A DNA stretch of 64,000 nucleotides from Facklamia hominis CCUG 36813 (lineage in GTDB: Bacteria > Bacillota > Bacilli > Lactobacillales > Aerococcaceae): NCBI RefSeq assembly GCF_000301035.1, contig NZ_JH932292.1, positions 1,292,857 through 1,356,856 on the forward strand, given 5' to 3'. Of the stretch, positions 1 through 64,000 are shown in pieces. Position numbers and translations under genes: made by a program. Positions within the stretch are counted from its first letter, which is position 1. The number at the start of each line of letters is the position of its first letter. Under the pieces are notes generated by a model that did not search any database, was not told the origin of the DNA, and saw only the letters and a list, made by a program, of their open reading frames with translations.

Positions 1-144
1 ATAGCAGAATTCCGGCTTGAAAATCCTGATTTAAGCTTAAAAGAATTAGGTCATCAAGTGCCAGGAGGACCGATATCTAAATCAGGTGTTAATCACCGCT
101 TAAGGAAGATCATTCAAATTGCAGAGCAAATTCAAAATGAATAG
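1..144 (+). CDS. whiA: WhiA C-terminal fragment (DNA-binding regulator), cut by window start
   Basis: The reading frame is open from base 1 to a TAG at 142-144, giving the last 47 residues of a protein whose start lies outside the window. The end reads as the C-terminal helix-turn-helix of WhiA: a '[10 protein letters not shown]' helix followed by '[12 protein letters not shown]', which is highly conserved in the family. WhiA is a LAGLIDADG-fold plus HTH protein linked to cell division and chromosome segregation in Firmicutes. The usual partners rapZ and yvcK would lie upstream, outside the window. Confidence 0.85.
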
Positions 145-201
145 CGCAAATGATGGCTGATAGACTATCTAGTTATTAGTAATGATTTAAGGAGGATATC
201 G

Positions 202-654
202 ATGAACCAGATAGTTTTTGTCGGTCGAATTTGCCGAGATATTGAAATAAAATCCGCTGGTGAAAATTCTAAAGTGGTCAATAATGCGTTAGCTATTCCG
301 AGGACCTATCGTGATCGTAATGGGGAGACTATTACCGATTTTATTCCATTTGTGGCTTGGAATGGCTTAGCGACGATGTTGCATAAGTTTGCTTGTAAGG
401 GGCAACGTATCGCCATTTCTGGCATGATGCAAAGTCGAAAGTATCAGGATAAAGATAATAAGTCGGTTTATGTGATTGAATGTCATGCCCAAGAAATTGA
501 GTTATTGGATCGGCCGTCGGCTAAGAGTAAAGAAGATCAAAGTTTTAAGAATGGTGGCTCAGAGTCAGATGACGAGACCAAGGAAAGTATGCAGATTGCA
601 AGAGAAATGGTCGATCAAGTGATTGATCAATTGAAAGAAGAGTCCACGGTATAA
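202..654 (+). CDS. Single-stranded DNA-binding protein (SSB family), no acidic tip
   Basis: A 150-residue protein with one SSB-type OB fold over about residues 1-105, opening with 'MNQIVFVGRICRDIEI', with the aromatic and basic strands typical of the family ('FIPFVAWNGLA', 'GQRIAISGMMQSRKY'). SSB proteins coat single-stranded DNA and recruit repair and replication partners through a C-terminal 'DDDIPF'-like tip. Here the tail is short and ends 'DQLKEESTV', with no such tip. That fits a secondary SSB paralogue rather than the essential one, which in Firmicutes usually sits between rpsF and rpsR. An AAGGAGG ribosome site lies about 8 bases before the ATG. It follows whiA by 57 bases. Confidence 0.8.
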   Translation: MNQIVFVGRICRDIEIKSAGENSKVVNNALAIPRTYRDRNGETITDFIPFVAWNGLATMLHKFACKGQRIAISGMMQSRKYQDKDNKSVYVIECHAQEIELLDRPSAKSKEDQSFKNGGSESDDETKESMQIAREMVDQVIDQLKEESTV

Positions 655-681
655 ACGGAAAAGTTTAATATACTAATTTGA

Positions 682-717
682 AGAACTTATGGCGAGAGTG
701 TCATAGGTTCTTTTTTT
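682..717 (+). terminator. Rho-independent terminator after the ssb-like gene
   Basis: The arms AGAACTTATG and CATAGGTTCT pair over 10 bp with one G-U pair, and are followed by seven T residues. It separates the SSB-like gene from the two-component system. Confidence 0.8.
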
Positions 718-749
718 ATGATTGCGATGTGATTTAGGGGGTTTTAAGG

Positions 750-755
750 TATAAT
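750..755 (+). promoter_or_regulatory. -10 box for the two-component operon
   Basis: A perfect TATAAT lies 44 bases before the preferred response-regulator start. No good -35 is seen at 16-18 bases spacing, so only the -10 is claimed. Confidence 0.5.
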
Positions 756-799
756 GAGGTTGGAAGGTTTAAGGCTAGCCAAAGAAAGGAATGAGAATA

Positions 800-1513
800 A
801 TGAAGATATTGATGATCGAAGATAATAGTTCAGTGTGTGAAATGATGGGAATGTTTTTTGAAAAAGAAGCATTTGAAGCTAGCTTTTATGGAGATGGAAA
901 AGAAGGCTTTGATGCCTATCAAGCGGATCCTGAAATATGGGATCTAGTAATTTTGGATTTAAACTTGCCTTCTATGGATGGGATGACAATTTGTCGAAAA
1001 ATGCGTGAAATTTCAAAAGAAACACCGATTATTATGTTGACAGCACAAGACTCTGAGTCGGATCAGGTTATTGGTTTAGAGATGGGAGCAGATGATTATG
1101 TGACTAAGCCATTTAGTCCGCTAACTTTACTAGCTCGTATGAAGGCACTTCACCGCCGTGCTCATATTTCAATGAAGGATCATCCAACTCAAGAAGAGGA
1201 CCAATTTAATATTCAGACCGATACCGTCAAAATTAATACCACAACACGTGAGGCTTATTATAATGAGCAACTTGTTGAAAATTTAACGCCCAAGGAATTT
1301 GAGTTATTAGTTATGTTTGCTAAGCATCCAAAGCGTGTCTTTACCCGGGAGCAGCTTTTAAAAAGCATTTGGGAAGACCCTTTTTATGGTGATGAACGGA
1401 CAGTTGACGCTCATATTAAAAAATTAAGACAAAAACTTGAAAATTATGGTCCTCAGTTAATTCAAACCGTTTGGGGTGTGGGATATAAATTTGACGAGCA
1501 TGATGGGGAATAA
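800..1513 (+). CDS. OmpR/PhoB-family response regulator
   Basis: It has a receiver domain at about residues 1-118 and a winged-helix DNA-binding domain at about 140-235 ('LTPKEFELL', then 'DERTVDAHIKKLR', 'TVWGVGYKF'). With the start at 800, the phosphoacceptor is Asp53 in 'VILDLNLP'; the acidic pair is 'IEDN' and the switch lysine lies in 'DYVTKPF'. An ATG also occurs at 791, but it abuts the AAAGGA ribosome site; 800 has normal spacing and the standard receiver opening. The histidine kinase follows after 3 bases. This makes a cotranscribed two-component system; targets are unknown. It is not WalR by context, since walHIJ and htrA genes are absent. Confidence 0.9.
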   Translation: MKILMIEDNSSVCEMMGMFFEKEAFEASFYGDGKEGFDAYQADPEIWDLVILDLNLPSMDGMTICRKMREISKETPIIMLTAQDSESDQVIGLEMGADDYVTKPFSPLTLLARMKALHRRAHISMKDHPTQEEDQFNIQTDTVKINTTTREAYYNEQLVENLTPKEFELLVMFAKHPKRVFTREQLLKSIWEDPFYGDERTVDAHIKKLRQKLENYGPQLIQTVWGVGYKFDEHDGE

Positions 1514-1516
1514 ACT

Positions 1517-2962
1517 ATGAAGTTCTTGTGGCAACAGATCATTGTCTTTTTCGTGGTTTTGTTAACAGCCTTATCGATCTCTGCTTATGGGATCTCACAT
1601 TATATGGAAAAACATATCTATAATGAACGGGAGAATCAATTACTGCTATATGGTGAAAATATTGTTAATAATGCTTTTTCACGCAATGATCTGGTTATCG
1701 CTTCGCAATTGCTAGCAAGTGAGAAGATAATGATCCAAGTGTATCTATCGGATGGGCGGATAATCTATCCTACTTATGATCAACGTTTTTCCTCAAAACT
1801 GAGTCAGAGTGACCTGGATCAAATTGCGAATGGTCGAAGTATCGGACTTAGGTTCTCACAACGACTAGTGAACCCATCAACTCAGGAACAAATGGCTACA
1901 GTGTATATTCCGTTAGAGGAGAATCAAGTTGCAGGATTTCCTTCGGGTTTTATTTCTTTAGGAGCCCCTTTAGAAGATTTGGAAGTCCAGGTTTCAACCA
2001 TGCAGCGACAGATTTTTATATCTTATTTAGTGGCGAGTTTTGTGGGAGTATTAATAAGTATTGTGTATTCTCTTTACCAAACAAAAAAACTGAAGCATTT
2101 ACAAAAAGCGACACAAGAGATTGCTGCTGGGCACTATCAAGTGGAGGTAAATACGGAAGGAAAAGATGAGTTTGCGGATTTAGCACGCGATTTTCAATTA
2201 ATGGCCGATTCGTTGGTGGAGTATCAAGCAGAAATTAAGCGGCAGGAAAGTCTAAGACGGCAATTTATGATGGATGCTGCTCATGAAATGCGAACTCCGT
2301 TGACCACCATGTCTGGTCTCTTGGAAGGCTTACAGTACGATATGATTCCTGAGAGTCAAAAAGCACGTTCCTTGGAATTGATTCAGTCGGAAACAAAACG
2401 TTTGACCCGGCTTGTGAATGAAAATTTGGATTATGAAAAGATACGAAGTCGGCAGATCGTTCTTAAAAAAACAGCCATTAAGGGTAAGACTTTGTTTGAG
2501 CATTTGAAAACACAAATGCAAACGAAGGCAGATGATAAAAATGATCGCATTGTTATCCAAGCTAGCGATGATCTGATTATATGGGCAGATTATGATCGTC
2601 TTTTGCAAATACTCATTAATTTAGTAAATAATGCTATTCAATTTTCTAGTGATAGTGATATCCAAATTTTAGGATCCATGGAGGACGAAGGATCCATGAT
2701 TCAAGTTAAAGACCATGGCATCGGGATTGAAGCTGAAAAGATTAAGTTGATTTGGGAAAGATTTTATAAAGTAGATGTTTCACGTAAAAGTACCAAGTTT
2801 GGCGAATCAGGGATTGGTTTAGCGGTAGTTCAGTCATTAGTCGAAGCTCATGAAGGAAAAATTGAAGTGGAGAGTGAAGAAGGTCAGGGTACGACCTTCA
2901 CTATTCGCTTGCCACATCAAAATGGCACCAGTGAGGAAAAGGAGTCAAATAATGATGACTAG
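1517..2962 (+). CDS. Sensor histidine kinase, partner of the preceding regulator
   Basis: A 481-residue membrane kinase. TM1 covers about residues 8-28, an extracellular loop of about 140 residues follows, then TM2 at 168-188, HAMP to about 240, and a HisKA dimerisation helix with phospho-acceptor His256 in 'DAAHEMRTP'. The HATPase domain has an N box near 366 ('NLVNNAIQFS'), a G1 box near 400 ('DHGIGIE') and a G2 box 'GESGIGLAVV'. It would autophosphorylate and transfer to Asp53 of the neighbouring regulator. There is no PAS domain, so sensing is probably by the external loop. The signal is unknown. The 3' end overlaps the next gene by 11 bases. Confidence 0.9.
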   Translation: MKFLWQQIIVFFVVLLTALSISAYGISHYMEKHIYNERENQLLLYGENIVNNAFSRNDLVIASQLLASEKIMIQVYLSDGRIIYPTYDQRFSSKLSQSDLDQIANGRSIGLRFSQRLVNPSTQEQMATVYIPLEENQVAGFPSGFISLGAPLEDLEVQVSTMQRQIFISYLVASFVGVLISIVYSLYQTKKLKHLQKATQEIAAGHYQVEVNTEGKDEFADLARDFQLMADSLVEYQAEIKRQESLRRQFMMDAAHEMRTPLTTMSGLLEGLQYDMIPESQKARSLELIQSETKRLTRLVNENLDYEKIRSRQIVLKKTAIKGKTLFEHLKTQMQTKADDKNDRIVIQASDDLIIWADYDRLLQILINLVNNAIQFSSDSDIQILGSMEDEGSMIQVKDHGIGIEAEKIKLIWERFYKVDVSRKSTKFGESGIGLAVVQSLVEAHEGKIEVESEEGQGTTFTIRLPHQNGTSEEKESNNDD

Positions 2963-3638
2963 TTTAGTCTTAATTGCTCATGATCAATTAGCAGAATCAG
3001 GTAGTCAACAATTTTTAATCGAGAGCGGTCATTCTTTGGCAGAAGTTGAGTATGTGGATCTGTATGATCAATGGAAAAATAAAGGGGATTTTGATTCTGA
3101 TCAAGAAATAGCCCGTATCTTATCCTACGACCAACTCTTTTTGCAATTTCCTATTTATTGGTACCAAGCTCCCTTCATCTTAAAGGTATGGTTGGATCAA
3201 GTTTTTAGCCAAGATAAGTTGAATCGACGCTTACATCAACGATTACAAGGACATCCTTTGGGGATCATTACGGTTGCTGGGAGTCAGTCGGATGATTATC
3301 AATTTTATGGACGGCAAAAAATTACCCTTTCTTCGATGTTGGCACCTTATTACGCCTGGGCTAATTATTTTGATTTAAAAACATTTTCGCCTTTTTCAAT
3401 CTTTCAATATCATTATTTAACGGAGTCAGAAAGGTTGGAGCTAATGATTGATTATTCTTTGTATCTTAATGAAGGAAAAGTTCATGATTTTAAAGCTCGG
3501 CAAGAATATATTATTAAGCTAGTAAATAATTTAAAGTTAGATCTTTCCGATGTTGATCAATGGCTGTTTGACCAATTTTTGGAGAAGCTAAATGAACAAA
3601 AAGAAGACTTGCATTTTTTTGAAGAAATGGAGTGGTAA
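2952..3638 (+). CDS. Flavodoxin-fold NAD(P)H oxidoreductase (quinone reductase-like)
   Basis: A 228-residue protein resembling the NAD(P)H dehydrogenase (quinone)/Kef-ancillary family. It shows an opening beta strand 'SLVLIAHD', then 'LQFPIYWYQAPFILKVWLDQVF', the FMN/quinone-contact segment of this family, and 'PLGIITVAGS'. These enzymes use FMN to pass two electrons from NAD(P)H to quinones or other acceptors. I start at ATG 2952 (2955 is also possible), just after a GGAG; the open frame extends 102 bases further up inside the kinase gene. Overlap with the kinase suggests translational coupling, so the two-component system may sense redox or cell-envelope stress (inference). Confidence 0.75.
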   Translation: MMTSLVLIAHDQLAESGSQQFLIESGHSLAEVEYVDLYDQWKNKGDFDSDQEIARILSYDQLFLQFPIYWYQAPFILKVWLDQVFSQDKLNRRLHQRLQGHPLGIITVAGSQSDDYQFYGRQKITLSSMLAPYYAWANYFDLKTFSPFSIFQYHYLTESERLELMIDYSLYLNEGKVHDFKARQEYIIKLVNNLKLDLSDVDQWLFDQFLEKLNEQKEDLHFFEEMEW

Positions 3639-3644
3639 CGAGAA

Positions 3645-3824
3645 ATGGAAAAGTGGGAGTATGAAGAAGCCATGACACAATGGATTCAAAAGGCCAAGGA
3701 ATACCCAACGCGAGCCATTCTTAAAAATGCTGGATTGTTATATAAAGAACAGAAAAAAAGATTGGAAGATTATCAACAGCGATTAGATGGGCAAATGTGG
3801 CGCGTGAGTGATTGGAAAAAATAA
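3645..3824 (+). CDS. Small conserved-looking protein of unknown function, 59 aa
   Basis: ATG 3645 to TAA 3822-3824 gives a 59-residue, highly charged, helical protein (Glu/Lys/Gln-rich, three Trp residues, ending 'WRVSDWKK'). It starts 6 bases after the oxidoreductase gene, with a GGAG about 12 bases upstream inside the end of that gene, so it is probably the last gene of the two-component operon. I do not recognise a domain; there is no membrane segment or cysteine. The tyrS promoter overlaps its last codons. It could be a small partner of the oxidoreductase or chance coding, but length, spacing and codon use look real. Confidence 0.5.
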   Translation: MEKWEYEEAMTQWIQKAKEYPTRAILKNAGLLYKEQKKRLEDYQQRLDGQMWRVSDWKK

Positions 3825-3841
3825 TTAAGATTTGCTATAAT
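3812..3841 (+). promoter_or_regulatory. tyrS promoter, extended -10
   Basis: TTGGAA at 3812-3817 and TATAAT at 3836-3841 are 18 bases apart, with TGC just before the -10. The leader is only about 35 bases, too short for a T-box. Confidence 0.6.
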
Positions 3842-3881
3842 GTTTTAACTAAAGAAAAATCAAGTATAGAAGGAGAACATA

Positions 3882-5156
3882 ATGTCGATTATTGAAGAGC
3901 TAGAATGGCGCGGAGCGGTCAATCAACAAACTGATGCAAAGGGATTAGCGGATTTATTAGCGAAAAAAGCGATTCATTTATATTGTGGCGTAGATCCTAC
4001 GGGAGATTCAATGCATATTGGACATTTGATTCCATTTATGGTTTTGAAAAGATTTCAGCTTCAAGGGTATCATCCGGTTGTAGTTATTGGTGGAGCCACT
4101 GGTTCGATTGGTGACCCTTCTGGTCGAACGAGTGAACGGACGCTTCAAACAATGGATGTTGTTCGTAAAAACGCTGAAAAATTAACACAACAAATGGAAA
4201 AATTGTTTCTTAAAGGCGACACGAGTGAGAATTCCTTCCAAATTGTGAATAATAATGATTGGTTAAGTCAATTATCGGCTTTAGATTTTTTAAGGGATTA
4301 TGGTAAACACTTTAATGTGAATACGATGTTAGCGAAGGACGTTGTCGCTTCGCGGTTGGATAATGGGATCTCCTTTACTGAGTTTGCCTATCAAATTCTT
4401 CAATCGATCGACTGTTTACATCTTTATAAAAATAATGAAGTTCAATTGCAAATCGGTGGAAGCGATCAATGGGGAAATATTACAGCTTCAATTGATTTCA
4501 TTCGTCGTGTTGAGGGGCCGGAAGCCGAGGTCTATGGATTAACAATTCCCTTAATGCTTAAAGCTGATGGTACGAAGTTTGGTAAATCAGCTGGAGGTCA
4601 GACAGTATGGTTAGATGCAGAAAAGACAACCCCTTATGAGTTTTATCAGTTCTGGCTTAATCAAGCAGATGAAGATGTTGTAAAATATTTGAAATATTTT
4701 ACTTTCTTAACGAAAGAAGAGATTGACCAATTAGCTGCAGAAGTTGAAAGTCAGCCTCATTTAAGACATGCTCAAAAACGCTTAGCTGAAGAAATCACTC
4801 AGTTTGTTCATGGTAGTGAAGCTTTAGCGGAAGCACAAAAAATTACTGAAGCTTTATTTACTGGTCAGGTTCAAGATTTAACCGCTAAACAAATTCAAGC
4901 TGGATTTCAAAATATGCCTCAGGCAAGTATTTCAGATCAGCCAACTAATATTGCTGTTTGGTTAGTGGATGCGGGAATTGTTTCTTCTCGTCGACAAGCG
5001 AGGGAGTTTATTGAAAACGGCGCTATATTACTGAACGGTCAAAAAGTAACCGATGTGGATTATGAGGTGTCTAAAGAAGATGCGATTGAAGGACGGTATA
5101 TTTTAGTCCGTCGCGGAAAGAAGAATTATACCTTGGTTGAATTACAGGAAAATTAA
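3882..5156 (+). CDS. tyrS: Tyrosyl-tRNA synthetase
   Basis: Class I synthetase of 424 residues that charges tRNA-Tyr with tyrosine using ATP. It has a 'HIGH' motif at 45-48, a 'KMSKS' equivalent 'KFGKS' at 232-236, and the tyrosine-site strand 'YCGVDPTGDSMHIGH'. A C-terminal S4 RNA-binding domain covers about 350-415 ('VSSRRQAREFIENGAILLNG'). The length matches the bacterial TyrRS (TyrS) type. AGAAGGAG precedes the ATG. It is monocistronic, with its own extended -10 promoter and a strong terminator. Unlike many Firmicutes tyrS genes it has no room for a T-box leader. Confidence 0.97.
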   Translation: MSIIEELEWRGAVNQQTDAKGLADLLAKKAIHLYCGVDPTGDSMHIGHLIPFMVLKRFQLQGYHPVVVIGGATGSIGDPSGRTSERTLQTMDVVRKNAEKLTQQMEKLFLKGDTSENSFQIVNNNDWLSQLSALDFLRDYGKHFNVNTMLAKDVVASRLDNGISFTEFAYQILQSIDCLHLYKNNEVQLQIGGSDQWGNITASIDFIRRVEGPEAEVYGLTIPLMLKADGTKFGKSAGGQTVWLDAEKTTPYEFYQFWLNQADEDVVKYLKYFTFLTKEEIDQLAAEVESQPHLRHAQKRLAEEITQFVHGSEALAEAQKITEALFTGQVQDLTAKQIQAGFQNMPQASISDQPTNIAVWLVDAGIVSSRRQAREFIENGAILLNGQKVTDVDYEVSKEDAIEGRYILVRRGKKNYTLVELQEN

Positions 5157-5161
5157 GAGTT

Positions 5162-5200
5162 GAAAAACCGTTTAAGAAATAGTCTTTAAACGGTTTTTAA
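5162..5200 (+). terminator. tyrS terminator
   Basis: AAAAACCGTTTAA and TTAAACGGTTTTT are perfect 13-bp complements around a 10-base loop. The T run is built into the 3' arm. The symmetrical A and T runs may allow it to work on both strands. Confidence 0.85.
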
Positions 5201-5372
5201 AATTATTAAAGAATTTCTAAAGAATATTTCTTGAAGATTTCAAATCCTATACGAATTGAAGAAAATAACCACATCAGAACAAGATTGTGTTAAAGTATGG
5301 ATTGTGATGATAAAAATGGACTGATTGGATAGTCCAACCATAAATACATTAACGAACAAGGAGACTTTAACA

Positions 5373-6746
5373 ATGAAGAAGGCAATTTCTAAAAAGATGA
5401 TGAAAACATTGTTGTGTTCTACTTTGCTTGTGACAGCTATTAATCCAATGTTTATAAAAGCACAAGATTTGGCTGATTCAAAGAATTTAAGTCCAGAACA
5501 GACAAGGTTATATGCACAATTAGCCAACGCATATCATTCTGTTGACAGCATTAAGGCTCAAGCTGCTGAATTGCAGGAAGCTATTCAAGCAGATGATGAA
5601 AAAATCGCTGTTTTAGGTCAAGAAATTTCTGAATTAGAAGCTCTAATTGAAAAACGCCAACAACTAATTGCTGATCAAGCTGTGGCCATTCAAAAGAATG
5701 GGGGCACATCAAATTATCTTAGTGTGCTAGCTTCATCAACTTCTATTTCGGATTTTGTTGGTCGGATGGATGTAATTCGTAAGTTAGTATCTTCTAATAA
5801 GGATCTACTAGCTCAGCAAAAAGAAGATAAAGAAACATTAGAATCAAAAATTTCCGAGACCAAAGTAGCAAAGCAAGCGAAAGTGGATTCGATGGTTAGT
5901 TTAGAGGCCTTAAAAGGCGATTTAGAAGCTCAAAGTGCTTTGGTAGAATCGAACTATAATCAATTAGTTACAGAAGGACAATTAGATCAAGCTGAATTAC
6001 AAGCATTAGAAGCTGAAAAACAAAACTATGAAGCAGACCTAGTTGTTTCCAATCCAGAAGCGAGTCAAGAAACAAGCCAAGTGCTTGATCCTCAAGTAAC
6101 GAGCGCTGAAACCACTTCAGTTGCTCCAGCAGTTAGCTCTCAAGAAGTGCTTGAAACAAGTGAAATAGTAGAAACTAGTCAAGAGTCTGTTCAAGAAGCA
6201 ACAACAACTTCACAATGGCAAGAGACGACCCAAGAAGTTGTAGAAACAACGCAAGCTCCTGTAAGTACTCAAGAAGTTGTAGAAACAACACAAGCGCCAC
6301 AAACAGTCGTGGAAGAAACCGTTGAAACGACTGCAGCTCCTGTTCAAGAAGTGGTGGAAACAACGACAGCACCGGCACCTTCTACTGCAAACCTTGGAGA
6401 TGTAATCTCTAATGCACAGAAATATTTGGGTGTTCCTTATGTGTGGGGTGGAAAATCGCCTTCAGGTTTTGATTGTTCAGGTTTCGTTCAATATGTTTAT
6501 CGTGAGACTTATGGTATGGAAATTGGTGGATGGACTGGTGCTCAACAGAATGCAGGAACACGAATTTCAGTTGCAGAAGCACAACCTGGAGATCTTTATT
6601 TCTGGGCAGATGGATCTGGAGGCACTTATCATGTAGCCTTAGCAACAGGTGGTGGTTCTTATATTCATGCTCCTCAACCAGGTCAATCTGTAAGTTATGG
6701 TAGCGTTTCTGGATATGCACCACAATTTGCCGTAAGATTACGTTAA
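5373..6746 (+). CDS. Secreted peptidoglycan hydrolase, coiled coil plus NlpC/P60
   Basis: A 457-residue exported protein. The signal peptide covers about residues 1-30 (KK-rich start, 'CSTLLVTAINPMFIKA'). A PcsB-like coiled coil follows at about 35-235, then a Ser/Thr/Glu linker at about 235-345 with repeated 'QEVVETT' units, and a C-terminal NlpC/P60 domain with catalytic Cys368 ('DCSGF'), His420 ('YHVAL') and His432 ('YIHAP'). This domain cleaves D-Glu-diamino acid bonds in stem peptides, so a role in cell separation is likely. ATG 5373 is chosen over upstream 5325 because AAGGAG lies 9 bases before it and the signal peptide begins there. It is monocistronic, with a terminator after it. Confidence 0.88.
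   Translation: MKKAISKKMMKTLLCSTLLVTAINPMFIKAQDLADSKNLSPEQTRLYAQLANAYHSVDSIKAQAAELQEAIQADDEKIAVLGQEISELEALIEKRQQLIADQAVAIQKNGGTSNYLSVLASSTSISDFVGRMDVIRKLVSSNKDLLAQQKEDKETLESKISETKVAKQAKVDSMVSLEALKGDLEAQSALVESNYNQLVTEGQLDQAELQALEAEKQNYEADLVVSNPEASQETSQVLDPQVTSAETTSVAPAVSSQEVLETSEIVETSQESVQEATTTSQWQETTQEVVETTQAPVSTQEVVETTQAPQTVVEETVETTAAPVQEVVETTTAPAPSTANLGDVISNAQKYLGVPYVWGGKSPSGFDCSGFVQYVYRETYGMEIGGWTGAQQNAGTRISVAEAQPGDLYFWADGSGGTYHVALATGGGSYIHAPQPGQSVSYGSVSGYAPQFAVRLR
6220..6385 (+). repeat. Degenerate in-frame repeats in the hydrolase linker
   Basis: Three copies of a 'QEVVETT' coding unit plus a variant 'VEETVETT', interleaved with 'QAP', 'AAP' or 'TAP'. They form an unstructured spacer of about 55 residues between the coiled coil and the catalytic domain. 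Such repeats can expand or contract between strains. Confidence 0.7.
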
Positions 6747-6755
6747 TAGAATTTT

Positions 6756-6786
6756 AAAAGACTAGGGTGTTCCTAGTCTTTTTTTA
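6756..6786 (+). terminator. Terminator after the NlpC/P60 gene
   Basis: AAAAGACTAGG and CCTAGTCTTTT pair perfectly around a five-base loop, followed by more T residues. Confidence 0.85.
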
Positions 6787-6818
6787 TGGATAGGAATCGC
6801 TTCATATTAAGACTAGTA

Positions 6819-6827
6819 TGTTATAAT
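6819..6827 (+). promoter_or_regulatory. metG extended -10 promoter element
   Basis: TGTTATAAT is an extended -10 located 40 bases before the GTG start of metG. No convincing -35 is seen, as is common for extended -10 promoters. Confidence 0.5.
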
Positions 6828-6866
6828 AAGAGGTAATTCTTAGTTTTAAATAGGAGGTAGCGTTTC

Positions 6867-8888
6867 GTGACCGAAAAACCAACATTTTATATTACAACTC
6901 CCATCTATTATCCATCTGGACGTTTGCATATAGGAAATTCCTATACTACTTTGGCTTGTGATGCCATGGCTCGTTATAAGCGATTAAAAGGATATGATGT
7001 TCATTTTCTAACTGGAACCGATGAGCATGGTCAAAAGATTGAGAAAAAAGCAGCTGAACTTGGGATGGAACCGCAGGCCTATGTGGATAAAATGGCGGAT
7101 GCTATTCGTGATTTATGGCAACTTTTGGGAATTTCAAATGATCAATTCATCCGTACGACCGATGAAGCTCATGAAAAAGCGGTTCAGGGGATTTTTCAAA
7201 GGCTATTAGATCAAGGCGACATTTATCTTGGAGAGTATGAGGGTTGGTACTCTGTCTCCGATGAGGAATACTTTACTGAAACACAGCTGTCGGAAGTGTT
7301 TCGTGATGAGTCCGGTAAAGTGATTGGTGGAATTGCACCTAGTGGGCATGAGGTTGAGTTAGTGAAGGAAGAATCCTATTTCTTCAAATTAGGTAAATAT
7401 GCTGAGCGTCTGATTGATTATTATCATTCTAGTGAAGATGTTATTATACCAGGATTTCGTAAGAATGAGATGATTAATAACTTTATTAAGCCTGGCTTAT
7501 CTGACTTAGCTGTATCTAGAACATCATTTTCATGGGGAGTTCCTGTTAAGTCGGATCCAAAGCATGTCATCTATGTTTGGATTGATGCTTTATCCAATTA
7601 TATTACCGCTTTAGGTTACCCTGACCAAGAAAATGAGGCGTTTAAGAAGTATTGGCCAGCGGATGTTCATATGATTGGAAAGGATATTTCGCGTTTTCAT
7701 ATGATTTATTGGCCAGCAATTTTAATGGCTTTAGATTTGCCATTACCTAAACATATTTATGCACATGGTTGGATTGTTATGAAGGATGGAAAGATGTCTA
7801 AATCCAAGGGGAATGTTATTTATCCTGAGACATTGATTGAACGTTATGGACTCGATGCAGTACGGTATTATTTATTGCGTGAAATGTCCCAAGGAAATGA
7901 TACAGTCTTTACTCCGGAGGATTTTATTACGTGTATTAATTCAGAATTGGCTAATGATTTAGGTAATTTATTAAATCGAACAGTTGCTATGATTAACAAG
8001 TATCAAAATGGTAGTGTTAAAAATTATTTTGATTGTGTTGAAGAGGACCAGTTTGAACAGAATTTAAAAGCCTTCTTTGATAAGGAATACTCGGCCTATT
8101 TAGAGTCTATGGAGAAGATGGCTTTTGATCAAGCTTTGGATCACTTGATGGCGATGGTCAGTCGAGCCAACAAATATATTGATGAAACACAGCCGTGGAT
8201 ATTAGCTAAAGAAGCAGATAATAAGAAATTGCCTGTCGTTTTATTCTATTTAGCAGAAAGTTTAAGATTTATTGGTCACTTATTAAGGCCTTTTATGATT
8301 AATACCCCAAAAGAAATTTTCCGTCAATTAGGTATTGAGGATGAAGTGTCCACTGATTTAAGTGGTTTAGCTTTCGGTCATTTTCCAAAGGAAAGCCAAG
8401 TAGTATCCAATGGTGTGCCTATTTTCCCACGACTCGATGTTGAAGAAGAACAGGCCTATATTCTTAAGGAAATGACTGGGAAATCTAACCAGGATCAGTC
8501 AAACTCATCACGAAAATTGGATGACCCTGATTGGGATTTAGAATCTTTAAATCTTGATGCTACCATTGAATTTGATGATTTTATTAAGACTGAATTGAAG
8601 GTTGCACAGGTGATGGATGTTGCTCCGGTAAAAGGATCGAATAAATTATTACGATTTAGATTAGATGCCGGCGAATCAGTAGATCGTCAGATCTTGTCAG
8701 GGATTGCCAAGTATTATCCAGATCACGAAGCATTAATAGGACGTAAGCTGATTATTGTATCAAATCTTAAACCACGAAAAATGATGGGCTATTGGAGCCA
8801 GGGAATGATTTTATCTGCAGAGTCTGGAAAAGATCTCCACCTAGTCTTTGCTCCAGATGAAAGCCAAAATGGTGCCTTAATTGGATAA
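6867..8888 (+). CDS. metG: Methionyl-tRNA synthetase with C-terminal tRNA-binding domain
   Basis: A 673-residue class I synthetase. It has a 'HIGN' motif at 21-24, 'KMSKS' at 309-313, and a C-terminal EMAP-like tRNA-binding domain at about 570-670 ('FIKTELKVAQVMDVAPVKG'). The connective peptide lacks the Cys pairs of the E. coli enzyme, so it is the zinc-free Bacillus type. It charges both initiator and elongator tRNA-Met. The start is GTG at 6867, 8 bases after TAGGAGGT. It leads an operon with tatD, rnmV and rsmA, the classic Firmicutes order. Confidence 0.97.
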   Translation: MTEKPTFYITTPIYYPSGRLHIGNSYTTLACDAMARYKRLKGYDVHFLTGTDEHGQKIEKKAAELGMEPQAYVDKMADAIRDLWQLLGISNDQFIRTTDEAHEKAVQGIFQRLLDQGDIYLGEYEGWYSVSDEEYFTETQLSEVFRDESGKVIGGIAPSGHEVELVKEESYFFKLGKYAERLIDYYHSSEDVIIPGFRKNEMINNFIKPGLSDLAVSRTSFSWGVPVKSDPKHVIYVWIDALSNYITALGYPDQENEAFKKYWPADVHMIGKDISRFHMIYWPAILMALDLPLPKHIYAHGWIVMKDGKMSKSKGNVIYPETLIERYGLDAVRYYLLREMSQGNDTVFTPEDFITCINSELANDLGNLLNRTVAMINKYQNGSVKNYFDCVEEDQFEQNLKAFFDKEYSAYLESMEKMAFDQALDHLMAMVSRANKYIDETQPWILAKEADNKKLPVVLFYLAESLRFIGHLLRPFMINTPKEIFRQLGIEDEVSTDLSGLAFGHFPKESQVVSNGVPIFPRLDVEEEQAYILKEMTGKSNQDQSNSSRKLDDPDWDLESLNLDATIEFDDFIKTELKVAQVMDVAPVKGSNKLLRFRLDAGESVDRQILSGIAKYYPDHEALIGRKLIIVSNLKPRKMMGYWSQGMILSAESGKDLHLVFAPDESQNGALIG

Positions 8889-8903
8889 TTGACAGGAGGA
8901 TCT

Positions 8904-9695
8904 ATGAAGTTATTTGATACGCATACACATTTAAATGCGGATGAATTTGCTGGTAAAGAGGATATATATATAGAAAACGCTGCTCAAGCTGGCGTTAAAG
9001 CGATGGCGGTCGTAGGATTTGATCGCCCGACGATTCAAAAGACCTTGGAATTAAGCCAGAGTTATGCACAGGTGATATCGGTAGTGGGCTGCCACCCCAC
9101 GGAGTCTCTAACATACGATCAAAACTTTGAAAAGGATCTTCATCATTGGTTAGAATTACCACGCGTATTTATGTTAGGAGAAATCGGTTTAGACTATCAT
9201 TGGGATACAGCACCGCGCGATGTTCAAATGAAGGTGTTCAGAAGACAAATAGCGATTGCTAAAGAGCATCAAATTCCTATCACTATTCATAATCGCGAAG
9301 CGACTGAAGATGTTTATCGAATTTTAAAAGAAGAAGGAGTTCCGGATGCAGGCGGGATTATGCATTCCTTTGGTGAAGGACCTGAAATCGCTAAACGCTT
9401 TTTGGATTTAGGCATGCATCTGTCTTTTTCAGGAGTAGTCACTTTTAAGAAGACGGTTGAAGTTCGTGAAGCCGCAAAGATTGTACCACTTGACCATTTG
9501 CTAATAGAAACGGACGCTCCTTATTTAGCACCTGTTCCAAAAAGAGGTAAAATGAATGAGCCGGCATATGTTCGTTATGTCGCAGAGCTCTTGGCTTCAT
9601 TAAGAGAAATGTCACTTGAAGACTTTGCTACACAAACTTATCAGAATGCTTGCAAATTATTTTCTTGGGCGCCGGAGGAATCATTAGATGCATGA
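8904..9695 (+). CDS. tatD: TatD-family metal-dependent deoxyribonuclease
   Basis: A 263-residue TIM-barrel hydrolase. Metal ligands are visible in 'DTHTHLN' at the start, 'GEIGLDYHW', 'IHNREA', 'MHSFG' and 'IETDAPYL'. Family members are 3'-5' exonucleases on DNA or RNA; some remove terminal nucleotides during repair. ATG 8904 is chosen because AGGAGG ends 5 bases before it; an in-frame extension to 8889 has no start codon. It follows metG by 15 bases, and its 3' end overlaps rnmV by 8 bases. Confidence 0.92.
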   Translation: MKLFDTHTHLNADEFAGKEDIYIENAAQAGVKAMAVVGFDRPTIQKTLELSQSYAQVISVVGCHPTESLTYDQNFEKDLHHWLELPRVFMLGEIGLDYHWDTAPRDVQMKVFRRQIAIAKEHQIPITIHNREATEDVYRILKEEGVPDAGGIMHSFGEGPEIAKRFLDLGMHLSFSGVVTFKKTVEVREAAKIVPLDHLLIETDAPYLAPVPKRGKMNEPAYVRYVAELLASLREMSLEDFATQTYQNACKLFSWAPEESLDA

Positions 9696-10275
9696 GTTAT
9701 CCCACATCCCCGAAGAAGTGATTATTGTTGAAGGACGCGATGATACAAAACGTTTGATCGAGACTTATGGAAATCAAGTTAAAACGATTGAAACGAATGG
9801 ATCGGCGATTGATACCTCGATTTTGCAACGTATCAAGAGGGCACAAGAACAATTTGGTGTGATTGTATTTACAGATCCCGATTTTGCCGGGCAAAAAATA
9901 CGGCGAACGATTATCCGAGCGGTTCCACAAGCCAAAGAAGCTTTTTTGACACAAGAAGAAGCAAATCCTCATCGGCGGAATCATTCTTTGGGTATTGAAC
10001 ATGCGAGCCCAGCAGTAATTCGCCAAGCCATTGATCGGATTAGCCAACGTATGACTGATACTGAGTCGGAAGAAATTAGCCAAGCGACGTTAATCAAATT
10101 AAAGTTAATTGGTCATCCTAAAGCGTCTATGCATCGAAAGAAACTTGCGCAGGTATTTAATCTAGGACATGTAAACGGAAAGCAGTTACGGAAGCAGTTG
10201 ATGCGTTATGGGATCACAGAAGAACAATTAGTGCGCTATATGAAAGAGGTTGACTTACTTGAAGAAGGAAGCTAG
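9688..10275 (+). CDS. rnmV: Ribonuclease M5 (5S rRNA maturation)
   Basis: A 195-residue Toprim-domain nuclease with the Glu motif 'VEGRDDTKRL' and the Asp pair 'FTDPDFAG'. RNase M5 trims both ends of 5S rRNA precursors in low-GC Gram-positives, bound with ribosomal protein L18. The start overlaps tatD by 8 bases, and its 3' end overlaps rsmA, so the three genes look translationally coupled. Length and the C-terminal helical part match the family. Confidence 0.93.
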   Translation: MHELSHIPEEVIIVEGRDDTKRLIETYGNQVKTIETNGSAIDTSILQRIKRAQEQFGVIVFTDPDFAGQKIRRTIIRAVPQAKEAFLTQEEANPHRRNHSLGIEHASPAVIRQAIDRISQRMTDTESEEISQATLIKLKLIGHPKASMHRKKLAQVFNLGHVNGKQLRKQLMRYGITEEQLVRYMKEVDLLEEGS

Positions 10276-11170
10276 CTATAATTTTATTGCTAAACCAAGC
10301 CAGACGGCTGCGATTATGAAAAAATATGGACTAAAAATGAAAAAAAGTCTTGGTCAAAACTTTCTGATTGAACCTCAAATATTGAATAAAATGGTCGATC
10401 TTGCTGATATTGATAAAAATTGTACTGTTATTGAGATTGGACCAGGAATCGGTGCTTTGACTCAATTTTTAGCCATGCGTGCTAAAAGGGTGATTGCCTT
10501 CGAAATCGATCAGCGGTTTGTAGAAATTTTGTCGGAAACCTTGGTTGATTTTGATAATGTAACTGTGATTGCAGAGGATATTCTAAAGGTTGATTTTTCA
10601 AAAGAAGCTTATAAAGGCTTATTGGAAGAACCTTTAATGGTAGTAGCTAATTTGCCTTATTATATTACTACCCCGATTATTATGCATTTACTACAAAGTG
10701 AGTTACCTTTTCAATCCTTGGTGATGTTGATGCAGAAGGAAGTAGCCCAAAGGATGACAGCTAGCGTTGGAACGAAAGCTTATAACTCGTTATCGGTTGC
10801 TATTCAAATGCAAATGGCTAGTCAATATGCCTTTGTAGTACCTAGAACAGTGTTTATTCCACAGCCAAAAGTAGATTCAGCGGTTTTGAAGTTAACCCGT
10901 TTACCGCAAAAGAGAGTGGTAGTAGCTGATGATCGACTTTTTGAACGATTTGTCCAACAATGTTTTAAGCAACGGCGAAAGACTTTATGGAATAACTTAA
11001 AGAGCGGTCTGTCTCAAGTGGTTGGCTTAGATGGGGCTGATTCTTTGGAGCAAGCTTTTAAAACGACGGGAATTGATCCTCAAAGAAGGGCGGAAACACT
11101 GACAGTTGAAGAGTTTGCGGCTCTTTTTCGTGCAATACCGTTAGGATGGTTAGAGACTTTGGAAGTTTAA
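10259..11170 (+). CDS. rsmA: 16S rRNA dimethyladenosine transferase
   Basis: Also called KsgA. It dimethylates A1518 and A1519 near the 3' end of 16S rRNA using S-adenosylmethionine, a late step in 30S assembly. Motifs are the 'KKSLGQNFL' opening, the SAM loop 'VIEIGPGIGALT', the acidic 'FEID' and the catalytic 'NLPYYITTPI'. The C-terminal part carries 'QPKVDSAV' and 'FKQRRKTLWNNL'. The start is not certain: TTG 10259 has AGAGG 10 bases upstream; TTG 10250 is too close to it, and ATG 10316 would cut conserved residues. The result is 303 residues, slightly longer at the N-terminus than usual. Confidence 0.93.
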   Translation: MKKEASYNFIAKPSQTAAIMKKYGLKMKKSLGQNFLIEPQILNKMVDLADIDKNCTVIEIGPGIGALTQFLAMRAKRVIAFEIDQRFVEILSETLVDFDNVTVIAEDILKVDFSKEAYKGLLEEPLMVVANLPYYITTPIIMHLLQSELPFQSLVMLMQKEVAQRMTASVGTKAYNSLSVAIQMQMASQYAFVVPRTVFIPQPKVDSAVLKLTRLPQKRVVVADDRLFERFVQQCFKQRRKTLWNNLKSGLSQVVGLDGADSLEQAFKTTGIDPQRRAETLTVEEFAALFRAIPLGWLETLEV

Positions 11171-11175
11171 TATGA

Positions 11176-11259
11176 ATGATAAAGGTTGCAGTTTTATTAC
11201 TAGTTATATTGGGAATGAGCTGGATATTTATCAGGGCTAGCTATTGGTGTACAAAATAA
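11176..11259 (+). CDS. Possible 27-aa single-span membrane peptide
   Basis: An ATG at 11176, about 10 bases after GGAAG in the last codons of rsmA, opens 27 codons: a Lys start, a strongly hydrophobic stretch 'VAVLLLVILGMSWIFI', then 'RASYWCTK'. This is the pattern of a one-helix membrane peptide. I cannot assign a function, and so short a frame may be chance or a remnant. It lies in the otherwise empty 187-base gap before veg. Confidence 0.25.
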   Translation: MIKVAVLLLVILGMSWIFIRASYWCTK

Positions 11260-11310
11260 AATTTCTAAATTATCCAAAAACAATTGCAAGAACAATCAAC
11301 TTATGCTATA

Positions 11311-11339
11311 TTGATTTATTTATCAATTTATGATATAAT
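11311..11339 (+). promoter_or_regulatory. veg promoter
   Basis: TTGATT and TATAAT are spaced 17 bases apart. An inverted repeat ATTGAT-N6-ATCAAT (11310-11327) overlaps the -35. The promoter of veg is one of the strongest in Bacillus subtilis, and this one is also near consensus. Confidence 0.75.
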
Positions 11340-11357
11340 GGTTCGAGAGGTGATGAG

Positions 11358-11585
11358 ATGCCAAAGGATCTGTTAGAAATAAAATCAATGCTTGATGGTA
11401 AGTTGGGCGAAGACATTGTAGTCACTGTTCAAATGGGACGGAAGAAAAAAAGGGAACGACGGGGAATTCTTACAGAAACCTATCGATCTATTTTTATTGT
11501 TGACTTGAAAGAGAGCGATAATGTGGATCGGGTTTCTTTTTCTTATAGAGATGTCTTAACAAATGCGGTTGAAATAGAGTTTTAG
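11358..11585 (+). CDS. veg: Veg protein
   Basis: A 75-residue basic protein with the 'GRKKKRERRGILTETYRSIFIVDL' core (Sm-like beta fold) and 'VSFSYRDVLTNAVEI' typical of the Veg family (formerly DUF1021). In Bacillus subtilis Veg stimulates expression of biofilm matrix genes; the molecular mechanism is not settled. Position after rsmA is conserved in Firmicutes. It has its own near-consensus promoter and a terminator, so it is monocistronic. Confidence 0.93.
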   Translation: MPKDLLEIKSMLDGKLGEDIVVTVQMGRKKKRERRGILTETYRSIFIVDLKESDNVDRVSFSYRDVLTNAVEIEF

Positions 11586-11599
11586 AAGGTGCAATTTGA

Positions 11600-11634
11600 C
11601 CTGTAGATTAAGTTATTAATCTACGGGTTTTTAT
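11600..11634 (+). terminator. veg terminator
   Basis: CCTGTAGATTA and TAATCTACGGG form an 11-bp stem (one G-U pair) with a short loop and a T run. Confidence 0.85.
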
Positions 11635-11658
11635 TTGCTTAGGGTAATGCTTGGTATA

Positions 11659-11667
11659 TGCTATAAT
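11659..11667 (+). promoter_or_regulatory. pth extended -10 promoter element
   Basis: TGCTATAAT lies 28 bases before the pth start. No -35 is clear at normal spacing. It is the same extended -10 form as at tyrS and the 27.8-kb channel gene. Confidence 0.5.
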
Positions 11668-11694
11668 GTTTTAAGATGAGTGAGGAGTTGAAGT

Positions 11695-12261
11695 ATGAAA
11701 TTAATTGTTGGTTTAGGTAATCCAGGCGAGCAGTATTCCAAAACACGACATAATATTGGTTTTTCAGTGATTGATCAATTATTATCAGATAACCAATTAA
11801 TGATGGATAAACAAAAGTTTAATGCAGATTATACGATTTGGAGATTAGCTGAGGATAAAGTCTTTTTAGTTAAGCCTTATACCTATATGAATAATTCAGG
11901 TGAAGCAGTCTTGCCGTTAATGTCTTATTTTAATGTATCAGCTGATGACCTATGTGTTGTTTATGATGATATGGATTTAGCGTTGGGGCGTCTAAGATTG
12001 AGGACCAAAGGGTCTGCAGGTGGACATAATGGGATGAAAAGCATGATCAATCTTTTGGGAACTTCTGAATTTAAGCGAATTCGCATTGGAATTGGGCACC
12101 CTGAAGGTCCTTATAAGGTAGTAGACCATGTTTTATCAGCTTTTACACCGAGTGAGCAATTATTAGTTGATCAGTCTGTAGATAAAGCGGCACAAGCAAT
12201 TGATGATTGGGTAAAGGGTGCTTCTTTTGAGGAGGTTATGAAGGAATATAATCAAAAGTAG
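11695..12261 (+). CDS. pth: Peptidyl-tRNA hydrolase
   Basis: A 188-residue enzyme that releases tRNA from prematurely dropped peptidyl-tRNA. Catalytic and substrate motifs are present: 'GLGNPGEQYSKTRHNIGF' with the key His20, Asn in 'TYMNNSG', 'DDMDLALG' and 'GGHNGMKS'. TGAGGAG lies just upstream of the ATG. It begins the classical pth-mfd-rqcP-divIC-yabR-tilS-hpt-ftsH run. Confidence 0.96.
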   Translation: MKLIVGLGNPGEQYSKTRHNIGFSVIDQLLSDNQLMMDKQKFNADYTIWRLAEDKVFLVKPYTYMNNSGEAVLPLMSYFNVSADDLCVVYDDMDLALGRLRLRTKGSAGGHNGMKSMINLLGTSEFKRIRIGIGHPEGPYKVVDHVLSAFTPSEQLLVDQSVDKAAQAIDDWVKGASFEEVMKEYNQK

Positions 12262-12302
12262 TTACTATTATTTTCAAAGAGTAGAAAGGTAAGGAAGAGG
12301 AT

Positions 12303-15300
12303 ATGCTCGAAAAATTACAGACAAGGGCATTTGATCAGACTATTGACAGTATGCTTCAAGCGCCTGCTGATAAACAAGGCACATACCATCATTTAATCAC
12401 GGGCCTTGATGGATCCGCAAAATCTATTTTTATTGCGGAATTGTATAAAAAAAATCCAAGACAGTTACTCATAATCGAGCCTAATCGAAATCGTCGTCAA
12501 GCACTTTATGATGATTTAAATGCCTTACTACCTCAAAACCAAGTATTAAGTTTTCCTTGTGAAGAGAATGTCGCTTTAGAATATTCAACGGCTTCCTTTG
12601 ATGGGATCGCTCAACGAGTAGAGACCCTTCAGACCTTAATTTCAGGCGAAAAGGTCATTGTTGTTGCCGGAGTTAATGCGCTTAGAAAGCGTCTAATGCC
12701 GATTGCGGATTGGAAAGATAATCAACTCATCTTAAGTCTGGGTTGTGAAATAACACGTGACGACCTGGAGCGTAAATTGTTTAATTTGGCTTATCAACGA
12801 GTAGATATGGTGCAATCTCCTGGGGAATATTCGATTCGAGGAAGTATTATTGATTATTATCCCTTAAATAGTGAACACCCGATTCGCTTGGATTTTTTTG
12901 ATACGGAATTAGATTCGATTCGTTACTTTGATGCACAGACTCAAACTTCCTTAGAAAATATTAACGAAGTTATGCTTGAGCCAGTTAAAGACATCCTATT
13001 TAATCAAGAAAAACAATTAGCCGTGAGTGAGTCTATTAAAGAGGCGGTTTCTAAACAAGTGAGTCATTTGAAAGACGCTGATCTTGTCAAAACGCTTAGT
13101 CAGCGAATGAATGATCAATTAGAAGATTTAGCAAAAGGAGGAAGTTTAGTACTCCCTGAAGCCTTTCTTTCTTTTTATGATACGGTAGGGACATCTCTAT
13201 TGGATTATATGGAAGAAGGGGCATGTTTGCTTGTGAGTGAATTTGATAGAGTCCATCAAGAAGAGTTGCATTTGATCGAAAGCGATCAGTTTTGGATCGA
13301 AGATCAAATTAATCAAGGAAACTTATTGCCGGGTCAGAAGCTCCATTTGTCTGCTTTTGATCAAATTAAAGGCTGTCAAAAGAGGACGGTTTACTTATCC
13401 CTTATTCAAAAAGGACTTGGCAAAATGAAGTTTTCAAGTCTTCATTCATTTCAGTATCGCTCAATGACCCCTTTCTTCAATCAGATGGCTTTAGTTAAAC
13501 CTGAAATAGATCACTGGTTGAAAGAAGGCCAGGTTATTCAAGTGGTGGTTGATAATAAAGAAAGAGCTAAAAAGCTTGAACAAATTTTTAATGAGTATCA
13601 AATTCAGCCGATTTATCATCAACAGGATGAAAAAATTTATCAAGGGGCCATTAATGTTTTAGAAGGACACTTGACTAACGGCTTTGAATTGCCTCTTGAT
13701 AAATGGGTAGTTATCACCGAAAAGGAACTTTTTAATCGAATAAAAAAACATCAAGCTAAGCGTCAAAAACTATCTAATGCGGAACGGATCAAGTCGTATA
13801 ATGAGTTAGAAGTAGGCGATTATGTGGTTCATGTAAACCACGGGATTGGTCGCTATATTGGCATGGAAACGATGGAAATCTCAGGAGTTCATCGTGACTT
13901 AATAGCCATTGAATATCAACAAAATGCGAAAGTTATGATTCCAGTCGATCAGATCCACTTGATTCAAAAATATGTGTCATCTGGCGAAGCGAAGACACCC
14001 AAATTACATAAGTTGGGTGGTAGTGAGTGGGTTAAGACGAAGCAAAAAGTTTCCAGTAAAATTGAGGATATTGCAGATGAACTCATTGAGTTATATGCCA
14101 AGCGTGAACAAGAAAAAGGCTATGCCTTTAGTATGGATACACCAGAACAGCTAGAATTTGAAAAAGCTTTTCCTTATATTGAAACACCAGACCAATTGCA
14201 AACATCTTCTGAAATTAAAAAGGACATGGAAAAGGATCGCCCGATGGATCGTTTGTTAGTAGGGGATGTCGGTTACGGTAAAACAGAGGTTGCGATGCGA
14301 GCGATTTTTAAGGCAGTTATGGATGGCAAACAGGTCGCTTTTTTGGTTCCGACCACGATCTTAGCGCAACAACACTATCAGTCTCTTTTGGAACGTTTTG
14401 CAGATTATCCTTTTGAGATCAGAATGTTAAGTCGTTTTGCGAGTCAAAAGGAGCAAAAGGAGACGATTAAAGGACTAAAAACGGGTGCCTGCCAGGTTGT
14501 GGTAGGGACACATCGTTTATTATCCAAAGATGTGACCTTTCTTGATTTAGGTTTGATGGTAGTCGATGAAGAGCAGCGTTTTGGTGTTAAACATAAAGAA
14601 CGACTTAAGCAGTTAAAATCGCAAGTAGATGTGTTGACTTTAACGGCAACGCCGATACCACGAACGCTTCATATGGCTATGGTAGGGGTAAGAGATTTAT
14701 CGGTTATTGAAACCCCACCCTCTAATCGTTATCCGGTCCAAACCTATGTTATGGAACAAAATGAAGCCGCTATTAAATTTGCTATTGAACGAGAAATTGA
14801 TCGTGGCGGTCAATGCTTTTATCTTTATAATCGAGTGGCTTCCATCTATCATCGAGCAGATCAATTGAGCCAATTAGTACCTGAAGCGAGAGTGGCAGTT
14901 GCTCATGGGCAGATGTCTGAAGTAGAATTAGAGAATGTCTTGTATGAGTTTATTCAAGGAAATTATGATGTCTTGGTGACAACTACTATCATTGAAACCG
15001 GAGTAGATATTCCAAATGTTAATACTCTCTTTATCGAAAAAGCGGATCGGATGGGACTATCAACGCTCTACCAATTAAGAGGAAGGGTAGGACGAACTAA
15101 CCGTCTAGCATATGCTTATTTGATGTATGATCCTATGAAGCAGTTGAGTGAAATTTCTGAAAAGCGACTCAATGCGATTCGTGAATTTACGGAATTAGGA
15201 TCAGGTTTTAAAATTGCTATGCGGGATCTAAGTATTCGAGGAGCTGGAAATCTATTAGGATCTCAACAGTCAGGATTTATCGATTCAGTCGGCTTTGATC

Positions 15301-15896
15301 TTTACTCACAAATGTTACGAGAAGCGATTGATCGACGTCAAGGTAAGCAAAATATGCTTGAAAACTTGAATCAGTCTGTTGTTGAAATTGATCTAAGTAT
15401 TGATGCCTATATTCCAGATAGCTATATCTCGGATGAAAGGCAGAAAATCGCCGCCTACAAGATGCTACAAAAAATGGATGGTATGGAGGAATATCGTGAA
15501 ATTCAAGATCAATGGATCGATCGTTATGGTGAATTTCCAGATGAAGTGGCTAATTTACTAGATATTGCTCTATTACGTTATTATGCAAGCCGATCAGGTG
15601 TGTTAAAATTAACGCGTAACCATCAATCGATAGTGGTAATGTTCAACTCGATTGCGAGTCAGTATTTCTATGGTCCTAAAGTTTATGAAGCCTTAGAAAA
15701 TGTTAAAGCTCGAGAAAAAGTCATTCTGAATAAGGACCAACTCCAGGTAAAATTATTAGTTCAGGGCAAGGAAGCGGATCAAATTTTGAGTTTGTTGATT
15801 AAATTTATGAGCCAAGCGAGCGACTTATTACAAAACCACAAAGAACAAGAGCAAAAGATGCAGGAGACATTTAAGATAGAAAACCAAAGGAGATAA
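12303..15896 (+). CDS. mfd: Transcription-repair coupling factor Mfd
   Basis: A 1197-residue DNA translocase that removes RNA polymerase stalled at lesions and recruits UvrA. It has a UvrB-like N-terminal part, an RNA-polymerase-interaction (CarD-like) domain near 500 ('VGDYVVHVNHGIGRY'), Walker A 'GDVGYGKT' near 655 and 'DEEQ' near 755. A RecG-like helicase core with the TRG segment follows ('GRVGRTNRLAYAYL', 'GAGNLLGSQQSGF'). A C-terminal D7 domain covers about 1030-1150. Full length, with no frameshift. It starts 41 bases after pth and ends 2 bases before rqcP. Confidence 0.96.
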   Translation: MLEKLQTRAFDQTIDSMLQAPADKQGTYHHLITGLDGSAKSIFIAELYKKNPRQLLIIEPNRNRRQALYDDLNALLPQNQVLSFPCEENVALEYSTASFDGIAQRVETLQTLISGEKVIVVAGVNALRKRLMPIADWKDNQLILSLGCEITRDDLERKLFNLAYQRVDMVQSPGEYSIRGSIIDYYPLNSEHPIRLDFFDTELDSIRYFDAQTQTSLENINEVMLEPVKDILFNQEKQLAVSESIKEAVSKQVSHLKDADLVKTLSQRMNDQLEDLAKGGSLVLPEAFLSFYDTVGTSLLDYMEEGACLLVSEFDRVHQEELHLIESDQFWIEDQINQGNLLPGQKLHLSAFDQIKGCQKRTVYLSLIQKGLGKMKFSSLHSFQYRSMTPFFNQMALVKPEIDHWLKEGQVIQVVVDNKERAKKLEQIFNEYQIQPIYHQQDEKIYQGAINVLEGHLTNGFELPLDKWVVITEKELFNRIKKHQAKRQKLSNAERIKSYNELEVGDYVVHVNHGIGRYIGMETMEISGVHRDLIAIEYQQNAKVMIPVDQIHLIQKYVSSGEAKTPKLHKLGGSEWVKTKQKVSSKIEDIADELIELYAKREQEKGYAFSMDTPEQLEFEKAFPYIETPDQLQTSSEIKKDMEKDRPMDRLLVGDVGYGKTEVAMRAIFKAVMDGKQVAFLVPTTILAQQHYQSLLERFADYPFEIRMLSRFASQKEQKETIKGLKTGACQVVVGTHRLLSKDVTFLDLGLMVVDEEQRFGVKHKERLKQLKSQVDVLTLTATPIPRTLHMAMVGVRDLSVIETPPSNRYPVQTYVMEQNEAAIKFAIEREIDRGGQCFYLYNRVASIYHRADQLSQLVPEARVAVAHGQMSEVELENVLYEFIQGNYDVLVTTTIIETGVDIPNVNTLFIEKADRMGLSTLYQLRGRVGRTNRLAYAYLMYDPMKQLSEISEKRLNAIREFTELGSGFKIAMRDLSIRGAGNLLGSQQSGFIDSVGFDLYSQMLREAIDRRQGKQNMLENLNQSVVEIDLSIDAYIPDSYISDERQKIAAYKMLQKMDGMEEYREIQDQWIDRYGEFPDEVANLLDIALLRYYASRSGVLKLTRNHQSIVVMFNSIASQYFYGPKVYEALENVKAREKVILNKDQLQVKLLVQGKEADQILSLLIKFMSQASDLLQNHKEQEQKMQETFKIENQRR

Positions 15897-15898
15897 AA

Positions 15899-16144
15899 AT
15901 GCGATTAGATAAATTTTTGAAGGTATCTCGAATTATTAAACGGCGAACCGTTGCCAAAGAAGTCGCGGATCAAGGTCGTGTTCAGATTAATGGTCAAGTG
16001 GCTAAATCAAGTAGTACGGTTAAAGTAGGGGATTTAATTCAAATCGAATTTGGAAATCGCCTGTTAAAAATTCGAGTAAAAGCGATTAAAGAGACGAGTA
16101 AGAAAGATGAGGCTCAGGAGCTCTACGAAGAAGTCAATGATTAA
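15899..16144 (+). CDS. rqcP: RqcP, S4-domain ribosome quality-control factor
   Basis: An 81-residue protein, almost entirely one S4 domain ('MRLDKFLKVSRIIKRRTVAKEV', 'GRVQINGQVAKSSSTVKVGD'), formerly YabO. In Bacillus, RqcP works with RqcH to add C-terminal alanine tails on stalled 50S subunits and helps peptidyl-tRNA move. It is placed 2 bases after mfd, with AAAGGAG upstream of the ATG. The match in size and position is strong. Confidence 0.9.
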   Translation: MRLDKFLKVSRIIKRRTVAKEVADQGRVQINGQVAKSSSTVKVGDLIQIEFGNRLLKIRVKAIKETSKKDEAQELYEEVND

Positions 16145-16220
16145 TTACTCAATTTTAATATTTGATCGTGCATTCTAAGACAAAGACTGATATACTCTAG
16201 ATGAGAAAGCGGTGATACTT

Positions 16221-16622
16221 ATGTCAGAAATCGTTAAAAATCAAAAAATTATAAATTTTGAAAAACCAAAAGCAAGTCAAGTTTCTACTGAAATGCATAT
16301 GAAGAAAGCAAAGCGAAGCTATATGAGTTTCTTTGTACATTTTGCAGCTATTATTTGTTTGGCTTTTGCTTTAATTTCTTGTGTGCGTGCACATAAGGCA
16401 CTTTCTCAAAGTCAAGCCCAGTTAACGGAAGCGCAAACCGCTTTTAAACAGACTCAAAACAAGTATCAAGCTGTTCAGCTTGAGTATCAGCGTTCTCAAG
16501 ATCCTGAATATCTTGCCAAATTAGCTCGGAGGGATTATTTTTATTCTAAAGAGGGCGAGATTATCTTTGATATTGAGTCAGATAAGATGGATGATTATCA
16601 AATATTTTCAAATACTAAATAA
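16221..16622 (+). CDS. divIC: Septum formation protein DivIC (FtsB-like)
   Basis: A 133-residue bitopic membrane protein: a cytoplasmic stretch of about 35 residues, one TM helix at about 36-55 ('FFVHFAAIICLAFALISCV'), and an external Gln-rich coiled coil. The conserved tail 'DPEYLAKLARRDYFYSKEGEIIF' is diagnostic of DivIC/FtsB. It forms the FtsL-DivIC-DivIB complex that activates septal wall synthesis. ATG 16221 is preferred to GTG 16212, because GGTGAT serves as the ribosome site. A TATACT at 16191-16196 could be a -10, but no -35 is clear. Confidence 0.88.
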   Translation: MSEIVKNQKIINFEKPKASQVSTEMHMKKAKRSYMSFFVHFAAIICLAFALISCVRAHKALSQSQAQLTEAQTAFKQTQNKYQAVQLEYQRSQDPEYLAKLARRDYFYSKEGEIIFDIESDKMDDYQIFSNTK

Positions 16623-16654
16623 TATTTAATAATAGCAGGAGGAATTTCATAATT

Positions 16655-17158
16655 ATGTCGGTTGAAGTAGGACAAAAATTAAAAGGGAAAGTAACGGGAA
16701 TCAAAAATTTTGGTGCATTTGTTGCTTTAGAAAATAAGCAATCCGGTCTTGTGCATATTAGCGAAGTTTCGGAGGATTATGTACAAGATATCAACGATCT
16801 ATTAAGTCTCGGTGATGAAGTGACGGTGAAGGTTATTTCGGTCGCAGAAGATGGTAAAATCGGATTGTCCATCCGACAAGCTAAGGATAAACCTGCAGTT
16901 GATAAATCGAAAATGAAGAAGTTCGATGTTCAAGAAGCAAAGCCAACACGGCTGTCAAAATCAAACTTTGTTAAAGATGACCAGAATAAAAAAGAAAACT
17001 TTCCAAATCAAAACGTTACTGGAAAGTATGCTCAAAAAAGTAATGATGATTTTGACCGATTAATGAGTAATTTTTTGAAAGATTCAGAAGATCGTTTAGC
17101 TTCGCTAAGGCGTAATACAGAAGGCAAACGAGGCGGACGGGGCGGACGACGTAGTTAA
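16655..17158 (+). CDS. S1-domain RNA-binding protein (YabR family)
   Basis: A 167-residue protein with one N-terminal S1/OB domain (about 1-75: 'VGQKLKGKVTGIKNFGAFVAL', 'GLVHISEVS', 'VKVISVAEDGKIGLSIRQ') and a charged, disordered tail ending in an Arg/Gly patch. It is an orthologue, by position between divIC and tilS, of Bacillus YabR. It probably binds RNA and the small ribosomal subunit; the exact role is unknown. AGGAGG lies 11 bases upstream of the start. Confidence 0.88.
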   Translation: MSVEVGQKLKGKVTGIKNFGAFVALENKQSGLVHISEVSEDYVQDINDLLSLGDEVTVKVISVAEDGKIGLSIRQAKDKPAVDKSKMKKFDVQEAKPTRLSKSNFVKDDQNKKENFPNQNVTGKYAQKSNDDFDRLMSNFLKDSEDRLASLRRNTEGKRGGRGGRRS

Positions 17159-17172
17159 TAATTTATTCCTAA

Positions 17173-17219
17173 AAGAACTGCAAGAACGCGATATTATTCT
17201 GCAGTTCTTATTTATTTTA
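17173..17219 (+). terminator. Probable terminator before tilS
   Basis: AAGAACTGCA and TGCAGTTCTT are perfect 10-bp complements around a 17-base loop, followed by ATTTATTTT. The T tract is broken, so termination may be partial and tilS may be read through. Confidence 0.6.
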
Positions 17220-17230
17220 GGAGGGATAGA

Positions 17231-18685
17231 ATGGAGCCGATTTTAAGACAATTCAAAACACAATTAGAAACTTGGCCGGAATGGCAAACGGCCCAAAAAA
17301 TTGTACTGGCAGTCTCTGGTGGGGTTGATTCGATGGTCTTAATGCGGTTAATGTTGGAATTGTGTCACTTACAGGAATACAAGGACCGCCACTTAGTGAT
17401 AGCTCACTTTAACCATTGCTTACGATCAAAAGAAATTCATGATTTTGAGCGAGATATGGTCATTAAATCAGCAAAAGAAATGAATTTGACCTATTTTGTT
17501 TCTAAATGGGAAAATCCCAGTGAAAGTAATATTGAAGCAAATGCTAGATATGCCAGGTATCGGTTCTTGGCGGATGTCGTTGATGCAACGCAGGCGGATT
17601 GCCTAATGACGGCCCATCATTTAGATGATGCAGTCGAAACGGTCTTTATGCGTTTAATTCGAGGAGCTTCCATTAGAGGATTGATGGGGATGCCCAGTCA
17701 TTATCAACGTCTATTAGAAACTTCCAAGGGAAAACATGTTAGTGTGTCGATTTTACGACCTTTAATTGGCTTTCGTAAGGAACAATTATATGACTATGCG
17801 CATAAAAATAATTTAGCTTACAATGAAGATGACAGCAATCACCAACCAAATCATCTAAGAAATCGTATTAGAAATGACTATCTACCCCTTTTTGAGAGTG
17901 AGAATCCTCAATTTTTTCAAAATCTAGTTTCAATGCAGAAGCAGCTTCAGCTGGCTTACCAGGCTTTATACTCAATGTATATACGTAAAGAGCCCTTGTT
18001 AGTGGGGGTTATTAAAGAGGGCGTTTGGGTGTTAGATGTGAAAGCTTGGTGTGATCTTGAAGCAGAAATTCGACGAACTTTTTTGACGATTTTTTTTGAA
18101 GAGCGTTTCTTGCCTGAAGTCGGGCAATATGATAAGGATATTATTCAGGGTATAGAAGATCAGATGCTCAATGCAGTTAATCCTAATCACACTTTAAATT
18201 TATCCAAAGGTTGGATCGCACGTAGAGAGTATGATTTTATTTATATTGAGTCTCAGTTAATGCGTCCGATAGTCAAAGATAAAAAAGTAGAACTTAATCA
18301 GCTTGATAAGTGGTATAGTCTTGATAATGGTTTATGGATTGGACTTTTTAATGCTAACTATGTGAATAACCAGATGCGCCAGTCAGTTGACCAATATGTG
18401 ACCTTGGATCTTAGTTCGTTGGACCACCCTATTCACTTTTCCGTTCGTCATCGTCAAGCGGGTGACGTGATGGAGTTAGCTTCAAAAGAAGGTCTATATC
18501 ATAAAAAAGTGTCACGGATTATGATTGATGAAAAAGTACCGCCTGCTTTAAGAGAACAAATGTGGTTGGTTGTTAATGATCAAGAAGCGGTTATTTGGTT
18601 AATTGGCCAACAAATTTCAGCGACCTATCAACCAAAAAATCCACAAAATGTGACCCATTATTTACTGTTGCAGAAGATGTATTAG
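17231..18685 (+). CDS. tilS: tRNA(Ile)-lysidine synthetase
   Basis: A 484-residue N-type ATP pyrophosphatase that converts C34 of the tRNA-Ile CAU anticodon to lysidine, so that it reads AUA. The PP-loop 'SGGVDS' is at 29-34, with 'AHFNHCLR', '[12 protein letters not shown]' and '[11 protein letters not shown]' following. The C-terminal domain carries '[12 protein letters not shown]' and '[13 protein letters not shown]'. AGGAGGG precedes the ATG. It is essential in almost all bacteria. hpt follows after 56 bases, the usual pairing. Confidence 0.95.
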
Positions 18686-18741
18686 CTAGTCTGAATATAA
18701 AAACACTTAAGTGTAATTATAGATTGATAGGGGGAGAAGAA

Positions 18742-19284
18742 ATGTTAGAAAAAGATATCGAACGTGTTTTAGTGACTGAAGAGGAATTGGCAGAGGCCGT
18801 CAAACGTTTAGGAGAAGCGATTACTCGAGATTACCAGGGCAAAGAGGTATTGGTCGTTGGTATTCTAAGAGGTGCTTCGCTTTTTATGGCAGATGTGATT
18901 CGTCAAATTGACTGTTATCTAGAGATTGATTTTATGGATGTTTCATCATACGGAACAGCTACAGAATCCTCTGGAGAAGTGAAAATTATTAAGGATTTAG
19001 ATACGAGTGTGGAAGGTAAGCACGTTTTAATTGTGGAAGATATTATTGATACAGGTCGAACTTTGCAGTATTTGATAAATCTTTTAAAAGTCCGCAAAGC
19101 TGCCTCGATTAAGATTTGTAGCTTGCTTGACAAGCCTTCGCGCCGAATTATGACCGATGTTATCGTGGATTATGTTGGTGTCAAAGTGCCTAATGAATTT
19201 GTTGTGGGTTATGGCTTGGATTATGAACAGAAGTATCGTAATCTTCCTTATATTGGTGTCTTAAAAGAATCGATATATTCTTAA
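18742..19284 (+). CDS. hpt: Hypoxanthine-guanine phosphoribosyltransferase
   Basis: A 180-residue purine salvage enzyme joining hypoxanthine or guanine to PRPP. Motifs are the PRPP site '[14 protein letters not shown]', the flexible-loop 'DVSSYG', and the base-contact '[25 protein letters not shown]'. The open frame begins 147 bases earlier inside tilS, but ATG 18742 has a GGGGAGA site 5 bases before it and gives the family length. A 12-base perfect palindrome (ACACTTAAGTGT, 18703-18714) sits in the gap upstream. Confidence 0.95.
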
Positions 19285-19357
19285 AGCAATTAGTGGTAGT
19301 TTTATCGATAGTCTGCTAACATAGTGTTATTATAAAAATTAAGGAGCAATGTTGTCA

Positions 19358-21415
19358 ATGCAAAAACCAAATCGAAATCGTAATCCGTTTCGTAACACTT
19401 TGACCTATCTAATATTAGGATTAGCCCTATTAGGTCTTTTTAGTGCTATGACAGGCGGAGGTTCCTTACTAGGGAACATGAAAGAAATTACATCGAGTGA
19501 ATTTATGACTCAACTTGAAGCCGGTAAAATCGAGGAATTTGAAGTTCAGATTGGCTCGGGTGTGTATCATATAAAAGGAAAATATGTCAAAGACTCTGGG
19601 CAGAAAAAGGAAGAAAATGAACAATATGTTCAAATTTTTCAAGGTTCACCGAATGAACGAACGTTTTCGACAGATATTCTAGGTAATGATGCTACACTTG
19701 ATCACGTTTCTCAAGTTGCAAAGGAGCAGGGAACTAAATTTAAAGCTCTTCCTGAATCTTCAGTGGGATTATGGCTGAATTTTTTACCGGTTTTACTAAT
19801 GGTTGTTCCGGTCTTCTTTTTAATGTATACCATGATGCAATCGAGTGGCAATGGCCGAGGGATGATGAACTTTGGCAAAAGCAAATCAAAAGATATCTCA
19901 AAACAAAAAGTAAAAGTGAAATTTACCGATGTGGCGGGGGCAGAAGAAGAAAAGCAAGAATTAGTTGAAATTGTTGAGTTTTTAAAAGATCCTAAGCGCT
20001 TTACAAAATTAGGAGCACGGATCCCCGCGGGCGTTTTACTAGAAGGCCCCCCAGGGACCGGGAAAACCTTGCTAGCTAAGGCGGTAGCCGGTGAAGCAGG
20101 CGTTCCTTTCTTTTCAATCTCTGGTTCCGAATTTGTTGAAATGTTTGTCGGTGTAGGAGCATCGCGAGTTCGTGACTTATTTGAAAATGCTAAGAAAAAT
20201 GCGCCATCGATTATTTTTATTGATGAAATTGATGCTGTTGGACGTCAAAGAGGTGCTGGCCTAGGAGGCGGTCATGACGAGCGAGAACAAACCTTGAATC
20301 AATTGTTAGTTGAAATGGATGGGTTTGAGGGGAATGAAGGTGTTATTGTCATTGCTGCAACCAACCGTTCAGATGTCTTGGACCCTGCTTTATTAAGACC
20401 AGGACGTTTTGACCGTCAGATTTTAGTAGGAAACCCTGATGTTAAGGGGCGTGAAGCCATTCTTAAAGTTCACGCACGAAATAAGAAATTGGCGAAAGAC
20501 GTCGATTTAAAAGTGATTGCTCAACAAACACCTGGATTTTCGGGAGCGGACTTAGAGAACCTATTAAACGAAGCAGCTCTTTTGGCTGCACGATTTAATC
20601 GAACCATGATTTATGCTCAGGATATCGATGAAGCTCATGACCGAGTGATTGCGGGCCCTGCCAAAAAGGATAAAGTAATATCTGAGGAACAACGACGTAT
20701 TGTGGCCTTCCACGAGGCGGGACATACGGTTATAGGAATGGTATTAAGTAAAGCACGAACCGTCCATAAAGTAACCATTGTACCAAGAGGTCGTGCTGGG
20801 GGCTATGCTATTATGCTACCTAAAGAAGATCAATACATTGTGACCTATGAGGAACTTTTTGAACAAGTAGTAGGTCTTTTAGGCGGTAGATCGGCAGAAG
20901 AAATCGTCTTTAATCATCAATCGACAGGAGCTAGCGACGACTTCCGACAAGCGACTGCTATTGTGAGAAGCATGGTCATGAAATATGGTATGTCTGAAAA
21001 AATTGGAGCGGTTCAGTATGAGAGTGATAGTAAACCTTTTGCAGGTCGTCAGTATGGTTCAGGAAATCATCCCGATTATTCTCAAGAAGTTGCGTATGAA
21101 ATGGATAAGGAAATTCATCGAATAATGGGTGAAGCGCATGAGGAAGCTTTAAAAATTATCAACGAGCATCGTGAGCAGCTTAATACGATTGCTGAAAAAT
21201 TATTGGAATTAGAAACGCTAGATGCTCGTCAAATCAAGTCGTTATTTGAAACAGGTGAAATGCCTCAAGCTATTGAAAAGGATGAACAGAAAGAATCAAA
21301 CTCATTGACTTTGGATGATCCAGTAGATAGTTCGACTAAGAAGGAAGAATCGACTTCGAATGTTTCGGATCATGCTGCTGATAGTTCTGGAGAGGATTCA
21401 TCAGACGAAGATTAA
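19358..21415 (+). CDS. ftsH: ATP-dependent zinc metalloprotease FtsH
   Basis: A membrane-anchored AAA+ protease degrading misfolded membrane proteins and some regulators. It has two TM helices (about 12-32 and 130-150) with an external domain between, Walker A 'GPPGTGKT' at 230-237, Walker B 'IIFIDEID', the SRH '[20 protein letters not shown]' and zinc site 'HEAGH' at 452-456. It ends with an acidic Ser/Asp-rich tail. ATG 19349 is only 2 bases from AAGGAG and TTG 19352 lies 5 bases away. I use ATG 19358 (11 bases); the true start is unsure by three codons. hslO, which often follows, is absent. Confidence 0.96.
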
Positions 21416-21429
21416 AAACTTATTGATTT

Positions 21430-21466
21430 AAAAGAGTTATAACCAGTTGGTTGTAGCTCTTTTTTG
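21430..21466 (+). terminator. ftsH terminator
   Basis: AAAAGAGTTATAACC and GGTTGTAGCTCTTTT form a 15-bp stem with two G-U pairs and a four-base loop, followed by a T run. Confidence 0.85.
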
Positions 21467-21498
21467 TTGAGAGATCATGTATTTCTTAACGAGTTTTC

Positions 21499-21527
21499 AT
21501 GACAAAGTGTTATTAATCATGTAGAAT
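21499..21527 (+). promoter_or_regulatory. lysS promoter
   Basis: ATGACA and TAGAAT are spaced 17 bases apart, 33 bases before the lysS start. The short leader leaves no room for a T-box. Confidence 0.5.
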
Positions 21528-21541
21528 GGAAGGGTATATGA

Positions 21542-23065
<1,524 letters not shown>

Positions 23066-23079
23066 TAATAAAAAAACGA

Positions 23080-23111
23080 TTGACGCCTCCATTAGTTCAT
23101 GTTAGTATAAT
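23080..23111 (+). promoter_or_regulatory. Promoter of the str operon (rpsL-rpsG-fusA-tuf)
   Basis: TTGACG at 23080-23085 has TAGTAT 17 bases later (23103-23108), or TATAAT 20 bases later (23106-23111). Transcription would start near 23117, leaving a leader of about 155 bases. Confidence 0.65.
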
Positions 23112-23124
23112 GGAGGTGTTTTTA
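23084..23124 (+). terminator. lysS terminator hairpin, overlapping the next promoter
   Basis: GCCTCCATTA and TAATGGAGGT (10 bp, one G-U) flank a 14-base loop, with TTTTT after the stem. The same bases hold the str operon -10, so termination and initiation share one sequence. Confidence 0.65.
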
Positions 23125-23262
23125 TTGACAGATTCCTGATTTTCAGTCGTGCTGACTGCTGTAAAACCACTCGAAATGCAGCGCTAGGTATTTAACCAGA
23201 GGCTGCAAAAAAATAGACCTAATTATGACACACTTGGATGTGTTGACAAAGAATATACGGAA
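23117..23262 (+). other. Structured 5' leader of rpsL
   Basis: Three consecutive hairpins can be drawn. The first is CAGTC/GACTG (23144-23158). The second is GCAGC/GCTGC with an inner GGT/ACC (23178-23206), followed by A residues rather than T. The third is ACACA/TGTGT (23228-23243). The AAGGAGGA of rpsL follows. A long leader on a ribosomal operon suggests autogenous control, but I do not recognise a known binding site. Confidence 0.45.
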
Positions 23263-23274
23263 GGAGGACTTTTG

Positions 23275-23688
23275 ATGCCTACAATTAACCAATTAGTTAA
23301 TAAACCACGTAAGTCAAAAGTAACTAAATCTAAATCACCTGCATTGAACGTCGGTTATAACTCTTATAAACGTTCAAGTACTACAACGATGTCTCCTCAA
23401 AAACGTGGAGTATGTACTCGTGTAGGAACGATGACACCTAAGAAACCGAACTCTGCTTTACGGAAATATGCACGTGTTCGCTTAACCAACTTGATGGAAG
23501 TGACCGCCTATATCCCAGGTGAAGGCCATAACTTGCAAGAACACAGTGTGGTCCTTATTCGTGGTGGACGGGTTAAGGACTTACCAGGGGTTCGTTATCA
23601 TATTGTTCGGGGCGCATTAGACACTGCTGGTGTCAACGAACGTAAACAAAGTCGCTCTAAATATGGTACAAAGAAACCTAAAAAATAA
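23275..23688 (+). CDS. rpsL: Ribosomal protein S12
   Basis: A 137-residue 30S protein at the decoding centre. The streptomycin-relevant loops are wild type in form: '[15 protein letters not shown]' with the conserved Lys, and '[13 protein letters not shown]'. ATG 23275 is chosen over TTG 23272, as AAGGAGGA lies 6 bases before it. It is the first gene of the str operon, 34 bases before rpsG. Confidence 0.98.
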
Positions 23689-23722
23689 TTATTAGCAAAT
23701 TAATCGTAAAGGAGGAAGTTGA

Positions 23723-24193
23723 ATGACTCGTAAAGGAAATATTCCTAAACGTGAAGTGTTGCCAGATCCAATTTATAATTCTAAGTTAGTAACACGTACA
23801 ATCAATCGTTTAATGTTAGATGGTAAACGTGGTAAGGCTTCAGCAATTTTATATAGTGCTTTTGATATTGTTCGTGAACAAAGTGGACAAGATCCAATGG
23901 AAGTATTTGAACAAGCAATCGAAAATATTATGCCATTATTAGAAGTTAAAGCGCGCCGGGTTGGGGGATCTAACTATCAAGTACCAGTTGAGGTGCGTCC
24001 AGAACGTCGTTATACTTTAGCGATTCGTTGGTTAGTTTCATATTCTCGTTTAAGAGGTGAAAAAACCATGGAAACGCGTCTAGCACGCGAAATTATGGAT
24101 GCTGCAAACAACACCGGAGCATCAGTTAAGAAACGTGAAGACGTTCATAAGATGGCAGAAGCTAACAAGGCATTTGCTCATTATCGTTGGTAA
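23723..24193 (+). CDS. rpsG: Ribosomal protein S7
   Basis: A 156-residue primary 16S rRNA binder of the 30S head. It is recognised by '[21 protein letters not shown]', '[18 protein letters not shown]' and the tail '[15 protein letters not shown]'. In E. coli S7 represses its own operon; whether it does so here is not shown. AAAGGAGG lies upstream of the ATG. The length is exactly that of the family. Confidence 0.98.
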
Positions 24194-24209
24194 GATTGTT
24201 TGTTATTTA

Positions 24210-24237
24210 TTGGCTAAGCAAGAGCTTAGTGTACAAT
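24210..24237 (+). promoter_or_regulatory. Possible internal promoter for fusA
   Basis: TTGGCT and TACAAT are spaced 16 bases apart between rpsG and fusA. An inverted repeat CTAAGC-N4-GCTTAG fills the spacer. It would allow fusA-tuf expression independent of rpsL. Confidence 0.4.
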
Positions 24238-24266
24238 GAAAGAAAATAAAAGAGGAGGTATAAAGA

Positions 24267-26354
24267 ATGGCGAAAAGAGAATTTACTCTTGAAAAAACGC
24301 GTAATATCGGTATCATGGCTCACATTGACGCCGGGAAAACGACGACCACAGAGCGTATCTTGTACTACACAGGTAAGATCCATAAGATTGGTGAAACCCA
24401 TGATGGTGGGGCTCAAATGGACTGGATGGAACAAGAACAAGAACGTGGAATCACCATTACGTCAGCTGCAACAACAGCACAATGGAAAGGTTACCGAGTA
24501 AACATCATTGATACCCCAGGGCACGTGGACTTCACGGTTGAGGTTGAACGGTCATTACGGGTGTTAGATGGAGCGGTTGCCCTACTCGATGCACAATCAG
24601 GGGTTGAGCCTCAAACAGAAACTGTTTGGCGCCAAGCTTCAACTTATGGAGTTCCTCGGATTGTATTTATCAATAAGATGGATAAATTAGGAGCAGATTT
24701 TGAATATTCATTATCGACCCTTCACGAACGTCTTCAAGCTAATGCGGTAGCAATGCAAGTTCCAATTGGTTCTGAAGAAAACTTCCGCGGAATCGTTGAC
24801 ATTGTTCATAAAAAAGCTTATCTATATCAAAATGACTTAGGAACTGAAATTGAAGAAATCGATATTCCTGAAGAGTATCAAGATAAAGCCGACCAATATT
24901 ATGAAACATTGGTTGAAAGCTTAGCGGATGTTGATGAAAGCATCATGGAAGCTTACCTTGAAGGTGAAGAAATTCCAGAAGATAAGTTAAAAGCAGCGAT
25001 TCGTAAAGCAACAGTTGAAGTTAAAATGTTCCCAGTTTTCTGTGGTACAGCCTTTAAGAATAAAGGGGTTCAACTTCTATTAGATGGTGTTATTGATTAC
25101 TTACCAAGTCCATTAGAAGTACCACCAATTATTGGGGTAGAGCCTGGAACTGACACTGAAATCGAACACCATGCAGATGACAATGAAAAATTCGCAGCTT
25201 TAGCCTTTAAAGTAATGACAGACCCATTCGTTGGTCGTTTGACTTTCTTCCGTGTTTATTCTGGAACTTTGGAATCAGGTTCTTATGTTCTAAATGCAAC
25301 GAAAGACAAGCGTGAGCGGGTTGGACGTATCTTACAAATGCATGCCAACCACCGTCAAGAAATTGAAGAAGTCTTCTCAGGAGACATTGCTGCAGCTGTT
25401 GGATTGAAAGATACTGGAACAGGAGATACCTTATGTGATCCTGACCAACCGGTTATTCTTGAATCAATGGAATTCCCAGATCCAGTTATTGAAGTAGCGA
25501 TTGAACCAGATTCAAAAGCCGACCAAGATAAGATGAGTTTAGCTTTGGCTAAATTGGCTGAAGAAGATCCAACTTTCCGAGCTTCAACAAACCATGAAAC
25601 AGGACAAACAATCATTGCTGGTATGGGTGAGTTGCACTTGGACATTATCGTGGATCGCTTGAAACGTGAATTTAAGGTAAACGCTACTGTTGGTGCACCT
25701 CAAGTATCCTATCGCGAAACTTTCCGTTCTAGCTGTCAAGCAGAAGGTAAGTTCGTCCGTCAATCAGGTGGTAAAGGACAATACGGACACGTATGGATTG
25801 AATTCTCTCCAAATGAAGAAGGAGCAGGCTTTGAATTCGAAAACGCTATTGTCGGTGGGGTTGTTCCTCGTGAGTACATTCCTGCAGTTGAAGCTGGATT
25901 GAAAGACGCTATGGAAAATGGTGTATTAGCCGGATTCCCATTAGTAGATATCAAAGCTAAGTTATATGATGGTTCATATCACGATGTTGACTCGAGTGAA
26001 ACAGCCTTTAAAGTGGCTGCTTCTATGGCATTGAAAGCTGCAGCTAAGAAGGCAGATCCTACTATTTTAGAGCCAATGATGGCAGTTGAAATTACAGTTC
26101 CTGAAGAATATCTAGGAGATGTTATGGGACATGTAAATTCTCGTCGTGGACGTATTGAGGGAACAACTTCGAGAGCCAATGCTCAAATTATTAAGTGCTT
26201 TATTCCATTGTCAGAAATGTTTGGTTATGCAACAACCTTACGTTCTTCGACTCAAGGACGTGGAACATTTACAATGCAATTTGATCACTATGAAGATGTT
26301 CCAAAATCAATTGCTGCAGATATTATTAAGAAATATGGTGGATCTGAAGCATAA
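24267..26354 (+). CDS. fusA: Elongation factor G
   Basis: A 695-residue translocation GTPase. It has G1 'AHIDAGKTT', G2 '[10 protein letters not shown]', G3 'DTPGH' and G4 'NKMD'. Domains II-V follow, including '[16 protein letters not shown]' and the tail of domain V '[14 protein letters not shown]'. AGAGGAGG lies 9 bases upstream. It drives tRNA and mRNA movement on the ribosome and, with RRF, ribosome recycling. It is third in the str operon. Confidence 0.98.
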
Positions 26355-26409
26355 GCATTAGAAATATGATGATGCAACAAATATAAGATACTGAATTTAC
26401 GGCAATTGA

Positions 26410-26438
26410 TTGAATTTTTGTAGTAAAGTCGGTATAAT
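26410..26438 (+). promoter_or_regulatory. tuf promoter
   Basis: TTGAAT and TATAAT are spaced exactly 17 bases apart in the 139-base gap between fusA and tuf. It gives tuf its own strong promoter, beyond read-through from fusA. Confidence 0.75.
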
Positions 26439-26493
26439 GACCATGATAGGTACATTATCTATACACTTTTAAATTATTAGGAGGATTCATTAA

Positions 26494-27687
<1,194 letters not shown>

Positions 27688-27701
27688 TCTTAATGATTTT
27701 G

Positions 27702-27727
27702 AAACCCCACTTCGGTGGGGTTTTTTT
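27702..27727 (+). terminator. tuf terminator with UUCG tetraloop
   Basis: AACCCCAC, TTCG loop and GTGGGGTT followed by seven T. It is the strongest terminator in the window. Confidence 0.95.
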
Positions 27728-27751
27728 GATGTTTATCAGCTCGTTTTAACA

Positions 27752-27760
27752 TGCTATAAT
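27752..27760 (+). promoter_or_regulatory. Extended -10 promoter of the channel gene
   Basis: TGCTATAAT lies 26 bases before the ATG at 27787. There is no clear -35. Confidence 0.5.
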
Positions 27761-27786
27761 GGTTTTATGAGGAAAGGAGCGCTAAA

Positions 27787-29013
27787 ATGAATTTTCAAAT
27801 GATGATGAATGATTATTTAAGTGTTGTTCCAGGGATTTTAATTGCGGTTGTATTATTGATCGTAGCTTCAATGTTGGCTCACTATGGTCGTAAATATTTG
27901 ATTGAGTTTTTAGTAAAAACAAACTTCGATGATAAGCTGAAAGCGTGGGGTCTGGCTCGCAATGATGAAGAATCTAAAGCTTTTTTAGATACTTTGGGGA
28001 CACTTGCTTATTTTGTGATATTTCTGTTATTTGTCCCCTTCATTTTGAACCGTTTAGGTTTAGTTGGGGTAGTTGATCCAATCTATAACATGATCTTGAA
28101 GATATTTAATTATATTCCTAATGTCATTGCTGCAGCATTGATTATATTTGTCGGTAATTTTTTCTGTTCATTTGTCAGACAAATTGTAGAAAATGTTTTA
28201 GTAGGATTTAATGTTGATCGTTGGTATAACAAGTTAACCCACCAAAAAAATTCATCTGAAAATGGCCGTCAAGTGGCCGAAGTTCTCGCAGGAGGGGTCT
28301 ATGTATTAATATTTATTCCAATATTAACGGTGGCTTTAGAGACATTAAGAATTCCGACCATATCACAGCCAATTGTAGAGGTGCTGAATAGTGTTATGTC
28401 GGCAGTTCCAAATATTTTTGTCGCCGTTGTCCTTGTGCTAGTCGGTAGTTTTATTGCTAAGTTGTTGAGTGAACTACTCAAAAGTTTACTAAAAACATCT
28501 GGTATTGATCAATATTCGAAATATCTAAATTTTAAGGGAGAAAGTCAAATAGAAATTTCAACAGTTTCTGCTCAAATAACACGTGGAATGCTATTGATTT
28601 TCTTTATTGTAGAAGCTATTTCTGTTTTAAATTTAGAGGTGTTGAATACAATTGGACAATCGATTATCGCTTATATTCCAGATGTCATCTCTGCTGCTTT
28701 GATTTTAGCTGCGGGAATTATTGGATCTAATATTTTGGCAGCTTTCTTGAAAGAAGTCTCAGGATCCTTTATTTTTGGAGAGATTATTCGTTATGCTATC
28801 ATAGTATTAGCCTCATTTATGACTTTAGATCAATTACAATTTGCACCAACCATTGTTAATGCGGCTTTTGTTATAATTCTTGGAGCCATTGCCTTTGCCT
28901 TCACGTTAGCGGTGGGTCTAGGGGGTAAGGAATTCGCTGCAAAACAATTAGAAAAGCTCGAGGCAAGTTTTAATGAATCGAGTAAAAATTCGGATTCTAA
29001 TAATAAGGATTAA
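27787..29013 (+). CDS. Mechanosensitive-channel-family membrane protein (TM-helix repeats)
   Basis: A 408-residue integral membrane protein with about eight hydrophobic spans. It is built of repeated units with the 'YIPNVIAAALIIFVG', 'AVPNIFVAVVLVLVG' and 'YIPDVISAALILAAG' patterns. These conserved TM-helix repeats (Pfam 'TM_helix') occur next to or inside MscS-like proteins and in CmpX. The beta-rich MscS core domain is not seen. Ion-channel activity is therefore family inference, with a role in osmotic adaptation or small-molecule flux possible. AAGGAG lies 8 bases upstream. It stands alone, convergent with the ppdK operon. Confidence 0.75.
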   Translation: MNFQMMMNDYLSVVPGILIAVVLLIVASMLAHYGRKYLIEFLVKTNFDDKLKAWGLARNDEESKAFLDTLGTLAYFVIFLLFVPFILNRLGLVGVVDPIYNMILKIFNYIPNVIAAALIIFVGNFFCSFVRQIVENVLVGFNVDRWYNKLTHQKNSSENGRQVAEVLAGGVYVLIFIPILTVALETLRIPTISQPIVEVLNSVMSAVPNIFVAVVLVLVGSFIAKLLSELLKSLLKTSGIDQYSKYLNFKGESQIEISTVSAQITRGMLLIFFIVEAISVLNLEVLNTIGQSIIAYIPDVISAALILAAGIIGSNILAAFLKEVSGSFIFGEIIRYAIIVLASFMTLDQLQFAPTIVNAAFVIILGAIAFAFTLAVGLGGKEFAAKQLEKLEASFNESSKNSDSNNKD

Positions 29014-29020
29014 CCAAAAT

Positions 29021-29060
29021 AAAGAAGGGAAGATACCGTGTGGTTCTTCTCTTCTTTTTA
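29021..29060 (+). terminator. Terminator between convergent genes
   Basis: AAAGAAGGGAAGA and TCTTCTCTTCTTT (13 bp, one G-U) are followed by TT. It serves the + strand channel gene, and perhaps weakly the - strand ppsR. Confidence 0.75.
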
Positions 29061-29885
29061 TTAAGAATACATATTGTAATTATATTGAGTGATGATCTGT
29101 TCGGAGAGTTCTTCAATGGATTGATTTTCGATATAGATAACATTAGCTTTTAAGCGATAGAATAAATCATCGGCAAACATGAGCTCATGTTTAACACGTT
29201 CCATTGAAGTATAAGATGAATCTTCACTCATTCCCATCATTTTTACTCGTTTTTTTCGAATTTGTTGAATGTATAGCGGCGAAGCGGTCAGTCCAAAAAT
29301 ACGTCTAGGATCGACCTGGTAGATTTCTTCTGGAATATGGACTTCCGGAAAAATAGGAAGATTCGCTACTTTATAAGATTTGTTCGCTAAGTACATGGAT
29401 AAAGGGGTTTTTGATGATCGAGAAACTCCTAAAAGCACGATATCAGCAAGTTTAAATCCTTTGCGATTCTTTCCGTCGTCGTATTTAACAGCAAATTCGA
29501 TTGCCTGAATTCGGTCAAAATAGTGATCATCAAGTCGATGTAAACTGCCTGCCTGTTCACTGGCTGTCAGCTGTGTCTCTTGATGGATAATATTCATGAT
29601 CGGGCGAACGACATTATGGTAGGGAATCTTATGATTTTGAGTAAATTCTTCAGCGAATTGGTTAAGTTCGTCGTTAACGAGTGTAGTGATGATTATTGCT
29701 TGGACTTTTTTTGCTTCTTCAAGAATCGGACTTAATTCGGTTAAAGAATTAATAAATGGGTAACGCTTGAGTCTCGCGTTTGTTAATTGAGGGTATTGTG
29801 CTAAGGCAGCATTTGTCGCTCGTAGAGCGGTTTCTCCGACTGAGTCTGAAATGATATAAAAAATAGGATTGTTTTGTTCTGTCAT
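29061..29885 (-). CDS. PPDK regulatory protein: ADP-dependent kinase / Pi-dependent pyrophosphorylase
   Basis: A 274-residue DUF299-family protein that inactivates pyruvate phosphate dikinase by ADP-dependent phosphorylation of an active-site Thr, and reactivates it by phosphorolysis. Its P-loop-like motif 'GVSRSSKTP' is at 153-161, with 'PIFYIISDSVGETA' at the start. ATG 29885 is chosen because GGAGGAAT precedes it; the frame runs further up into the regulator gene. It lies 1 base after the CBS-HTH regulator and downstream of ppdK, so the target enzyme is in the same operon. Confidence 0.92.
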   Translation of the reverse strand: MTEQNNPIFYIISDSVGETALRATNAALAQYPQLTNARLKRYPFINSLTELSPILEEAKKVQAIIITTLVNDELNQFAEEFTQNHKIPYHNVVRPIMNIIHQETQLTASEQAGSLHRLDDHYFDRIQAIEFAVKYDDGKNRKGFKLADIVLLGVSRSSKTPLSMYLANKSYKVANLPIFPEVHIPEEIYQVDPRRIFGLTASPLYIQQIRKKRVKMMGMSEDSSYTSMERVKHELMFADDLFYRLKANVIYIENQSIEELSEQIITQYNYNMYS

Positions 29886-29886
29886 G

Positions 29887-30501
29887 TTATTCCTCCGCAT
29901 AGCACAGATCAACCAGTAGGTTAACGATGTGTGTTTTGGATATTTTACCTAGAATTTCATAGTTCGCAGTTACCACAGGTAATGAATCAACCTGATGTTG
30001 AGCGATTAAACGGGCAGCTTCTAAGACGGACTGGTCTGGTTGGATCACAATGATATTGGGCATTCGAGTCATGATAACACCAAGCGGTGTGTCCGCTGGT
30101 TGGCCGATTGAAGAACGAAGCAAGTCTTTTCTAGAGACCAGACCTTGGAGGGTCTGGTCATTAGGATCGATGATATATAAGGAACCAGCATCATACATGA
30201 AAAGTTGAGTTATGGCTTCATTAACACTTGTCTTAGCGTATGTCGTTAAGGCTTCAATCATAATATCTTTAACTTGATACTCTGCAAAAGCGTCCGTTAG
30301 TAAGGAGTCCTCGCTACGTCCAGAATAGATATAGCCTATTTTTTGACGGGCTTCCAGAACACCAGTCATGGTCAGTACTGCAAAATCACTTCGCAGTGTT
30401 GATTTTGTGAGTCCTAATTTCTTGGCAATTTCATCACCAGAAATAGGTTCGTTGTGTTTGACGATTTCAACAATTTCTTTTTGACGTGGAGAAAACTTCA
30501 T
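29887..30501 (-). CDS. ccpN: CcpN-like transcriptional regulator, HTH plus two CBS domains
   Basis: A 204-residue protein. An N-terminal winged HTH covers about 1-60 ('FSPRQKEIVEIVKHNEPISGDEIAKKLGLTKSTLRSDF'), and two CBS domains cover about 75-200 ('VKDIMIEAL', 'VIMTRMPNIIVIQPD'). Bacillus CcpN has this architecture, represses gluconeogenic genes gapB and pckA, and senses the ATP/ADP ratio. Here it sits between ppdK and its regulatory kinase, so ppdK is the obvious target. A GGAGGACACC site precedes the ATG. Confidence 0.85.
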   Translation of the reverse strand: MKFSPRQKEIVEIVKHNEPISGDEIAKKLGLTKSTLRSDFAVLTMTGVLEARQKIGYIYSGRSEDSLLTDAFAEYQVKDIMIEALTTYAKTSVNEAITQLFMYDAGSLYIIDPNDQTLQGLVSRKDLLRSSIGQPADTPLGVIMTRMPNIIVIQPDQSVLEAARLIAQHQVDSLPVVTANYEILGKISKTHIVNLLVDLCYAEE

Positions 30502-30521
30502 GGTGTCCTCCTTTTGATTAG

Positions 30522-33146
30522 TTATTTCTCTTGGTGGCGGATACTGCTTTGAGCAACCGCTAATTGTGCAATAGGGACACGGTAAGGGGAACAGGAAACA
30601 TAGGATAGGCCAATTTCATGGAAACTTTCGATGGATTTAGGATCTCCACCTAATTCTCCACATACACCAACTTTTAATTGATCCTTAATAGACCGTCCTT
30701 TTTGAGTGGCAAGAGCGATTAATTCTTTTACTGCGCTAGTGTCAATGGTTTGGAAAGGATCGTGTTCTAGGATGCCTTGGTCCATATATTGGTTAAGGAA
30801 TTTGCCAGCATCGTCTCGCGAATAGCCGAAGCTTAGCTGAGTTAAATCGTTAGTTCCAAAAGAGAAGAAACAAGCATCCTCTGCGAGTTTATCGGCGATA
30901 AAGCAAGCACGAGGAGTTTCGATCATCACGCCAATCATATAGTCAACGGAGATCTTTTCTTGATTCAGAATTTGATCAAGATGTTCTTTAATTTTTTCTT
31001 TTAGTGATTTAAGTTCTCCTTGTGTTGAGACCAATGGGATCATAATTTCTGCTTTAACCTCATGGCCAGCTTGGGCAGTTTTAATTGCAGCTCGAATGAT
31101 TGCTTCACTTTGTGCAATATAAAGTCCTGGGTGAGTCATGCCCATTCGACAGCCGCGATGACCCATCATTGGATTGACTTCTTTCATGGCTTGAACGCGA
31201 TCGAATAACTCGTCAGCATCCAAGTGTAGGTCTTGAGCTACTTGTTGAATTTCATGATGGCTATGAGGTAAGAATTCATGGAGCGGTGCATCGAGTAAGC
31301 GAATTACCACCGCTTTATCCTGCATTAAATCGAAAATATTGGAGAAATCCTCAGTTTGGAAATGGCGAATCGTTTCAAGCGCTGTTTGACGGGCTGGCTC
31401 ATCTTTAGCCAAAAGGAATTGACGAATTGCAATGAGACGTTGAGCTTCGAAGAACATGTGCTCTGTCCGAACGAGTCCGATTCCGTTTGCTTTAAATTGT
31501 AGTCCGGTTTTGATGTCGTTAACGGTTTCGGCATTCATACGAACTTCCATGTCTGCATATTGACGGGCCCATTCCATAACTTGGTCAAAATAGTCATTTT
31601 TTCCGGTGGCGATTGTTTTAATTTCTCCTAAGTAAAGTTTACCGGTGCTACCATCAGCCGAAATAATATCCCCTTCATTTAATTGGCCACCAGGGTAGGT
31701 GAGGGTCTTTTTATCTTCGTTAATCTCTAACTCATTACAGCCAGCAACGCAACATTTACCCATGCCTCGCGCTACCACAGCAGCGTGGGAGGTCATTCCC
31801 CCTTGACTTGTTACAATAGCTTTTGATGAATGCATTCCCACTATATCCTCAGGTGAGGTTTCATGGCGGACTAAAATGACGGAATGGCCTTGGTCTGCTA
31901 ATTCTTTAGCGCGATCTGCTGTAAAGACGATTTCACCGGTCGCTGCACCTGGAGAGGCAGGAAGTCCCATTGATGAGATAAGTGATGCTTGCTCTAAGGA
32001 GCTTGGATCAAAAGCGGGGTGTAAAAGGGTGTTTAGTGATTGGCAATCGATGGTTAATAGGGCTTGTTGCGGCGTTAAAATGCCTTCTTGAACTAGGTCA
32101 ACAGCAATTTTGACTGCAGCTTGGGCTGTTCGTTTGCCGTTACGTGTTTGTAGAATAAACAGTCTACCATTTTCGATAGTAAATTCCATATCTTGCATAT
32201 CGTGGTAGTGTTTTTCTAGTTTCTGAGTATATTGTAGTATCTCTTGGTAGATACTTGGGAATTGGTCTTTTAATCGATTGATAGAAGCGGGTGTACGAAT
32301 CCCAGCAACGACATCTTCTCCTTGAGCGTTGGTTAGATATTCTCCATAAAGATTAGCTTCACCATTAGCGGGGTTTCGCGTGAAGAGTACTCCTGTACCT
32401 GAGTTTTCACTCATATTTCCAAAGACCATTTCTTGAATATTAACGGCTGTTCCTAAGTCGTCAGGGATATGATTAAGTTTTCGGTAAACAATCGCTCGGT
32501 GGTTGTTCCACGATTTGAAGACGGCCTTAACAGCTTCATGAATTTGATCAAAGACATTTTGAGGGAATTCAAATCCTAATTCTTGTTGGTAGACTTTCTT
32601 ATAATCAATAATGATTGATTGAAGATCGTCTGCAGATAAATCATAATCGTATTGGATATGCTTTTCTTTTTTCTTTTGCTCTAAAATTCGGTCAAAATGT
32701 TTCATGTCAATTTCATAGACAACATTAGCGAACATTTGTAATAGACGTCGATAGCAGTCATAGGCAAAACGTTGATTGTTGGTAAGTTTGGCGAGCTTTT
32801 CGACGTTTTGGTCATTAAGACCCAAGTTAAGGATTGTATCCATCATGCCAGGCATCGAAAATTTGGCACCTGAACGAACCGATACAAGTAAAAGATTTTT
32901 GGCATCATTAAATTTCTTTCCGGTTTTATCTTCTAATTGGGCAACTGCTAAAGAAATCTCTTCTTTTAGTTCATCGAGCAGGGTGTTATTTGATTCTAAA
33001 AACTCTAAGCAGGCTTGGGTAGTAATTGTGAATCCTTGTGGGACTGGCAATCCTAGGTGGGTCATCTCGGCAAGGTTTGCTCCTTTTCCTCCTAGTAGAT
33101 CCTTCATATCTGCATGGCCTTCATTAAAAGCGTAGATGCGTCTCAT
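30522..33146 (-). CDS. ppdK: Pyruvate, phosphate dikinase
   Basis: An 874-residue enzyme interconverting pyruvate + ATP + Pi with PEP + AMP + PPi. An N-terminal ATP-grasp part opens with 'GHADMKDLLGGKGANLAEMT'. The swivelling domain has catalytic His454 in 'GGMTSHAAVVARGMGK', and the PEP/pyruvate barrel carries 'GTNDLTQLSFGYSRDDAGKF'. Thr452, two residues before the catalytic His, is the site modified by the regulatory kinase in other organisms. The length equals that of the clostridial enzyme. TAGGAGGAAG precedes the ATG. It is the first gene of the ppdK-ccpN-ppsR operon. Confidence 0.96.
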   Translation of the reverse strand: MRRIYAFNEGHADMKDLLGGKGANLAEMTHLGLPVPQGFTITTQACLEFLESNNTLLDELKEEISLAVAQLEDKTGKKFNDAKNLLLVSVRSGAKFSMPGMMDTILNLGLNDQNVEKLAKLTNNQRFAYDCYRRLLQMFANVVYEIDMKHFDRILEQKKKEKHIQYDYDLSADDLQSIIIDYKKVYQQELGFEFPQNVFDQIHEAVKAVFKSWNNHRAIVYRKLNHIPDDLGTAVNIQEMVFGNMSENSGTGVLFTRNPANGEANLYGEYLTNAQGEDVVAGIRTPASINRLKDQFPSIYQEILQYTQKLEKHYHDMQDMEFTIENGRLFILQTRNGKRTAQAAVKIAVDLVQEGILTPQQALLTIDCQSLNTLLHPAFDPSSLEQASLISSMGLPASPGAATGEIVFTADRAKELADQGHSVILVRHETSPEDIVGMHSSKAIVTSQGGMTSHAAVVARGMGKCCVAGCNELEINEDKKTLTYPGGQLNEGDIISADGSTGKLYLGEIKTIATGKNDYFDQVMEWARQYADMEVRMNAETVNDIKTGLQFKANGIGLVRTEHMFFEAQRLIAIRQFLLAKDEPARQTALETIRHFQTEDFSNIFDLMQDKAVVIRLLDAPLHEFLPHSHHEIQQVAQDLHLDADELFDRVQAMKEVNPMMGHRGCRMGMTHPGLYIAQSEAIIRAAIKTAQAGHEVKAEIMIPLVSTQGELKSLKEKIKEHLDQILNQEKISVDYMIGVMIETPRACFIADKLAEDACFFSFGTNDLTQLSFGYSRDDAGKFLNQYMDQGILEHDPFQTIDTSAVKELIALATQKGRSIKDQLKVGVCGELGGDPKSIESFHEIGLSYVSCSPYRVPIAQLAVAQSSIRHQEK

Positions 33147-33181
33147 TAATCTTCCTCCTATAATAAACTGCGTTTAAAAAC

Positions 33182-33210
33182 AGTATAAAATGCGCAATAT
33201 ATAAAGTCAA
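33182..33210 (-). promoter_or_regulatory. ppdK promoter
   Basis: Read on the minus strand: TTGACT (33210-33205), a 17-base spacer, then TATACT (33187-33182). The start of transcription would lie near 33175. Confidence 0.8.
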
Positions 33211-33233
33211 CGAAAAATATAGTGCGCAATAAT
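33185..33233 (-). promoter_or_regulatory. Twin operator-like repeats on the ppdK promoter
   Basis: Two 17-base copies around TGCGCAAT (33185-33201 and 33217-33233, plus-strand reading) match at 13 of 17 positions. They are 32 bp apart, close to three helical turns. One copy fills the promoter spacer and -10 edge; the other lies just upstream of the -35. They are candidate sites for the CcpN-like regulator of this operon. Confidence 0.55.
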
Positions 33234-33409
33234 AATGTAAATCTTTTAAATTTTACTTACAATTTTAAGCGGTAAGATCAACAGTTATTCTATGGTTTGA
33301 AAGATTTGTAAATAATTTTCATTTTTCAGACGGAAAAAAACCATCTGAAGTGAGGTTCGTATCACTTGGTAATTTATTATTAAACATAAAAATTATTAGG
33401 AGACCAACA

Positions 33410-33463
33410 ATGCAGTCGATTATAGGGTATGTATCCGTCTTGAGGAAAAAACTTAAAATTTAA
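33410..33463 (+). CDS. Possible 17-aa peptide with a strong ribosome site
   Basis: ATG 33410, preceded by TTAGGAGA with ideal spacing, opens 17 codons: a hydrophobic start 'MQSIIGYVSV' and a basic end 'LRKKLKI'. A terminator-like hairpin follows at 33492-33529. It may be a small peptide gene or a coding part of a small RNA. It is too short to judge by coding statistics, and no clear promoter is seen. Confidence 0.25.
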   Translation: MQSIIGYVSVLRKKLKI

Positions 33464-33491
33464 AATAATATAGATATTCGAAAATTATTTT

Positions 33492-33529
33492 GACTTTGAA
33501 TTTCTTGCGGATTCGAAAGTCGATTTTTT
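33492..33529 (+). terminator. Terminator-like hairpin upstream of the S10 promoter
   Basis: GACTTTGAAT (33492-33501) pairs with ATTCGAAAGTC (33511-33521), with one bulged base, followed by GATTTTTT. It points to the right on the + strand, yet no recognised gene lies before it. Confidence 0.6.
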
Positions 33530-33551
33530 AAATAAAAAGTGAAAGAAACCC

Positions 33552-33580
33552 TTGCTTTATATGGATTTGTTGGGTATAAT
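33552..33580 (+). promoter_or_regulatory. Promoter of the S10-spc-alpha operon
   Basis: TTGCTT and TATAAT are exactly 17 bases apart. Predicted start is near 33587, which gives a leader of about 165 bases before rpsJ. It is the only strong promoter found ahead of the 13.7-kb ribosomal cluster. Confidence 0.8.
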
Positions 33581-33586
33581 ATTCCT

Positions 33587-33752
33587 TGTGCCAATCGCTA
33601 GACTACTAGCGAAAAAGGTTACAAAGCCGATAAGAAAGGCGTTAGCGATGAAACGAGAGGTTGTGATACGCCAGGGCGAGTTGCCTATACCTGGTGTTCA
33701 GAAATTCTTGTTGAGCTAGTCTACATTCAAATGAGACGAAGGAGGAAAAAAT
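33587..33752 (+). other. S10 operon 5' leader with competing stems
   Basis: TCGCTAG (33595-33601) pairs with CTAGCGA (33606-33612), or alternatively ATCGCTA (33594-33600) with TAGCGAT (33643-33649). Further down, CCAGG/CCTGG with an inner GGGC/GCCT makes another hairpin around 33673-33698. A segment near 33653-33690 ('acgagaggttgtgatacgcc') resembles, from memory, leaders of S10 operons in other Firmicutes. Structure suggests feedback control, possibly by L4, which is established only in gamma-proteobacteria. Confidence 0.55.
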
Positions 33753-34061
33753 ATGGCAAAACAAAAAATTCGTATTCGCTTAAAAGCATATGAGCATCGC
33801 GCGCTCGATGTTTCAGCAGCGAAGATCGTTGAATCAGCACACAGAACAGGGGCTAAGACTTCAGGTCCAATCCCGCTTCCAACAGATCGGTCTGTTTATA
33901 CTGTCATTCGTGCAACGCATAAATATAAAGATTCGCGTGAGCAATTCGAAATGCGTACACATAAACGTTTGATCGACATTATTGAACCAACTGCTAAAAC
34001 AGTTGATGCTTTAATGAAGTTGGATTTACCATCCGGTGTTGATGTAGAAATTAAATTATAA
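33753..34061 (+). CDS. rpsJ: Ribosomal protein S10
   Basis: A 102-residue 30S head protein, also NusE in antitermination complexes with NusB. It is recognised by '[21 protein letters not shown]' and '[20 protein letters not shown]'. GAAGGAGG lies 9 bases upstream of the ATG. It is the first gene of the cluster, behind the structured leader, 24 bases before rplC. Confidence 0.98.
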
Positions 34062-34085
34062 TAAAAAGAAAATGGAGGTGTACTC

Positions 34086-34721
34086 ATGACCAAAGGAATC
34101 TTAGGAACAAAAGTCGGTATGACACAATTCTTTACGGAAAACGGCGAGTTAATTCCCGTAACAGTAGTCCAAGCTCCAGCTAACGTTGTTTTACAAGTGA
34201 AAACAATGGAAAATGATGGCTATGAAGCTGTTCAAGTTGGATATCAAGACCTTCGTGAAGTGTTGTCAAACAAACCGCATAAGGGTCATGTAGCAAAAGC
34301 AAATGCTACTCCTAAGCGCTTCGTTCGCGAATTTCGTGATGTTGAGCTAGGAGAATATGAAGTAGGGCAAGAAATCACAGTCGAAACATTCGCAGTAGGT
34401 GACATCGTTGATGTAACGGGTACATCCAAGGGGAAAGGATTCCAAGGTGCTATTAAACGCCATGGACAATCAAGAGGCCCTATGGCTCACGGTTCTCGTT
34501 ATCACCGTCGCCCAGGTTCGATGGGTATGGCGTCTGATGCGTCTAAAGTATTTAAAGGTAAAAACCTACCTGGACAAACTGGTGGCGAACGCGTGACAAT
34601 TCAAAATCTTGAAATTGTATCAGTTGACCCAGAGAACAATGTAATCCTAATTAAAGGAAATGTTCCTGGAGCTAAAAAATCACTCGTTGAAATTAAACAA
34701 GCTATTAAAACAGTTAAATAA
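34086..34721 (+). CDS. rplC: Ribosomal protein L3
   Basis: A 211-residue early-assembly 50S protein near the peptidyl-transferase centre. Hallmarks are '[13 protein letters not shown]' at the start and the internal loop '[22 protein letters not shown]', which reaches toward the catalytic site. The Gln in '[13 protein letters not shown]' corresponds to the residue methylated by PrmB in some bacteria. 25 bases separate it from rplD. Confidence 0.98.
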
Positions 34722-34746
34722 TTAATAAGGAAGGAGGAACGAGTAA

Positions 34747-35370
34747 ATGCCAAAAGTTACATTATTTAAACAAGATGGAACACAAGCTGGAGAAGTGGCT
34801 TTAAACGAAGCGATCTTCGGTGTTGAACCTAATGAAGCGGTCATCTTTGAAGCGGTTGTTATGCAAAGAGCTTCCTTGAGACAAGGGACTCATGCTGTCA
34901 AGAATCGCTCAGCAGTTAGCGGTGGTGGACGTAAACCATGGAGACAAAAGGGTACCGGACGTGCCCGTCAAGGTTCTATTCGCTCGCCACAATGGGTAGG
35001 CGGTGGTGTGGTATTTGGGCCAACCCCTCGTTCATATAGTTATAAGTTACCTAAAAAAGTACGTCGATTAGCACTTAACTCTGTGTTATCTCAAAAGGTA
35101 CTTGACCAAAAATTTGTTGTTGTAGATGAGTTAGTATTTGAAGCGCCAAGAACTAAAGAGTTCAAACAAGTGTTGGCTAACTTAAATATTAACAGCAAAA
35201 CCTTACTAGTATTAGAAGGCGATAATGAAGCGGCATACTTATCAGCACGTAACATTCCAAACGTTAAAGTGATCGATGATGAAAATGTTAATGTGTTAGA
35301 TGTGATTAACGCCGATCAAGTTCTCATTACTAAAGCAGCACTTTCTACAGTAGAGGAGGCATTAGCATAA
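34747..35370 (+). CDS. rplD: Ribosomal protein L4
   Basis: A 207-residue 50S protein whose extended loop ('[29 protein letters not shown]') lines the peptide exit tunnel. Changes in this loop can confer macrolide resistance; the loop here looks standard. L4 regulates its own operon in E. coli. Its stop codon shares one base with the rplW start, so translation is coupled. Confidence 0.98.
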
Positions 35371-35669
35371 TGCACTTATCAGAAGTTATTTTAAGACCTG
35401 TTGTGACTGAACAATCCATGTTAGCAATTGATGACAACAAATATACTTTTGAAGTAGATCGTCGCGCTAATAAGACACATATCAAACAAGCGGTTGAAGC
35501 TATGTTTGAAGGAGCTAAAGTCGCAAAAATAAACACAATAAACGTTGATGGTAAAGCTAAACGTATGGGACGTTACCAAGGCTTTACTCGTAAATACAAG
35601 AAAGCAGTTGTCACTTTAACAGCCGATTCTAAACGGATCGAATTGTTTGGCGAAGATGACGCTGAGTAA
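35370..35669 (+). CDS. rplW: Ribosomal protein L23
   Basis: A 99-residue protein at the exit of the peptide tunnel, where it docks trigger factor and SRP. Typical segments are '[11 protein letters not shown]', '[20 protein letters not shown]' and '[18 protein letters not shown]'. The ATG overlaps the last base of rplD. The length is normal. Confidence 0.98.
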
Positions 35670-35692
35670 GAATACGATAGGAGGGTAATAGA

Positions 35693-36523
35693 GTGGCAAT
35701 AAAACACTATAAAGCGACAACAAACGGTCGCCGTAATATGACAGGTTACGATTTTTCTGAAATCACCACTAAAACACCTGAAAAGACATTGTTAAGATCT
35801 CAAAAGCAAAAAGCCGGACGTAATGGTCAAGGGAAAATGACAGTACGCCACCAAGGTGGAGGTAATAAGAGAGCTTACCGCGTAATCGACTTTAAACGAA
35901 ATAAAGACGGTGTAGTCGGAACAGTAGCTACGATTGAATATGATCCAAACCGTTCTGCTAACATTGCTTTGATTCATTATGAAGATGGTGTTAAAACATA
36001 CATCTTAGCACCTAAAGGTTTAAAAGTTGGGCAAAAAGTTGAGTCAGGTGAAAATGCTGACGTTAAAGTTGGAAACACATTGATTCTATCAAACATCCCT
36101 GTGGGTACTGTAATCCATAATATTGAATTAAAACCTGGTAAGGGCGGCCAATTAGTCCGTTCAGCGGGAACTTCTGCTCAGGTTTTAGGACAAGAAGGAA
36201 AGTACACACTGGTTCGCTTGAATTCAGGTGAGGTTCGTATGATTTTGGCAAGTTGCCGTGCAACCATCGGAACAGTAGGGAATGAACAACATGAATTGAT
36301 AAATGTTGGTAAGGCTGGACGTAACCGTTGGAAATCAATTCGTCCAACTGTCCGTGGATCAGTAATGAACCCTAATGATCACCCACACGGTGGTGGTGAA
36401 GGTCGCGCTCCAATCGGACGTCCATCGCCAATGACACCATGGGGCAAGAAAGCAATGGGTGTTAAAACACGTAACGCTAAAAAGAAATCTAGCAAGTTAA
36501 TTATTCGCGGTCGTAAGAAGTAA
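35693..36523 (+). CDS. rplB: Ribosomal protein L2
   Basis: A 276-residue core 50S protein needed for subunit joining and peptidyl transfer. The C-terminal signature '[32 protein letters not shown]' carries the conserved His. The start is GTG at 35693, 8 bases after AGGAGGG. It lies 23 bases after rplW and 30 before rpsS. Confidence 0.98.
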
Positions 36524-36553
36524 TAATCCATAATTTGGAAGGGAGGCTACAGT

Positions 36554-36835
36554 GTGGCTCGTAGTTTAAAAAAAGGACCTTTTATTGATGAACATTTAAT
36601 GAAAAAGGTTGAAGCTCAACAAGAAGCAAGTAAAAAACAAGTGATTAAGACTTGGTCTCGTCGTTCAACAATCTTCCCTAACTTTATTGGGTTAACGATT
36701 GCGGTTTATGACGGACGTAAGCATGTCCCAGTTTATATTCAAGAAGATATGGTTGGACATAAATTAGGTGAATTCGTCCCAACGCGTACTTATAAAGGAC
36801 ACGTAGACGAAGATAAGTCAACCAGAAAACGCTAA
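36554..36835 (+). CDS. rpsS: Ribosomal protein S19
   Basis: A 93-residue 30S head protein contacting S13 and the A-site tRNA. It opens with '[14 protein letters not shown]' and has the family signature '[16 protein letters not shown]'. The start is GTG at 36554 after GGAGG. It is the second GTG-started gene in a row in this cluster, after rplB. Confidence 0.98.
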
Positions 36836-36854
36836 TTAAGAGGAGGGTATATAG

Positions 36855-37211
36855 ATGTCAGAACAAGTAACATCTGCTAAAGCAATGGCAAGAACCGTTC
36901 GTATTGCACCTCGTAAAGCTCGATTAGTCGTTGATCTTATTAGAGGCAAGCAAGTTGGAGAAGCAATGGCGATTTTAAAGTTCACTCCAAAAGCGGGATC
37001 TCCCATTATTGAAAAAGTATTAAAATCAGCAATCGCAAATGCTGAACATAACTTTGACTTAGATTTAGAGTCTTTATATGTTAGTGAAGCCTATGTTAAC
37101 GAAGGACCTACTATGAAACGTTTCCGTCCTCGTGCTAAAGGATCTGCTTCACAAATTCTAAAACGCACTAGCCATATCACAATTGTGGTGGCAGAAAAAG
37201 AGGAGGTTTAA
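36855..37211 (+). CDS. rplV: Ribosomal protein L22
   Basis: A 118-residue 50S protein whose beta-hairpin narrows the exit tunnel together with L4. It shows '[21 protein letters not shown]' and the hairpin '[23 protein letters not shown]'. The latter is the site of macrolide-resistance insertions elsewhere; none is visible here. rpsC follows after 3 bases. Confidence 0.98.
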
Positions 37212-37214
37212 TTC

Positions 37215-37880
37215 ATGGGTCAAAAAGTACATCCAATTGGAATGCGTGTAGGAATCATCCGCGACTGGGATGCTAAATGGTACGCAGACAAACAATTTGC
37301 TGATTACTTACACGAAGATTTAAAAATCCGTGAGTACTTATACAAGAAGTTAGCAGACGCCTCAATTTCAACCATCCAAATTGAAAGAGCGGCTAATCGT
37401 GTTGTGGTTTCAATTCATACCGCTAAACCAGGGATGGTTATTGGTAAAGGTGGTTCAGAAGTTGAAGTGCTGCGTAACGGATTGAACAAATTAACTGGAA
37501 AGCAAGTACACATTAATATTGTTGAGATTAAAGATCCTTCATTGGACGCAAAACTTGTTGCAGAAGATATCGCTCAACAATTAGAAAACCGGATTGCTTT
37601 CCGTCGTGCACAAAAACAAGCAATTCAACGTGTGATGAAAGCTGGCGCTAAAGGCGTTAAAACACAGGTTTCAGGCCGTTTGAACGGGGCGGATATGGCT
37701 CGGGTTGAACATTATACAGAAGGAACAGTTCCATTGCATACATTACGTTCAGATATTGACTATGCATGGGAAGAAGCCGACACACAATATGGTAAAATCG
37801 GCGTTAAAGTTTGGATTTGTAGAGGTGAAATTTTACCTACTAAAAATTCAAATGAAGAATCTCAGAGAGGAGGGAACTAA
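37215..37880 (+). CDS. rpsC: Ribosomal protein S3
   Basis: A 221-residue 30S protein at the mRNA entry channel with helicase-like function. It has an N-terminal '[19 protein letters not shown]', the KH domain with '[15 protein letters not shown]', and a C-terminal domain with '[17 protein letters not shown]'. The GGAGG for the next gene lies in its last codons. 3 bases precede rplP. Confidence 0.98.
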
Positions 37881-37883
37881 TCA

Positions 37884-38318
37884 ATGTTAGTACCTAAACG
37901 TGTAAAACACCGTCGTGAATTCCGCGGTAAGATGCGTGGAGAAGCTAAAGGCGGAAAAAATGTTGACTTTGGTTCTTATGGTTTACGAGCAACTGAATCA
38001 GGTTGGATCTCCAACAGACAAATTGAAGCAGCTCGTATCGCAATGACGCGTTATATGAAGCGTGGTGGGAAAGTTTGGATTAAGATTTTCCCTCATAAAT
38101 CCTATACATCGAAAGCTATCGGTGTTCGTATGGGTAAAGGTAAAGGGGCACCTGAAGGATGGGTTGCACCAACAAAACGTGGTAAAATTTTATTTGAAAT
38201 TGATGGTGTAAGTGAAGAAATAGCTAGAGAAGCATTTCGCTTAGCCTCACATAAGTTACCAATTAAAACTAAATTCGTAAAACGTGAAGAATATGGTGGT
38301 GAATCGAATGAAAATTAA
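37884..38318 (+). CDS. rplP: Ribosomal protein L16
   Basis: A 144-residue 50S protein that positions A-site tRNA. It opens '[17 protein letters not shown]' and has '[33 protein letters not shown]' and '[12 protein letters not shown]'. Its 3' end overlaps the rpmC start by 11 bases. It is expressed together with rpsC and rplV. Confidence 0.98.
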
Positions 38319-38502
38319 TGAAATTAGAGAATTATCCACTGCTGAAATGTTGGAAAAAGAAAAAGAATTCAAGCAAGAATTATTCAACCTTCGATTCCAA
38401 TTGGCAACTGGACAATTAACCAACACTGCCCGTTTACGTCATGTACGTAAATCGATTGCTCGCATCAAAACAGTCTTGCGTGAGCAAGAATTGTCTAAGT
38501 AA
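38308..38502 (+). CDS. rpmC: Ribosomal protein L29
   Basis: A 64-residue two-helix 50S protein near the tunnel exit. It starts at ATG 38308 ('[14 protein letters not shown]'), not at the in-frame codon 24 bases earlier; GGTGGTGAATC serves as the ribosome site inside rplP. '[18 protein letters not shown]' is the family signature. Overlap with rplP implies coupled translation. Confidence 0.97.
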
Positions 38503-38527
38503 AAACGACAAAGGAGGCAATTAATCA

Positions 38528-38791
38528 ATGACTGAACGTAATCAACGTAAAGTTTACCAAGGAAGAGTTGTATCCGATAAAATGGATAAAACAATCACTG
38601 TTCAAGTGGATACGCGTAAAACTCATCCAAAATATGGTAAGCGAGTAAAATACTCTAAAAAATACAAAGCTCATGATGAATTAAATCAAGCTAAAGAAGG
38701 CGATATCGTGCGTATTATGGAAACACGTCCATTGTCTGCTACGAAGCGCTTCCGGTTAATAGAAATTGTAGAAGAAGCAGTAATCATTTAG
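38528..38791 (+). CDS. rpsQ: Ribosomal protein S17
   Basis: An 87-residue OB-fold primary binder of the 16S rRNA 5' domain. It reads '[20 protein letters not shown]', then '[19 protein letters not shown]' and '[17 protein letters not shown]'. AAAGGAGG precedes the ATG. Spacing is 25 bases before and 28 after. Confidence 0.98.
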
Positions 38792-38816
38792 TAACTACCA
38801 ATCGGAAGGAGGATAA

Positions 38817-39188
<372 letters not shown>

Positions 39189-39213
39189 ACAATAATAAAG
39201 GAGGAGACAATTC

Positions 39214-39519
39214 ATGCGTATTAAAGCAGGCGATAAAGTTTTAGTCATTACAGGTAAAGATAAAGGCAAAGAAGGAACTGTACTTAAAAGTTTGCCAAAA
39301 TTAAATAAAGTAGTTGTTGAAGGAATCAACATTGCAAAGAAACACCGTAAAGCAAGTCAAGGCCAAACAGGTGGAATCGAAGAGTTTCCAGCGCCAATCC
39401 ATGTTTCAAATGTAAAATTAATTGATCCAGAATCAGGTAAACCCACTCGCGTAGGTTATCGGTTTGAAGACGGTAAAAAAGTACGCTACGCTAAAGTATC
39501 AGATAAGACAATTAACTAA
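39214..39519 (+). CDS. rplX: Ribosomal protein L24
   Basis: A 101-residue KOW-domain protein that starts 50S assembly and lies at the tunnel exit. The KOW motif is '[20 protein letters not shown]', followed by '[29 protein letters not shown]'. AAAGGAGG lies upstream. 16 bases before rplE. Confidence 0.98.
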
Positions 39520-39535
39520 GAGGGGAGGCTAAAAG

Positions 39536-40075
39536 ATGAACCGTTTAAAAGAAAAATATATTAACGAAGTAACACCTAAGTTAGTGGAACAATTCAATTA
39601 CACGTCAATCATGCAAGTTCCAAAAATTGATAAAATTGTAATCAATATGGGTGTTGGTGATGCAACAGGAAATGCTAAAAATTTAGACAAAGCTGTTGAA
39701 GAATTAACCCTTGTATCTGGTCAAAAGCCAGTGATTACAAAAGCAAAGAAATCAATCGCTGGATTCCGTTTGCGTGAAGGTATGCCTATCGGAGCAAAAG
39801 TAACTCTTCGTGGCGATAGAATGTATGATTTCTTAGACAAATTAATCTCAGTATCACTTCCACGTGTTCGCGATTTCCAAGGAACAAGTAATCGTTCATT
39901 TGATGGCCGTGGTAATTATACACTTGGTATCAAAGAACAATTGATCTTCCCTGAAATTAGCTATGATAATGTTGATAAAGTGCGTGGTATGGATATTGTT
40001 TTTGTAACAACAGCCAACACTGACGAAGAATCTCATGCCTTATTGAAAGAATTAGGCATGCCATTTAAAAAATAA
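39536..40075 (+). CDS. rplE: Ribosomal protein L5
   Basis: A 179-residue 50S protein binding 5S rRNA in the central protuberance. It is recognised by '[20 protein letters not shown]', '[33 protein letters not shown]' and '[17 protein letters not shown]'. The ATG lies 8 bases after GAGGGGAGG. The typeZ rpsN follows after 17 bases. Confidence 0.98.
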
Positions 40076-40092
40076 TATAAGGAGGCATTATC

Positions 40093-40278
40093 TTGGCTAA
40101 AACATCAATGAGAGTTAAAAACCAACGCAAACCTAAGTATAAAGTTCAAGAATATACCCGTTGCGAACGTTGTGGTCGTCCGCACTCTGTATATCGCAAA
40201 TTTAAACTTTGCCGTATTTGCTTCCGTGAACTAGCTTACAAAGGTCAAATCCCAGGTGTTAAAAAAGCAAGCTGGTAA
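40093..40278 (+). CDS. rpsN: Ribosomal protein S14, zinc-binding type
   Basis: A 61-residue short form with two CxxC pairs ('CERCGRPH' and 'CRIC'), so it binds zinc. It starts at TTG 40093, eight bases after AAGGAGG, the only TTG start in the ribosomal cluster. Many Firmicutes also encode a zinc-free S14 used in zinc shortage elsewhere on the chromosome; none is in this window. Confidence 0.97.
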
Positions 40279-40308
40279 GAATTCGAATAACTAAGGAGGT
40301 AAAAACAT

Positions 40309-40707
40309 ATGGCAATGACAGATCCAATTGCAGATTTTCTAACTCGTATTCGTAACGCCAACAGCGTAGGACACAAAAGTGTCACTGCACCTTCTTCTAA
40401 TACAAAATTAGCGATTGCTGAAATTTTAAAAGACGAAGGATTCATTAAGAATTACGAAGTTATTGAAGATAACAAGCAAAACCAAATTAAAATTACGCTT
40501 AAGTATGGCCGTAACAATGAGAAGGTCATTACAGGGATTAAACGTATTTCAAAACCAGGTTTAAGAATCTATGCAAAATCAGAAGATGTTCCTAAAGTAT
40601 TAAACGGCTTAGGAATTGCAATCATTTCAACATCAAACGGTGTTATTACAGATAAACAAGCACGTCAACAAAATGTTGGTGGCGAAATTTTAGCCTACGT
40701 TTGGTAG
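40309..40707 (+). CDS. rpsH: Ribosomal protein S8
   Basis: A 132-residue primary binder of the 16S rRNA central domain. It has '[18 protein letters not shown]', '[16 protein letters not shown]' and the C-terminal signature '[18 protein letters not shown]'. In E. coli S8 represses the spc operon by binding its mRNA; the site there is in rplE and was not found here by eye. 32 bases before rplF. Confidence 0.98.
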
Positions 40708-40739
40708 AATATATATTAAATTAAAGGAGGTGCAGCCCT

Positions 40740-41276
40740 GTGAGTCGTATTGGTAAATCACCCGTAACAATTCCAGCAGGCGTAACCGTAAGTTTAGACG
40801 GTCATACAGTGACCGTAAAAGGACCAAAAGGTGAATTGACACGTCAATTGAGTCCGAAGATTTCATTAGAAATTAAAGATAACGAAATTGAATTTACAAG
40901 ACCTGACGATTCCAAAGAAAACCGTTCACTTCATGGAACAACACGTTCAATTGTGAATAATATGGTTGTTGGAGTTTCTGAAGGATTTAAAAAAGAGTTG
41001 CAATTAATCGGGGTTGGATATCGTGCTCAAAAGCAAGGTAATAAGCTCGTATTAAATGTGGGTCTTTCTCACTCTGTTGAATTTGAAGCCGAAGAAGGTG
41101 TTGGATTTGATGTACCTTCTAACACTTCAATTATTGTAGAAGGCTTCAATAAAGAAAAAGTTGGCGAACTTGCGGCAAATATTCGCGCTGTAAGACCACC
41201 AGAACCTTATAAAGGAAAAGGTATCCGTTATGTTGACGAATACGTTATCCGTAAAGAAGGTAAGACAGGTAAGTAA
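40740..41276 (+). CDS. rplF: Ribosomal protein L6
   Basis: A 178-residue 50S protein near the factor-binding site. It opens '[20 protein letters not shown]', and the end carries '[23 protein letters not shown]'. The start is GTG at 40740, right after AAAGGAGGTGCAGCCCT. The two alpha/beta repeats are complete. Confidence 0.98.
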
Positions 41277-41323
41277 TCTAGTATTAACTTACACCCTAAA
41301 AATTATAAAAAGAGGTGACTATT

Positions 41324-41680
41324 GTGATTAATAAACCAGATAAAAATAAAACACGTCAAAAAAGACATCACCGAATTCGCAATAAAATTTCTGGTACTGC
41401 TGAGTGCCCACGCTTAAGTGTATTCCGTTCGAATACTAACATCTACGCTCAATTAATTGATGACGTAGCGGGTGTGACGCTAGCAAGTGCCTCTAGTCAA
41501 GATCAGTCCGTTGAAAAATCAAACAAGATTGACCAAGCAAAAGCAGTTGGTAAATTGATTGCTGAACGCGGTGTTGAAAAAGGTTTGAAGCGTGTTGTCT
41601 TTGACCGTGGTGGATACTTATATCATGGACGTATCAAAGCTCTAGCCGATGCAGCTCGTGAAAATGGACTTGAATTTTAA
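41324..41680 (+). CDS. rplR: Ribosomal protein L18
   Basis: A 118-residue 5S rRNA-binding protein; it is also the chaperone that presents 5S precursor to RNase M5, whose gene rnmV is at 9.7 kb. It has '[18 protein letters not shown]' and '[22 protein letters not shown]'. GTG 41324 is preferred to GTG 41315: AGAGGTG lies 6 bases before 41324 and overlaps 41315. The result matches the family length. Confidence 0.97.
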
Positions 41681-41700
41681 AAGAAGGAGGAAAGCTAAGA

Positions 41701-42204
41701 ATGGTATATATTAACCCAGATAATTTAGGCGAATTAGAAGAGCGCGTAGTTGCCATCAACCGAGTTACTAAGGTTGTTAAGGGTGGACGTCGTCTTCGTT
41801 TCTCCGCATTAGTCGTGGTTGGTGATAAAGAAGGCCATGTTGGTTTTGGTACAGGTAAAGCTCAAGAAGTACCAGAAGCAATTCGTAAGGCAGTTGATAA
41901 TGCTAAGAAGAGTTTAGTCAAAGTACCAACAGCTGGAACTACGATTCCTCATGAAACAATTGGTGAGTTCTGTGGCGGACGGGTAATGTTAAAACCTGCT
42001 CAAGCTGGTTCTGGAGTTGCTGCTGGTGGACCAGTCAGAGCGATCATGGACTTGGCTGGAATTGCCGATGTAACTTCTAAGTCATTAGGATCAAATACAC
42101 CAATCAATATGATTCGTGCGACAATGCAAGCAATCCAACAACTTAAAGTTGCTGAAGATGTAGCTGATTTACGCGGAAAATCAGTTGAAGAATTGTTAGG
42201 TTAG
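41701..42204 (+). CDS. rpsE: Ribosomal protein S5
   Basis: A 167-residue 30S protein affecting decoding accuracy. It has the dsRNA-like N-domain '[31 protein letters not shown]' and '[13 protein letters not shown]'. The spectinomycin-site loop '[10 protein letters not shown]' is wild type in form. GGAGG lies upstream. rpmD starts 10 bases later. Confidence 0.98.
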
Positions 42205-42214
42205 GAGGTATTTT

Positions 42215-42394
42215 ATGGCTAATTTAGAAATTACCTTAAAACGCAGTCTGATCGGTCGCAAGAAAAACCAAGTTGAAACAGCGAAAGCACTCGGCTTGAC
42301 TAAGACTTATAAGACAGTTGTTAAACCAGATAATGATTCTATCCGAGGAATGATTTCCGTTATTTCTCATTTAGTAGAAGTCAAAGAAGCTTAA
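42215..42394 (+). CDS. rpmD: Ribosomal protein L30
   Basis: A 59-residue protein, easily missed by length filters. The ATG at 42215 follows TTAGGAGG. It reads '[20 protein letters not shown]', then '[22 protein letters not shown]', the classic L30 ferredoxin-like fold, to TAA at 42392-42394. It sits between rpsE and rplO as in nearly all Firmicutes. Confidence 0.96.
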
Positions 42395-42426
42395 TTTTAG
42401 TATACTAGTACAAGGAGGTGCCAATG

Positions 42427-42867
42427 ATGAAATTACACACTTTAACCCCTGCAGAAGGTTCTCGTAAAGCGCGTAATCGTGTAGGCCGTGGACAAGGTTC
42501 AGGTAATGGTAAATTAGCTGGACGTGGACAAGGTGGTGCTAAGCAACGCTCTGGCGGAAGCACTAAGTTAGGTTTTGAAGGGGGACAAACTCCTCTATAC
42601 CGTCGCTTACCAAAACGCGGATTCAAGAACATTAACCGTAAAGAATATGCGATTGTTAACGTAGAAAGTCTAAACCGTTTTGAAGAAGGCTCAACAGTGG
42701 ATGTTGACGCTCTATTTGAAGCAGGACTTGTTAAAAAAGAACTTTCAGGAATTAAAATTTTAGGTGAAGGTAAATTAGAGAAAAAATTAAGTGTAAAAGC
42801 ACATAAATTCTCTAAAGCAGCAGAGGAAGCAATTACTGCCGCTGGTGGATCGATTGAGGTGATTTAA
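42427..42867 (+). CDS. rplO: Ribosomal protein L15
   Basis: A 146-residue late-assembly 50S protein. The N-terminal Gly/Arg-rich extension ('[27 protein letters not shown]') threads into 23S rRNA. The start ATG 42427 ('[14 protein letters not shown]') gives the standard opening; ATG 42424 and GTG 42418 are also in frame, but GTG overlaps the AAGGAGGTG site. Its last base is shared with the secY start. Confidence 0.97.
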
Positions 42868-44156
42868 TGGTCACTTTTATTAAGAACGCTTTTTCTTCAA
42901 AAGATGTAAGAAATCGTATTTTCTTTACGCTCTTTATTTTAGCTATTTTCAGACTTGGGTCGCATATTCCGGTTCCTGGAGTGAATGCCAATGTTTTAGA
43001 TACCCTAGCTTCCCATGGTTTGTTGGGGATGTTAAATGCTTTTGGAGGGGGCGCACTAAAACGTTACTCTTTATTTGCTATGGGTGTTTCACCTTATATT
43101 ACAGCATCGATCATTGTCCAATTACTTCAAATGGATATTGTTCCAAGATTTACTGAATGGGCAAAGCAAGGTGAAGTCGGTCGGCGGAAGCTTAATCAAT
43201 GGACTATCTACTTAGCGATTGTCATTGGTTATATTCAATCATTAGGGTTATCCTTTGGTATGAATCGAATGTCCCACTTGAATTTAATAAAAAATCCAAG
43301 TACAGCCACTTACTTGATCATTGCGCTTGTCTTAACAGCGGGTAGTTTACTACTTGTCTGGCTAGGTGAGCAGATTACAAGAAAAGGGATCGGTAATGGT
43401 GTTTCCATTTTGATTATGGCGGGGATTATTTCGCAAGTGCCGGTTGAAGTTAAAACGTTCATTAAGACAATGATTATTAATGCTGGAGATAAACTAACTC
43501 GTAATCTGTTGATTATGGGAGCCGTTATTTTAGCGCTATTTTTAATGACTGTGTTTGTGGTTGTGATGGAGAGGGGACAACGTCGTATTCCTGTTCATCA
43601 TGCTCGTAAATCAGGCGGTCGTCATATGGCTCATTTACCATTAAAGATTAACTCAGCTGGAGTTATTCCAGTAATCTTTGCTAGCTCATTTATTACAACA
43701 CCTCAAACGATTATCGGGTTAGTTAACCCAAATCCAACAGGTAGCGTAATGCAGTTCCTAGTTAAATTATTTAACATTCAACATCCATATGGAGCAATCT
43801 TCTATACTATTTTGCTGATCGGATTTACTTTCTTCTATTCGTTGATTCAGGTCAACCCAGAAAAAGTTGCTGAAAATTTGCAAAAGCAAAGTGCTTATAT
43901 TCCGAGTGTTAGACCAGGGAAAGATACCGAAAATTATTTAACGAGCTTGATCAACCGATTAAGTGGAGTTGGATCAATTTATTTAAGTATCGTTGCTCTA
44001 TTACCGATTGTTGTTGGATTTATTTGGAAAATTCCAAGTAATATTGCCCTTTCGGGTACTAGCTTGTTGATTGTTGTCGGCGTTGCAATTGAAACGGCTA
44101 AACAAATCGAAGGCCGGATTGTTAAACGTCGTTATCAAGGTTTCTTGCATATATAA
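42867..44156 (+). CDS. secY: Preprotein translocase subunit SecY
   Basis: A 429-residue membrane protein with ten TM helices forming the protein-conducting channel. It has 'RLGSHIPVPGVN' near the start, a plug region 'LGMLNAFGGGALKRYSLFAMGVSPYI', 'GIGNGVSILI', and the C-terminal loop 'RPGKDTENYL' contacting SecA and the ribosome. The ATG overlaps the rplO stop by one base. It exports the wall hydrolase and binding proteins of this window. Confidence 0.98.
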   Translation: MVTFIKNAFSSKDVRNRIFFTLFILAIFRLGSHIPVPGVNANVLDTLASHGLLGMLNAFGGGALKRYSLFAMGVSPYITASIIVQLLQMDIVPRFTEWAKQGEVGRRKLNQWTIYLAIVIGYIQSLGLSFGMNRMSHLNLIKNPSTATYLIIALVLTAGSLLLVWLGEQITRKGIGNGVSILIMAGIISQVPVEVKTFIKTMIINAGDKLTRNLLIMGAVILALFLMTVFVVVMERGQRRIPVHHARKSGGRHMAHLPLKINSAGVIPVIFASSFITTPQTIIGLVNPNPTGSVMQFLVKLFNIQHPYGAIFYTILLIGFTFFYSLIQVNPEKVAENLQKQSAYIPSVRPGKDTENYLTSLINRLSGVGSIYLSIVALLPIVVGFIWKIPSNIALSGTSLLIVVGVAIETAKQIEGRIVKRRYQGFLHI

Positions 44157-44188
44157 TGCGTTAAGACATAAAAAGGATGAGAAAAACG

Positions 44189-44839
44189 ATGAATATCATA
44201 TTAATGGGTCTACCTGGTGCAGGTAAAGGGACTCAGAGTGACCAAATTACTCAAGACTATCCAATGGTTCATATTGCAACAGGAGATATATTTAGAAAAG
44301 CCATTAAAGATGAAACACCTTTAGGTTTAAAAGCTAAGTCTTATACTGATCATGGGAATTTAGTTCCGGATGAAGTAACAAATGCCCTTGTTAGTGAACG
44401 GCTTAATCAAGATGATGTGAAAAAGAATGGCTTTATGTTAGATGGCTATCCACGTACCATCGACCAAGCTCAAGCACTTAGTCAAAACTTAAAAGAACTA
44501 TCGACTCCAATTGATGCTGTCATATATATAGATGTTGATCCACAAGTGTTAAAGGAACGATTAAGTGGTCGTTTCTCTTGTGCGAAATGCGGAGCAAGTT
44601 ATCATAAGCTTTTTAATCCACCGAAAGTGGAAGGTATCTGTGATAAATGTGGCGCAAGTGACTTCTATCAACGTGAAGATGATGCCCCTGAAAAAGTTTC
44701 TCACCGTATTGATCTTCAAATGGAATCAATTCGTCCAATTTTAGATTATTATGATCAATTAGGTCTCTTACATCGCGTTAATGGACAGGATTCAATTGAG
44801 AATGTTTATGCGAATGTTAAAAGCATTTTAGAAAAATAA
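44189..44839 (+). CDS. adk: Adenylate kinase, zinc-containing
   Basis: A 216-residue kinase for ATP + AMP to 2 ADP. The P-loop 'GLPGAGKGT' is at 7-15, and the AMP site is 'DGYPRT' at 85-90. The LID domain has four cysteines (131, 134, 151, 154) arranged to hold zinc, as in Gram-positive long-type enzymes. ATG 44189 is chosen: the in-frame ATG 44177 lies inside the AAGGATGAG ribosome site. It follows secY by 32 bases, the usual order. Confidence 0.97.
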   Translation: MNIILMGLPGAGKGTQSDQITQDYPMVHIATGDIFRKAIKDETPLGLKAKSYTDHGNLVPDEVTNALVSERLNQDDVKKNGFMLDGYPRTIDQAQALSQNLKELSTPIDAVIYIDVDPQVLKERLSGRFSCAKCGASYHKLFNPPKVEGICDKCGASDFYQREDDAPEKVSHRIDLQMESIRPILDYYDQLGLLHRVNGQDSIENVYANVKSILEK

Positions 44840-44875
44840 TTGGATTGATTCTAGAGAAGGGAGCATACTATTCGA

Positions 44876-45094
44876 ATGTCAAAAGATGATGTAATCGAAG
44901 TAGAAGGCACTGTCGTAGAAACCTTGCCTAATGCAATGTTTAAAGTAGAATTAGAAAATGGCCATGAAATTTTGGCTCATGTTTCTGGTAAAATTCGAAT
45001 GAATTATATTCGCATTTTACCCGGCGATAAAGTGACAATCGAATTGTCACCTTATGACTTAACTCGTGGCCGGATTACTTATCGCTTTAAGTAA
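44876..45094 (+). CDS. infA: Translation initiation factor IF-1
   Basis: A 72-residue OB-fold protein that occupies the ribosomal A site during initiation. It has '[29 protein letters not shown]' and '[19 protein letters not shown]', near-invariant in bacteria. GAAGGGAG lies upstream of the ATG at 44876. 28 bases before rpmJ. Confidence 0.98.
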
Positions 45095-45119
45095 TCCCCT
45101 AAGTCAAATAAGGAGGTAA

Positions 45120-45236
<117 letters not shown>

Positions 45237-45256
45237 TTTAAAAAGGAGGGAATCGT

Positions 45257-45610
45257 ATGGCTCGTATTGCTGGAGTGGATATTCCACGTGATAAACGAGT
45301 TGTGGTATCGTTAACCTATATTTATGGTATCGGTAACTCGACTGCAAAACAAATCTTAGCTCAGGCTAATGTGTCGGAAGATACGCGTGTTAAAGACTTA
45401 ACGAATGATGAAGTTGATCGTATTCGTGAAATTGTTAATCAGATTAAAGTAGAAGGCGATCTTCGTCGTGAAGTCAGCATGAATATTAAACGACTTCAAG
45501 ATATTGGTTCTTACCGTGGAATTCGCCACCGTCGTAATTTACCAGTACGTGGTCAAAACACAAAGAATAATGCCCGTACTCGTAAAGGCCCAAAAAAACC
45601 AATTAGATAA
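45257..45610 (+). CDS. rpsM: Ribosomal protein S13
   Basis: A 117-residue 30S head protein contacting P-site tRNA and L5. It has '[26 protein letters not shown]' and '[27 protein letters not shown]'. The tail ends 'PKKPIR', about four residues shorter than the common 121-residue Bacillus form that ends in several lysines. AAAGGAGGG precedes the ATG. Confidence 0.97.
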
Positions 45611-45637
45611 TTATTAAGATAGAAGGAGGGAATAGTC

Positions 45638-46027
45638 ATGGCAAAACAAACACGTAGAGGACGTCGTCGTGTCAAGAAAAATGTCGAAAAAGGTGTAGCA
45701 CATATTCGTTCAACATTTAATAATACGATCGTTATGATTACTGACGTTAATGGTAATGCGATTTCTTGGTCTTCAGCGGGTTCATTAGGATTCCGTGGTT
45801 CTAAAAAATCAACACCGTTTGCAGCTCAAATGGCTTCAGAAGTTGCCGCTAAAGGTGCAATGGACCATGGTATGAGAAGTGTTGAAGTAACCGTTAAAGG
45901 CCCAGGTTCAGGACGTGAATCAGCTATTCGTTCACTACAAGCAACTGGTTTGGATGTCACTGCAATTCGTGACGTAACACCAATTCCTCATAACGGATGC
46001 CGTCCACCAAAACGTCGCCGTGTATAA
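45638..46027 (+). CDS. rpsK: Ribosomal protein S11
   Basis: A 129-residue platform protein lining the mRNA exit near the Shine-Dalgarno duplex. It has '[30 protein letters not shown]', '[14 protein letters not shown]' and the tail '[16 protein letters not shown]'. AGAAGGAGGG lies upstream. A 71-base gap, the longest inside the alpha part, separates it from rpoA. Confidence 0.98.
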
Positions 46028-46098
46028 TTAATGCTCATTAAGTCGGTTGTGTTTGAACGATTGGCGCGACAAACGTTTTGAAAGGGGCAGAATAATCA

Positions 46099-47043
46099 AT
46101 GATTGAAATTGAAAAACCAGAAATTAGAACAATTGAAATTAGTGACGATGCGAAATATGGAAAAATAGTCGTAGAGCCGCTAGAACGTGGTTATGGAACA
46201 ACCCTTGGTAACTCATTACGTCGAGTGCTATTATCTTCATTGCCTGGAGTGGCAGTAACGAGTATTCGGATCGAGGGAGTACCTCATGAATTCTCGACCA
46301 TTAAAGGGGTTGTCGAAGATGTGCCCACAATTATTCTTCAATTAAAACAGTTAGCTTTATTGAAACATGCCCAAGAAGATAAGGTCATTGAATTAAATGT
46401 GACAGGTCCCAAAACAGTGACAGCTGCAGATATTATTCATGATAATGAAGTAGAAATCTTAAATCCAAACTTATACCTCTGTACCATTGCAGAAGGTGGC
46501 AGCTTGAATATTAAGATGAATGTCGCTAGTGGCAGAGGATTCGTAAGAAGTGAACATAATAAGACAGAGGATATGACTATTGGTGAAATTGCGATTGACT
46601 CAATTTATACACCAATTACTAAGGTGAATTATCAAGTAGAAAATACACGAATAGGTCAAAGAAACTCTTATGATCGCTTAACTCTCGATATTTGGACCGA
46701 TGGCTCAATCAGTCCTGAAAAGGCCCTAAGTTTAGCAGCAAAAATCCTAACAGAACACTTGAATACTTTTGTCGATTTAAATGATGAAGCACGTCAAGTA
46801 GAAATTATGGTTGAAAAAGAAGAAGCAGAAAAAGAAAAATTGTTGGTTATGACCATTGAAGAATTAGACTTGTCTGTTCGTTCTTATAATTGCTTAAAAC
46901 GTGCGGGTATTAATACAATACAAGAGTTAACTAATAAAACGGAATCAGAGATGATGAAAGTTCGAAATCTTGGACGGAAATCACTGGATGAAGTAAAGAA
47001 TAAATTAACAGGTTTAGATTTAAGCTTACGCGAAGAAGATTAA
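46099..47043 (+). CDS. rpoA: RNA polymerase alpha subunit
   Basis: A 314-residue subunit that starts core polymerase assembly. The N-terminal dimerisation domain is at about 1-230 ('[24 protein letters not shown]'). The C-terminal domain at about 245-310 ('[20 protein letters not shown]', '[14 protein letters not shown]') binds UP elements and activators. GAAAGGGG lies upstream. It is cotranscribed with rpsK and rplQ. Confidence 0.98.
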
Positions 47044-47067
47044 TGAGTTGCAAAGGAGGAAAGAATT

Positions 47068-47448
47068 ATGTCATATCGTAAATTAGGACGTAAAAGTGCT
47101 CAACGTAAAGCAATGTTACGTGATTTGACCACAGATGTGATTATTAATGAACGCATCGAAACGACCGAAGCTCGTGCAAAAGAGGTCCGTAAATCCGTTG
47201 AAAAAATGATTACTTTAGGTAAAAAAGGCGATTTAGCATCACGCCGTCGTGCAGCATCATTCTTACGTAATGAAATAGCTGATGCTCGTATCGAAGACGA
47301 TCAAGTGGTTATTGAGTCTGTATTAGATCGTTTATTTGATACTTATGCAGAACGTTATGCAGAGCGTAACGGAGGATATACTCGAATCCTTAAAAAAGGT
47401 CCACGTCGCGGAGACGGAGCACCGATGGTTATTATTGAATTGGTTTAA
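47068..47448 (+). CDS. rplQ: Ribosomal protein L17
   Basis: A 126-residue 50S protein of the tunnel-exit surface. It has '[25 protein letters not shown]', '[15 protein letters not shown]' and the C-terminal '[26 protein letters not shown]'. AAAGGAGG precedes it. It is the last gene of the S10-spc-alpha cluster; the structured element at 47.47-47.6 kb follows. Confidence 0.98.
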
Positions 47449-47464
47449 TGATTAATCAATTTAT

Positions 47465-47493
47465 TTCACTTTTATGATGAAGAGTGTTATGAT
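47465..47493 (+). promoter_or_regulatory. Possible promoter for ecfA1A2T
   Basis: TTCACT (47465-47470) and TATGAT (47488-47493) are 17 bases apart, just after rplQ. A start near 47500 would make the structured element below the leader of ecfA1. Confidence 0.4.
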
Positions 47494-47600
47494 TTCAAGG
47501 ATGAAGTCTAGCTCTATAGCAAGTAAGCCATGAGTTTGGCGGATTAAAGCTGGTTATCCGGCTTTAATCCTTGCTATCATCTTAAAGTGCTTTTTTTTTA
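47491..47600 (+). other. Structured RNA element ahead of ecfA1, terminator or attenuator
   Basis: A hairpin GATTTCA/TGAAGTC (47491-47508) is followed by a three-way junction. Its stem P1 is ATAGCAA/TTGCTAT (47516-47522, 47571-47577), P2 is GCCA/TGGC (47527-47540), and P3 is GGATTAAAGC/GCTTTAATCC (47541-47550, 47561-47570). A rival hairpin CTTTAA/TTAAAG (47562-47567, 47582-47587) uses the P3 arm and sits three bases before nine T residues. It is at least the rplQ terminator; its design suggests a switch. Confidence 0.55.
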
Positions 47601-47642
47601 AACAAAAATAAATTCAGCCGTGAATAGTTAGGAGTTCGTAAA

Positions 47643-48479
47643 GTGGAAGCTATCATAAACGTTCAAGATCTTTCTTTTCGTTACCCCAACGCCAACCGGG
47701 ATGCTTTAAGCTCGATTTCTTTTTCTGTTAATAAGGGAGAGTGGTTGGCAGTTATCGGACCCAATGGTTCTGGCAAGTCGACCTTGGCTAAGATGATCAA
47801 TGGTCTCCTGGCTCCTTATCAAGGGTCGGTGGAGGTAAACGGCCGGTTATTGAATGAGGATTCCTTGTGGCAGATCCGAAAAGAAGTAGGGATTGTCTTT
47901 CAAAATCCAGATAATCAATTTGTAGGGGCGACCGTCGAAGATGATGTTGCATTTGGCTTAGAAAATTTGGGGATTGATCGCCAAGAGATGGTTCAACGAA
48001 TCCATGAAGTCTTAAAACAGGTAAGAATGGAGGCTTTCTTAAAGAAAGAACCCGCTAAGTTATCTGGCGGGCAAAAGCAACGCGTCGCTATTGCAGGCAT
48101 ACTTGCTTTAAGACCTGATGTAATTATTTTAGATGAGTCGACGTCGATGCTGGATCCGCTAGGAAGAAAAACAATTATCAAGACGGTCCGTGAGCTTAAA
48201 GAAAAATACCAGCTCACGGTTATTTCGATTACTCATGATATTGATGAAGCTAGTCAAGCAGATCGTATTTTAATTCTTAAGGAAGGGAAAGTGATGAAAC
48301 TCGCTTTACCAGAAGCAGTATTTTCTTTGGGAGAAGATTTAATAGCAATGGGATTGGATTTACCCTTTGCTGAAAAATTACGTCTTTGTTTAAAGGAGCA
48401 AGATGTTCCTGTTCCTGACAAGTATTTAACCGAGGAGGAATTAGTAGAATGGCTATCCCAATCGTATTTGACCAAGTAG
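47643..48479 (+). CDS. ecfA1: ECF transporter ATPase A1
   Basis: A 278-residue ABC ATPase of the shared energy-coupling-factor module for vitamin and metal uptake. It has Walker A 'GPNGSGKST', Q-loop 'QNPDNQFVGATVEDD', signature 'LSGGQKQR', Walker B 'VIILDEST' and switch 'THD'. The start is GTG 47643 after TAGGAG. It overlaps ecfA2 by 31 bases. The position after rplQ is conserved in Firmicutes. Substrate-binding S components must be encoded elsewhere. Confidence 0.95.
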   Translation: MEAIINVQDLSFRYPNANRDALSSISFSVNKGEWLAVIGPNGSGKSTLAKMINGLLAPYQGSVEVNGRLLNEDSLWQIRKEVGIVFQNPDNQFVGATVEDDVAFGLENLGIDRQEMVQRIHEVLKQVRMEAFLKKEPAKLSGGQKQRVAIAGILALRPDVIILDESTSMLDPLGRKTIIKTVRELKEKYQLTVISITHDIDEASQADRILILKEGKVMKLALPEAVFSLGEDLIAMGLDLPFAEKLRLCLKEQDVPVPDKYLTEEELVEWLSQSYLTK

Positions 48480-49345
48480 GTTTTACTTATTACCCGAATA
48501 CACCTTTTGAGGTACCCGTTTTAAAGGATATTAATTTAAGTCTCGGTCAAAAAAATATAACGGCAATTATCGGACATACCGGTTCTGGGAAATCGACTTT
48601 AATTCAACATTTGAATGTTCTTTTAAAGCCAACTAGAGGGAAAGTAATTATTGATCAACGAGAAATTACTGCTGAAGCCTCTCAAAAGAATTTGAAAGCT
48701 TTAAGAAAGAAGATTGGTGTCGTCTTTCAATTTTCAGAAGCTCAATTATTTGAAGAAACGGTACTTAAAGATGTTATGTTTGGGCCCTTGAATTTTAAGG
48801 TGAGTCAAGAACGGGCCGAGGAGATCGCTATTAAATGTTTGAAACGTGTAGGAATTTCAGAAGCCTTATTCGATCGATCTCCTTTTGAATTATCCGGAGG
48901 GCAAATGAGGCGTGTAGCGATTGCTGGAGTCCTAGCCTTGGAACCGGAGGTTCTGGTTTTAGATGAGCCAACGGCAGGTTTAGACCCACTTGGTCAATGG
49001 GAAATCTTACAGATGTTTATGGATTTACAAAAGCAAGAAGGGCTATCCTTGATTTTAGTGACCCATCAAATGGATGATGTGGCGCGTTATGCTGATCAGG
49101 TAGTAGTCTTAGAAAAAGGGCAGGTCATTAAAGTTGCTACCCCTACAGAAATTTTTTCCCAGCCAGATTGGTTGGAGGACAAGCAATTAGATTTGCCACA
49201 TAGTTTATTGTTTCTCAATCAGTTAAAAAAGCGTCTTGATCAAACAAATGATCACATTGATGAATTAGTTCCATTGACTCATGAGGAACTCGCTCAAACT
49301 CTTATTCAATGGCATGATCGGGGAATAGATGGAGGACAGATATGA
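48449..49345 (+). CDS. ecfA2: ECF transporter ATPase A2
   Basis: A 298-residue partner ATPase with Walker A 'GHTGSGKST', Q-loop 'QFSEAQLFEETVLKD' (typical of A2), signature 'LSGGQMRR', Walker B 'VLVLDEPTAGLDP' and 'THQ'. It heterodimerises with EcfA1. The ATG at 48449 follows GAGGAGG by 9 bases, inside ecfA1. Its stop overlaps the ecfT start by 4 bases (ATGA). Confidence 0.95.
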   Translation: MAIPIVFDQVGFTYYPNTPFEVPVLKDINLSLGQKNITAIIGHTGSGKSTLIQHLNVLLKPTRGKVIIDQREITAEASQKNLKALRKKIGVVFQFSEAQLFEETVLKDVMFGPLNFKVSQERAEEIAIKCLKRVGISEALFDRSPFELSGGQMRRVAIAGVLALEPEVLVLDEPTAGLDPLGQWEILQMFMDLQKQEGLSLILVTHQMDDVARYADQVVVLEKGQVIKVATPTEIFSQPDWLEDKQLDLPHSLLFLNQLKKRLDQTNDHIDELVPLTHEELAQTLIQWHDRGIDGGQI

Positions 49346-50136
49346 ATCAATTAATTATTGGGCGATATATCCAGATGGATTCCTTGGTTCACCAACTTGA
49401 TCCTCGGACTAAATTATTAACGACTTTTTATTTTATTCTTATTGTGTTTTTTGCTAATAGTCTAGCTTCTTATGCGGTCTTACTAATCTTTATCTTATTG
49501 GGTGTTAAGCTGAGCCGAATTCCTATTAAATTCTTTTTTAAAGGTTTAAAGCCGATGTTTTGGATTATTTTGTTTACGGTAATTTTTCAATTACTGTTTA
49601 CCCAGGGTGGAAAAACTTATTTTTCATTTGCCTTTATATCAATTACTTCTTTGGGTTTACAAAATGCTTTTTATATCTTTATGCGTCTATTTTTGATTAT
49701 CATGATGTCAACCTTAATGACTTTAACGACTGCACCGTTAGAGTTAACGGATGGTATTGAACATCTAATGCGACCACTAGCAAAAGTTGGTTTTCCTGCT
49801 CACGAAGTCGCGCTGATGTTATCGATTGCCTTAAGATATGTACCAACACTCATGGATGAGGCCACTACCATTATGAATGCCCAACGGTCACGAGGGGTAG
49901 AATTTGATGAGGGGTCCATAATGCAGAGAATGAAGGCGGTCGTTCCAATCTTAGTTCCTTTATTTGTATCAGCTTTTAATCGTGCGGAGGAATTGGCGAC
50001 GGCCATGGAATCTAGGGGGTATCACGGATCAGAAGGTCGTAGTAAGTATCGCCAATTATCTCTTCAGCGGGCAGATTTTCTGGTGGCTTTGTCACTTATA
50101 TTATGGACGGGTCTGGTTTTCTTTTTTAGGATTTAA
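49342..50136 (+). CDS. ecfT: ECF transporter transmembrane subunit T
   Basis: A 264-residue membrane protein with about five to six TM helices. Two coupling-helix motifs are present, 'AQRSRG' and 'MESRGY', which fit the grooves of the two ATPases. It scaffolds EcfA1A2 and interchangeable substrate-binding S components. It overlaps ecfA2 by 4 bases. 43 bases precede truA. Confidence 0.95.
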   Translation: MNQLIIGRYIQMDSLVHQLDPRTKLLTTFYFILIVFFANSLASYAVLLIFILLGVKLSRIPIKFFFKGLKPMFWIILFTVIFQLLFTQGGKTYFSFAFISITSLGLQNAFYIFMRLFLIIMMSTLMTLTTAPLELTDGIEHLMRPLAKVGFPAHEVALMLSIALRYVPTLMDEATTIMNAQRSRGVEFDEGSIMQRMKAVVPILVPLFVSAFNRAEELATAMESRGYHGSEGRSKYRQLSLQRADFLVALSLILWTGLVFFFRI

Positions 50137-50179
50137 TCTAGATTCATATAAAGCTAAGTTGTTTGGATAGGAGAATAGT

Positions 50180-50971
50180 ATGCCGCGTTATGTCATAAAA
50201 CTTCAATACGATGGGACTCGTTACGTGGGCTATCAGGTTCAACCTAATGGGCCATCGATTCAGGGTGCCCTGGAGGCTGCTTTGTTAAAGATTACCAAGC
50301 AAAAGTCAGATCAAAAAATAGCCACTTCTTGTTCGGGCCGAACGGATTCGGGTGTTCATGCTTTGGGTCAGGTTGTTCATTTTGATTTGGAATTAGATTT
50401 ACCTCCAGTAGCAATTCTTAACGCCTTAAATGCATTATTAGATAAAGATATTCGAGTGGTAGCAGCAAATAAGGTGTCAGATCAATTCCATGCACGTTAC
50501 CAGGTCTTAGGTAAGGGGTATCGTTATCGTATAGATACTGGTAAAGTACTTAACCCCTTCAAGCGTTTCTATACGACCCATCATCCTTATTCCTACTCTT
50601 TAACCTCGATTCAAAAGGCCTTGGAGCCCTTATTGGGTTGGCATGATTTTACATCTTTTTGTTCAACAAAAACAGATAAAGAAGATAAGCGAAGAACGCT
50701 CTATAAAGCGGAGGTCCGAGAAGACAATGAAGGGCAAGAATTGATTTTTGATTTCTATGGGAATGGTTTTTTGTATAATATGATTCGAATTATTGTGGGG
50801 ACAGCGATGCAAATTGGTGATGGTTTAAAAGATCCTTCTGAAATGCAACGCCTTTTACAAGTTAAGGATCGAAATCAAGCAGGACCTACTGCTCCTCCGC
50901 AAGGGTTATATCTGATGCACGTAGATTATCGTCAGGATCCTTTTGAAGGGGGGGCCTTTAGTGAAGACTAG
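50180..50971 (+). CDS. truA: tRNA pseudouridine synthase A
   Basis: A 263-residue enzyme converting U38-U40 of the anticodon arm to pseudouridine. Catalytic Asp56 lies in 'GRTDSGVHALGQ'. Other marks are 'QYDGTRYVGYQVQPNGPSIQGALE', 'HDFTSFC' and 'NGFLYNMIRIIVGT'. It follows ecfT in the usual Firmicutes order and overlaps the next gene by 11 bases. Confidence 0.96.
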   Translation: MPRYVIKLQYDGTRYVGYQVQPNGPSIQGALEAALLKITKQKSDQKIATSCSGRTDSGVHALGQVVHFDLELDLPPVAILNALNALLDKDIRVVAANKVSDQFHARYQVLGKGYRYRIDTGKVLNPFKRFYTTHHPYSYSLTSIQKALEPLLGWHDFTSFCSTKTDKEDKRRTLYKAEVREDNEGQELIFDFYGNGFLYNMIRIIVGTAMQIGDGLKDPSEMQRLLQVKDRNQAGPTAPPQGLYLMHVDYRQDPFEGGAFSED

Positions 50972-51473
50972 TGTCCGATTAGCTAGACTTTCTGAGATGG
51001 AAACTTTACAAAAGATATACGATCAGGGGCAAAAGTTTCAAATCAAGCAAGGAAATTTGCATCAGTGGGCTCCGGGATATCCGGGACTCGCGCAAATTAA
51101 AAGAGATATTCTTAAAAATCAGTTGTTTGTGTTAGCTGATGAGAGAGATCATATCTTAGCCGCTATGGCTTTAATAGCTGGTATTGATCCTACTTATCAG
51201 TATATTGAAGGTAGAGGTTGGTTGGATGAAACATCATATCATACTGTTCATCGCTTCGTTAGTGCTGGATTAAGGAGGCATTCTGGGCGAGATTTATTAA
51301 AATGGGCTATTAGTCAATGTGGTAACATTAGAATTGATACTCATAAAGCAAATCGTTCCATGCTTCAGTTATTAGAGGATCTAGGTTTTACTCATTGTGG
51401 GCGAATCTACTTATTAAATGGTGATCCGCGAGAAGCCTTTCAAATTTATCTTGATCAAGGAACTAGTCATTAA
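50961..51473 (+). CDS. GNAT-family N-acetyltransferase
   Basis: A 170-residue protein with the acetyl-CoA fold: 'VRLARLSEMETLQKIY' at the start, 'LFVLADERDHILAAMAL', a central segment 'VHRFVSAGLRRHSGRDLLKWAI', and 'IRIDTHKANRSMLQLLEDLGFTHCGRIYL', the C-terminal GNAT motif. The substrate is unknown. GTG 50961 is chosen, 9 bases after GAAGGGGGG in the end of truA. It is followed by a terminator, so it is probably the last gene of the ecf-truA unit. Confidence 0.8.
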   Translation: MKTSVRLARLSEMETLQKIYDQGQKFQIKQGNLHQWAPGYPGLAQIKRDILKNQLFVLADERDHILAAMALIAGIDPTYQYIEGRGWLDETSYHTVHRFVSAGLRRHSGRDLLKWAISQCGNIRIDTHKANRSMLQLLEDLGFTHCGRIYLLNGDPREAFQIYLDQGTSH

Positions 51474-51492
51474 GCTAGTAGCTAGATTAGCT

Positions 51493-51515
51493 AGACTCGA
51501 AAGAGTCTTTTTTTT
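51493..51515 (+). terminator. Terminator after the acetyltransferase
   Basis: AGACTC, GAAA loop and GAGTCT, then a run of T. The GNRA-type tetraloop makes it stable. Confidence 0.9.
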
Positions 51516-51537
51516 ATGGATTGAAAAATGAAAAAAC

Positions 51538-51576
51538 AACAAGATGAAAACGTGTTTTTCTCATTTTCATCTTGTT
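51538..51576 (+). promoter_or_regulatory. 13-bp inverted repeat over the livJ -35
   Basis: AACAAGATGAAAA (51538-51550) and TTTTCATCTTGTT (51564-51576) are perfect complements around 13 bases. The right arm contains the -35 TTGTT. It is placed to act as an operator, or as a second hairpin. Confidence 0.55.
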
Positions 51577-51599
51577 AAACTCTAATAGTTTGATATAAT
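51572..51599 (+). promoter_or_regulatory. liv operon promoter
   Basis: TTGTTA and TATAAT are spaced 16 bases apart, 33 bases before the livJ start. Confidence 0.65.
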
Positions 51600-51631
51600 G
51601 AGTTCATCTTTTTTAGAATGAGGAATTGCTT

Positions 51632-52786
51632 ATGAAATGTATGAAAAATATATTCACTTTATTAGGAATATGCTTATGCTTATGTTTGCCTATGAGTGTC
51701 TCTGCTAATGAAACGATCAAGGTAGGAGCAAATTTTGAATTGTCCGGTCCAGGGGGGAATTATGGGCAAGATATGGTTGATGGAATTAACCTAGCGATTG
51801 ATCATTTAAATCAAAAAGGTGGCTTATTAGACCATCGGTCTGTGGACTTGGTTACTTTTGATAATCGGTCAGATACAACAGAATCAGCTTCATTAGCCCA
51901 AAGAATGATTAAGGAGAAAGTAGTGGGTGTTTTGGGACCAGCGATGACTGGGACTTCCTTAGCGACCGTGCCGATCTTATCCAATGGAAAAGTACCATTA
52001 GTATTGCCAGCGGCAACAGGAGCAGGGTTAACTTTGAAGGAAAATGGTGAAGTTTGGGAGTATCTTTATCGAGTTTGCTTTGAAGACCCCTTTCAAGGAC
52101 GAGCAGGCGCTCGTTTTGCTTATCAACATTTAAAGGCTAAGAAGGTCATGGTAGTGACTGATGCGATTTCAGATTACTCCCAAGGGATATCAGATAATTT
52201 TATGAAAGAATATAAAGGATTAGGCGGTGACATCTTAAGTCAGGCCTTCTTTGCTAGTGGTGACCGTGATTTTACAGCGCTATTAACGAGTATTTACACG
52301 CTTAAGCCGGATTTAATCTATTTACCTTGCTACTATACTGAAGCGGGTTTGTTTATTAAACAAGCACGAGAAATGGGGATTGACACACCTATCTTAGGAT
52401 CGGATGGCTTTGCTTCAGATGTTCTTTTGGATCTAGCAGGGGATCAAAATACACACGATGTTTATTATACAGACCATTTCTCACCATTAAGTGATAACCC
52501 TAAGGTACAATCTTTTTTGAGTGATTTTCAGGCGAAATATCACCGAGAGGCCTCAACATTTTCAGCTCTTGGCTATGACGCAGCAAATTTATTGTTTGAT
52601 GCGATTGAACGTGCTCAGTCAACGGATACGGATAAAGTGAATCAAGCCTTGGCTTCGACGAAAGATTTTGAGGGAGTGACGGGTAGTTTTTCGATAGATG
52701 CGAATCATAACCCAATAAAGAGTGCGGTTGTTGTCAAATTAGACCAAGGGAAAGTGGATTCAGCCGTAGAGGTACAGGTTAAGTAG
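51632..52786 (+). CDS. livJ: Branched-chain amino acid ABC transporter, binding protein
   Basis: A 384-residue type I periplasmic-binding-fold protein ('IKVGANFELSGPGGNYGQDMVDGINLAIDHLN', 'VVGVLGPAMTGTS'). It would capture Leu/Ile/Val or a related ligand outside the membrane. The signal peptide is at 1-26, with likely cleavage after 'VSA'. No canonical lipobox precedes a Cys, although the hydrophobic core holds several Cys. Such proteins are usually lipoproteins in Gram-positives. ATG 51632 is preferred to TTG 51626 because GAGGA has better spacing. Confidence 0.9.
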   Translation: MKCMKNIFTLLGICLCLCLPMSVSANETIKVGANFELSGPGGNYGQDMVDGINLAIDHLNQKGGLLDHRSVDLVTFDNRSDTTESASLAQRMIKEKVVGVLGPAMTGTSLATVPILSNGKVPLVLPAATGAGLTLKENGEVWEYLYRVCFEDPFQGRAGARFAYQHLKAKKVMVVTDAISDYSQGISDNFMKEYKGLGGDILSQAFFASGDRDFTALLTSIYTLKPDLIYLPCYYTEAGLFIKQAREMGIDTPILGSDGFASDVLLDLAGDQNTHDVYYTDHFSPLSDNPKVQSFLSDFQAKYHREASTFSALGYDAANLLFDAIERAQSTDTDKVNQALASTKDFEGVTGSFSIDANHNPIKSAVVVKLDQGKVDSAVEVQVK

Positions 52787-52849
52787 CGATTTTAACGGTA
52801 GGATTCGATAGCTACTGTTAGATTTAATGAATAATGGAAGAGGTGTCTC

Positions 52850-53734
52850 ATGCAGGTTCAGTTGTTTTTGCAGCAAATTATTAATGGCTTATCTTTAGGC
52901 TCTATTTATGCGCTAATTGCTTTGGGCTATACCATGGTTTATGGAATTATAAAATTAATTAACTTTGCCCATGGGGAAGTATTTATGATGGGAGCATTTG
53001 TTAGCTTTTTTGTTCTAGCATATTTGAAGGTTAATTTTTATATTTCAATGTTGATTGCGATGATATTTTGTGCCTTGTTAGGTGTCATTATTGAGAAGAT
53101 TGCTTATCGACCTTTGAGAAAATCAACTCGTGTGGCAGCCCTGATCACAGCGATCGGCGTATCTTATTTAATCCAAAATTTGATGGTTTATTTTATTGGG
53201 CCTGAAGTGCGTTCTTTTCCATCACCGATAGTAGGGGCGCCAATTCAAGTTTTTGGGATATATATTCAATTAAAACAAATTTTTGTTTTTGTGATCAGTA
53301 TTGCCTTGATGTTGATCCTCCAGTTTTTAATTAATCATACTAAAATGGGTAAAGCTATGCGGGCCGTTGCCGTTGATGCTCAGGCAGCGGAATTAATGGG
53401 CATCAATGTCAATCGGGTTATTTCATTTTGTTTTGCCATTGGTTCAGGAATTGCTGGTATCACAGGTGTACTTTTTGGTATCTACTATGGGGCGATTGAA
53501 CCAACCATGGGAACGATGCCGGGCCTGAAGGCCTTCGTTGCAGCGGTTGTGGGAGGTATTGGCTCTATTCCAGGTGCTATGATTGGAGGCGTGTTGATTG
53601 GAGTTTTAGAGACTCTAGTGACTGCCTTAGGCTATTCGATGTATAAGGATGCAGCGGTTTATGCGCTATTAATTATGATTCTTTTAGTCCTTCCACAGGG
53701 TATCTTGGGGAAAAATAAGAAGGAAAAAGTATAG
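52850..53734 (+). CDS. livH: Branched-chain amino acid ABC transporter permease LivH
   Basis: A 294-residue integral membrane permease with about eight TM helices. Typical segments are 'GLSLGSIYALIALGYTMVYGIIKLINFAHGEV' and 'MRAVAVDAQAAELMGINVNRVI', the coupling loop for the ATPase, and 'GGIGSIPGAMIGGVLIGVLETL'. AGAGGTG precedes the ATG. 63 bases after livJ and 11 before livM. Confidence 0.94.
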   Translation: MQVQLFLQQIINGLSLGSIYALIALGYTMVYGIIKLINFAHGEVFMMGAFVSFFVLAYLKVNFYISMLIAMIFCALLGVIIEKIAYRPLRKSTRVAALITAIGVSYLIQNLMVYFIGPEVRSFPSPIVGAPIQVFGIYIQLKQIFVFVISIALMLILQFLINHTKMGKAMRAVAVDAQAAELMGINVNRVISFCFAIGSGIAGITGVLFGIYYGAIEPTMGTMPGLKAFVAAVVGGIGSIPGAMIGGVLIGVLETLVTALGYSMYKDAAVYALLIMILLVLPQGILGKNKKEKV

Positions 53735-53745
53735 GAGGTCAGGCG

Positions 53746-54708
53746 ATGACACGATTTCATGGCAAAAATTTAATATGGCTTACGTTCATAAGTTTGTGCT
53801 TTTTAGTCATTGGTCTGATGATTCATTTGGATTGGATTAATGCCTATTATGAAGTGACCTTAGTAACAATAATGATCAATATAATCTATGCGGTAGGGTT
53901 AAACCTAATTTTAGGGGTGGCTGGACAGTTTTCATTGGGTCATGCGGCTTTTATTGCGGTGGGAGCATATTCTGCCGCATTAATCTCTAAAAGTATCGCT
54001 AATCCGTGGTTAGCGATCATACTCTCTTTTATAGTGGGGATAGCATTGGCTGCTGGTTTAGCTTTTCTAGTGGGTCTACCAACACTCCGTTTAAAAGGAG
54101 ATTATTTGGCGATTGCGACACTAGGTGCAGCTGAAATGGTTCGAGTCTTATTGATAAACTGGCGTGGATTAACCAATGGCGCTGCAGGAATTAATAACAT
54201 CCCGCTGACGACTTCTTGGCAGTTGACCTTTGTAATATTGGTACTAACAACAATCCTCATCTTGAACTATACTTATTCTTCGGTCGGTCGTGCAACCCTG
54301 GCTATGAGTCAGGACGAGATTGCTGCAGAAGCCATGGGGGTTCCTTTAACCAAGTATAAGTTAGGAGCATTTATCCTGGGAGCGATGACAGCTGCCATGG
54401 GAGGAGCCTTGCAAGCTAACTTTATTGGGGTAGTGACTCCGAGTGATTATACATTTAATCGATCGATTGATATTCTTATTATTGTTGTTTTTGGAGGAAT
54501 TGGTTCCTATACAGGAAGCTTCCTGGCAGCGATTATTTTAGGTTTAATTAATCTCGTGTTGCAAGACTATGGACAATTGCGAATGGTGTTTTATGCATTG
54601 GCACTCATCTTGATTATGATTTTTAGGCCAGCTGGATTGATGGGACACAAAGAGTGGCGATTAGCGAGTCAATTACAGCGTAAAATTCAGCAGCGCAAGG
54701 AGGCTTAG
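53746..54708 (+). CDS. livM: Branched-chain amino acid ABC transporter permease LivM
   Basis: A 320-residue permease partner of LivH with about nine TM helices. It has 'YAVGLNLILGVAGQFSLGHAAFIAVGAYSAAL', 'PTLRLKGDYLAIATLGAAEMVR', and the coupling loop 'AMSQDEIAAEAMGVPLTKYKL'. 'VVFGGIGSYTGSFLAAIIL' closes the core. AGGAGG is upstream. The livG start follows 2 bases after its stop. Confidence 0.94.
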   Translation: MTRFHGKNLIWLTFISLCFLVIGLMIHLDWINAYYEVTLVTIMINIIYAVGLNLILGVAGQFSLGHAAFIAVGAYSAALISKSIANPWLAIILSFIVGIALAAGLAFLVGLPTLRLKGDYLAIATLGAAEMVRVLLINWRGLTNGAAGINNIPLTTSWQLTFVILVLTTILILNYTYSSVGRATLAMSQDEIAAEAMGVPLTKYKLGAFILGAMTAAMGGALQANFIGVVTPSDYTFNRSIDILIIVVFGGIGSYTGSFLAAIILGLINLVLQDYGQLRMVFYALALILIMIFRPAGLMGHKEWRLASQLQRKIQQRKEA

Positions 54709-54710
54709 CA

Positions 54711-55481
54711 ATGACAAGATTAATTGTTAAAAACTTAAGTAAAAATTTTGGCGGTCTAGCGGCAGTCTCAGATGTGTCGCTAACGTTTGATGATAATGCC
54801 TTAATTGGCTTAATTGGTCCAAATGGGGCTGGAAAGACCACTTTGTTTAATTTATTAACTGGGGTGTATGTACCTAGCTCAGGCGAAGTTCTTCTAGAAA
54901 AAGAGGATCAAACGATCAAGCTAAATGGAATGCGGTCTGATCAAGTAACGCATCAAGGTTTAGCGCGAACTTTTCAGAATATTCGTCTTTTTCCACAACA
55001 AACAGTGATCGAAAATGTTTTAGTAGCTATGGATGCCCATAAAAAAAGTCGGTTATGGGATCATTTATTAAGGACGAGTGTATTCTATCAAGATGAGGCA
55101 CAATTGCGTCAAGAAGCATTGAATCTTTTGGAGCGGCTAGATTTAGCAGATATGGCTAATGAAAAAGCAACGAATTTAGCATATGGCCAACAAAGACGTT
55201 TGGAAATAGCTAGAGCATTAGCGACTAATGCTAAAATACTTTTCCTTGATGAGCCTGCTGCTGGGATGAACCCTCAGGAAACGGATCAACTGAGTCAATT
55301 AATTTTAGCGATTCAAAAAGATTTTAAGATGACAATTGTTTTAATTGAACATGATATGTCTTTGGTCATGGGTATCTGTGAGAAGATTTATGTGTTAGAA
55401 TATGGGCGACTCATAGCCCAGGGAAGTCCGGAGCAAATTCGGGAAAATCCTCGCGTTATTAAAGCATACTTAGGAGGTTAA
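54711..55481 (+). CDS. livG: Branched-chain amino acid ABC transporter ATPase LivG
   Basis: A 256-residue ABC ATPase with Walker A 'GPNGAGKTT', Q-loop 'TFQNIRLFPQQTVIENVLV', signature 'LAYGQQRRLEIARAL', Walker B 'ILFLDEPAAGMNP' and switch 'IEHDM'. The extended Q-loop region and ending 'VIKAYLGG' are LivG-type. Normally LivF, the second ATPase, follows; here the CBS-ACT gene starts 2 bases later. LivG must dimerise with itself or with an ATPase encoded elsewhere. Confidence 0.93.
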   Translation: MTRLIVKNLSKNFGGLAAVSDVSLTFDDNALIGLIGPNGAGKTTLFNLLTGVYVPSSGEVLLEKEDQTIKLNGMRSDQVTHQGLARTFQNIRLFPQQTVIENVLVAMDAHKKSRLWDHLLRTSVFYQDEAQLRQEALNLLERLDLADMANEKATNLAYGQQRRLEIARALATNAKILFLDEPAAGMNPQETDQLSQLILAIQKDFKMTIVLIEHDMSLVMGICEKIYVLEYGRLIAQGSPEQIRENPRVIKAYLGG

Positions 55482-55483
55482 TT

Positions 55484-56125
55484 ATGTATATTTGTGATTA
55501 TATGAGTAAGGACTTAATTACTGTCAGTCCTTCTACAAGCATGATGCAAGCAGCGGATTTGATGGATGAAAAAGATATTAATCGTCTGCCTGTGATCAAA
55601 AATGATAAAGTCATTGGCTTAGTTACAAAAGAAACGATTATCGCTAACCGACCTTCTCAAGCGACGTCTTTGTCTGCACATGAGGTAAATTATTTATTGG
55701 AAAAAACGCGAGTTGAAGAAATTATGGAGATTCAGTATCTTACGATTGGACCGAAAGAGCAAGTGGAAAAAGCGGCCCAGTTGATGTTACAACATCATGT
55801 AGGTGTTTTACTCGTGATGGAGGATACCAAGCTTCTAGGACTTATTACAGATAAGGATATCTTTAAGGCCTTTGCTGAAATATCAGGTTATACCGTTAAG
55901 GGTGCCCACTTGGTGATTGAACTTGCTAAAGATAAACAAGGCGTTATTGAAGAAGTTGGGGACGCCTTAGTAGAAACTAATAAAAATTTAACGCATATGA
56001 CGGTTTATCATGTGGATCAAGGAATTCGAGTGGCTTTACATATTGATGATCAAGAGACGGACTCATTAAAACGCGCTTTAGAAAATAGAGGGTATCATGT
56101 GATGGCTATTTATTTAAAAGACTAG
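55484..56125 (+). CDS. CBS-pair and ACT domain protein (AcuB-like)
   Basis: A 213-residue soluble protein. Two CBS domains cover about 1-130 ('DYMSKDLITVSPSTSMMQAADLMDEKDINRLPVI', 'VEEIMEIQYLTIGPKEQVEKAAQLMLQHHVGVLLV'). An ACT domain follows at about 138-210 ('HLVIELAKDKQGVIEEVGDAL', 'YHVDQGIRVALHI'). CBS pairs bind adenylates, and ACT domains bind amino acids. It is 2 bases after livG in the position of livF, so it may sense branched-chain amino acids or energy state for the transporter (inference). Confidence 0.85.
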   Translation: MYICDYMSKDLITVSPSTSMMQAADLMDEKDINRLPVIKNDKVIGLVTKETIIANRPSQATSLSAHEVNYLLEKTRVEEIMEIQYLTIGPKEQVEKAAQLMLQHHVGVLLVMEDTKLLGLITDKDIFKAFAEISGYTVKGAHLVIELAKDKQGVIEEVGDALVETNKNLTHMTVYHVDQGIRVALHIDDQETDSLKRALENRGYHVMAIYLKD

Positions 56126-56158
56126 ATGGAAACTGTTCAATCAAAGAAAGGAATTGTC

Positions 56159-57772
56159 ATGCAAATTAACAAAAGGTTTATTTATAGGCTATGGGCCATC
56201 ATACTCTTAGTTTGGCAAATCGTGCCAACCACTGTTTTGGCAAATGAGAGTGGCTTGGAAACAAATGGCGTATTAAGAGTAGGAATGGAAGCTAATTATG
56301 CACCCTTTAACTGGTCTCAATCATCGGCTGCCGATCAAGCGGTGGCGATTTCTAATTCAAATGGAGAGTTTGCTAATGGGTATGATGTCCAAATTGCCAA
56401 AAAACTAGCTGATTCCTTAGGGTTAGGATTGGAAATCGTTAAATTAGAATGGGATGGCTTACCACCGGCACTCGAATCAGGAAAAATTGATGCGATTATT
56501 GCAGGAATGTCACCAACCCCAGAGCGACGCCAACAAATTGATTTTACTGATTCTTATTATACATCGGATATTGTTGTTGTTGTTAAAAAGGATGGACCTT
56601 ATGCTGAGGCCAAGTCTTTAAAGGATTTTGCAGGGGCAAAGATTACGGGACAGTTAAATACCTTCCATTATGATTTGATTCCCCAAATTCCACAAGTCGA
56701 CCAGCAAACAGCCATGGATTCATTTCCAACTATGATTTCTTCAGTCGTATCTAACAAATCGGACGGCTATGTCTCGGAACGGCCAGGAGCCATGGCCGCA
56801 GTTGCTGCGAATTCAGATTTAACCTATGTGGCTTTCGAAGAAGGGCAAGGTTTTGATACTAAAGAGGTTGATACATCGATCGCGGTGGGATTACGAAAAA
56901 ATTCGCCCCTAAAAGCTGCAATTAATGAGGCTTTAACCGCGATTCCTGAAGATGAACGTCAAGACTTGATGCAAGCAATGGTAGATTTAAATCAAAGAGG
57001 TCCTTCGAAGGGTTTTTGGTCGGATGTTGCTAGCGTATGGTCTTCTTATGGTGGTCAGTTTATAAAAGGAGCTTTAACGACCCTGTTTATCGCATCGGTA
57101 TCAACTTTATTCGGATTTTTGCTAGGCTTGTTAGTGGCAATATTTCGATCGATTCCTGTTGCTAAGCACCGTCAACCTTTGTTGTACTATCTTCATAAAT
57201 TAGGAGATTTTATCGTTGTAGCCTATATTGAAATTTTCCGTGGAACACCAATGATGGTTCAAGCAATGTTGATTTTTTATGGGTCCAAGCTATTTTTCAA
57301 CTTAGATCTATCCTCGATTGTGGCAGCCTTGTTCATTGTGTCGATTAATACAGGAGCTTATCTAGCGGAAGTCATTCGTGGTGGCATCACTTCTGTTGAT
57401 AAAGGACAAACGGAAGCAGCAAAAGCGATTGGTTTGAACCATACGCAAACAATGGTATCGGTCATTTTACCACAAGCGATTCGTTCGATCTTGCCCACTC
57501 TAGGGAATGAATTTGTGATTAATATTAAGGATACTTCTGTTTTAAACGTGATCGCGGTGACAGAACTCTTCTTTATTACTCGTTCAGCGGCTGGATCCAC
57601 CTATTTAACCTTCCAGACATTCTTTATTACGGCGTGCATCTATTTTGTCATGACTTTTGTTGCGACTCGATTATTAAATCTTTTTGAAACGTATCTAGAA
57701 GGAGCAGACCATTATAAGGTTTACACCTCGTCATCCTATCCAACAGTAAAGGAGGAATCGTCACATGCCTAG
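56159..57772 (+). CDS. Amino acid ABC transporter, fused binding protein and permease
   Basis: A 537-residue GlnP-type fusion. It has a signal peptide (about 1-28), an SBP_bac_3 domain at about 35-265 ('[17 protein letters not shown]', '[39 protein letters not shown]'), then a permease at about 295-515. The permease has '[15 protein letters not shown]' and the coupling '[14 protein letters not shown]'. It probably imports glutamine or another polar amino acid. ATG 56159 follows AAAGGA and begins the signal peptide; the upstream ATG 56126 directly abuts the previous stop. Confidence 0.9.
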
Positions 57773-58511
57773 TTCAATTCTTCAAGTTCAGCATTTACAG
57801 AAAGCATTTGGCGATCATCAAGTGCTTAAAGATATTAATTTTGAAGTTAATTCCGGGGAAGTTATTTCGATTATTGGTTCATCGGGATCGGGTAAATCGA
57901 CGCTGTTGCGTTGCTTAAATCTGTTAGAAGAACCTAGTGGCGGAGACATTCTTTTTCACGGGCAGTCCATTTTAAAGCGTCATGCTTCGCCGACGGCATT
58001 ACGCGCCAAGGTAGGGATGGTCTTCCAATCGTTTAATTTATTTAAGAATATGAATGTTTTAGAGAATTGCTGTCTCGGCCAGCAAAAAATCCTTAAACGT
58101 TCAGAAAAGGAAGCTAAAGAGATTGCCTTAGAGAATTTAGATAGGGTGGGTATGGCTCCTTATCGGGATGCTCTTCCAAAACATTTGTCAGGTGGCCAGC
58201 AACAGCGGGTTGCCATTGCACGAGCCTTATCCATGGATCCTGAAGTGCTTTTATTTGATGAACCGACATCTGCTCTTGACCCTGAGATGGTAGGGGAGGT
58301 CTTGGACATTATGACCCAACTAGCCAAAGAAGGTTTAACCATGATTGTGGTTACCCATGAGATGACCTTTGCCAGAGACGTATCGAGTCGTGTGGTGTTC
58401 ATGGATAAGGGTTATATTGTCGAAAGTGGCGAACCGGATCAAGTCATCAATCATCCACAGCATCAACGGACCCAAGAATTTTTGGCCCGTTATTTAAACG
58501 AGCAACAATAA
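57765..58511 (+). CDS. glnQ: Polar amino acid ABC transporter ATPase (GlnQ type)
   Basis: A 248-residue ATPase with Walker A 'GSSGSGKST', '[21 protein letters not shown]', signature 'LSGGQQQR', Walker B '[14 protein letters not shown]' and 'THEM'. It energises the fused permease, whose gene it overlaps by 8 bases after AAAGGAGG. The substrate is inferred from the partner. The operon ends at a very strong terminator. Confidence 0.9.
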
Positions 58512-58526
58512 AATAATTAAGGATAC

Positions 58527-58585
58527 AAAGAATAAAAACGATTAAATCGATCTAATTTTTGTTTAATCGTTTTTATTCTTTTTGA
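58527..58585 (+). terminator. Long terminator after glnQ, likely bidirectional
   Basis: A perfect 20-bp stem (58527-58546 with 58562-58581) around a 15-base loop, followed by more T. It is the longest perfect inverted repeat I found. It isolates the uptake operon from the V-ATPase operon. Confidence 0.9.
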
Positions 58586-58683
58586 TTGTTTTAGGTGTTA
58601 GTAAAAATGTTTCTACTTATTTATAGGGAGAATCTATAAGCGAAATATGGCTTTCCATCGCGGTTTGCTAACAGGAAATCGCC

Positions 58684-58712
58684 TTGAAGACGTTTTATTA
58701 ATGTAGTATAAT
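58684..58712 (+). promoter_or_regulatory. V-ATPase operon promoter
   Basis: TTGAAG (58684-58689) and TATAAT (58707-58712) are spaced 17 bases apart, 23 bases before the ntpF start. An inverted repeat TTATAG-N7-CTATAA (58621-58639) lies 45 bases upstream of the -35. Confidence 0.7.
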
Positions 58713-58735
58713 TAATAGCTATAGGGGGTGAAGCA

Positions 58736-59056
58736 GTGGCTAATCTAGTGGATCAAGTGAATTCAATTGAATCAGCTTGTGCTGCCAAAGAGGCGGAATA
58801 TCAAAACAAGCTGAAACAATTGAATCTCGAGTTTGAAGACAAGAAAAAAGCTCTAGAGGAAGATTTTGAAAAGGAATTGAAAGCGTTTAAAGAACGTGTT
58901 CGTCAGGAACAGGAAGATAAGTTCAAAACAGTCAAGGACCAATTTCAATCAGACAGCCAGCAGAAGATTAAGCAGATGGAAGCAGATATACTTCAACGCC
59001 GGCAAGAGCTTGAGCAAAAAATTGCTAAGAAGGTGGTGGAAGAAATATGGCAATAG
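58736..59056 (+). CDS. ntpF: V-type ATPase stalk subunit NtpF-like (G/H type)
   Basis: A 106-residue, almost wholly coiled-coil protein ('KLKQLNLEFEDKKKALEEDFEKELKAFKERV'), the peripheral-stalk partner of subunit E. It is first in the operon as in Enterococcus hirae ntpFIKECGAB. The start is GTG 58736 after AGGGGGTGA. It overlaps ntpI by 10 bases. Low complexity makes assignment rest on position. Confidence 0.85.
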   Translation: MANLVDQVNSIESACAAKEAEYQNKLKQLNLEFEDKKKALEEDFEKELKAFKERVRQEQEDKFKTVKDQFQSDSQQKIKQMEADILQRRQELEQKIAKKVVEEIWQ

Positions 59057-60972
59057 CCAAGATGGTCAAAATATCAGCTATTGTGGAGGAAAATAATCGT
59101 AATCGATTGATGAAAGAATTGCAATCGATTCAGAAGATAGAAGTTCGTCCGATTAATCCAAACCAAGTGGATGGTACTCGGCCAAGCACCAGTCAACGCT
59201 TAAATGAGCTGGATGATCAATTGCAAGATGTTCGCTCAGCCATGCGTTTTTTAGATAGTTATTTGAAAGCTAAGGGTTTTAAAGAAAAATATATGAAGCC
59301 TTTACCAACAATGACTTTAGAAGAGTTGGAACAGCAAGTATCTTTTGATGAGATTAAATCAGTGACTCAAAAAGTTTGGGCCAAAAAAGAGAAGCTTGAA
59401 AAGATTGAAAGTGACTTACAAGTCATTAATAATGAAGCTGATTTCTTTAGTAAATGGCAAAATCTTCACGCTATTCCAGCTTATCATCGAGCTCCAAAAT
59501 ATACCAAGTTATATATTGGGACACTGCCTCAGACGAATGACAATGAGTATATCAATGCTGTGCGTGAGAACAAAGATATAATCGTTGAAGAGGTTTACCA
59601 ATCAAGAGATGAAATTGGTTTGGTAATTGCAACGAGTCTTGATAAAAGCTATGAAGTAAATCAGTTCTTAACACAGAATCGTTTCCAAGCCTTGGATTAT
59701 CAATTTGCAGACTTACCTGCGAATTTATTAAAAGAGCGCCATCAACAAGCGGAGGATTTAAGAAAAGAAGCTCAAGCAGAGCGCTTATCATTAGCAGATT
59801 TCCAAGAGGAATATCGTGTGCTTGAGATGGCTGAAGAAATTCTTTATGCGCTTTATCAAAGGCAGGAAGCCACTGAAAGCTCAATGACCAGTGATCGTTT
59901 GTTTGCGATTGAAGGCTGGGTGGCCAAGGATGAAGCGCCTGCGATTATTAAGAATGTTGAAGAAGCTTTACCAGGCCAAATTTATATTAGTCAAAGTGAT
60001 GTGGTCGAAGATGAAATGGATGAGGTACCAACTAAATTAGAAAATCCATCATTGATTGCACCTTTTGAAAACATCACTAAAATGTATGGAACGCCTAAAT
60101 ATAATGGTTTCGATCCAACGGGCTCTTTAGCGCCGTATTACTGGATTTTCTTCGGAATGATGATGGCGGACCTTGGCTATGGCTTGCTATTATGGCTAGG
60201 CACATTGATTCCGTTGAAGTTCTTCACAATGGATCAAGGAATGAAGAAAAATATTAAATTCTTCCATATTTTAAGTTACTCAGTGATTGTATGGGGATTG
60301 ATGTATGGTTCTTTCTTTGGAGCCGCGCTACCCTTTAAGTTATTATCACCGACTGAAGACGTGATTGCTGTTTTAGGTTTATCTTTTGGACTTGGATTTA
60401 TTCAAATTCTTCATGGATTAGCCTTGCATACAGGGCTTAATTGGAAGAGCGATAAAGCCTCTGCGATCAAGGACGGTTTAGCCTGGATCGTTATGCTGTG
60501 CGGATTTATTATTGCGGCCTTAGGGCCAATGGTATTACACCAAGCTATTTTACAAAAGATTGGTCTATACATGGCAGGAGTCGCAGCCTTGGTGATATTA
60601 GGTATTGCGATTATAAAGAGTAAGAATAAGGCGGCTGGATTTGCTGCGGGATTGTATGATCTCTATGGCGTGTCTGGTTACCTTGGTGATATTGTATCTT
60701 ATAGTCGGTTAATGGCTTTAGGAATCTCTGGTGGGTCAATTGCCCTTGCCTTTAATATCTTGGTTGCTTATTTACCACCAGTTGCTCGTTTTACTGTTGG
60801 GGTTGTATTAATTATCGCCCTCCAATTGTTTAACTTTGGATTATCCTTGCTGAGTGCGTATGTTCACTCAGACCGGCTAATATTCGTTGAATTCTTTGGT
60901 AAATTCTACGAAGCAGGTGGTCGCGAATTTGCACCATTGAAATTTTTAGACAAACACGTAAATATTAAATAA
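59047..60972 (+). CDS. ntpI: V-type ATPase subunit I (a-type stator)
   Basis: A 641-residue protein with a soluble half of about 330 residues rich in helices and a membrane half with about seven to eight TM helices. The membrane part has 'GFDPTGSLAPYYWIFFGMMMADLGYGLLL', 'FHILSYSVIVWGLMYGSFFGAALP', and 'LYGVSGYLGDIVSYSRLMALGISGGSIALAFN'. The last holds the essential Arg that faces the rotor. It forms the ion half-channels beside the K ring. 20 bases before ntpK. Confidence 0.94.
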   Translation: MAIAKMVKISAIVEENNRNRLMKELQSIQKIEVRPINPNQVDGTRPSTSQRLNELDDQLQDVRSAMRFLDSYLKAKGFKEKYMKPLPTMTLEELEQQVSFDEIKSVTQKVWAKKEKLEKIESDLQVINNEADFFSKWQNLHAIPAYHRAPKYTKLYIGTLPQTNDNEYINAVRENKDIIVEEVYQSRDEIGLVIATSLDKSYEVNQFLTQNRFQALDYQFADLPANLLKERHQQAEDLRKEAQAERLSLADFQEEYRVLEMAEEILYALYQRQEATESSMTSDRLFAIEGWVAKDEAPAIIKNVEEALPGQIYISQSDVVEDEMDEVPTKLENPSLIAPFENITKMYGTPKYNGFDPTGSLAPYYWIFFGMMMADLGYGLLLWLGTLIPLKFFTMDQGMKKNIKFFHILSYSVIVWGLMYGSFFGAALPFKLLSPTEDVIAVLGLSFGLGFIQILHGLALHTGLNWKSDKASAIKDGLAWIVMLCGFIIAALGPMVLHQAILQKIGLYMAGVAALVILGIAIIKSKNKAAGFAAGLYDLYGVSGYLGDIVSYSRLMALGISGGSIALAFNILVAYLPPVARFTVGVVLIIALQLFNFGLSLLSAYVHSDRLIFVEFFGKFYEAGGREFAPLKFLDKHVNIK

Positions 60973-60980
60973 CTATTTAG

Positions 60981-61454
<474 letters not shown>

Positions 61455-61467
61455 GGAGGATAAGCTT

Positions 61468-62049
61468 GTGGGAAAAATTGAAACTTTACAACAATCTATT
61501 TTAGACAAGGTTCAAGCCACAGGTGAAGCAAAAGTTCAAGCTCTTCAAAGTGAATTAGCTGATAAATTGGCTCAATTCAAAACACGTTTAAGTGATCAAG
61601 TCAACCAACAAAAAGACAGCTTTAATCGTAGTCAAGCCCGTCAATTTGAAATTCGTCAACAATCGTTAACAAATGAATTAAGAAATGACCAATTGACACA
61701 TAAACAAGCTTTACTTAAAGAAATGATTCAAGGAGTTGCCCCATTGGTCAACCAACAGGATGAGGAAGAATTTGTCAAATTGATTCGCCATGTCCTAAAA
61801 GATATTAATGAATCACAAAGCTTTAAGTTAACCCTTGGTCAAAAATCGAGTGATAAACTAAGTCAAGAAAGTCGTGCTGCCTTACTTAAGGATTATCCAA
61901 ATATGGAGATTACAGAAGCGAATGAAGCCGGAAAATCTGGTTTTATGCTTTCGCAAGCAGGCATTAACTTAAATTATTTCTTTGAAGATGTGATTCAAGA
62001 ACTAACACCTCAACTGTTAATTGAACTTGAAAAACTATTGCAAGCGTAA
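61468..62049 (+). CDS. ntpE: V-type ATPase subunit E
   Basis: A 193-residue peripheral-stalk subunit. A Gln/Lys-rich coiled coil of about 85 residues is followed by a globular C-terminal domain ('FVKLIRHVLKDINESQSFKLTLG', 'GGI'-less tail 'INLNYFFEDVIQELTPQLLIELEKLL'). It starts at GTG 61468 after AAGGAGG. The position between K and C is standard. Confidence 0.9.
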   Translation: MGKIETLQQSILDKVQATGEAKVQALQSELADKLAQFKTRLSDQVNQQKDSFNRSQARQFEIRQQSLTNELRNDQLTHKQALLKEMIQGVAPLVNQQDEEEFVKLIRHVLKDINESQSFKLTLGQKSSDKLSQESRAALLKDYPNMEITEANEAGKSGFMLSQAGINLNYFFEDVIQELTPQLLIELEKLLQA

Positions 62050-62061
62050 GGGGGGCTAGGA

Positions 62062-63072
62062 ATGTCACAATTAGAGTATGCTGGTTTAAATACGACGCTA
62101 CGTCTCTATGAAGCCCAACTCTTAAGCCAATCTGATTACGATACATTGTTGCAGATGGATCAAATTGACAGTGTACTAGATTATCTCGCCAAAACGGCTT
62201 ACGTAGTCAATGAACAAGCTCGCACTCAGCGTCAGTTTGAACCAACGATTCAACAGCGCCTTGAGTACGTTTATCATGAGTTAGTTCAAGCATCACCGGA
62301 TCCACGGGTTATTGAGATCTTCTCTCTTCGTTATACTTACCATAATCTTAAGGTTTTAATTAAACAGAATTATGTTGATCGAGACTTATCTGATCTTTTG
62401 ATTCCCATTGGGAGTTATTCTTATGATCAGTTAAAGCAGTTGGTTGAAACGAAAGGCCAAGACGAAGATGTAGATCCGATTATGCAAGCGGCGATTTATG
62501 ATGCGATCACATCGGTAGAAGATACCGGAGATACTTATTCAATTGATGTGATTTTGGATACGGCATATCTCGATCATATTGCTTCAAATGCAAGAGAACT
62601 AAATGATCCAGCGGTCGTTGAATTTACTAAAATGAAAATTGATTTCCAAAATCTAACAACGTTTGTTAGAGGATATAATCAAGGTCAATCAAACACCTTT
62701 ATTTATACCGCCTTGTCAGGTCAAGGAGGCGTCAGTCGGGATGATATTCTTGAAAATTGGCGAGAAAAAGATTTGAGTGGCTTGGTAGAGACTTACCATC
62801 GAGCTGATTATTTGATTGATCTTGATCAAGTATGGGATCAATTGAATAATAGCGAAGTAGACTCGGCTTTTATTAATCGTGTTATCCAAGAACAGTTCGC
62901 AAAGAACTTACGACCTTATTCCTTTGAGGCTTTTGGACCGATGCCTGTCTTAACGTATCTTTATTTCTTAGAAAATGAAACAGATAATATTCGTTTATTA
63001 TTAATCGGTAAAGAAAATAATCTAGATGCACAGCTAATAAAAGAAAGGATGAGACCAATTCATGGCATATAA
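62062..63072 (+). CDS. ntpC: V-type ATPase subunit C (d-type)
   Basis: A 336-residue, mostly helical protein that caps the K ring and links it to the central shaft. It is recognised by 'EYAGLNTTLRLYEAQLLSQSDYDTLLQM', 'SLRYTYHNLKVLIKQ' and the end 'YLYFLENETDNIRLLLIGKEN'. The stop overlaps the next gene by 11 bases. GGGGGCTAGGA lies upstream. Confidence 0.93.
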   Translation: MSQLEYAGLNTTLRLYEAQLLSQSDYDTLLQMDQIDSVLDYLAKTAYVVNEQARTQRQFEPTIQQRLEYVYHELVQASPDPRVIEIFSLRYTYHNLKVLIKQNYVDRDLSDLLIPIGSYSYDQLKQLVETKGQDEDVDPIMQAAIYDAITSVEDTGDTYSIDVILDTAYLDHIASNARELNDPAVVEFTKMKIDFQNLTTFVRGYNQGQSNTFIYTALSGQGGVSRDDILENWREKDLSGLVETYHRADYLIDLDQVWDQLNNSEVDSAFINRVIQEQFAKNLRPYSFEAFGPMPVLTYLYFLENETDNIRLLLIGKENNLDAQLIKERMRPIHGI

Positions 63073-63373
63073 GATCGCAGTGGTCGGTAACCGTGACGTG
63101 GTTCTGGCTTTCAAATTATTAGGATTCGAAGTCTTCCCAGCCAATAATGGTGAGGAAGCGCGTAAAACAATACATGATTTAGCCCAAGAAAAATTTGGCG
63201 TGATTTTGGTGACAGAAAATATTGCTCAGGAAATTCCTGATACAATTCGGTATTTCGATACGCAAGCCACTCCCGCTGTTATCTTAATCCCAACCCATAA
63301 GGGATCCTTGGGAATTGGTAAAGCTAAAGTGAATGAAAATGTCGAAAAAGCCATTGGGCAGAATATTCTATAA
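63062..63373 (+). CDS. ntpG: V-type ATPase subunit F (NtpG)
   Basis: A 103-residue Rossmann-like subunit of the rotating shaft that binds subunit D and activates the catalytic head. It has 'YKIAVVGNRDVVLAFKLLGFEVFP', 'GVILVTENIA' and 'PAVILIPTHKGSLGIG'. It is called G in Enterococcus, F in the general nomenclature. It is coupled to ntpC by overlap. Confidence 0.93.
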   Translation: MAYKIAVVGNRDVVLAFKLLGFEVFPANNGEEARKTIHDLAQEKFGVILVTENIAQEIPDTIRYFDTQATPAVILIPTHKGSLGIGKAKVNENVEKAIGQNIL

Positions 63374-63388
63374 CAAAGGAGGAATTAT

Positions 63389-64000
63389 ATGAGCACTGGA
63401 ATAATTACTGAAATATCCGGACCTTTAGTAAAAGCTAAGGGAATGGCGGATGCATCGATTCGTGAGATTGTTTATGTTGGTAAGATGCACCTAACCGGTG
63501 AAATTCTAGAAATGCACAAAGATGTGGCGTCAATTCAAGTCTACGAAGAAACGTCTGGATTACAACCAGGAGAAGAAGTGATTTCAAGTGGAAATCCCTT
63601 ATCCGTTGAATTAGGTCCTGGTCTATTAACAAAGATGTTCGACGGAATTCAACGTCCTCTACAAGAATTTATGGATGAAACTAAGAGTAATTTCTTGGTT
63701 AGGGGAGCAAGCGTTGATATTCTTGACAAACAAAAGAAATGGACGTTTAAACCTACTAAGGCTGTTGGTGATCATGTTATAGCTGGAGATATCATTGGTA
63801 CGGTTGATGAAACAAAAATTATTGAACACCGGATCATGGTACCAGTGGGTGTTGAAGGGACAATCAAGTCCATTCAGTCTGGCGATTTTACAGTAGAAGA
63901 GACGATCTGTGTTTTAGATACGGATCAAGGTGAAAAAGAACTCAATATGATCCAAAAATGGCCAGTACGTGAAGGACGGCCCTATGCTTCAAAAACAACA
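63389..64000 (+). CDS. ntpA: V-type ATPase catalytic subunit A, N-terminal part, cut by window end
   Basis: ATG 63389, 6 bases after AAAGGAGG, opens a frame that runs to the window end (204 residues). It shows the beta-barrel 'GIITEISGPLVKAKGMADASIREIVYVG' and the non-homologous insertion 'GIQRPLQEFM ... FLVRGASVDIL ... PVGVEGTI', both A-subunit specific. The window stops before the P-loop. The B and D genes are expected just downstream. Confidence 0.95.
   Translation, partial: MSTGIITEISGPLVKAKGMADASIREIVYVGKMHLTGEILEMHKDVASIQVYEETSGLQPGEEVISSGNPLSVELGPGLLTKMFDGIQRPLQEFMDETKSNFLVRGASVDILDKQKKWTFKPTKAVGDHVIAGDIIGTVDETKIIEHRIMVPVGVEGTIKSIQSGDFTVEETICVLDTDQGEKELNMIQKWPVREGRPYASKTT

Follow-up and report, generated by a model that had tools for sequence, protein, structure and literature searches.

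The window analyzed here, a 64,000-nucleotide stretch of the Facklamia hominis CCUG 36813 genome, contains the end of a ribosomal protein operon that closes with rpsM-rpsK-rpoA-rplQ, so that rplQ, encoding ribosomal protein L17, is its final gene. A gap of 194 bases (47449-47642) separates rplQ from ecfA1, the first gene of ecfA1A2T; this length had been given in a preliminary description of the locus and was the same when recounted. The gap holds a structured domain at 47467-47589, followed by the run of nine T that had also been noted earlier, which lies 43 bases before the ecfA1 start. The features of the locus are collected in Table 1.

Table 1. Genes and predicted RNA features between rplQ and ecfA1 (window coordinates).
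Feature	Position	Strand	Basis and remarks
rplQ (ribosomal protein L17)	47068..47448	+	ORF list; relatives 69-91% identical by tblastn
Full L17DE-type domain including T run	47467..47599	+	RF01708 match 47481-47545; model R1, 117 bits
Closing helix, outer 5′ arm CACUUU	47467..47472	+	Pairs with 47584-47589; MFE; 5/6 pairs changed on both sides; cross-genus permutation 0/20000
Closing helix, inner 5′ arm GAUGA	47476..47480	+	Pairs with 47577-47581; MFE; 93.6% of cells paired, mostly invariant
L17DE core stem, 5′ arm AGAGU	47481..47485	+	Pairs with 47511-47515; Rfam alignment, MFE, covariation
Conserved internal loop GUUAU	47486..47490	+	Opposite UA 47509-47510; Rfam alignment, relatives' sequences
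Core apical stem-loop	47491..47508	+	Stem 47491-47497/47502-47508; MFE, covariation
L17DE core stem, 3′ arm GCUCU	47511..47515	+	Inside conserved GUCUAGCUC; Rfam alignment, covariation
Distal arm, three-way junction	47517..47576	+	MFE, covariation, relatives' folds; replaces single hairpin of Rfam L17DE
Junction stem P1	47517-47522/47571-47576	+	Folding
Junction stem P2	47527-47530/47537-47540 (hairpin 47527-47540)	+	Folding
Junction stem P3	47541-47553/47558-47570 (hairpin 47541-47570)	+	Folding
Closing helix, inner 3′ arm UCAUC	47577..47581	+	MFE, covariation
Closing helix, outer 3′ arm AAAGUG	47584..47589	+	MFE, covariation, permutation, relatives' folds
T run (terminator U tract)	47591..47599	+	Sequence
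ecfA1	47643..48479	+	GTG start; AGGAG at 47630-47634; ABC_tran match; ORF list

The stretch from 47460 to 47600 has a minimum free energy of -49.1 kcal/mol (z = -6.05), which none of 200 shuffled sequences equaled. The preliminary description had placed a three-way junction of P1, P2, and P3 in the gap. The junction reappeared on refolding, but the RNA is larger than that, and the junction makes up just its inner half; the core stem, internal loop, and apical stem (47481-47515), as well as the closing helix (47467-47480 with 47577-47589), had been overlooked. The 3′ arm of this helix ends at 47589, and a single C intervenes before the nine T.

No Rfam 15 family matched anywhere in the window at its gathering cut-off in a covariance search. 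Under relaxed limits, the top match at the locus was the L17 downstream element, L17DE (RF01708), at 47481-47545 with 22.7 bits (E 0.049), below its gathering score of 37 bits; all other families scored at chance level. The search against Rfam that had been proposed earlier thus yielded nothing at the standard threshold and L17DE beneath it. Over GAGUGUUAUGAU and AGUCUAGCUCU the window agrees with RF01708 letter for letter. Of 60 related genomes, 59 had L17DE matches, with 36 exceeding the cut-off; the 11 Facklamia-group loci checked were all under it. A covariance model built from Facklamia-type elements alone (R1) recovered positions 3′ of rplQ in Enterococcus, Vagococcus, Trichococcus, Isobaculum, and Lacticaseibacillus, and at two loci (L040 and L043) its match spanned that of the Rfam model. 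Searched against its own genome, R1 found one real copy at 117 bits; additional candidate copies, at 18–19 bits, were dismissed as chance. Second weak RF01708 matches of 19–23 bits were seen in two related genomes (G019:C30:2498-2565, G019:C2:68752-68818, and G031:C14:64178-64254) and may likewise be due to chance.

The element shares with L17DE (Weinberg et al., 2010; PMC2864571) its place on the same strand directly 3′ of rplQ, the core GAGUGUUAUGAU...GUCUAGCUC including both of its stems (GAGU/GCUC and GAU/GUC) and the internal loop, and a distal stem after the core. Its host also falls within the range of the family, Lactobacillales or Listeria, the nearest rplQ being that of Facklamia (90% identity), in the Aerococcaceae. 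It differs in having a three-way junction in place of the single distal hairpin, in scoring below the Rfam cut-off, and in possessing a closing helix at the T run, which lies outside the 78-position Rfam model because that model (1–78) begins at the core and stops at the distal hairpin. Judged by sequence and predicted fold, then, the RNA in the rplQ-ecfA1 gap is a divergent L17DE variant, related to the family through R1 and short of an Rfam-level member; it can thus be classified, where the preliminary description had matched it to no known riboswitch class.

Comparison among relatives supported this structure. In an alignment of 28 distinct relatives from the Aerococcaceae, pairing held in 93% of cells, and 28 pairs had changed on both sides, compared with 10–14 when partners were slid. 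The covariation score was 0.439, against 0.156 for shuffled alignments and at most 0.09 with slid partners. Fitting the alignment to the structure biases it in favor of that structure; the slid controls and independent single-sequence folds agree nonetheless. In the latter, the closing helix formed in all 29 Aerococcaceae sequences, with three hairpins in 23 and two in the other six, the distal arm being a three-way junction in the former and a single hairpin in the latter. P1 and P3 of the junction covaried in the 28 distinct relatives, as a check proposed in the preliminary description had anticipated. A search of 141 loci located the core pair after rplQ in 129, compared with one chance match in 1.57 Mb of the same loci; this fraction should be read as indicative, since some loci duplicate one genome and 30 were fetched via L17DE itself. 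For the closing-helix arms of 36 representatives, the mean energy with their own partners was better than in all 20,000 partner permutations, which is not an exact probability because some representatives are related. The letters of this helix differ by lineage, reading CACUUU/AAAGUG in Enterococcus and Facklamia and AAGCC/GGCUU in the Neobacillus loci read. The unpaired positions of the core are near-invariant across Lactobacillales and Bacillaceae.

The element tracks rplQ and not ecfA1A2T. All 30 RF01708 matches found independently of rplQ lay directly after that gene, and ecfA1 occurred within 1 kb of L17DE at only 14 of the 29 loci with enough sequence, which argues that the RNA belongs to the 3′ end of the rplQ operon. 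Its neighbors elsewhere include genes for TrkH, Nramp (convergent), ribosomal protein L10, a GshA-like GCS2 protein, and a histidine phosphatase (convergent), among others. Two Aerococcus loci (L039 and L044) carry ecfA1 about 3.2–3.4 kb downstream of rplQ and still keep the element.

These data bear directly on the preliminary proposal of a ligand riboswitch or attenuator leader for ecfA1A2T, transcribed from its own promoter at about 47465–47493 and switching between the junction and a terminator hairpin (47562-47567/47582-47587). Promoter-like hexamers with a TG ahead of the second are indeed present, and the 43 bases between the T run and ecfA1 leave that gene short of room for a promoter of its own there. 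However, neither a consistent position upstream of ecfA1 nor a conserved, mutually exclusive platform was found, and the suggestion of a ligand or vitamin signal is contradicted wherever a different or convergent gene follows the element, which is retained where ecfA1 is absent downstream. The letters of the claimed promoter (TTCACT, 17 bases, TATGAT) exist, but promoter-like sites are no commoner here (three per 900 bases) than in shuffled sequence (2.7), and the hexamers coincide with elements of the RNA: the supposed −35 lies mostly within the closing helix, in its 5′ arm, and the supposed −10 (47488-47493) overlaps the conserved core. In Enterococcus, the spacing from this arm to the core is about 24 bases, too long for a promoter, and among the 129 loci tested, resemblance to TTGACA at promoter spacing was at best 4/6 in any relative. 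The shuffle scan and the 129-locus comparison rule against a promoter as the reason for the conserved letters. The rival stem fares no better. Although complementary in this sequence, it is fully paired in none of the 28 other relatives (1/29 overall), and compensatory changes, the support called for, are lacking in a stem that is complete solely here. The energy penalty for forcing it is 21.7 kcal/mol for the full RNA and 18 kcal/mol for one starting at 47500; its pair probability is 0.0, and as an expression platform it was rejected as neither conserved nor energetically feasible. A leader of this kind is highly improbable, and the vitamin-riboswitch lead is removed as false.

A narrower version, in which the core holds a real extended −10 promoter (TGTTATGAT) driving the downstream gene, is improbable too, if less so. 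The sequence leaves room for a weak promoter within the core: TGN precedes TATGAT, and the distance from the T run to ecfA1 is very short in this window. An RNA started there would be missing the 5′ closing arm, which would let it escape the terminator. Streptococcus, however, keeps the same core, and so do loci whose downstream gene is convergent; the poorer −10 TACGAT is common (26/129), and no −35 is conserved. Some supply of ecfA1A2T by another route is possible, as the 43-base interval suggests that partial read-through of the terminator may feed or attenuate these genes; this is the part of the attenuator idea that may still hold. A search of the available literature for rplQ-ecf read-through or rplQ 3′ sRNAs gave nothing useful; S. 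pyogenes SR79100 adjoins L17, and its orientation and 400-nt size are uninformative (PMC2765633).

Our preferred reading, to which we assign a probability of roughly 85%, is that the 3′ UTR of this ribosomal protein operon is a divergent L17DE whose core hairpin and three-way-junction arm are enclosed by a closing helix at the T run, the whole forming a predicted branched intrinsic terminator. As RNA polymerase leaves rplQ, the core and distal arm would fold first, and their folding would join the distant arms of the closing helix while the T run is being made; the transcript would then stop at the T run, its 3′ end capped by structure. Because the outer stem directly abuts the T run, it very likely ends the ribosomal protein transcript here. 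The preliminary description was right in seeing a structured RNA with a three-way junction, here found to be conserved, and its position beside a T run makes termination plausible. Like an intrinsic (Rho-independent) terminator, the locus has a helix (47467-47472/47584-47589) with nine T no more than one base beyond it, the U tract beginning at 47591. In contrast to such terminators, which have a short G/C-rich hairpin, the helix is A/U-rich, and what it encloses is not a short loop but some 110 nt of branched structure; a terminator consensus scan reported no classical hairpin at the closing helix. RNA maps of E. faecalis and E. faecium place L17DE inside an rplQ 3′ UTR of about 180 nt, which was grouped with the 3′ UTRs ending in intrinsic terminators (PMC7724050).

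Whether this is simply an ordinary rplQ terminator, with a core conserved for purely structural purposes, seems doubtful. The T run set directly against the closing helix and the reported Enterococcus 3′ UTR ends (PMC7724050) fit such a view, but the near-invariance of core letters that do not pair, from Lactobacillales to Bacillaceae, does not, nor does the persistence of the core in Streptococcus. There, the closing helix is not directly followed by a T run, and a separate terminator lies behind the element; Neobacillus-type elements come after an earlier terminator-like hairpin. Together, these cases indicate that termination is not the sole conserved role. In several Streptococcus loci (L064, L065, L105, and others), the GAGUGUU core strand can also pair over seven positions with AACACUC 3′ of the distal hairpin; this would exclude the GAGU/GCUC core stem and may represent a conserved alternative fold.

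The near-invariant unpaired letters of the core suggest a binding partner, and L17 or another operon protein is our leading guess, after Weinberg et al. A less certain step of the proposed mechanism is that the core would be held by such a binder, likeliest an operon ribosomal protein such as L17, which could tune termination, the stability of the mRNA 3′ end, or read-through into the next gene. It is conceivable, if rather unlikely, that L17DE acts as a factor-responsive branched terminator in which formation of the closing helix at the T run depends on whether a protein of the operon (e.g., L17) is bound to the core. If so, ribosomal protein supply would be coupled to 3′-end formation of the operon and to read-through into the gene that follows, which here belongs to the energy module for vitamin uptake.

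Regulation from 3′ UTRs is rare in bacteria. This counts against feedback from the rplQ 3′ UTR, in which L17 or another operon protein would bind the core and regulate the operon with no requirement for termination, as does the lack of a match to the core in a search of this genome's 23S rRNA. On the other side stand a core sequence invariant beyond the needs of pairing, a constant position after rplQ, the Streptococcus elements that lack an integral T run, and the earlier proposal of a protein-feedback role for L17DE (Weinberg et al., 2010, PMC2864571; also PMC7247131). We consider such feedback a tentative possibility, well short of an even chance. Mimicry of 23S rRNA by the core was set aside, with no convincing copy there. 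One 23S rRNA gene, close to the contig end (G000:C1:1894554-1895950), matches only in pieces, perhaps because the chromosome ends are masked or imperfect in sequence; a complete copy lies at G000:C1:182-3059. The L17 r-leader of Actinobacteria and Proteobacteria (PMC7247131) is similarly a structured RNA tied to a ribosomal protein gene with a suspected protein ligand; the present element, however, lies 3′ of its gene while leaders lie 5′, and no shared motif has been shown.

L17DE itself is already known, and is present here in divergent form. Its description in 2010 came with no known mechanism, and the literature surveyed has supplied none since; published comparative work places it in the rplQ 3′ UTR, with its function listed as unknown (PMC2864571, PMC7247131). 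As far as shown by the literature surveyed and Rfam 15, what is new is the three-way-junction subgroup under the cut-off, the closing helix at the T run, and the relatives in Neobacillus, Cytobacillus, and Lysinibacillus. A covarying closing helix at the T run offers a testable mechanism for L17DE, that of a branched terminator with a conserved core, and shows that the Rfam model is truncated. The three-way-junction subgroup of Facklamia and relatives and the Bacillaceae relatives are currently unannotated. In the latter (L058, L062, L066, L067, L071, L074, L089, L097, L103, L107, L111, and L112), an L17DE-like core below the Rfam cut-off follows rplQ, sitting behind a separate conserved terminator-like hairpin that reads GGGCG...GCCC-T run in the Neobacillus and Cytobacillus loci.
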